Source of the DNA: Gammaproteobacteria bacterium
Lineage (GTDB): Bacteria > Pseudomonadota > Gammaproteobacteria > PS1 > Pseudothioglobaceae
DNA: 37,313 nt
Assembly: GCA_008080915.1 (NCBI GenBank)
Contig: VMDI01000025.1
Coordinates: 1 to 37,313 of the forward strand
Direction: 5' to 3'
Part shown: positions 1 to 37,313 of the stretch, piece after piece
Position numbering within the stretch: the stretch's first letter is position 1
Layout of the letters: each line of letters opens with the position of its first letter
Translations under genes and position numbers: made by a program
The notes under the pieces: generated by a model
What the model saw: the letters and a program-made list of their open reading frames with translations, nothing else
The model's database searches: none
What the model was told of the DNA's origin: nothing

Positions 1-53
1 GAGAAGGCGGACGTACTGTTGGTGCGGGTGTTGTATCTAAGGTGCATAATTAG
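1..53 (+). CDS. tuf: Elongation factor Tu, C-terminal end (truncated by window start)
   Basis: Frame from nt 3 reads EGGRTVGAGVVSKVHN*, matching the EF-Tu C-terminus; located directly upstream of rpsJ. Confidence 0.9.
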   Translation, partial: EGGRTVGAGVVSKVHN

Positions 54-89
54 TTTGAAATTGGAAAAAAAAGAGAGACTTAACTAGAG

Positions 90-95
90 TATAAT
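90..95 (+). promoter_or_regulatory. Candidate -10 box (TATAAT) of an S10-operon promoter between tuf and rpsJ
   Basis: Exact TATAAT at 90-95; no good -35 at 16-18 nt spacing. Confidence 0.4.
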
Positions 96-145
96 ACTGC
101 GTTTTTTGAGTTTAACTTAGATATTAATAATAGGACTGAAGTTCG

Positions 146-457
146 ATGAGTAATCAAAATATTAGAATTAAATTAAAAGCATTTGATCATCGTTTGATTG
201 ACAAATCAGCTGTTGAAATCGTTGAAACAGCTAAAAGAACGGGAGCAAGTGTGAGAGGTCCTATTCCATTGCCTACAAAAAAGGAGAGATATACAGTCTT
301 GACTTCTCCTCACGTGAATAAGGATGCAAGGGATCAGTATGAGTTAAGAACATACGTAAGACTAATGGATGTCATCAGTCCGACAGACAAAACTGTTGAT
401 GCATTGATGAAGTTAGATCTTGCTGCAGGTGTTGACGTTAAGATTCAACTTAATTAA
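146..457 (+). CDS. rpsJ: 30S ribosomal protein S10
   Basis: ORF sequence ([14 protein letters not shown]..., [33 protein letters not shown]) and operon position. Confidence 0.98.
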
Positions 458-470
458 TAAGGAAAGAGAA

Positions 471-1202
471 ATGTCTTTAGGTTTAATTGGTAAAAAAATT
501 GGAATGACTAGAATCCTCACTGATGATGGTGCGGCTACTCCTGTCACTGTAATTAATGTCGAGCCTAATCGCATTGTCCAAAAGAAAACTGCTGAAAAAG
601 ATGGCTATGAAGCACTTCAAGTAACAACTGGTCTAAAAGCTAATAAAAAAGGCGATCCTAAAATTAGAAGAGTTTCTTCTGCAATTAAAGGACATTATGC
701 TAAAGCTTCACAACAAGTCGGCGAAGGTCTGTGGGAAGTTGATAATGTTGATGTTGAAGGTAACGAATTAACTATAAATCTTTTTGGCACTGGTCATTTT
801 GTAGATATCAGTGGTCAATCTAAAGGTAAGGGTTTTCAAGGTGGTGTTAAACGCCATAACTTCAGAATGCAAGATGCAACGCATGGTAACTCAATCTCTC
901 ATAGAGCTCTAGGTTCAACTGGTCAGTGTCAAGAGCCAGGTAGAGTTTTTAAAGGTAAAAAGATGGCTGGACACATGGGTGCAGAAACTGTTACTCAGCA
1001 ATGTCTAGAAGTAATTCGTGTAGATTCTGAGAAAAATCTTCTTTTGGTCAAGGGCTCTGTTCCTGGTGCTAATAATAGTTTTGTTAAGGTAAGTTTGTCA
1101 GTTAAGAAAACTTCATTTAACCAAAAAATCTCAGATGAAATTAAACAGCAAGCCGAAGCGCCTGCAGAAGCTGAAGTTGAAGCTACAAACGAAGAGGGTT
1201 AA
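471..1202 (+). CDS. rplC: 50S ribosomal protein L3
   Basis: [15 protein letters not shown]...; start placed at ATG 471 rather than ORF-track 420. Confidence 0.97.
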
Positions 1203-1207
1203 TAGAA

Positions 1208-1822
1208 ATGAAATTAAATGTTTTAAATATCTCTACTAACAAGTCTTCTTCGATGGAAGTTAAAGATGAAGTGTTTGCAAGAGAATACAATGAATCATTA
1301 ATTCACCAAGTAACTACTAGTTACATGGCTGCTGCAAGATCTGGAACTAAAGCTCAAAAAAATAGATCTGCTGTTAGCGGTGGTGGTAAGAAGCCTTTCA
1401 AACAAAAAGGTGGTGGTCGCGCTAGAGCAGGTACAACTAGAGGACCTATTTGGACTGGCGGTGGTGTAACTTTTGCTGCACAACCTAGAGATTATTCTAA
1501 AAAAGTTAATAGAAAGATGTACAAAGGTGCAATTAGAGCAATCTTCTCAGAGTTATTAAGAACTGATCGTTTGAAAGTAGTTAAAGATTTTGGAATTAAA
1601 GATCCAAAAACAAAAAATGTAACTGCTTTGATGAAAAAATTAAATGTTAATGATGCATTATTAATGTCAGATGAGCTTGATGAAAATTTATATTTATCAT
1701 CAAGAAATTTATACCATGTTGGTGTCTGTGATACACAAAGCATTGATCCAGTTAGTTTGATTGGTTATGAAAATGTTGTTATCACTGAAGCAGCAGCTAA
1801 GAAATTGGACGAGGTATTATGA
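1208..1822 (+). CDS. rplD: 50S ribosomal protein L4
   Basis: [28 protein letters not shown] motif; operon order. Confidence 0.98.
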
Positions 1823-2109
1823 ATCAAGAAAGAATCTTAAAAACTCTTCTTGCGCCAATTGTTTCTGAAAAGACTAGTATGCTTGCGCAAGACAACCAGT
1901 ATGCTTTTAAAGTAACAAAAGATAGCACTAAACGTGAAATTAAGAAAGCAGTAGAAACTTTATTTTCAGTCACTGTTGAAAATGTTTCAACCGCAATTGT
2001 TAAAGGTAAGTCAAAGACTTTTAAAGGAAAGCGTGGACAAAGAAGCGATTGGAAGAAAGCTGTAGTTAAGGTTTCAGAAGGTCAAATGATCGATGTGAGC
2101 GCACAATAA
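1819..2109 (+). CDS. rplW: 50S ribosomal protein L23
   Basis: [12 protein letters not shown]...[19 protein letters not shown]; operon order. Confidence 0.97.
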
Positions 2110-2120
2110 GGTATTAGGTT

Positions 2121-2945
2121 ATGGCACAGGTAATTAAAAGAAAACCAACATCACCCGGCAGAAGATTTGTTGTAAATGTTGTCGAAAAAGATCTTCATAA
2201 AGGTGCGCCTTATGGCCCATTAACTGAAGCTAAGAAAAGAACTAGTGGTCGTAATAATCGTGGAAAGATTACTGTTAGACACAGAGGTGGTGCACACAAG
2301 AAAAGAATTAGAATCATTGACTTTAGACGTGATAAAGATGGCATTAATGCGAAGGTTGAACGTTTAGAGTATGACCCAAATAGAAGTGCTAATATTGCTC
2401 TCGTTTTATATGAAGACGGTGAAAGAAGATACATTATTGCACCTAAAGGTGTTTCAGCTGGTGATACCGTTATTTCTGGTAATCAAGTAGCTATCAAAAA
2501 AGGTAATGTCATGCAAATGGCTAATATCCCTTTAGGTACTGTCATTCACTGTATCGAATTAAAACCTGGAAAAGGCGCACAAATCGCTAGAAGTGCTGGC
2601 ACCTCAGCGCAATTGGTTGCTAAAGAGGGTCGTTACGTTACTTTAAGATTAAAGTCTGGTGAAGTTAGAAAAGTTTTGGCAGATTGTAGAGCTGCAATTG
2701 GTGAGGTTTCAAAGTCTGAGCATAGCTTACGTAAATTAGGTAAAGCTGGTGCATCAAGATGGAGAGGTGTTCGTCCAACTGTTCGTGGTGTGGTAATGAA
2801 CCCAGTTGATCACCCACATGGTGGTGGTGAAGGCAAAACAAGTGGTGGACGTCATCCAGTTTCTCCATGGGGTATGCCAACTAAGGGTTACAAGACAAGA
2901 ACTAATAAGCGTACTGATAAACTTATTGTACGTAGAAGGAAATAG
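2121..2945 (+). CDS. rplB: 50S ribosomal protein L2
   Basis: [56 protein letters not shown]. Confidence 0.99.
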
Positions 2946-2955
2946 GTAATTAGAT

Positions 2956-3228
2956 ATGGCAAGATCACTTAGAAAAGGTCCTTTTGTTGATGAGCATTTA
3001 TATCAAAAAGTTGTAAAAGCTCAAGAAAATAATGACAGAAAACCAATTAAGACTTGGTCAAGAAGATCAGTCGTTATTCCTGAAATGATTGGATTAACAA
3101 TTGCCGTGCACAATGGAAAAGATCATGTACCTGTTTTGGTAAATGAAAATATGATTGGCCATAAGTTGGGTGAGTTCTCTGCAACTCGAACTTTTAAGGG
3201 TCATTCAGGCGATAGAAAATCTAAATAA
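2956..3228 (+). CDS. rpsS: 30S ribosomal protein S19
   Basis: [35 protein letters not shown]. Confidence 0.98.
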
Positions 3229-3243
3229 TTAGAGTTAAAGGTT

Positions 3244-3576
3244 ATGAAAGAAATAAAAGCTGTTCACAAATACGCAAGAACTAGTGCCTTCAAAGCAAGA
3301 CTAGTTGCTGATCAAATTCGTCAGAAGCCAGTTGAAGAAGCTCTAAATATTCTAGCTTTTAGCAAGAAAAAGGCTGCTGTTTTAGTTAAAAAAGTTCTAA
3401 ATTCTGCGATTTCTAATGCTGAGCATAATGAAGGTTTAGATATTGATGAGTTAAAAGTTAGCTCTGTATATATCGACGAAGGCTCAACCATGAAAAGAAT
3501 TAGAGCAAGAGCTAAAGGTAGAGCAAATAGAATTTTTAAAAGAACAAGCCACATTACTGTTGGCGTTAGCAAGTAA
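3244..3576 (+). CDS. rplV: 50S ribosomal protein L22
   Basis: [38 protein letters not shown]. Confidence 0.97.
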
Positions 3577-3584
3577 GGTTAAGT

Positions 3585-4262
3585 ATGGGTCAAAAAGTAA
3601 ATCCAAAAGGAATTAGACTAGGAATCGTCAAAGATTGGGATTCAAGATGGTATGCAAGTAGTAAAGACTATGCTAATTATCTGAATTCAGATTTGACTGT
3701 CCGTGATTACCTTTTTGATAAGCTTAAGGCGGCATCAGTTAGTAGAATTACTATTGAACGTCTTGCTAGCAACGCTAAAGTTACTATTCACACTGCTAGA
3801 CCTGGCATTGTAATTGGTAAGAAAGGCGCTGATATTGATCAACTTAAGGCAGATGTAACTCAGAAAATGGGTATTCCTGTTCATATCAATATTGAAGAGG
3901 TTAAAAAACCAGAACTAGATGCACGTTTAGTTGCTGAAAGCATTGCACAACAACTTGAAAAAAGAGTTATGTATCGTCGTGCGGTAAAGCGTGCGCTTGG
4001 CAATGCAACTAGACTTGGTGCCCAAGGAATCAAAATCATGGTCAGTGGTCGTTTAAACGGAGCTGAAATTGCTCGTTCTGAATGGTATAGAGAAGGTAGA
4101 GTGCCACTTCACACTTTTAGAGCAGATGTTGATTATTCAACCTTTAATGCTCATACACAATATGGCGTAATTGGTATCAAGGTGTGGATCTTCAAAGGTG
4201 AGATTCTTGACCATAAAAAAGGAACACTAGATGAAGTTGTCTCAAGAGGCGCTTCAAGTTAA
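3585..4262 (+). CDS. rpsC: 30S ribosomal protein S3
   Basis: [26 protein letters not shown]-domain [11 protein letters not shown]. Confidence 0.99.
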
Positions 4263-4289
4263 GTTAATAGAAACATTTAATATTTAGTT

Positions 4290-4700
4290 ATGCTACAACC
4301 TAAAAGAACAAAATACAGAAAACTTCATAAAGGCCGCAATAGAGGTCTAGCTGCAGGATGTAAAGTAAGTTTTGGAGAAATTGGTCTTCAGGCTGTAACT
4401 CGTTGTCGCATGACTGCAAGACAAATTGAATCAGCTAGACGTGCAATGACTCGTCACGTAAAGAGACAAGGAAAAATATGGATTCGTGTTTTTCCTGATA
4501 AGCCAATTACTTCTAAACCTCTTGAGGTCAGAATGGGTAAAGGTAAAGGTGGAGTTGATCACTGGGTAGCACTTATTAAGCCAGGGCAGATGTTATTTGA
4601 AATGCAGGGCGTTGATGAAAAGGTTGCTCGCGAGGCGTTCACTCTTGCAGCTGCTAAGTTGCCAATGAAAACTGTTATTACTAAAAGGACGGTGATGTAA
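4290..4700 (+). CDS. rplP: 50S ribosomal protein L16
   Basis: [31 protein letters not shown]. Confidence 0.98.
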
Positions 4701-4891
4701 TGGACGCTAAAGAGTTAAGAAGCCAAGATTTAAATCAACTAAATGAGACTTTAGAAGGTCTATTTAAAGAGCACTTTGAAATGCGCATGCAACATAAAAG
4801 CGCACAACTTAGTGATACTAGCAAACTTAAAGCAACTAAGAAAAACATTGCTAGAGTGAAAACTATTATTAAAGAGAAGACTAATGAGTGA
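4700..4891 (+). CDS. rpmC: 50S ribosomal protein L29
   Basis: Short L29-like sequence between L16 and S17; ATG overlaps rplP stop. Confidence 0.93.
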   Translation: MDAKELRSQDLNQLNETLEGLFKEHFEMRMQHKSAQLSDTSKLKATKKNIARVKTIIKEKTNE

Positions 4892-5150
4892 TACATCTAT
4901 TAAGCGTGAATTAATTGGAAAGGTTGTTAGTAGCAGTCGAGATAAAACTATTGCAGTTTTAGTAGAGCGCAAGGTTCGCCATCCGATTTATAAGAAGTAC
5001 ATCAAGAAAAGTACAAAGGTTCATGCTCATGACGATAAAAATGAATGCGGTGTTGGTGATACAGTTCGCGTAACTGAAGCTAAACCTTTTTCTAAAACTA
5101 AACATTGGTTATTAACTGAGATTATTGAGAAATCAGTTTCTATTGATTAA
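4884..5150 (+). CDS. rpsQ: 30S ribosomal protein S17
   Basis: [31 protein letters not shown]. Confidence 0.97.
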
Positions 5151-5167
5151 GTATTGAGAGAATTGAA

Positions 5168-5536
5168 ATGATTCAAATGCAAACAAAATTAAAGATTGCC
5201 GATAACAGTGGAGCTGTTAAAGCCATGTGCATAAAAGTACTTGGCGGATCTAAGCGTCGTTACGCTAATATTGGTGATGTAATTAAAGTAAGTATTAAAG
5301 AGGCTGCGCCACGTGGCAAGGTTAAAAAAGGCGATGTTTATAATGCATTAATCGTTCGTTCTGCTAAAGGTGTAAGAAGAAATGATGGATCTGTTATTCG
5401 CTTTGATAACAATGCTGTTGTCCTTCTTAATTCAAAGTTAGAGCCTATTGGCACTCGTATTTTTGGCCCGGTTACTCGTGAGCTAAGAGGCGAGAAGTTT
5501 ATGAAAATTATTTCCCTAGCTCCTGAGGTGCTTTAA
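5168..5536 (+). CDS. rplN: 50S ribosomal protein L14
   Basis: [33 protein letters not shown]. Confidence 0.98.
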
Positions 5537-5847
5537 TGAATAAGATCAGACAAAAAGATGAAGTAATAATTATCGCTGGCAAGGATAAGGGCTCTATTGG
5601 AACCGTTACTAAGGTTCACAATGATAAAGTTATTGTTGAAGGTCATAACATTGCTAAGAAACATGTAAGACCAAACCCTAACGCTGGGGTTACAGGCGGA
5701 ATTGTTGATACAGAAATGCCAATGGCGATCTCTAATGTGGCTATCTATAATGCTGAATCAAAAAAAGCAGATAGAGTTGGAATTAGAGTGAATAAAGAAG
5801 GTCAAAAAGAGCGTTTCTTTAAATCAAATGGAAAAACAATTGGTTAA
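5536..5847 (+). CDS. rplX: 50S ribosomal protein L24
   Basis: KOW motif [17 protein letters not shown]; operon order. Confidence 0.97.
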
Positions 5848-5861
5848 TTAGGGTAACTAAA

Positions 5862-6401
5862 GTGGCAAGACTAGAAGAACAATATAAAAAAGAGATACTT
5901 CCTGCATTACAAAAGGATTTGAATATTCAAAATCCAAATGCCGTTCCAAAAATCGAAAAGATCACTATTAATATGGGTCTTGGTGATGCTTTGGGAGATA
6001 AAAAGGTATTAGAAAATGCTCTTGAAGAGATGTCAATAATCGCTGGTCAGAAAGCGGTCACTTGTTATGCAAGAAAATCTGTTGCGAGCTTTAAAATTCG
6101 TGAAGGCAATCCAATTGGCTGTAAAGTCACTCTTAGGAAAACTAAGATGTATGAATTTTTAGATCGTTTAGTGAATGTTGCTATTCCTCGTATTAGAGAC
6201 TTTAGAGGTTTGAAAGCAACTGCATTCGATGGACGTGGTAATTACAATATGGGCTTAACTGAACAGTATGTATTCCCAGAAATCGATTTTGAGAAGGTAG
6301 TTAAAGTTAGGGGTATGGATATTGCTATTACCACTTCTGCTACTAATGATGATGATGCTAAGAAACTATTAGCAATGTTTAATTTCCCATTAAAAGGATA
6401 A
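5862..6401 (+). CDS. rplE: 50S ribosomal protein L5 (GTG start)
   Basis: [44 protein letters not shown]. Confidence 0.98.
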
Positions 6402-6404
6402 GAG

Positions 6405-6710
6405 ATGGCTAAAAAGTCTATGATCAATAGAGATCTAAAGCGTACGAAACTTGTTGAAAAGTTTCGTGCTAAGCGTTTAGAACTCAAAAAGATAATTAAG
6501 AGTGTTAACAGCACTGATGAAGAGCGTTTTCAAGCGATTCTTAAACTTCAGTCTTTACCAAGAGATGCTTCACCAACCCGTCAAAGAAATAGATGTGGTT
6601 TATCAGGTCGTCCTCATGGTTTCTACAGAAAGTTTGGACTTGCTAAAACTAAATTAAGAGAAAGAACTATGAGCGGTGAAGTTCCTGGTTTATCTAAAGC
6701 TAGCTGGTAG
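6405..6710 (+). CDS. rpsN: 30S ribosomal protein S14
   Basis: [39 protein letters not shown] (zinc-free type). Confidence 0.98.
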
Positions 6711-6718
6711 GAGGATAT

Positions 6719-7114
6719 ATGGGAATGACAGATCCAATAGCAGATATGCTAACTAGAATAAGAAATGCTCATGCAGTTAACAAGACTCATGTTGAAATTC
6801 CTGCTTCAAAACTAAAAGCGTCTATTGCTGATGTGCTTCAAAGCGAAGGTTATATCAATGGTTATGAGACTATTGGTGAAAAGGCAGAGAAAAAAATTGT
6901 AATCAATCTTAAATATTATCAAAACAAACCAGTTATTGATGAAATTAAGAGAGTTTCTAAGCCTAGTTTGAGAGTTTATGCAGGCTCTAAGAATATGCCA
7001 AAAGTTCTAAATGGACTTGGTACCGTAATTGTTTCTACACCTAAGGGCGTTATGACTTGCAGACAAGCATCTCAGATGAATGTCGGTGGCGAAGTCCTTT
7101 GTACTGTTTCCTAG
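6719..7114 (+). CDS. rpsH: 30S ribosomal protein S8
   Basis: [29 protein letters not shown]; start could be ATG 6719 or 6725. Confidence 0.97.
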
Positions 7115-7123
7115 GAGAAAGAG

Positions 7124-7669
7124 ATGTCAAGAGTAGCAAAATCTCCAGTGACGGTTCCTCAGGGTGTTGAGGTCAACTTAGTCGACGGATCAATCTCTAT
7201 TAAGGGAAAGATGGGCGAATTATCTATGAATATTCATCCACTTGTTAAAACTGAAAATACTGAAGATGGTATTACTTTCAACATTAATACATCTGATGTT
7301 AAAGAAGAGAAGTCAGCTTGGGCTCAAGCAGGAACTGCAAGAGCTAATACTGCTAATATGATTCAAGGTGTTACTGAAGGCTGGGAAAAGAAACTTACAT
7401 TGATTGGTGTTGGTTACCGTGCCCAAGCTAAGGGTAAAGTTTTAGATTTAACATTAGGTTTTTCTCACCCAGTTAACTACGACCTTCCTGAAGGAATTAC
7501 AGTTGAGACTCCAAGTCAGACTGAGATTGTAGTTAAAGGTATTGATAAACAAAAAGTTGGTCAAGTAGCTGCTGAGATTCGTGCTTTCAGACCGCCAGAG
7601 CCTTATAAAGGAAAAGGTGTTCGATATACAGATGAGCACGTTGTTCGTAAAGAAGCTAAGAAGAAATAG
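7124..7669 (+). CDS. rplF: 50S ribosomal protein L6
   Basis: [51 protein letters not shown]. Confidence 0.98.
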
Positions 7670-7681
7670 AGGTTTTAAATT

Positions 7682-8029
7682 ATGAAGCTTACAAAAAAAC
7701 AATCAAGAATTAAAAGAGCTACTAAATTTAGAGCTAAGAACAGAGAGCTAAATATTGAAAGATTGTGTGTTCATAAAACACCAAGACATATTTATGCACA
7801 AATTATTAGTAGCTGTGGATCTAAAGTCCTTGCTTCTGCTTCAACCGTTTCAAAGAAAGTTAAAAATGGTGGAAATATTGAGGCTGCAACTACTATCGGT
7901 AAAGAGATAGCTAAGGCCGCTAAGAGCGCAAAAGTAAGTAAAGTTGCTTTTGATCGTTCAGGTTTTGCCTATCATGGAAGAGTTAAAGCACTTGCTGATG
8001 CTGCTAGAGAGGGTGGTTTAGAATTTTAA
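7682..8029 (+). CDS. rplR: 50S ribosomal protein L18
   Basis: C-terminal [26 protein letters not shown]. Confidence 0.97.
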
Positions 8030-8050
8030 GATTCGTAAACGGGAATATTT

Positions 8051-8560
8051 ATGGCTGAATTAAATAAAGAAGATAGCAAAGAATATATTGAAAAACTAGT
8101 TAATATTCGTCGCGTAGTAAAAGTTGTTAAAGGCGGACGTATTTTTGGTTTTTCTGCTCTTGTAGTAGTAGGAGATGGCAAAGGATTTGTTGGTTATGGA
8201 ACTGGTAAAGCTAGAGAAGTTCCTGCTGCCATTCAGAAAGCGATGGAGAAAGCTAGAAGAAATATGAAAAAGGTCCCATTAATTAATGGAACTCTTTATT
8301 ACCCAGTGACTTCAAGCGTTGGTGCTGCAAAAGTATACATGCAGCCGGCATCTGAAGGTACAGGTGTTATTGCTGGTGGCCCAATGCGTAGCGTTTTAGA
8401 AGCGGTTGGTGTTCATAATATTCTAGCAAAGTGTAATGGAACAAGAAACCCAATCAGTGTTGTTAGAGCAACAATTGATGGACTTTCATCAATGACATCC
8501 CCTGAGAGTATTGCTGCTAAGCGTGGCAAGAAAGTTGAAGAAATTCTTGGAGAGGCATAA
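8051..8560 (+). CDS. rpsE: 30S ribosomal protein S5
   Basis: [41 protein letters not shown]. Confidence 0.98.
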
Positions 8561-8889
8561 TGGCTGAAGAAAAAAAAGTAACAAAAACTGCTGCTAAATC
8601 AACTGCAAAGAAAACTGTTGCAGCCAAATCTACAGCTACTACTAAAAAGACAGCCGCTCCTAAGAAAGAAGCTGCTCCAAAGGCAGCCCCTAAAAAGGCT
8701 TCAGCTCCAAAAGCTAAGTCTGTTAAGGTTACATTAATCAAAAGTAAATTTGGACGTTTACCATCTCATCGTGCAACGATTACTGGTCTAGGTCTTAAAA
8801 AGATTAATCATACAGTTGAGTTAATTGACACTCCTGAAGTTAGAGGAATGATCAATAAAGTCTCATACTTATTGAAGGTAGAGGATTAA
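8560..8889 (+). CDS. rpmD: 50S ribosomal protein L30 with a 52-aa Lys/Ala/Pro-rich N-terminal extension
   Basis: C-terminal ~57 aa is a canonical L30 ([55 protein letters not shown]); ATG overlaps the rpsE stop (TAATG). Confidence 0.95.
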
Positions 8890-8890
8890 C

Positions 8891-9325
8891 ATGAAATTAA
8901 ATACTATTAGTCCTGCTGAAGGAGAGAAAACATCTCGTAAAAGAGTAGGCCGAGGCATTGGAAGTGGTTTTGGTAAGACTGCTGGTAGAGGACATAAAGG
9001 ACAAAAATCAAGATCAGGTGGTTTTCATAAGATTGGTTTTGAAGGTGGTCAAATGCCTTTACAACGCCGTTTACCTAAAGTTGGTTTCTCTTCACGTATT
9101 TCGAGAATCACAGATGAAGTGACTCTAGGTGAAATCAATAAGTTAGATGAAAAAGAAATTACAGTTGATGTCTTAAAAGCTCATAACCTAATCTCTAAAA
9201 ACATTCAGAGGGTCAAGGTTATTTTATCTGGCGAAATTACAAAACCTGTAAAGTTAATTGGTATCAAAGCAACTAAGGGAGCCCAAGCGGCGATTGAGAA
9301 AGCAAAAGGCTCTGTTAGCAACTAG
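8891..9325 (+). CDS. rplO: 50S ribosomal protein L15
   Basis: [44 protein letters not shown]. Confidence 0.98.
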
Positions 9326-9327
9326 TT

Positions 9328-10629
9328 ATGAGTCAGGCGCCCCTTGGTTTAACTACAGATCTTACTAGACGCATCCTCTATTTATTGGGTGCGTTAATCA
9401 TTTTTAGACTGGGCACACATATTACTATCCCTTTTATCTCACCTACAGCATTGGCTTCTATTGTTGAGGATAATCAGGGAACTATTCTTGATATGTTTAA
9501 CATGTTCTCTGGTGGAGCGCTAGAAAGACTATCTATTTTTACGCTTGGTATCATGCCATATATCTCTTCATCAATTATTGTCCAATTGATGAGTTCTGTC
9601 TCTCCAAAATTGAAGCAACTTAAAAAAGAAGGCGAGACAGGTAAAAGAAAAATTACTCAATATACGAGAATGGGTACCGTGCTTTTAGCAATATTTCAAT
9701 CGTATGGAATTTCCGTTGCACTTCAATCTCAAAGTGCTGGTGGTGTTGGTTTGGTAACTGTTCCAGGGTTCACATTTATTCTTGTTACTATGATTACTCT
9801 AACTACAGGTACATTATTCTTGATGTGGTTAGGTGAGCAAATTACAGAAAAGGGAATAGGTAATGGAATCTCCATGATTATTTTTGCTGGAATTGTTTCT
9901 GGATTGCCATCTGCATTTGGTTCTACGTTGTCATTGGTGTCTACGGGTGAATTAACAGTTATCCTTGTGGTTTTGATTCTTATTCTTACTCTTTTAGTTA
10001 CAGGCTTTGTTGTCTTTGTTGAAAGAGGGCAAAGAAGAATTACTGTGAATTATGCAAAACGCCAACAAGGTAGAAAAATGGTTGGTGGACAGAGTTCTTA
10101 TCTTCCACTTAAAATTAATATGGCTGGTGTAATTCCACCCATCTTTGCTTCAAGTATTATTTTATTTCCAGCAACTTTAGGTGGCTGGTTCTCTCAAAGT
10201 GAAGGTATGGGCTGGTTAGCAGATATCACCGCAAGTTTATCGCCAGGTCAACCTCTTTATGTGATGTTTTATGCAGTCGCTATTATCTTCTTCACATTCT
10301 TCTATACAGCACTAACATTTGATTCAAAAGATACGGCAGATAATCTTAGAAGATCAGGTGGATTTATTCCTGGAATTAGACCCGGTCAAAATTCTGCAGA
10401 TTATATTGATTCGGTAATGTCAAGATTAACTGCATCAGGAGCAATTTATATTACCGCTGTATGTTTGCTTCCAGAGTTTTTGATTCTTTATTGGAATGTT
10501 CCATTTTATTTTGGCGGTACAAGTTTATTAATTATTGTGGTTGTTGTAATGGATTTCATTGCTCAAGCGCAATCACATTTAATGTCCAGTCAATATGACT
10601 CATTAATGAAAAAGGCTGGTTTAAAGTAG
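9328..10629 (+). CDS. secY: Protein translocase subunit SecY
   Basis: Polytopic protein; [33 protein letters not shown]-like [26 protein letters not shown]. Confidence 0.98.
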
Positions 10630-10637
10630 AGGTAGTT

Positions 10638-10751
10638 ATGAAAGTTAGAGCATCAGTAAAAAAGATTTGTAATAACTGTAAGATTATTAAGCGTCATGGG
10701 GTAATCAGAGTTATTTGTAAAGAGCCTAGACATAAACAAAGACAGGGATAA
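10638..10751 (+). CDS. rpmJ: 50S ribosomal protein L36 (zinc-ligand form); absent from the ORF track because of its length
   Basis: Manual translation [38 protein letters not shown]-x2-C...C-x4-H zinc ligands. Confidence 0.98.
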
Positions 10752-10756
10752 AGTAG

Positions 10757-10786
10757 TTGACATTAAGGTCGACAAATAGGTATAAT
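10757..10786 (+). promoter_or_regulatory. Alpha-operon promoter
   Basis: TTGACA (10757-10762), 18-nt spacer, TATAAT (10781-10786), both hexamers exact consensus, upstream of rpsM. Confidence 0.8.
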
Positions 10787-10799
10787 TTCGGGTTTTTTG

Positions 10800-10822
10800 T
10801 TTGTGCAGATTATTGGCACAAA
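10800..10822 (+). promoter_or_regulatory. Leader hairpin between the alpha-operon promoter and rpsM
   Basis: Inverted repeat TTTGTGC (10800-10806) / GCACAAA (10816-10822), 9-nt loop; possible autoregulatory leader element. Confidence 0.4.
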
Positions 10823-10857
10823 ATTTAGATAAATATATAGTATTAAAGGAAGATTGA

Positions 10858-11211
10858 ATGGCAAGAATAGCAGGTATTAATATCCCAACTCACAAGCACC
10901 TTGTGATTGGTTTACGTTCTATTTATGGTATTGGACCAACTAGAGCGCAAGCTATTTGTGAAGAAACTAAAATCGATCCTACGACTAAGGTATCTGACCT
11001 AACCGAAGATCAGCTTGAATTAATTAGATCGAGCGTTGCTAAATATTCAGTTGAGGGTGACTTGAGAAGACAAGTTGCTATGGACATCAAAAGACTTAAG
11101 GATTTAGGCTGTTACCGTGGAATTCGCCACAGAAAATCACTACCTCTTAGAGGTCAAAATACAAAAAATAATGCTAGAACTCGTAAGGGTCCTCGTAAAC
11201 TCGTTAGATAA
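10858..11211 (+). CDS. rpsM: 30S ribosomal protein S13
   Basis: [41 protein letters not shown]. Confidence 0.98.
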
Positions 11212-11219
11212 TTCAGATT

Positions 11220-11603
11220 ATGGCAAAAGTTCAAACTAAAAAGAAGCAAAAAAAACTCATTACTGATGGTGTCGCACACATTCATGCGACTTTTAACAAT
11301 ACTATTGTAATGATCACTGATCGTCACGGAAATGCTGTTTGTTGGGCAACTTCAGGTGGTTCTGGCTTCAGAGGTTCTAGAAAGTCTACTCCTTTTGCTG
11401 CTCAAGTAGCTGCTAGTAATTGTGGAGAGAAAGCGCTGACTTTTGGCATGAAAAATATTGAAGTCCGTGTTAAAGGTCCTGGACCTGGAAGAGATTCAGC
11501 AATTAGAGGTCTGAATTCTCAAGGATTAAAAATTCAATCAATTACAGATGTGACTGGCATTCCACACAATGGCTGCAGACCATCTAAGAAAAGAAGAGTT
11601 TAA
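11220..11603 (+). CDS. rpsK: 30S ribosomal protein S11
   Basis: [43 protein letters not shown]. Confidence 0.98.
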
Positions 11604-11612
11604 GGATAAATT

Positions 11613-12239
11613 ATGGCGAGATATACTGGACCAAGTTGTAAATTAGCTAGAAGAGAAGGCACAGATCTTTTCTTAAAAAGTGGTATTCGTTCGTTAGATA
11701 CTAAATGTAAACTAAATCAGCTTCCAGGTGTTCATGGACCGACAGCTAGACGTTCAAAGGATAGTGATTACGGTCTTCAGTTAAGAGAGAAACAAAAAGT
11801 TAGACGTATGTATGGTTTGCTTGAAAAGCAATTCCGTTTATATTACAAAAAGGCCTCACAAAGAAAAGGATCTACTGGTGAGAACTTACTCTCTTTATTA
11901 GAGTGTAGACTTGATAATGTTGTTTATAGAATGGGATTTGCTTCTACCAGAGCTGAAGCAAGACAGTTGGTATCTCATAAATCTATTTTGGTCAATGGTT
12001 CTGTTATTAATATCCCTTCATACCAGGTTTCTGGCAATGATGAAATTGAAGTTAGAACAAAATCAAAGAAACAAATCAGAATCCAACTTGCTACTGAATA
12101 CGCTGAGCAAGCTGGCTATCCTGAGTGGGTTACTGTTGATAGCAAAAACCTTAAGGGTGTTTTCAAAAATATTCCTGCAAGAAGTGATCTTTCTCAAGAA
12201 ATTGAAGAGCACTTAATTGTGGAATTGTATTCTAAATAG
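11613..12239 (+). CDS. rpsD: 30S ribosomal protein S4
   Basis: [37 protein letters not shown]4 domain [14 protein letters not shown]. Confidence 0.98.
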
Positions 12240-12251
12240 GAATTAAAGATT

Positions 12252-13232
12252 ATGCTAGGAAGCGCGAAAGATTTTCTAAAACCAAAACTTGTTAATTCAG
12301 CTGAAACTGGTGTAAATCAGTTTAATGTGATTCTAGAACCTCTTGAAAAAGGTTTTGGACACACTCTTGGTAACGCATTAAGAAGAACTTTACTTTCTTC
12401 TATGGTTGGTAGTGCTGTCACTCAAGTTGCCATCGATGGTGTTCAGCATGAATATTCTTCAATTGATGGTGTTCAGGAAGATGTTTTAGACATTCTTTTA
12501 AATCTTAAAGAAGCATCAGTTAAGCTAAATACAGCAGAAAGTGCTGAGGTGGTAATTGAGAAGAAAGGTCCATGTGTTATTACAGTTGCTGATATTGAGG
12601 CCAATGGAACAGATGTAAGCGTTTACAATCCTGAGAAGGTAATTGCAACACTTAATGATGGCGGCAATATTCGTATGACTCTTAAAATTGAATCTGGAAG
12701 AGGTTATCAAGCTGTTAACCCAAATGAAGATTCAGAAGCTCCGATTGGTTCTATGTCATTGGATGCAAGTTTCTCTCCTATCAAGAAAGTTAGTTTTACT
12801 GTTGATGCTGCTAGGGTTGATCAAAGCGTAAATCTTGATAAGTTAAATCTTGTTATCGAGACCAATGGTTCTGTTGATGCTGAAGACGCAATTAAAAGAG
12901 CTGCAAGCATCCTACAAGATCAACTATCTTCGTTCATTGAGCTTGAGCAAATTGAAGAAGAAGAATCATTACCAACATCAGATGATTTTGATCCACAATT
13001 ACTTGCTGCAGTTGATGAGTTAGAGTTAACTGTAAGAAGTGCTAATTGCCTTAAAGCAGAGCAAATTTACTACATTGGTGATTTAATTCAGAAGTCTGAA
13101 CAAGATTTATTAAGAACTCCAAATTTGGGTCGTAAATCACTGAATGAAATTAAAGAAGTTTTAACTGAGAAGAATCTTGAGCTTGGAACAGTTATTGAGA
13201 ACTGGCCTCCAGTAGACTTAATGAGTGAGTAG
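12252..13232 (+). CDS. rpoA: DNA-directed RNA polymerase subunit alpha
   Basis: [29 protein letters not shown]-like; C-terminal [20 protein letters not shown]...[11 protein letters not shown]. Confidence 0.99.
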
Positions 13233-13240
13233 GATTTGAT

Positions 13241-13657
13241 ATGAGACACAGAAAATCAGGTAAACAACTTAATAGAAATTCATCTCATAGAAAAGCTATG
13301 TTCAAGAATATGGCTAACTCACTATTTCTTCATGAGACAATTAAAACAACGCTTCCTAAAGCTAAAGAGCTTAGAAGAGTTGTAGAACCTTTAATCACTA
13401 AAGCTAAGGCTGATAGTGTTGCTAATAGAAGATATGTTTTCTCTAAATTAAGAGATGATTCTACTGTTGCAAAACTTTTCACACAATTAGGTCCTTTCTA
13501 TAAAGATAGACCTGGTGGATATGTAAGAATTCTTAAAGCAGGTTTTAGAACAGGCGATAAGGCACCTATGGCAATTGTTCAATTGGTTGATTTTGAGGGT
13601 TCAGAGCCTGAGACTGTTGTAGTTGAAGAGCCAGCAAAAGAAACTAAGGAAGATTAA
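13241..13657 (+). CDS. rplQ: 50S ribosomal protein L17
   Basis: [53 protein letters not shown]. Confidence 0.98.
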
Positions 13658-13658
13658 T

Positions 13659-13874
13659 ATGCCATTTATTAAAGTTAGAGAAAACGAACCATTTGATATC
13701 GCTCTTCGCCGTTTTAGAAGATCTTGTGATCGTGCTGGTGTAATTACTGATGTAAGAAAGAAAGAATTTTTTGAGAAACCTACTTGGGTCAAAAAGCGTA
13801 AAAAAGCAGCTGCTGTTAAACGCACTCAAAAAGAGATGTCAAAGAATAGAGTAAATCGTAAACGTCTTTACTAA
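13659..13874 (+). CDS. rpsU: 30S ribosomal protein S21
   Basis: [28 protein letters not shown]...KKAAAVKR; start at ATG 13659 rather than ORF-track 13623. Confidence 0.96.
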
Positions 13875-13886
13875 TTTCCAATACTC

Positions 13887-14333
13887 ATGTCTGAGTTAAA
13901 AAATCAAATTATTGCTGACATGAAATCAGCAATGAAAGCTAAGGATTCAGCAACCCTAAAAGCAGTTAGGATGATTGTTGAAGCCATCAAACAAAAAGAA
14001 GTTGATACTCGAGAAGAGCTTGATGATCAAGGCATACTCGCTGTTATTCAAAAAATGGTCAAACAAAGAAAAGACTCTATTGATCAATTTACCCAAGCTG
14101 GTAGAGATGACTTGGTTTCGGTCGAAGAGGCTGAATTAAAAGTTATTAATCTTTACATGCCCAAGCAGCTCAGCGAGAGTGAAATCGAATCCGTGGTGGA
14201 TCAAGTGATCTCCCAAACCGGTGCTTCTGGTATGCAAGATATGGGTAAGTTAATGGGTGTTCTTAAAGGCGAGCTATCTGGCAAAGCTGATATGGGAACC
14301 GTATCCAAGATCATAAAATCTAAACTTTCTTAA
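13887..14333 (+). CDS. yqeY: GatB/YqeY domain-containing protein
   Basis: YqeY-like sequence (MKAKDSATLKAVRMIVEAIKQKEVD..., YMPKQLSESEIE); follows rpsU. Confidence 0.9.
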   Translation: MSELKNQIIADMKSAMKAKDSATLKAVRMIVEAIKQKEVDTREELDDQGILAVIQKMVKQRKDSIDQFTQAGRDDLVSVEEAELKVINLYMPKQLSESEIESVVDQVISQTGASGMQDMGKLMGVLKGELSGKADMGTVSKIIKSKLS

Positions 14334-14404
14334 CCTTAAAAAAAACACTTCCTTTTTTTCTGAAAAGTTCGTATTATTACCTTTTAAATTCTTGAGGTTT
14401 GAAT

Positions 14405-15136
14405 ATGAAACTTATTACTCTATTTTGTGCATTTCTTACAAGTTTTGCCTTTGCTGCCAACGTTCCTGATTATGAAAAAGAGAAAAGGTGGGCTGAGCAT
14501 GTAGAGTCGGGACTTATGGATGGTGATATGGTGTGGGTTCCAAATGGGGACAGAGAATTCATGTCAATTCTCACCGAGTCAGAATCTGAAACCAAGAAAG
14601 CAGCCATTGTTGTTCATGGCCTAGGTGTTCATCCGGATTGGTCTGGAGTTATTCAACCTCTTAGAGTTTCTTTGACTAAACAGGGTTACCATACTCTTTC
14701 TATCCAAATGCCTGTAAGACCAAATGGTGAGCCGGGTGAAGAGTATATGGGACTTCTCGATTTAGCTGATAAAAGAATTGATAGCGCCATTAAATATCTT
14801 CAGGACAATGGATATGATATTGATCTATTAGTCGCGCACAGTTTTGGTACAACTATGTCATCTCATTACCTAGCCAACAGTAAATCAAATCCAATTAAAA
14901 GATATGTAGCGGTTGGGATGGGTGTCAACTCAGTGAAATTCCTACCAAATATCTCAATTCCTATCTTTGATGTATACGGAACTGAAGATTTGGAATCTAT
15001 CATGAATTCTGTAGGTGATCGTGCCAAAGCATCCAAGCATAATGCTAGTTACACGCAAAAAATGATTAAAGGAGATCACTTCTTTAACGGACAAGATGCT
15101 CTTCTCAATCAAACTGTTGCGAATTGGTTGAAATAA
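14405..15136 (+). CDS. Putative secreted alpha/beta hydrolase (DUF3530-like)
   Basis: N-terminal signal peptide; VVHGLGVHPDWSGVI..., nucleophile-elbow-like VAHSFGT; start at ATG 14405 (ORF track uses TTG 14399). Confidence 0.6.
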   Translation: MKLITLFCAFLTSFAFAANVPDYEKEKRWAEHVESGLMDGDMVWVPNGDREFMSILTESESETKKAAIVVHGLGVHPDWSGVIQPLRVSLTKQGYHTLSIQMPVRPNGEPGEEYMGLLDLADKRIDSAIKYLQDNGYDIDLLVAHSFGTTMSSHYLANSKSNPIKRYVAVGMGVNSVKFLPNISIPIFDVYGTEDLESIMNSVGDRAKASKHNASYTQKMIKGDHFFNGQDALLNQTVANWLK

Positions 15137-15912
15137 TTCAGTTTCTCCTGGTTGGAGCCTTTTCAGGCTTCGTTGCAGGTCTTTTTGGAGTAGGAGGTGG
15201 ACTAATTTTGGTTCCATTCCTACTCTTTACTTTACATGGAAACGTAGAAAGTGATTATCTAATGCATACTGCTGTGGGGACTTCTCTGGGAATTATTATT
15301 TTTACTTCTATATCCAGTGTCCGAGCTCATCATAAACATAAAGCAATTGATTGGGGATCTTTTAAGAAGATTTCTCCTTCTATTGTTTTTGGGTCTTTGT
15401 TAGGGGCATATATCACTAAGTTCATGAGCTTTGATTTCATGAAAGTCTTCTTTGTGATTTTTGAATTAATTGTTGCTGCAATGATGTTATTGGGAATCAA
15501 AGGAAAAGAGGATGTTAAAAATCTATCTTCTTTTGTATGGAACGGCGCAGGCACAACTATTGGGGTTGTATCAGCAATCGTTGGTATTGGTGGAGGAACC
15601 ATGACAACACCTTTTTTGACCTACAACAACGTCAAAATAAAAAATGCCATTGCCACTTCTGCTGCTGTTGGAATGCCTATTGCAATTGCAGGCGCTATTG
15701 GTTTTATGGTTGTTGGTTCAATATCTATCGGAGTTGACAATGGATTGGGTTTTATTCACCTTAAGTCATTGGTGATTATCGTTCTGGCTAGCGTTACACT
15801 GGCTCCTCTAGGGGCTAAGGTTGCACATTCGTTAGATAGCCAAAAATTAAAAAAACTTTTCGCTGTCTTTTTAATACTTTTAGCAATCTCTGTTCTTTTA
15901 TTTGATAAGTAA
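15124..15912 (+). CDS. TauE/SafE-family sulfite exporter/permease
   Basis: Repeated GxGGGxxxxP motifs (FGVGGGLILVPFLLF and VGIGGGTMTTPFLTY), multiple TM segments; TTG start overlapping upstream gene. Confidence 0.85.
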   Translation: MVEIIQFLLVGAFSGFVAGLFGVGGGLILVPFLLFTLHGNVESDYLMHTAVGTSLGIIIFTSISSVRAHHKHKAIDWGSFKKISPSIVFGSLLGAYITKFMSFDFMKVFFVIFELIVAAMMLLGIKGKEDVKNLSSFVWNGAGTTIGVVSAIVGIGGGTMTTPFLTYNNVKIKNAIATSAAVGMPIAIAGAIGFMVVGSISIGVDNGLGFIHLKSLVIIVLASVTLAPLGAKVAHSLDSQKLKKLFAVFLILLAISVLLFDK

Positions 15913-15920
15913 GTCTAGAC

Positions 15921-17228
15921 CTAGTAAGATTTAATTAGTTTATCAATTAAACCATCAAAACTTCCATTTGACATGACAACTATATGCCCTGTTTCAATGA
16001 GTTTCGCCTGATCAATAATCTCATCAATAGTGGAAAAAACTGAAGCATTTGCAGTAGATAGAGATGCCTTGACATCCCAATCTAATTCTTTAGGTTTTAG
16101 AACCATCACACGGTCAGCATCAAAAAGAGCTTCTCCCATATGATCTTTGTGATAACCCATTTTCATAGTATTTGATCGAAACTCTAATATGACTGTTATT
16201 TCTTCACTTCCAACCTTAGATCTTAATCCATTGAGGGTGGTTGCAATTGCGGTAGGATGATGAGCAAAATCATCGTAAATGGTTAAGTTATTATTCTGAT
16301 ATTTGACTTCAAGTCTTCTTTTAACTCCAGTAAAGCTTTCTAATGCTTTACAAGCAGTATCAATCGGAACACCGGCATGATGAGATGCATAAACAGCATG
16401 GATTGCATTCTGCATGTTGTGCTCACCTAAAAGTTCCCAGTCAACTTTAGATGTGTCTATTTCAAAACTCGAACCCTTTGAAGTTGACAGGAGGTTTGTT
16501 TTCTTGCTGGTCTTGGTTGGTGTATAAAGTCCATCAGAGAAAAGGCGCTCAATATTTTCATTTTCTGGATAGATAATTAGGCCCTCAGAAGGAATAGTTC
16601 TTATCAAATGTTTAAATTGGCGATCAATATCTTCAATGGTTTCAAAGATATCCGCATGATCAAACTCTAAGTTGTTAATGACCAAAGTTCTTGAGTGATA
16701 GTGAATAAACTTAGAACGTTTGTCAAAGAAAGCGGTGTCATATTCATCTGCCTCAATCACAAAAAATGGAGAGTCTGTATATCTAGCTGAAGATTTAAAG
16801 TTATTAGTCACTCCTCCAATCAAAAAACTGGGATTAAGGTCAGCCTGATCAAGGATCCATGCGACCATACTTGCTGTAGAGGTTTTACCATGGGTGCCTG
16901 AGATGGCAATCACCCACTTCTTCGATAAAACTTTATCTCCTAGCCACTGCGCTCCTGAGGCGAAAGGCTTATATCCATTAAGAATTTTTTCAACGCACTC
17001 ATTCCCTCGGGATAGGGCATTTCCAATAATATATTCATCGGCATCAGGCAAATCCTCAGCATCGTAACCCTCTGTAATATCAATTCCTTTTTCTTTAAGC
17101 TGTGTTGACATGGGTGGATATATTTTTTGATCTTGTCCAGAGACCTTATAACCCAATTCTTTTGCAATAATTGCCAACGAACCCATAAAGGTTCCAGCAA
17201 TACCGAGGATATGAATATGTTTAGTCAT
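15921..17228 (-). CDS. mpl: UDP-N-acetylmuramate:L-alanyl-gamma-D-glutamyl-meso-diaminopimelate ligase
   Basis: [72 protein letters not shown]. Confidence 0.95.
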
Positions 17229-17589
17229 TCTTATGGAAATCTAATGAGGCAGAATTAATGCAATATCTTTGACCTGTTGGATGAGGTCCATCAGGAAAAA
17301 CATGTCCTAAATGAGAATTGCAATTTGAGCAACGAACTTCAACTCTGTGCATTCCATGGGATTTATCCTCTATGAAGGTAATATTTTTCTTATTCGTAGC
17401 ATCATAAAAACTAGGCCAGCCTGTCCCAGAGTCAAATTTAGTTTTAGATTCGAACAAAATTTGGTCACAACAAATACAATGATAATTTCCATTCTCATGA
17501 TGATTGTAGTATTTGCCCGTGAATGGTCTTTCAGTTCCACATTCTTGAGTGATATGGTACTGTTCAGGCGTTAATTTTTTTAAGTCCAT
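17221..17589 (-). CDS. msrB: Peptide-methionine (R)-S-oxide reductase
   Basis: [59 protein letters not shown]. Confidence 0.96.
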
Positions 17590-17626
17590 TCGTGTATTAT
17601 AGAATTTTTTTTAATCAAAGAATTCT

Positions 17627-18718
17627 GTGAAATTTTATTTAGTAGGAGGTTATGTCAGGGACTCTCTTCTAGGAGTTGCTGATGAATCTACAGAAAAAGA
17701 TTATGTAGTTACAGGTGCTACAGAGCAAGAAATGCTAGATAAAAATTTTGTCAAGGTTGGAAAAGACTTTCCTGTTTTTCTTCACCCTGATACCAAAGCA
17801 GAATATGCGCTTGCCAGATTCGAAAAAAAAGTAGGTTCTGGATACAAAGGTTTTGAATTTGATGCTTCAAATAGTATCACTCTGGAAGAAGATCTTTATA
17901 GAAGAGATTTAACAATCAATGCGATGGCGATTGATCCTGATGATGATTCCATCATCGATCCATTTAATGGTCAAGATGATTTGAATAACGGCCTATTAAG
18001 ACATGTTTCTGAGGCATTTAAAGAAGATCCGGTAAGAGTATTAAGAGTCGCCAGATTTGCTGCAAGATTTAAAAAATATGGATTTAAGGTCTCCCATAAA
18101 ACCAATCAATTTATGCGTGAGATGGTTTCTAATGATGAGGTTTCCTCTTTAACTCCTGAGAGAGTATTTGTGGAATTAGAAAAGTCATTGTCATATGAGA
18201 CACCTTCGGCTTTTTTTAAAGTTCTTTTGGGTTGTGGAGCTTATCATGTTATTTTTTCTGACCTTCAAGTGCCTGACAAAGAAAACCATGAAAACATCTT
18301 TACTTATTTAGATCATCTAGAAAATTTTGAGCCTGAAGAGAAATTTGCATTCTGGCTTTCAAATCAAGACACGAAAGATGTCGAAAGATTTTGTGTTCAA
18401 TATAAAACACCAAAAGCATATTCTGATTTAGCTTTATTAACCTCTAAATGGAGAACTTTTGTTCAAAGCATAGTAGACAAATCAGACGAGGAGGTCTTGG
18501 AATTTTTCTCTCGAACTGATGCAATCAGAAGATCGGAAAGATTTCACTCCTTAGTCAAAATCTATTCTAAGATGGATATAGATATGAAGCTTTTTGAAAG
18601 TTTATTAGAACAAATTAAGCAAATTGATATTAAATCTCTTAATCAAGAAGATATTGCCAACTCTTTGAGATTAAAAAAACTAGAGATCATTCAATCATTT
18701 CTCAATTCTACAAAGTAG
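17627..18718 (+). CDS. cca: Multifunctional/CCA tRNA nucleotidyltransferase (GTG start)
   Basis: VGGYVRDSLLG...EKDYVVTGAT; RRDLTINAMAID; DPVRVLRVARFAARF. Confidence 0.93.
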   Translation: MKFYLVGGYVRDSLLGVADESTEKDYVVTGATEQEMLDKNFVKVGKDFPVFLHPDTKAEYALARFEKKVGSGYKGFEFDASNSITLEEDLYRRDLTINAMAIDPDDDSIIDPFNGQDDLNNGLLRHVSEAFKEDPVRVLRVARFAARFKKYGFKVSHKTNQFMREMVSNDEVSSLTPERVFVELEKSLSYETPSAFFKVLLGCGAYHVIFSDLQVPDKENHENIFTYLDHLENFEPEEKFAFWLSNQDTKDVERFCVQYKTPKAYSDLALLTSKWRTFVQSIVDKSDEEVLEFFSRTDAIRRSERFHSLVKIYSKMDIDMKLFESLLEQIKQIDIKSLNQEDIANSLRLKKLEIIQSFLNSTK

Positions 18719-21160
18719 GCTAAATTCACAGTACTGACAAACAGTTACATCTTTAGGTTTTACTAATGCATAGCCTTTTTTAAAATCATCAAAACCAGAA
18801 ACTATTCTCTCATCCCAAATCTCACTTTGATTATTCCAATCTTCGCATCTTGTTTGCTTGGTTTTGTTAGGAAAATTTAACTCATCGTTCACACTTAGGC
18901 CAAGACTTTTGATTGATTCACTGGTCAGGTGGATTTGCAAAATTCCATCAGCATCTTCATATTGAGAGTAGATTGGTAGTTGAGGCTCTTTTAAATAATC
19001 ACCACACCAAGGATTGTTTGCTGCTTTTCCAGATTTGTAATCGATGACTACTTTTTGACTTCCGATTTTATCAATGCGATCTATTTGGCCTTTAAATTGG
19101 ATACCAGAGATTGAAAAATCAAATTCTTTTTCAGTATTAAGGACGACAAAACTATCTCTATCTTTTTCTAAACTGATAAATTCCCAAAGTATCTGAAATA
19201 ACCTATCCTTTTCAATTGAATAAAAGTTGTTGGAGCTATCAGGAAAAGATGAAGAAATAGATTGATGAATAATTTTAGACAAGTCTTCGTCATTTATATT
19301 TGCCAGTTGTTCACTTGAATGAATGGTTTCAAAAATTTTATGCAAGGTTTTGTGCATCAAATTACCCCTTTCAAAAGCGTCAATGCCGACAACCGGATCA
19401 TCAAAAAATTCAATTTGAAACCTTCTTGCAAAACCCTTAAAGGGGCAAGCAATTTGATCTCTAATAGTATTAATAGCACTTTTTAGAGAGTTTTCTTGGT
19501 ATGGAGATGCCTCGAAGTCATCTATTAGCTCAAAGCTAGTATCAGATTGTGCATTCATCGATGTTGATGGAACAGATACAAAGTCTAGAAGAGGGGATGG
19601 AGATTTAGTCTCATCAAACTGGTTAATTGAAAAACTCCCATTGATATCTTCTGAGATATTCATCATTGATTGTATGTTGCTATTTGCCTCCTGCTGGACC
19701 AAATCATATGAACTGCCTTGAACATGATTTCTTATACAAATTCTTTGTGAAAGGAATTTGGGTTTCTTGATCTTTCCTGGAATGACTTCATTGGTTAAGT
19801 TCATTATCCAAGCATGATCAAAACTAAGACCTTTTGCTTCCAGAAGACCTAAAACCTGAATATTGGATTTAGGACCTTGAGGCTGAAATAAAGTTTCATC
19901 AAATAAATTTTTTAATTCAAGGAAAAAGGTATTTGCACTAATCTTTGGGATTAACTGTTGATGAGTATTTACGTATTTGCTATCCTCAATGTATTTATTT
20001 AGAGCTTGATACTCGGAACTTGATAATGATTGATCTCGAATAGAGAAAAAAACATTAATTAATTTTGCAAAATGATCGAGCCAAAACTCATGACTTTCCT
20101 CGCGAGGAAAAGATAAATCTTGTAATTTGGAGAGTAACTCTTCTAAGTGTCTTTTATCAGTAGACTTATCAAGAATGATCTTTGATGACAAAAAATCTCT
20201 TTTCAGTTTCTTTATTTCAAATGCAAGTTCTGCTGACTCTTTTGTCAGATTTTTATTTGTAGATAATGACATCAAGCGAAAGAATTTATCGAGGGTATTT
20301 TTGGATATTCTCGTTTGATTAAATTCAATGAAAAATTTATAAAAGTTCAGTAAATTTGAGATGAGAGGATAAGAGGAGAATTTTTTTCCAAAGGATATGT
20401 TGAATTTCTTATTGCCAATTTCCACTAGTCTACTGGAGAAGGTTTTATCAAACTGGTTCAGAATCAGTGAATAGTGTTGATCAAGGGTGGGACAAATTAC
20501 CCCAATAGTTTCATTTGGATTTGATTCAGAAACTTCTTTAGCCCAATTACTGATGTAACCAATTTCATCATGGATGTTCTTAAATTCTAGAAAATTGCCT
20601 TTGGTCTCACTTTTATGACTAGCCATCAATTGATGATTAAATAAATTAAGAATTTTGAGCTGGACAGGGTAGAGATTATCGAACCCTAGGACGGCAATAT
20701 TCTTTTTAAGATCGATAGGGTCTGATAATAATAGCTTCTGGAAGTCATAAATGTCCAAGAAATTAAGTTGCTTTTTAATGTCTTGATATTCTTTGTGCCA
20801 TCGAATAAATTCAGAATCTATTTCATAATTTGATGATTCGATATTGATTAAATAGTTTTCACAAATTATTAAGTTATTAACGATTTCTTTAATGAGTTTT
20901 TTGTTCTTAGAAATATTTGAACCAAGTATTTGCTGAAAACATTTTGCTATCAAATTGTCTTTAATTAACTGATGCTCTTTGGAGGCATTATGAAGTTCGA
21001 ATAACTCTTTGATGAAACCTTTCCAAGTGTTAACCTTTGGAAGCTCTGAAACACCATTTAAGTTCTGCCAACTATCTTTAAAGGCAAGAATTTGTCGGTT
21101 ATTGGCAACGATTACATAATCATTAGTGGATATTTTGCTTGAATCAAAATCAATTCTCAT
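18695..21160 (-). CDS. AddB-like DNA repair protein with C-terminal PD-(D/E)XK nuclease and probable Fe-S cluster
   Basis: Nuclease motifs FERGNLMHKTLHKIFE, FKGQIDRID, VIDYKSGK; cysteines IACPF and CQYCEFSLLC (C-x2-C-x5-C); ~820 aa. Confidence 0.8.
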   Translation of the reverse strand: MRIDFDSSKISTNDYVIVANNRQILAFKDSWQNLNGVSELPKVNTWKGFIKELFELHNASKEHQLIKDNLIAKCFQQILGSNISKNKKLIKEIVNNLIICENYLINIESSNYEIDSEFIRWHKEYQDIKKQLNFLDIYDFQKLLLSDPIDLKKNIAVLGFDNLYPVQLKILNLFNHQLMASHKSETKGNFLEFKNIHDEIGYISNWAKEVSESNPNETIGVICPTLDQHYSLILNQFDKTFSSRLVEIGNKKFNISFGKKFSSYPLISNLLNFYKFFIEFNQTRISKNTLDKFFRLMSLSTNKNLTKESAELAFEIKKLKRDFLSSKIILDKSTDKRHLEELLSKLQDLSFPREESHEFWLDHFAKLINVFFSIRDQSLSSSEYQALNKYIEDSKYVNTHQQLIPKISANTFFLELKNLFDETLFQPQGPKSNIQVLGLLEAKGLSFDHAWIMNLTNEVIPGKIKKPKFLSQRICIRNHVQGSSYDLVQQEANSNIQSMMNISEDINGSFSINQFDETKSPSPLLDFVSVPSTSMNAQSDTSFELIDDFEASPYQENSLKSAINTIRDQIACPFKGFARRFQIEFFDDPVVGIDAFERGNLMHKTLHKIFETIHSSEQLANINDEDLSKIIHQSISSSFPDSSNNFYSIEKDRLFQILWEFISLEKDRDSFVVLNTEKEFDFSISGIQFKGQIDRIDKIGSQKVVIDYKSGKAANNPWCGDYLKEPQLPIYSQYEDADGILQIHLTSESIKSLGLSVNDELNFPNKTKQTRCEDWNNQSEIWDERIVSGFDDFKKGYALVKPKDVTVCQYCEFSLLCRIEK

Positions 21161-21749
21161 AGTTTAAGAATTGATTTAATTTCTGATGAAGCTCTTCTAT
21201 ACCGGAATTTTTTAAGGAGGAAAAAGTTTGAACGGAAACATTTCGATATCTGCTGACCGTTTTATTAATTTTTAGTGCCACATTTTTAGCGGCCCCAAAT
21301 GAAAGCTTGTCAGCTTTCGTTAAAAGAATGTGAACTGGAATATTCATCGCTGTCATCCAATTCAACATCATTTGATCGAACTCCATTAGCGGATGACGAA
21401 TATCCATCACAATGACACCTCCAGAGATAGCTTTTCTATTTTGAAAAAACTCCTCCATTGATTGATGCCACTTTTTTTTGACTTCTAAGGGTACTTTGGC
21501 AAATCCATAACCGGGCAGATCAACAATTTTTCTATCGGAGTCAAGTTCAAAGTAAACCAGATGCTGTGTTCTTCCCGGCGTTTTTGAGACTCGTGCAAGT
21601 TTCTTTTGCCCAGTCAATGTATTAATTGCACTGGATTTTCCTGCATTAGATCTACCAGCAATGACCACTTCAAACCCTGTGTCTTCTGGGCAACCTCTAA
21701 TAGATGGTGCGCTCAACAAAAACTTTACATTGTGATATGGATTTTCCAT
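21150..21749 (-). CDS. engB: Ribosome biogenesis GTP-binding protein EngB/YsxC
   Basis: GRSNAGKSSAINTLTGQKKLARVSKTPGRTQHLVYF; VDLPGYGFAKVP; LTKADKL. Confidence 0.97.
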   Translation of the reverse strand: MENPYHNVKFLLSAPSIRGCPEDTGFEVVIAGRSNAGKSSAINTLTGQKKLARVSKTPGRTQHLVYFELDSDRKIVDLPGYGFAKVPLEVKKKWHQSMEEFFQNRKAISGGVIVMDIRHPLMEFDQMMLNWMTAMNIPVHILLTKADKLSFGAAKNVALKINKTVSRYRNVSVQTFSSLKNSGIEELHQKLNQFLNYEN

Positions 21750-21771
21750 TTATTAGAGAATTATTGTATAA

Positions 21772-21800
21772 TTGACAGGTTTTTCGAAAAACATTATATA
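21772..21800 (+). promoter_or_regulatory. Promoter of the small cytochrome c gene
   Basis: TTGACA (21772-21777), 17-nt spacer, TATATA (21795-21800), with RBS GGAG before ATG 21824; spacer holds a perfect palindrome. Confidence 0.65.
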
Positions 21801-21823
21801 TTCTAATTTATAGGAGTAAGACA

Positions 21824-22111
21824 ATGAAAAAAGCATTATCACTAATTGCTACAGTTGCTCTTTCTTTCGGCGCTTTTACTGCGCAGGCTGATGGAGGCGC
21901 TATGTATAACTCTCTAGGTTGTGTTGGATGCCACGGTACTAATGGTGCTGGCGCTTCTGGACCTAAACTAGCTGGTAAAGATGCAGCTTATATTGTTAAG
22001 CAGCTTAAAGATTATCAATCTGGTGCAAGAGTTAACGCGACTATGAATGCTATGTCTCAAATGGCTAAAGGTCATGAGCAAGCAATCGCTGATTTCTTAA
22101 GCAAGCAATAG
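21824..22111 (+). CDS. Small monoheme cytochrome c
   Basis: Signal peptide and one CxxCH (GCVGCHGTNGAGASGPKLAG). Confidence 0.9.
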   Translation: MKKALSLIATVALSFGAFTAQADGGAMYNSLGCVGCHGTNGAGASGPKLAGKDAAYIVKQLKDYQSGARVNATMNAMSQMAKGHEQAIADFLSKQ

Positions 22112-22161
22112 TCTTCTTCTGAATATCCCATAGGATTTATTAGTTAAATCCTATATTCTAA

Positions 22162-22199
22162 TAAACCGATATTAAGTATAATATCGGTTTATTTTTTTT
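22162..22199 (+). terminator. Rho-independent terminator (or hairpin regulatory element)
   Basis: Perfect 12-bp stem TAAACCGATATT / AATATCGGTTTA, 6-nt loop, followed by T8. Confidence 0.85.
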
Positions 22200-22218
22200 A
22201 AGAAATTCAAAAAACACT

Positions 22219-22866
22219 ATGACACAATTCAAACACATTACAGCTCTTGCAATTTTCTTAACCTCGATCAGTGGATTTGCTGCTTCTGATATCGCAGCTG
22301 GTCAAGAAAAAGCGCAAACATGTGTCGCTTGTCATGGGGTCAATGGCAACTCAGTTGTTCCAACTTTTCCAAAGTTAGCTGGACAACATGCCTCTTATAC
22401 TTTGAAACAGTTAAAACAATTCAAATCTAAAGAGAGAGATAATGCAATTATGTATGGACAGGCTCTTGCTTTAACTGATCAAGATATGGAAAATCTAGCT
22501 GCTTATTATGCGGCTCAAACAGCAACTCCTGGTATGGCTATGGGTGCATCAGCAGAAAAACTAGCGTTAGGTAAAAAACTATACAACGGTGGTAAACTTT
22601 CTGATGGTACAACAGCTTGCATCGCTTGTCATGGGGTGAATGGAAAAGGTATTCCAAGCGCTAAATTCCCATCAATTGCTGGACAGCAATCAATGTACAC
22701 AGCATCTCAATTAAAACTATTTCGTCAAAATGCCATCAATCAACAGTTAGGAACTGCTGACCCAGTTCGTAATAACGATTATGAGGGTATGATGAGAAAC
22801 GTGGTAAGCAAGTTATCAAATGATGAGATAGACGCACTTTCAAGCTATATCGCAACATTAAAATAA
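22219..22866 (+). CDS. Diheme cytochrome c4
   Basis: Signal peptide, two CxxCH motifs (CVACHGVNGNS, CIACHGVNGKG) in two homologous halves; next to engB. Confidence 0.92.
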   Translation: MTQFKHITALAIFLTSISGFAASDIAAGQEKAQTCVACHGVNGNSVVPTFPKLAGQHASYTLKQLKQFKSKERDNAIMYGQALALTDQDMENLAAYYAAQTATPGMAMGASAEKLALGKKLYNGGKLSDGTTACIACHGVNGKGIPSAKFPSIAGQQSMYTASQLKLFRQNAINQQLGTADPVRNNDYEGMMRNVVSKLSNDEIDALSSYIATLK

Positions 22867-22915
22867 CTTTTTTTAATACCTTAGAGTCATTGTGCTTTAA
22901 GAAACATTCGCTGTA

Positions 22916-22921
22916 TATAAT
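22916..22921 (+). promoter_or_regulatory. Candidate -10 box very close to the tig start codon
   Basis: TATAAT at 22916-22921, ATG at 22931. Confidence 0.35.
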
Positions 22922-22930
22922 TTATTTGTT

Positions 22931-24232
22931 ATGAAAACATCACTGAAAACTGTTGAAGGTTTAAAACGTTCATTGTCTGTTGAACTACCTATTGAAAAAT
23001 TCAATGAAAAATTGGATCAAATTCTTAAAAAATTAGCCAAGGATGCCAAAATCGATGGCTTTAGAAAAGGAAAAGTTCCAGTTGCTATTATTCGCCAACG
23101 TTTTGGTGCAGCCGCTACCACTGATGCAACGAATGATGTAATCAACGATACTTTAGGCGAGGCATTTGTTAAAGAAAAGTTAAATCCAGCTGGACAACCA
23201 CTTATCACTGAAGCGGATGCAAGTGATAAAAAAGTATTCAAGTACACAGTCGAATTTGAAGTTTATCCTGAAGTCAAAATCAACAAATTCTCTGATTTGG
23301 AATTTGAGCAATTTACGGTCAAAATCTCTAAAGAGGATGAAAAGAAAACTCTTGATACAATGTTAGAGCAGTCGACAGAATACGCCTCTGTTAAACGCAA
23401 GTCTAAAGATGGTGATCAGGTGACTATTGATTTCAAGGGCTTTATTGAAGACAAGCCTTTTGATGGCGGAGAAGCAAAAGACTTTAAACTAATCATTGGC
23501 AAAAATACAATGATCCCTGGATTTGAAGAAAAGCTCATCGGCATTGAAGCGGGCAAATCAACGTCTTTCGAAGTTCCTTTTCCAAAAGATTATCAAGCAG
23601 CAGACCTAGCTGGCAAAAAAGCAAGATTTGATATTAATGTAAACGAAGTTGCTGCTCCAAAGACACCAAAAGCGGATGATAAGTTTGCTAAAAAGTTCGG
23701 CGAGAAGTCAATGGATGCTCTAACGAAGAGTATCAAGGAACAAATGAAAGTTCAATCTGACAATCGTTTGCATAAGATGAATAAGGACAATGTGTTTAAT
23801 GCATTGTTAGCTGCTAATGAATTTGATGTGCCTGAGGCTGCAGTTCAAGATGAAGCTAAAAACTTAGCTGAAGATATGAAAAATAGAATGAAAGATCAAG
23901 GTTTTGAGTCTTCAAAAGGTGATTTCAGTGCAGATTTATTTACTGAAGATGCTAAGAGAAGAGTTAGACTTGGACTATTGGTTGGTCAAATTGCTAGCGA
24001 GAATAAATTAGAAGCTTCTGAGAAACAAATCAATGAAAAACTTGAGCTTATGTCACTAGATTATGGTGAAAATGCTGAACAAATGCTAAACTATTATAAG
24101 AATAGTCCTGAGCATATGCGTTCTGTAGAGTTATTGGTAGTTGAGCAAATGGTGATGGATTTAGTTTGCAAAGATGCAAAAATTAAAAATAAACCTAAAA
24201 AATATTTCGATGTCGCACAACAAATACAATGA
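22931..24232 (+). CDS. tig: Trigger factor
   Basis: [37 protein letters not shown]; located before clpP. Confidence 0.97.
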
Positions 24233-24824
24233 GATTAAGGGGCTTAATCAAGTCCCAATGGTCGTAGAACAGTCTGCAAAGGGCGAGAGAGCCTACGATA
24301 TTTATTCAAGACTTTTAAAGGAAAGAGTCGTCTTTATGGTGGGTCCTGTTGAGGACTACATGGCAAATGTGATTGTGGCCCAACTCCTTTTCCTCGAGTC
24401 TGAGAATCCGGATAAAGATATTCATCTATATATCAATTCACCAGGAGGTTCTGTTTCTGCTGGTTTGGCTATTTATGATACGATGCAATTTATTAAGCCT
24501 GATGTGTCCACATTGTGTATTGGTCAAGCAGCTAGTATGGGTGCATTGCTTTTAACTGCTGGTGCAAAAGGAAAGCGTTTCGCACTTCCTCATTCTAGAG
24601 TTATGATTCATCAACCATTAGGTGGCTTTTCGGGTCAGGCTAGCGATATTGATATCCATGCCCAGGAAATTCTAAAGGTGAGAGATAGTCTTAACCAAAT
24701 TTTGAAGACTCACACTGGTCAGTCTCTCAAGTCTATCGAGAAGGATACAGACCGTGACAATTTTATGTCAGCTGAGGAATCTGTTAAGTACGGACTTATC
24801 GATGAAGTTCTTACCAAAAGATAA
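24210..24824 (+). CDS. clpP: ATP-dependent Clp protease proteolytic subunit
   Basis: [58 protein letters not shown]; start set at ATG 24210 (ORF track 24174). Confidence 0.98.
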
Positions 24825-24829
24825 TCATC

Positions 24830-26083
24830 ATGCCAGAGGAAAATCAAGAACTTAATTGTTCATTTTGTGGCAAATCTAAGTCGGAAGTTGATCGCCTAAT
24901 TGCTGGTCCTGGAGTCTATATTTGCAATGAATGTATTGAGTCATGTCATGGTCTCTTAGAGGAGCATGATTTAAAAGAGATCCAAGAAGAACATAGCAAC
25001 TGGAATTACACCCCAGTTGAGCTAAAACAATTTCTTGACGAATATGTGATTGGTCAATCTCAAGCAAAAAAGGTTCTATCGGTTGCTGTATATAATCATT
25101 ACAAACGTCTTCAAGCTGGATATGTTTCCAATGATGTAGAGTTAGATAAATCCAATATCTTGATGATAGGTCCAACGGGTTCAGGTAAGACGCTCCTTGC
25201 ACAAACTTTAGCTAGAATTTTAGATGTTCCTTTTACTGTCGCTGACGCTACTACTTTAACTGAAGCAGGGTATGTTGGAGATGATGTTGAGAATGTCATC
25301 AAAAGCCTTCTGGCAAGATGTGACTATGATCCTAAAAGAGCAGAAACAGGCATCATCTTCTTGGATGAGATCGACAAGATTTCCAGACGTTCTGACTCAC
25401 CATCCATTACCAGAGATGTCTCAGGAGAAGGAGTCCAGCAGGCGATGCTTAAATTAATTGAAGGTACCATTGCCAGTGTCCCTCCTCAAGGTGGCAGAAA
25501 ACATCCTAATCAAGAGACTATTGAAGTTGACACTTCAAAGATATTATTTATCTGTGGTGGTGCTTTCGATGGACTTGAAAAGGTTATTGCTAAAAGAGTT
25601 GAGAAATCAACAGGTATTGGTTTTGGCGCCGAGGTTAGGGATTTAAATCAAAGTAAAAATATTACAGATTTATTTAATGTAATTGAGCCTGAGGATTTGA
25701 TTAAGTTTGGCCTTATTCCTGAATTGGTTGGTCGACTCCCAATTCTTACTGCGCTTCAAGAACTTGACGAAGAAGCGCTAATTAACATTTTGACTGAACC
25801 CAAGAACTCGGTTGTTAAACAATTTCAAGAGTTTTTCTCAATTGAGGGTGTTAAATTAACCTTTAGAAAGAATGCCCTATCTGAGATTGCCAAGATTGCC
25901 ATCAAACGTAAAACTGGGGCTCGTGGACTTAGATCCATCATTGAAGATTTGCTTCTTGATACCATGTTTGATTTACCTTCAATGGAGGATGTGATTGAAG
26001 TTGTCATGGATAAAGATGTTGTTCTTCAAAAGAAAACACCTCTCATCATCTATAAAAATAAGGTTAAGAAAACCGGTTCATAA
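24830..26083 (+). CDS. clpX: ATP-dependent Clp protease ATP-binding subunit ClpX
   Basis: N-terminal zinc domain [11 protein letters not shown]...[40 protein letters not shown]. Confidence 0.99.
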
Positions 26084-27409
26084 TTGGAAATTTTTGACCG
26101 CCAACAAGATGCAGTAGGCCAAGGTGAAAAAACACTTCTGGTATATGTAGATCTACCTAATAATCGAAACTTACAGAATTCTGAATCAGAGTTTGAAATA
26201 CTTGCTAAATCTTCTGGTTTAGAAATAAAAAAAGTTATCCAGATTCAAAGAAAAACCATTGATCCTCAATATTTTATTGGCTCAGGAAAGATAGAGGAGG
26301 TCGCTGATATTATTGAGGACCTTGATATTGAATTGGTTATTTTTTCATCAGATTTGTCTCCTTCTCAAGAGAGAAATTTAGAGAGAAAAATCAAATGTAG
26401 AATCATTGATAGAACTAGACTTATATTGGATATTTTTGCTCTTAGAGCAAGATCATTTGAAGGTAAATTACAGGTAGAGTTGGCTCAATTAAAACATCTC
26501 TCGACTCGATTAGTTAGAGGATGGACTCACTTAGAACGACAGAAGGGCGGTATTGGTCTGAGAGGTCCTGGTGAGACTCAATTGGAAACAGATAGAAGAT
26601 TACTTGGGCAGAGAATTAAGTACTTGAATAATCGATTGTCTAAAGTCTCGAAGCAAAGAGACTTGAGTCGTAAATCTAGAACCAAAAAAGAGCTGCCTAT
26701 GGTTGCCTTGGCAGGTTATACCAATGCGGGAAAATCTACTTTATTTAACGTCATGACAGGAAGTGATGTTTATGCTAATGACCAACTATTTGCTACACTT
26801 GATGCAACCATCAGACGAGTCATTGTCCCAGGATTTGGCGAGGCTGTTTTCGCAGATACAGTTGGTTTTATTCAAGACTTACCTCATGATCTAGTTGAGG
26901 CTTTTAAATCTACGCTGCAGGAAACCATTGAATCCAATGTTCTTTTACATGTTGTAGATTGTGCGGATGAAAATTATCTTGAAAAAATTTATCAAGTAGA
27001 TGAAATACTCTCTGAAATTGGCGCAAAGGATATGAAAACTATTTTGGTCATGAATAAAATTGATCTGATCGAGGGTTTGAAACCTCATATTGACAGAGAT
27101 CATGATGGCGAGATTACTAAGGTATGGTTATCAAGTGAAAAAAACTTGGGAATGAATCTTCTTTATCAGGCTTTATCAGAATGCCTAAGTGGTATGATGA
27201 CCCAAGCAAAAATCCAGCTTGATGTAGCCTCTGCTTATGTAAGAAGTGAGATTCATAATATTGGTTATATCCACAGTGAAAAAATGGATGAATTTGGACA
27301 GTGGATACTTGAAATTAATGTCACTAAGCACTATCTAAATAAAATATTAAATAAACAAGGCGTTAAATTATTATGGCAACAAAAGACTCCACAGATGATC
27401 TTAAACTAG
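26084..27409 (+). CDS. hflX: GTPase HflX (TTG start)
   Basis: PQYFIGSGKIEEVADI; GRGPGETQLETDRR-like GLRGPGETQLETDRRLLGQRI; GYTNAGKSTLFN; ADTVGFIQDLPHDLVEAFKSTLQET. Confidence 0.96.
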   Translation: MEIFDRQQDAVGQGEKTLLVYVDLPNNRNLQNSESEFEILAKSSGLEIKKVIQIQRKTIDPQYFIGSGKIEEVADIIEDLDIELVIFSSDLSPSQERNLERKIKCRIIDRTRLILDIFALRARSFEGKLQVELAQLKHLSTRLVRGWTHLERQKGGIGLRGPGETQLETDRRLLGQRIKYLNNRLSKVSKQRDLSRKSRTKKELPMVALAGYTNAGKSTLFNVMTGSDVYANDQLFATLDATIRRVIVPGFGEAVFADTVGFIQDLPHDLVEAFKSTLQETIESNVLLHVVDCADENYLEKIYQVDEILSEIGAKDMKTILVMNKIDLIEGLKPHIDRDHDGEITKVWLSSEKNLGMNLLYQALSECLSGMMTQAKIQLDVASAYVRSEIHNIGYIHSEKMDEFGQWILEINVTKHYLNKILNKQGVKLLWQQKTPQMILN

Positions 27410-29709
27410 ATGACGAGAGAATCCCTCTTTTGCCATTAAGAGACGTCGTTGTTTTCCCACATACTGTTATTCCACTATTTGTTGGCAGAAAGTCATCAGT
27501 CAATGCTATCACTGAGGCGATGGGAAGAAAAAAATATATTTTCTTACTGACTCAGAAAGATGAAAAAATCGAAGACCCCTCATATGATGATCTTCATAGG
27601 GTCGGAACAGTTGCAACCATTTTGCAAATGCTCAAGTTGCCAGATGGAACCATTAAGGTATTAATCGAAGGAATTAAAAGAGCTAAAGTCAAAGATTTTT
27701 TCGATGCGAAAGATTACAACGAGGTTCAGCTAGAAGAGTTAAATATAGTGGCTGAAGATTCTCAAGAAGAGTCTGCAATGACTAGACTTGCTCTCGAGAG
27801 TTTTGAAGAATACGTAAAACTTAACAAAAAGATCCCTGAGGAAGTTTTTAAAGTATTGCAAGAAGTCAAAGACAATGAAAGATTTACTGATGTCATCATT
27901 GCCAATCTAAACTTAGATATTGAGGAAAAACAGAGGCTTCTTGAGACTGAGAAGACCAAAGATAGACTGGAAAGAGTGCTTGGTGTGATTCAATCAGAGA
28001 TTGAGCTCTTAGATACAGAAAAGAAAATTCAGTCTAGAGTTAGAAAACAAATGGAGTCCAATCAAAGGGATTATTATTTGAATGAGCAAATGAAGTCCAT
28101 TCAAAAAGAGCTCGGTCAACTTGATGATGAAAATGAGGTTGAGGAATTGAAGGCTGCAATTGAAAAAGCCTCAATGCCAAAAGATGTAAAAGCAAAAGCT
28201 GAGAATGAACTTAAGAAACTATCACGTATGTCTTCACAGTCATCAGATGCGTCAATCATTAGAACTTATATTGAAAACTTATGTGATGTTCCTTGGAAGA
28301 AAAAAACAAAAATCAACAAGGATTTAGTCAAGGCACAACAAATTTTAGATGATGATCACTATGGGCTAGACAAGGTAAAAGAAAGAATTCTTGAGCATCT
28401 AGCGGTTCAAACCAGAGTTTCACATAATAAAGCTAATATTCTCTGTCTTGTTGGACCTCCAGGCGTTGGTAAGACTTCATTGGGTGAGTCAATTGCAAAG
28501 GCTGTCAATCGTAAGTATGTTCGCATGGCTCTTGGTGGCGTAAGAGATGAGGCTGAAATTAGAGGACATAGAAGAACCTATATTGGGGCTATGCCTGGTT
28601 CTATCGTTCAAAAGATGCAAAAAGTTGGTGTTAAAAATCCTCTATTCTTACTAGATGAAATTGAGAAAATGGCAAGTGATTATCGTGGTGATCCAAGTTC
28701 AGCTATGCTAGAAGTTCTTGACCCTGAACAAAATCATACTTTCAACGACCATTACTTAGAGGTTGACTATGATCTTTCACAGGTCATGTTTGTGGCGACT
28801 GCCAACTCATTAGACCTGCCTCAACCTCTACTTGATAGAATGGAAATTATTGAACTTTCAGGATATATTGAAGATGAGAAGGTTGAGATTGCTAAAAGAC
28901 ATTTAATTAAGAAAGCCATTGAGAATAACGGCATCAAAGATGATGAAATCGAATTTAAGGATTCTGCTCTACTCGATATTATTCGTTTTTATACACGAGA
29001 GGCAGGTGTTAGAAATTTAAATAGAATTATCAATACGATTTGTAGAAAAGTGGTTAAGGAGATAGTTCTTAAGAAGCGAGATAAAAAAGCAATCATAACT
29101 TCAAAAAATCTTGAAAAGTATCTTGGTGTGCATCGACATAGATTTGGTCTTGCTGAAGAGAATAATCAAATTGGCGAGGTTACTGGATTGGCATGGACTT
29201 CAGTAGGCGGAGATCTTCTGACTATTGAAGCAACTACCTACCCAGGAAAGGGTAAATTAAATTACACTGGTCAACTAGGTGATGTCATGAAAGAGTCTAT
29301 TCAAGCTGCAATGAGTGTGACACGTGCAAGGACAAAGGAGCTTAAGATTGATGACAAGTTTCATGAGAAATTAGATATCCATATTCATGTCCCTGATGGA
29401 GCAACCCCTAAAGATGGTCCAAGCGCTGGCGCAGCCATGTGTACTGCTCTTGTTTCTGTCTTAACTAAAAGAAAGGTAAAGGCGGATGTCGCCATGACTG
29501 GCGAAATTACTCTAAGAGGTGAGATCACTCCAATTGGAGGATTAAAAGAAAAAATGCTTGCAGCTCTAAGAGGTGGTATTAAGACCGTTCTCGTTCCTTA
29601 TGACAATGACCGAGAGTTGTCTGAAGTTCCAAAAAAAATCAAAGATAAACTTAATGTTGTGAAGGTCAAGTGGATTGACGAGGTTCTAGATATTGCTTTA
29701 GAGAAATAA
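27373..29709 (+). CDS. lon: Lon protease
   Basis: IPLLPLRDVVVFPHTVIPLFVGR; GPPGVGKTSLGESIA; DGATPKDGPSAGAAM catalytic Ser motif. Confidence 0.99.
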   Translation: MATKDSTDDLKLDDERIPLLPLRDVVVFPHTVIPLFVGRKSSVNAITEAMGRKKYIFLLTQKDEKIEDPSYDDLHRVGTVATILQMLKLPDGTIKVLIEGIKRAKVKDFFDAKDYNEVQLEELNIVAEDSQEESAMTRLALESFEEYVKLNKKIPEEVFKVLQEVKDNERFTDVIIANLNLDIEEKQRLLETEKTKDRLERVLGVIQSEIELLDTEKKIQSRVRKQMESNQRDYYLNEQMKSIQKELGQLDDENEVEELKAAIEKASMPKDVKAKAENELKKLSRMSSQSSDASIIRTYIENLCDVPWKKKTKINKDLVKAQQILDDDHYGLDKVKERILEHLAVQTRVSHNKANILCLVGPPGVGKTSLGESIAKAVNRKYVRMALGGVRDEAEIRGHRRTYIGAMPGSIVQKMQKVGVKNPLFLLDEIEKMASDYRGDPSSAMLEVLDPEQNHTFNDHYLEVDYDLSQVMFVATANSLDLPQPLLDRMEIIELSGYIEDEKVEIAKRHLIKKAIENNGIKDDEIEFKDSALLDIIRFYTREAGVRNLNRIINTICRKVVKEIVLKKRDKKAIITSKNLEKYLGVHRHRFGLAEENNQIGEVTGLAWTSVGGDLLTIEATTYPGKGKLNYTGQLGDVMKESIQAAMSVTRARTKELKIDDKFHEKLDIHIHVPDGATPKDGPSAGAAMCTALVSVLTKRKVKADVAMTGEITLRGEITPIGGLKEKMLAALRGGIKTVLVPYDNDRELSEVPKKIKDKLNVVKVKWIDEVLDIALEK

Positions 29710-29713
29710 GATC

Positions 29714-30994
29714 TTATGTTTTCTGGATGAGTGCATAGTAGAAACCATCAAAATTTTTATCCGGTAGTTTTTGTTTCCCGAATTCGGAATTAAATCCCCA
29801 GCTCAAGTCAATTATTTTTTCTTGAGCATCTTTATGATTGTTGAGAAACTCTTTTATTTGAAGACTATTCTCTTCCTCTAAGATAGAACATGTTGCATAG
29901 AGCATAATTCCTCCAGGTTTCAGCATTTGCCAAAGATTATCGAGAATTAGCTGTTGAGTTTTTACCAACTTAGTAATATCTTGAATTTTTCTATGAATTT
30001 TAATATCTGGATGTCTTCTTATAATTCCCGTTGCAGAGCATGGCGCATCTATAAGAATTTTGTCAAATAGTTTTCCATCCCACCAATTATCATCAGATGC
30101 ATCAGCAATTAAAACACTCACATTTCTGAGTGACAATCTTTCGATATTCTCATTAATTTGCTCAACTCTATTGCCATCAATTTCAAGAGCAGATATTTCA
30201 CAATCAGGACAGATCTCGGCAATATGCGATGTTTTTCCACCAGGTGCTGCGCATGCATCAAGAATTTTTTCATTCTTTGTTGGGTTTAAGAGAATGGCAG
30301 CTAGTTGAGCAGATGCATCTTGAACTGAAGAACTTCCATTTTCAAAATCAGGAATCTCTTTAACCTGAATTGGGTTTTTTAACAAAAGAGCTTGTGGAAG
30401 CTCATCAATTTCTTCATAGTCTATGCCATTATTCTTCAAGTTTGTTTTAAATTCATCTACTCCAAAGTTTTGATTTATTCTCAAGGTCATTGGACCTTGC
30501 GAGTTATTCTCAAGAATAATTTTTTTATAATTCTGAGGGTATGAATCTTTAATTTTTTGAATAAACCATTCTGGATGATTGTGATGATCAGTTGCGAATT
30601 GATAATGCTCTTCTTTTTCTCTATCGACACCTCTTAGAATTGCATTCACCAAAGACTTAGACCAAATTTTATCGACTAGGGATGCCAACTTAACGGTTTC
30701 GTTAATACAGGCATGGGGAGGAATTTTGGTAAACAGGATCTGATAGACACCAAGTGCGATGATATTGAAAATATCTCTATCTTTCAACTTGAATGGTTTT
30801 CTTAATTTTTTTTCAATAATTTGAGCTATGGATGGGTAATTTCTTATGAGGCCATAACTCAACATTTTGGCTAAAGCATTATCTTGTTGACTTTCGATTT
30901 GAAATTTGAAACTGGATAATGATTTAGAGTCAATAATTACCGAATTTACTGCCTTTAAGGCAGCATATCTCGGATTATTATTTGTACTGACCAA
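29714..30994 (-). CDS. rsmB: 16S rRNA (cytosine-C5)-methyltransferase RsmB
   Basis: NusB-like N-terminus; SSVQDASAQLAA; DACAAPGGKTSHIAE; DAPCSATGIIRRHPDIK. Confidence 0.94.
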   Translation of the reverse strand: MVSTNNNPRYAALKAVNSVIIDSKSLSSFKFQIESQQDNALAKMLSYGLIRNYPSIAQIIEKKLRKPFKLKDRDIFNIIALGVYQILFTKIPPHACINETVKLASLVDKIWSKSLVNAILRGVDREKEEHYQFATDHHNHPEWFIQKIKDSYPQNYKKIILENNSQGPMTLRINQNFGVDEFKTNLKNNGIDYEEIDELPQALLLKNPIQVKEIPDFENGSSSVQDASAQLAAILLNPTKNEKILDACAAPGGKTSHIAEICPDCEISALEIDGNRVEQINENIERLSLRNVSVLIADASDDNWWDGKLFDKILIDAPCSATGIIRRHPDIKIHRKIQDITKLVKTQQLILDNLWQMLKPGGIMLYATCSILEEENSLQIKEFLNNHKDAQEKIIDLSWGFNSEFGKQKLPDKNFDGFYYALIQKT

Positions 30995-31703
30995 GAGAAA
31001 ACTGAATTTCTTTGACTAATATCTCTGGTTCAACATATCCTGGAATCATATCTCCATTTTCAAAAAAGATAGAAGGCGTTCCAGTCACATTGACTTTATC
31101 AGCTGTTAGCATTTGCTGTTGTACGGCTGGATTGCTGCAATTATTTGCTGGCACTGGCTCTGATTCCATTGCTCTATCCATCAACTCTTTTCTATTTTCA
31201 CTACACCAGACTGATTGAGATTTGTAGTATGAAGTGGTATTAACACCTGTTCTTGGATATGCTAAATATTTAACAGTTACCCCTAAATCATTGAGTTTTT
31301 TTACTTGTTTGTGAAGTTTTTTACAATAAGGACAATCGACATCTGTGAAAACATCAATCACAAATTTTTCATTAGGAGATTTATAGATAATTTTGTCTGA
31401 ATCAGAAATCTCAGATATTATTTCCTTTGAGATTGATGACATTCTGTATTGAGTTAGATTAACTCTTTTTTGGAGATCAATCACTTCTCCTTGGGCAAGA
31501 TATCTTCCATCTGCACTAACATAGATGATTTCTAGTTTTGGAGATCGAAGAATGACTTCATATAATCCTCTAAAAGGTGTTTCATTAACATCTTCACCTT
31601 TAAGTGATGGAAATACTTTTGTGAGTTCTTCAACCACCTTCTCTTTATTAGCATTAACCGAGAGTGAAATAAGTGAGATAAATAATAAAAATACTTTAAG
31701 CAT
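30978..31703 (-). CDS. dsbC: Thiol:disulfide interchange protein DsbC
   Basis: Signal peptide; VFTDVDCPYCKKLHKQV CxxC active site; TGTPSIFFENGDMIPGY. Confidence 0.9.
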   Translation of the reverse strand: MLKVFLLFISLISLSVNANKEKVVEELTKVFPSLKGEDVNETPFRGLYEVILRSPKLEIIYVSADGRYLAQGEVIDLQKRVNLTQYRMSSISKEIISEISDSDKIIYKSPNEKFVIDVFTDVDCPYCKKLHKQVKKLNDLGVTVKYLAYPRTGVNTTSYYKSQSVWCSENRKELMDRAMESEPVPANNCSNPAVQQQMLTADKVNVTGTPSIFFENGDMIPGYVEPEILVKEIQFSLGQYK

Positions 31704-31779
31704 GACTTTTGAGTGCCTTAAAAATTAATAGATTTTACAATCTTAGGTAGAATATAGTAATTCTTTTCATGAGGTTTAT

Positions 31780-33210
31780 ATGGAGTTTCAATTATCAAGT
31801 GTTGATCAGCAAAATTATTCTGGAGATGCAGTTGCAATCTTAGTGAAGCAAGAAGAAATTTTTTCTGATGACTATATTCAAAATTTATTATCCTCCAATC
31901 GATTTGATGGGAAAAAAGGTTCCTCCTTTATAGCATTAGCTGGCGATCATTTCAATTGTTCTCGAGTTTTATTTATAGGAATTGGCGATCAAGAATATAC
32001 TGGAAAAAGATATATAGAAACTTTAAATGAAATAAGTGCTCTATGCTCTAAAAATCATATTACTGATTTATTTATTCCCAAATTTGATATCACTGATCAG
32101 AATGAGGAATGGATTCATCAAACTACCTCAAGGGTTTTAACTAATTTAACTTATCAAGTAGACAAAATCGGTTCTGATTCCACTAATGATGATCTGGAGC
32201 TTGAGAAGGTGGTTATTCAATCTAATCTAACTGATCAGTCAAAGCTTGATTATGGCTATTCTATTGCCCAGGGTATGCATTTGTGTAGAACGCTTGGTGA
32301 TATGCCGCCAAATATTTGCACACCAACTTATCTATCAGAAACTGCTAAAAATCTTGCCAATGATTTGGGACTGAAAGTTGAAATTCTTGAAGAGTCAGAC
32401 ATGAAGAATCTGGGAATGAATTCTTTGTTATCTGTTTCTAAAGGCTCTATCGAGAAACCAAAATTAATAAGTTTGAGTTACCAGGGAAACAAAAAATCTA
32501 AACCTATTGTTTTAGTAGGGAAGGGAGTAACCTTTGACACCGGTGGAATTTCTCTTAAGCCTGGACAAGCAATGGATGAGATGAAGTACGACATGTGTGG
32601 AGCTGCTTCAGTCATGGGTGTTATGAAGGCAGTTGCCCTAATGAAACTACCAGTGAATTTAACAGTTGTGGTTCCGACCGTTGAAAATATGCCTGCGCAT
32701 AATGCCTCCAAACCTGGCGATGTTGTTAAGAGTATGTCAGGTCAGACCATTGAAATTTTAAATACCGATGCAGAAGGTAGATTAATACTTTGTGACGCTT
32801 TAACCTATGTTCAGAAATATGATCCTGAGATAGTCATTGATGTTGCCACTCTCACAGGCGCTTGCATTATCGCACTCGGTAAAGTGAACTCTGGGCTTAT
32901 GTCTAACAATCAAGCATTAGCGGATGAAATCATTAAGGCTTCCGAGAGCTCTAACGATGGTGTGTGGCAATTACCCATATCAGATGAATACGATGAGCAG
33001 TTAAAATCCAATTTTGCTGATATGGCAAATATTGGTGGTCGTGAGGCGGGCTCGGTAACAGCTGCTTGTTTTTTGGCTAGATTCACCAAAGACTATAAGT
33101 GGGCGCATCTTGATATCGCTGGCACTGCATGGAATAGTGGTGCAAATAAAGGTGCCACTGGAAGGCCTGTCCCACTTTTATCAGAAATCATTCTTAATCG
33201 TTTAAGTTAA
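31780..33210 (+). CDS. pepA: Leucyl aminopeptidase (M17)
   Basis: [47 protein letters not shown] signature. Confidence 0.97.
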
Positions 33211-33242
33211 AAAAAATCCCATCGAAAGATGGGATTTTTTTT
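33209..33242. terminator. Bidirectional rho-independent terminator between convergent pepA and the DUF302-like gene
   Basis: AAAAAAAATCCCATC-GAAA-GATGGGATTTTTTTT: perfect stem, GNRA loop, A-tract and T-tract on both sides. Confidence 0.92.
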
Positions 33243-33260
33243 AATTTGACAAGTCTCAAT

Positions 33261-33830
33261 TTAGAAATCAGCTATGGCGCCTTTTTCTTGAATTTGAGTG
33301 ATTGTATCTTTTACTTGAACCGCTAATTCATACAAATCATCAGGAAGTGGCTTGCCACCATAAATCATCATGTCCATATTCAGTGAATACAACCAACGCT
33401 TTCCTTGTTTGTCTTCAAGAAGCGCAATACGACAAGGTAGATATGCCGCAAATGCATCAGAATAGTCAACCATCTTCATTGCAGTTCTTGGTGAGCAGTA
33501 TTGGAAAATCTTAAGAAATCTTTGTTTTTCACCAGTTTGTAATTCAACTTGCTCTGAAAGGGGGAGCTTACCAACCTCTCTGATTTGAAGTTCAGTAGCA
33601 ATTGATGACATTGCTTCTTCAACATCTTCATTAGAAACATCATCAGGCACAGGAGTTCTAACAATAGTTGACATGGCCATATCACCAGTATCAACAAGTG
33701 TTTTACCCATATTCCAATATACATCTAGCGCTTTTGTTTGGGTATTTGACCAAAACAAAACTACTACATAAACTGTTACAGCGCCAATTAGAACGAGTAA
33801 CCATTTAATTAAAGAAACTACTTTGCCCAT
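33261..33830 (-). CDS. Membrane-anchored DUF302-like protein
   Basis: N-terminal TM anchor; YCSPRTAMKMVDYSDAFAAYLPCRIALLED...YSLNMDMMIYGG. Confidence 0.65.
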   Translation of the reverse strand: MGKVVSLIKWLLVLIGAVTVYVVVLFWSNTQTKALDVYWNMGKTLVDTGDMAMSTIVRTPVPDDVSNEDVEEAMSSIATELQIREVGKLPLSEQVELQTGEKQRFLKIFQYCSPRTAMKMVDYSDAFAAYLPCRIALLEDKQGKRWLYSLNMDMMIYGGKPLPDDLYELAVQVKDTITQIQEKGAIADF

Positions 33831-33894
33831 CTAATATTCCTCAGGTTTTAAAAAAAGACCACATTTTAACATGGGGATATCAATTGTGTCCAAA

Positions 33895-34287
33895 TTAGAC
33901 TCTTAGACCGTTAAGTACAATATTAGTTAAGCTAACGACACCTACCACCTCTCCATGGTCAATCACTGGACATCTTGAGAGTCCGAAACGAGTTAAAAGA
34001 GTAGAACAGTTCTTGACACTCATTGACGAGGTTACTGAAATTATTGGTTTGTTCATAATTTCATAGACATTCACTCGATCGCAAGATTTATTTTCTGCAA
34101 TAACCTTTGAGGCAATATCCGCAATTAGGACCACCCCATATTCATCTTCTGGATGACCCTTATCAACGATTAACATTTTAGTTCTTTTATGCTGCATGGT
34201 CTCTAGTGCTTGGGTAATGGTTAATTTACTATCAATAATGTCTACTTCTTTCCACATGACATCTGCAACGGTTTTATCCTTAATCAT
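33895..34287 (-). CDS. CBS-domain-pair protein
   Basis: Two CBS-like halves (VADVMWKEVDIIDSKLTITQALETMQHKRTKMLIVD; IMNKPIISVTSSMSVKNCSTLLTRFGLSRCPVIDHGEVVGVVSLTNI). Confidence 0.88.
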   Translation of the reverse strand: MIKDKTVADVMWKEVDIIDSKLTITQALETMQHKRTKMLIVDKGHPEDEYGVVLIADIASKVIAENKSCDRVNVYEIMNKPIISVTSSMSVKNCSTLLTRFGLSRCPVIDHGEVVGVVSLTNIVLNGLRV

Positions 34288-34634
34288 AATTTCTCCTCAA
34301 CAGTATTTTCTAGAGCTTCAATTTGATGTTTTATACCAATAGCATCCTCAACATCGATCTGAAATGCAATCCCCTCCTGATTTTGATCTTCAAAACTTCC
34401 AACCTTAGAAATTTCTTCAAGAATATCTCTAGCGAGATGTTGCTCAACTAGAAGAAGTAAAACATCTTTGGGTGATTCAAGGTTGAGACCAAGAAAACTT
34501 TTATGGTGTTCAAGACCCTCACCTCTTGCTTGCGATATAACCGTAGAACCGGTAGCACCCTTGAGTCTTGAAGCTTCAAGTATGCTTTCAGTTTGATTAC
34601 TATCAACAAATGCAATGATTAATTTGAAATGCAT
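34284..34634 (-). CDS. P-II-like (GlnB-fold) signalling protein
   Basis: Size and pattern (LIIAFVDSNQTESILEASRLKGATGSTVISQARGEG...) resemble the P-II superfamily; start overlaps CBS gene. Confidence 0.7.
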   Translation of the reverse strand: MHFKLIIAFVDSNQTESILEASRLKGATGSTVISQARGEGLEHHKSFLGLNLESPKDVLLLLVEQHLARDILEEISKVGSFEDQNQEGIAFQIDVEDAIGIKHQIEALENTVEEKL

Positions 34635-34643
34635 AGTTTCTCC

Positions 34644-35387
34644 TTACTTACTTATTTTATTGATTATTTTTACAATTTGTATATATCCCATGACAGCAAT
34701 GATCGGAAACAAAGACGCGAAAGCAATGAGACCAAAACCATCAATTAAAATATCTCTCCCATCGATTGAATGAGATAGGCCAATACCAAGAGCTGCTATT
34801 AAGGGAACTGTGACCGTCGATGTAGTAACACCTCCCGAATCAAATGCTAGAGGAATGATCTCTTTTGGTGATAGATAAACCAGAATAATAATAATAAGGT
34901 AGCCTGTTACAAAGAAATATAGAATTGGCAAACCATAAATTATTCTAATCACACCAACTAATAAACCCAAGCCTACCCCAATTGCTACCGCAATTCTTAG
35001 TGGCCAACTTTTAATAAAGCCTCCAGATGACTCCTCTGCTTTAATAGAAACAGCCAGTAATGAAGGTTCTGCTAATGTGGTTGATATGCCTATTAGAATC
35101 GCAAATAAATAAATCCAAAAATAATCTGACCAAGAGAATATATGCGAAGAGATGAATTCTTTACTGGTTAATTCATATGCCATTAACTTACCAATTGGAA
35201 AGAGTGTCTGTTCTAAACCAATGACAAAAAGGGTTAGCCCTATCCACACTGAGACTATACCGATAAAGATTTTTTTATTATCAGGAAAGGATTTTTTTAG
35301 AATGGCAAACTGGAAAAAGTAAATAATTCCAACGACTGGTGCAATGCTTATAAGCATGTCATGAGCAATTTTTATAATTTCACTCAT
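34644..35387 (-). CDS. DUF1538-like integral membrane protein (copy 2)
   Basis: Multiple TM segments; shared signature LAEPSLLAVS and AFDSGGVTTSTVTVPLIAALGIGLSHSIDGRDILIDGFGLIAFAS. Confidence 0.8.
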   Translation of the reverse strand: MSEIIKIAHDMLISIAPVVGIIYFFQFAILKKSFPDNKKIFIGIVSVWIGLTLFVIGLEQTLFPIGKLMAYELTSKEFISSHIFSWSDYFWIYLFAILIGISTTLAEPSLLAVSIKAEESSGGFIKSWPLRIAVAIGVGLGLLVGVIRIIYGLPILYFFVTGYLIIIILVYLSPKEIIPLAFDSGGVTTSTVTVPLIAALGIGLSHSIDGRDILIDGFGLIAFASLFPIIAVMGYIQIVKIINKISK

Positions 35388-36118
35388 AAAAACATTCCAA
35401 AGATAAGAACTCCAATGATTGGCACTACAGAGGCAATTGCTATTAGACCGAACCCATCAACAAGAGGATTCCTTCCCCTAATAGAGCTGGCAAGACCGAC
35501 ACCAATTGCAACAATAAGAGGAACGGTGATTGCAGATGTAGTAACCCCTCCTGAGTCATAGGCGATTCCGATAATATACTCAGGGGCGAGAGGTGTGAGC
35601 AATATAACTAAAAGATAAAGGATAATGATGATTGAATGAGTAGACCAATTCTTAAGAATTTTTAATACACCCAATATGACCGAAATTCCGACGCAAAAGG
35701 CAATAATTGATCTAAACATATTCTGAAAACTCTTCCTTGCCTCATCAGTTGACTCAATGATTTGAGACTCCTGTATGGCTTTAGCAACTTCTCCGGAAAT
35801 AACAATTAAATCGGGTTCTGCGATAGTCACTCCAAATCCTAATGCAAAACCAAAAATTAATAACCAGGATAAGGATGCCCTCTCAACAAAGTTATAAGCT
35901 AGGTTTTCTCCTGCCGGAAAAAAACCAATCTTAAGACCAAACACGAAAAAGGTTAGGCCTAGAATAATCAGTAATAGGCCTTCGAGAATGAGTAAAAGAT
36001 CATCCAAAGGCTTTTGAATAACAAATATCTGAAAAAAACCGACGACTATAATGATGGGTAATAGGTCTTTAATGCTCTCAATAATACTTTGAAAAATTTT
36101 TCTACCAGTTCGGGTCAT
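35384..36118 (-). CDS. DUF1538-like integral membrane protein (copy 1)
   Basis: Multiple TM segments; IAEPDLIVIS and AYDSGGVTTSAITVPLIVAIGVGLASSIRGRNPLVDGFGLIAIAS; 4-nt overlap with next gene. Confidence 0.8.
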   Translation of the reverse strand: MTRTGRKIFQSIIESIKDLLPIIIVVGFFQIFVIQKPLDDLLLILEGLLLIILGLTFFVFGLKIGFFPAGENLAYNFVERASLSWLLIFGFALGFGVTIAEPDLIVISGEVAKAIQESQIIESTDEARKSFQNMFRSIIAFCVGISVILGVLKILKNWSTHSIIIILYLLVILLTPLAPEYIIGIAYDSGGVTTSAITVPLIVAIGVGLASSIRGRNPLVDGFGLIAIASVVPIIGVLIFGMFL

Positions 36119-36174
36119 TGACTGTAAAAATAGGATTCAATTCAAGATAATTTTCTAAATCATCATAACAAATC

Positions 36175-37313
36175 ATGAAGTCTATTGTTCTTATAAATGG
36201 AAAAAAACAATCTCGTCTTTTGGTGATGAATCGAAACACACAATTTGGCGATGGAGTCTTTGAGACAATTCTTTATAAAGATCGTTTTTTGTATTTTTGG
36301 GATGATCACTTTAAAAGATTGGAAAAAGGAAGGAAGTCTTTAGAAATTAGACCAATTAAAGAATCTGTCTTATTAAAAGATATTAAAAAAGCAACCGCTC
36401 AATTAGATAAAGGCAGTTATGCAATAAAAATCATTCTATCAAGAGGAAAGACTGAGAGAGGTTATGGTTACAGTCAGGACATCAAACCTGATAGAGTAAT
36501 CATTATTTCAAAAATTAGTTCAGCAACAAAAGATAAATTTGATCTATCTGTTTGTCAATCAGGATATTTCAGTAATCCTCAATTATCTAAAATTAAGCAT
36601 TGCAATCGATTGCAAGAAGTTCTTGCTAGAAGATCCTTAGAATCTGATGAGTGTTTAATGCTGGATGAAAATGGAGAGGTCATTTCGACATCACAGGGAA
36701 ATATTTTTCTTATCAAAAATAATATTCTATACACTCCAATCATTGAAAAATCAGGTATCGAAGGCACAACCAGGGCTCAGATAATTTCATGTGCTCATGA
36801 GCTAAATATCAAGGTATCTATCAAAAATATAATACCTGATGAGGTGTATAAGTCTGATGAAATTTTCATGACAAACAGTATTGTTGGAATGAAAAAGTTT
36901 AACTCTTTTAAAGATAAATCTTTTACTAATAGCCCAGTGTTTGATCAATTAGAGCTAAAGTATTTGAGTCTTGGAGAAGAAAAAAAAATATTCATAGCCA
37001 AAAGTTTGGTACCCAAGTTTAAGGTTTATGGTTTTTTTGTCGGAATTTTTTTGCTAATTTTTGCATGGTTCTATTATGCAAAAGATTTGAATGTCTACTC
37101 TAATCAAATTTATCGCATAGATAACGGCACCTCTTTGAGTCAATTAATCAAGGATCTAAATCAGAAGTCCATTACTCGATCAAATGTTATGTCTTACCTA
37201 GTATCCACTTTATATCGTAATCAGAGTGTCAAGGCAGGCTATTATGAAGTACTAGAGAGTGATAATATTTTTGATCTATTCTCAAAGTTCTACCAAGGTA
37301 AAGTTGCTACAGT
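36175..37313 (+). CDS. Aminodeoxychorismate lyase (PabC) fused to the N-terminal part of endolytic transglycosylase MltG/YceG; open at window end
   Basis: Manual translation from ATG 36175 has no stop to 37313. PabC part: NTQFGDGVFETIL, KIKHCNRLQEVLARRSL, TSQGNIFLIKNNILYTP. Then TM YGFFVGIFLLIFAWFYYA and MltG-like IYRIDNGTSLSQLIKDLNQKSI...VKAGYYEVLESDNIFDLFSKFYQGKVAT. Confidence 0.88.
   Translation, partial: MKSIVLINGKKQSRLLVMNRNTQFGDGVFETILYKDRFLYFWDDHFKRLEKGRKSLEIRPIKESVLLKDIKKATAQLDKGSYAIKIILSRGKTERGYGYSQDIKPDRVIIISKISSATKDKFDLSVCQSGYFSNPQLSKIKHCNRLQEVLARRSLESDECLMLDENGEVISTSQGNIFLIKNNILYTPIIEKSGIEGTTRAQIISCAHELNIKVSIKNIIPDEVYKSDEIFMTNSIVGMKKFNSFKDKSFTNSPVFDQLELKYLSLGEEKKIFIAKSLVPKFKVYGFFVGIFLLIFAWFYYAKDLNVYSNQIYRIDNGTSLSQLIKDLNQKSITRSNVMSYLVSTLYRNQSVKAGYYEVLESDNIFDLFSKFYQGKVAT

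Follow-up and report, generated by a model that had tools for sequence, protein, structure and literature searches.

An apparently old fusion of pabC and mltG in the SUP05 family of Gammaproteobacteria

Introduction

The aminodeoxychorismate lyase PabC of E. coli is a homodimer. PabC is also known as a part of larger proteins, since fusions of PabC to PabB have been described and Corynebacterium diphtheriae has a triple PabA-PabB-PabC fusion (PMC1971073, PMC4921024). For the peptidoglycan transglycosylase MltG, additional cytoplasmic parts are known: the MltG of E. faecalis has a cytoplasmic N-terminal segment that is regulatory, phosphorylated and predicted to be disordered (PMC12369325), and the MltG of S. 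pneumoniae carries an extra cytoplasmic domain (PMC8135044). A search of the openly accessible literature found no published PabC-MltG fusion.

The window analysed here is a complete contig of 37,313 bases (C5) from a gammaproteobacterial assembly that totals 984,056 bases. At its 3' end a first-pass annotation, made from the letters alone, had noticed what seemed to be a translational fusion of PabC and MltG. Here we explore this locus, its relatives and its history, and consider it very likely that it represents a genuine bifunctional pabC-mltG gene, derived from an overlapping gene pair and encoding one inner-membrane protein of ~69 kDa.

Methods

The source MAG is 86% complete and consists of 90 contigs. 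NCBI names its family Pseudothioglobaceae; we take Thioglobaceae to be the GTDB-style name of the same family. Its named records show a family of sulfur-oxidising ocean bacteria, SUP05/Candidatus Thioglobus, and of thiotrophic symbionts that live in vesicomyid clams or Bathymodiolus mussels. Searches covered 83 family genomes; in 78 of them the pabC locus was scorable. Two phylogenetic trees were built, one from PabC alone and one from PabC, MltG and Tmk combined. The domain borders used throughout (262/263 and 283/284) are approximate.

Results

The frame that starts with the ATG at 36175 runs through 379 codons to the contig end without a stop, as had been noted before. Contig C74 begins with exactly the 55 bases with which C5 ends, an identity that is typical of an assembly-graph overlap, and this 55-mer has no other occurrence in the assembly. 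Extension of the frame beyond the contig end, which the first-pass annotation had proposed, succeeded: on C74 the same frame continues to a stop and includes the catalytic part of YceG, with a PF02618 score of 237.3 bits for the C74 part and 23.3 bits for the C5 part (cut-off 32.4). The joined frame encodes 597 residues with a computed mass of 68.8 kDa, near the ~70 kDa suggested earlier. It is followed on C74, after 5 bases, by tmk and then by a holB-like gene, in the same order as in relatives, and is preceded on its 5' side by a divergent DUF1538 pair. The features are listed in Table 1.

Table 1. Features at the 3' end of the window
Feature	Position	Strand	Basis or remark
Fused pabC-mltG ORF, 5' part (379/597 codons)	36175..37313	+	Rest on C74, TAA at C74:708-710
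PabC (4-amino-4-deoxychorismate lyase) domain, residues 1-262	36175..36960	+	TIGR03461, PF01063, 1ET0 match
Codon of K141, PLP lysine (counterpart of E. coli PabC K140)	36595..36597	+	1ET0 alignment; invariant in 37/37 fused proteins
Cytoplasmic linker, residues 263-283	36961..37023	+	LKPKK-like Lys-rich motif in many relatives
A9 run in linker, most frameshift-prone point of the fusion	36980..36988	+	
Transmembrane helix, residues 284-302, VYGFFVGIFLLIFAWFYYA	37024..37080	+	Mean Kyte-Doolittle 1.95
N-terminal periplasmic (LysM-like) part of MltG, residues 303-379	37081..37311	+	Catalytic YceG part on C74
Exact 55-bp overlap with the start of C74; joins C5 and C74	37259..37313	none	Contig comparison

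Two other parts of the window are recorded here. At 33895-36118, on the minus strand and divergent from pabC-mltG, lie genes for a PII-like protein (PF00543), a protein with two CBS domains and the tandem pair of DUF1538 membrane proteins; judged by position and N-terminal similarity, the DUF1538 pair adjoins the fused gene in many relatives. The group looks like a PII/CBS-regulated membrane system. At 18695-21160, also on the minus strand, an AddB/RecB-like nuclease is encoded, an 821-residue protein with UvrD_C-like and PD-(D/E)XK nuclease matches.

The PabC domain matches TIGR03461, the equivalog model of proteobacterial PabC, with 202.1 bits, above the cut-off of 176.85, and PF01063 with 149.6 bits. 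Its score against the broader equivalog NF004761 is 205.5 bits, below the cut-off of 260 of that model. The solved E. coli PabC (1ET0) aligns with the same residues at E=1.4e-26, and the lysine of the stretch KHCNRLQEVL, from which a PabC-like PLP enzyme had been proposed, is indeed residue 141 and falls on K140 of 1ET0. The product of the fused gene is the only class-IV aminotransferase protein with strong PabC similarity found in the genome, and its N-terminal half is predicted to be a lyase that makes p-aminobenzoate.

The hydrophobic segment behind the linker agrees with the single transmembrane helix of the first-pass annotation. AlphaFold2, applied to a full-length relative with 19 sequences, gave a mean pLDDT of 69.7, with low values for the catalytic domain, and confidently predicted both the homologous helix (282-301) and the alpha/beta domain that follows it. 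MltG N-terminal sequence had also been recognised correctly, as the stretch 284-377 matches TIGR00247 with 28 bits, a score below cut-off because C5 holds only a fragment; in relatives the PabC and YceG Pfam domains both score above cut-off within single full-length ORFs. The MltG part aligns with the YceG structures 2R1F, 8YQ7 and 4IIW, and its architecture, a single helix and then a LysM-like domain, is that of MltG. The putative catalytic residue Glu481 lies in the motif ASLIEMES, aligned with ASIIEKET of 2R1F, and an equivalent motif is present in all 37 fused proteins. By motif position Glu481 appears to be the counterpart of E218 of E. coli MltG; the E218Q variant of MltG is inactive (PMC8135044). 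The fused gene is the only MltG gene of the genome and its C-terminal half is predicted to cut nascent peptidoglycan in the periplasm. The earlier argument on topology holds: an N-in/C-out orientation, as in ordinary MltG, would put PabC on the cytoplasmic side and MltG on the periplasmic side. Chain A of 2R1F, the deposited YceG structure of E. coli, still bears the label 'Predicted aminodeoxychorismate lyase', outdated naming in which MltG is mistaken for PabC.

The same genome has two PabB-family (chorismate-binding) matches, both below the curated cut-off of TIGR00553 (pabB or trpE), and two PBP transpeptidase genes. Because these matches are present the folate and cell-wall pathways plausibly both operate, and both fused functions are probably used.

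The search of relatives for the same architecture returned an unbroken fused ORF in 37 of the 78 scorable family genomes, the window genome being counted across its two contigs. One further genome (G102) has a fused gene with a frameshift inside MltG, 29 have separate genes, eight have lost or decayed mltG and three are broken. The fused ORFs span 538-606 residues without internal stop, the 538-residue one, of G018, being C-terminally shortened, and each of the 11 genera contains a fused member. Fused ORFs of 596-609 residues are also encoded in independent records that are named SUP05 or Candidatus Thioglobus. One frame through both domains, common to relatives, bears out the translational fusion. 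The first-pass annotation had named related genomes with two separate genes as a refuting observation. Such genomes do exist (the 29 above), yet 37 are fused, and because the fused state lies at the base of the family tree the majority of separate forms are most reasonably regarded as derived.

Outside the family the two genes are separate. None of 365 non-family genomes in a class-wide draw of 369 contained a PabC-MltG fusion and every full-span match had at least one stop. Likewise none was found in a phylum draw of 399 genomes, in which the matches with E<=1e-60 all came from the same class, other classes being weakly tested. Among the best 80 named relatives, the non-family loci with both genes all had them separate, and pabC and mltG were adjacent in all complete non-family loci. 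Eight loci of the class-wide draw whose MltG frames were exceptionally long were read, and these frames proved to be GC-rich open frames rather than PabC fusions. Judged from these sequences the fusion is real and old, and among the genomes searched it is known only in the SUP05 family.

Since the A9 run lies in the linker of a contig from an incomplete MAG, a base missed there by sequencing or assembly could have falsely joined two genes. A change of +1 or -1 in this run would end PabC at 282 or 273 residues and leave the window genome's MltG with TTG as its only start, without ATG or ribosome-binding site. Moreover, the fused ORF is unbroken in 37 genomes, 28 of which have no linker A run of 8 or more, and five of which (G004, G021, G022, G085 and G088) are single-contig genomes, so assembly of reads at contig ends is not the cause. 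We therefore rejected an artefact as extremely unlikely. A missed stop or frameshift at 36950-37060, the region where a check of the reads had been advised, is unlikely because the fused state is common to relatives and lies at the base of the family tree.

A genuine fused ORF might nevertheless give two products, either by internal initiation or by slippage on A runs that frees a PabC of 273-286 residues. Linker A runs of 8 or more occur in nine of the 37 fused genes, a one-base slip on them in one direction would end PabC before or just inside the helix, and their density (9 in 5.1 kb of linker vs 9 in 61 kb) gives an apparent enrichment. Synonymous-codon shuffles, however, account for the runs via the lysine codons of this Lys-rich sequence, with 6.7 expected against 9 observed (P=0.19; for runs of 9 or more P=0.058), and slippage was rejected. 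An internal start for MltG was rejected as well: only 5/37 fused genes have any ATG between PabC and the helix, and in 0/37 is a start codon there accompanied by a Shine-Dalgarno-like site. Two products from the fused ORF are thus very unlikely.

Pooled over 15 pairs of fused relatives, dN/dS was 0.09 for PabC and 0.10 for MltG, compared with ~0.18 for the linker and 0.24 for the helix. The linker is under purifying selection; its sequence is the least constrained non-membrane part of the fused protein.

The family formed one clade in both trees (SH-aLRT 100). In the tree of PabC, MltG and Tmk a trio of fused g3 genomes was sister to 23 split g3 genomes, with supports of 99 and 92, and g1, g9, g6, g10 and g8, all fused, took basal or near-basal places in the rest of the tree; support is weak for part of the deep branches, and G000 sits on a long branch. 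At least five state changes are required on the tree, and parsimony by itself does not separate gain from loss. Since all outgroups have separate genes, the simplest reading, and the one that the tree favours, is a single basal fusion in the family with later splits in g3, g5 (one or two times) and g2.

The separate genes of g3 overlap by ~10 bases in a different frame, hence an indel of one or two bases interconverts the two states. In g5, mltG is a gene of its own in four genomes, of which G014 and G027 have an ATGA overlap. Two others (G089 and G092, loci L161 and L164, 90% and 86% complete) show pabC, short remnants and tmk, with no mltG found in the genome; this loss is separate from that in g2. 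The g2 records, Vesicomyosocius and Ruthturnera, comprise one fused, two separate and three broken loci and six with mltG lost. Several g2 PabC proteins with decayed or broken mltG still carry a C-terminal tail that consists of the linker and some or all of the transmembrane segment, ending for example in YLRFIFIFVAIFLLF in G029 and in AIFLLFWIILSKQII in G011. Such membrane tails are the footprint of a formerly fused gene and support loss in g2.

Some details of these loci were also recorded. At the g2 loci L027, L030, L031, L032, L162 and L165 mltG is decayed or deleted and PabC is kept, and these genomes each have one or two PBP transpeptidase matches (broken in G080). In G082 (L189) PabC and MltG share one frame with three in-frame TAA codons just after the helix, at about codons 306-310, which appears to be an early stage of splitting or decay.

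Several independent fusions within the family would be compatible with the ease by which a single small indel interconverts the g3 states and with the minimum of five changes, gain and loss being indistinguishable there. Against this, fused members occupy all basal positions and occur in every genus, linker positions and lengths are homologous, and the relic tails of g2 indicate that there the fused state came first. We regard several fusions as unlikely; a single ancestral fusion, with re-splitting in the PS1-like clade and in mussel symbionts and mltG decay in clam symbionts, is favoured.

Discussion

The history that we propose starts from an adjacent pabC-mltG pair, which in other Gammaproteobacteria usually overlaps. 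At the base of the Thioglobaceae/SUP05 the pabC stop would have been lost, or its frame changed by a small indel, giving a single inner-membrane protein of ~69 kDa. At the cytoplasmic face of the membrane its N-terminal PabC would supply p-aminobenzoate for folate, and in the periplasm its C-terminal MltG would cut nascent peptidoglycan, the two products being held at one-to-one stoichiometry. The fusion may have been tolerated because the N-terminus of MltG was already cytoplasmic. Proteolysis after translation could part the two halves, and this has been counted against the proposal. Later the gene would have been split, or its mltG half would have decayed, in several host-restricted lineages.

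Does the fusion itself serve a function? It could have been selected because PabC makes MltG dimerise, or controls it, at the membrane, or because the fusion couples folate or nucleotide supply to cell-wall synthesis. Its retention in all 11 genera, the low dN/dS and the likeness to enterococcal MltG, whose cytoplasmic N-terminal segment is phosphorylated and regulatory, and to S. pneumoniae MltG with its extra cytoplasmic domain agree with this, but at least two or three re-splits kept both genes (g3, g5, g2), MltG was lost where PabC stays (g2, G089, G092), and the linker evolves under the weakest constraint outside the membrane. Re-splits and MltG loss imply that the linkage is dispensable, and selection for it seems improbable. 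A narrower form, in which free-living SUP05 has a functional link that was given up upon host restriction or streamlining, with PabC dimerisation at the inner membrane face pairing or positioning MltG or with PabC reporting folate or pABA status to wall growth, we hold to be decidedly improbable. The fusion is most likely a tolerated consequence of operon overlap and not of a pathway link, given its repeated reversal, in which PabC was retained and MltG at times disappeared.

Two enzymes that have no common substrate and work on opposite sides of a membrane thus appear fused across a whole, ecologically important family. Operon adjacency and a compatible topology may be enough to create and keep such a fusion, which need not mean a shared pathway; this matters for function prediction by gene fusion. 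Annotation can be misled, YceG proteins being already labelled aminodeoxychorismate lyase, as 2R1F is by its molecule name. In symbionts, the re-splits together with relic membrane tails form a natural series of fission and decay.

The closest described arrangement is the pabC-mltG(yceG)-tmk-holB cluster of Gammaproteobacteria, with the same genes in the same order, since tmk and holB lie downstream here too; in that cluster pabC and mltG are distinct genes, and every full-span non-family match contains one stop or more, whereas here they are one ORF. The PabB-PabC and PabA-PabB-PabC fusions likewise unite PabC with another enzyme in one chain, but those partners belong to the same pathway and have aminodeoxychorismate as common intermediate, while MltG acts on the opposite side of the membrane and has no common substrate with PabC. 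The MltG proteins of Firmicutes (E. faecalis, S. pneumoniae) likewise have an extra cytoplasmic region before the transmembrane helix; in E. faecalis this is a phosphorylated segment predicted to be disordered, in contrast to its counterpart in SUP05, a complete folded PLP enzyme.
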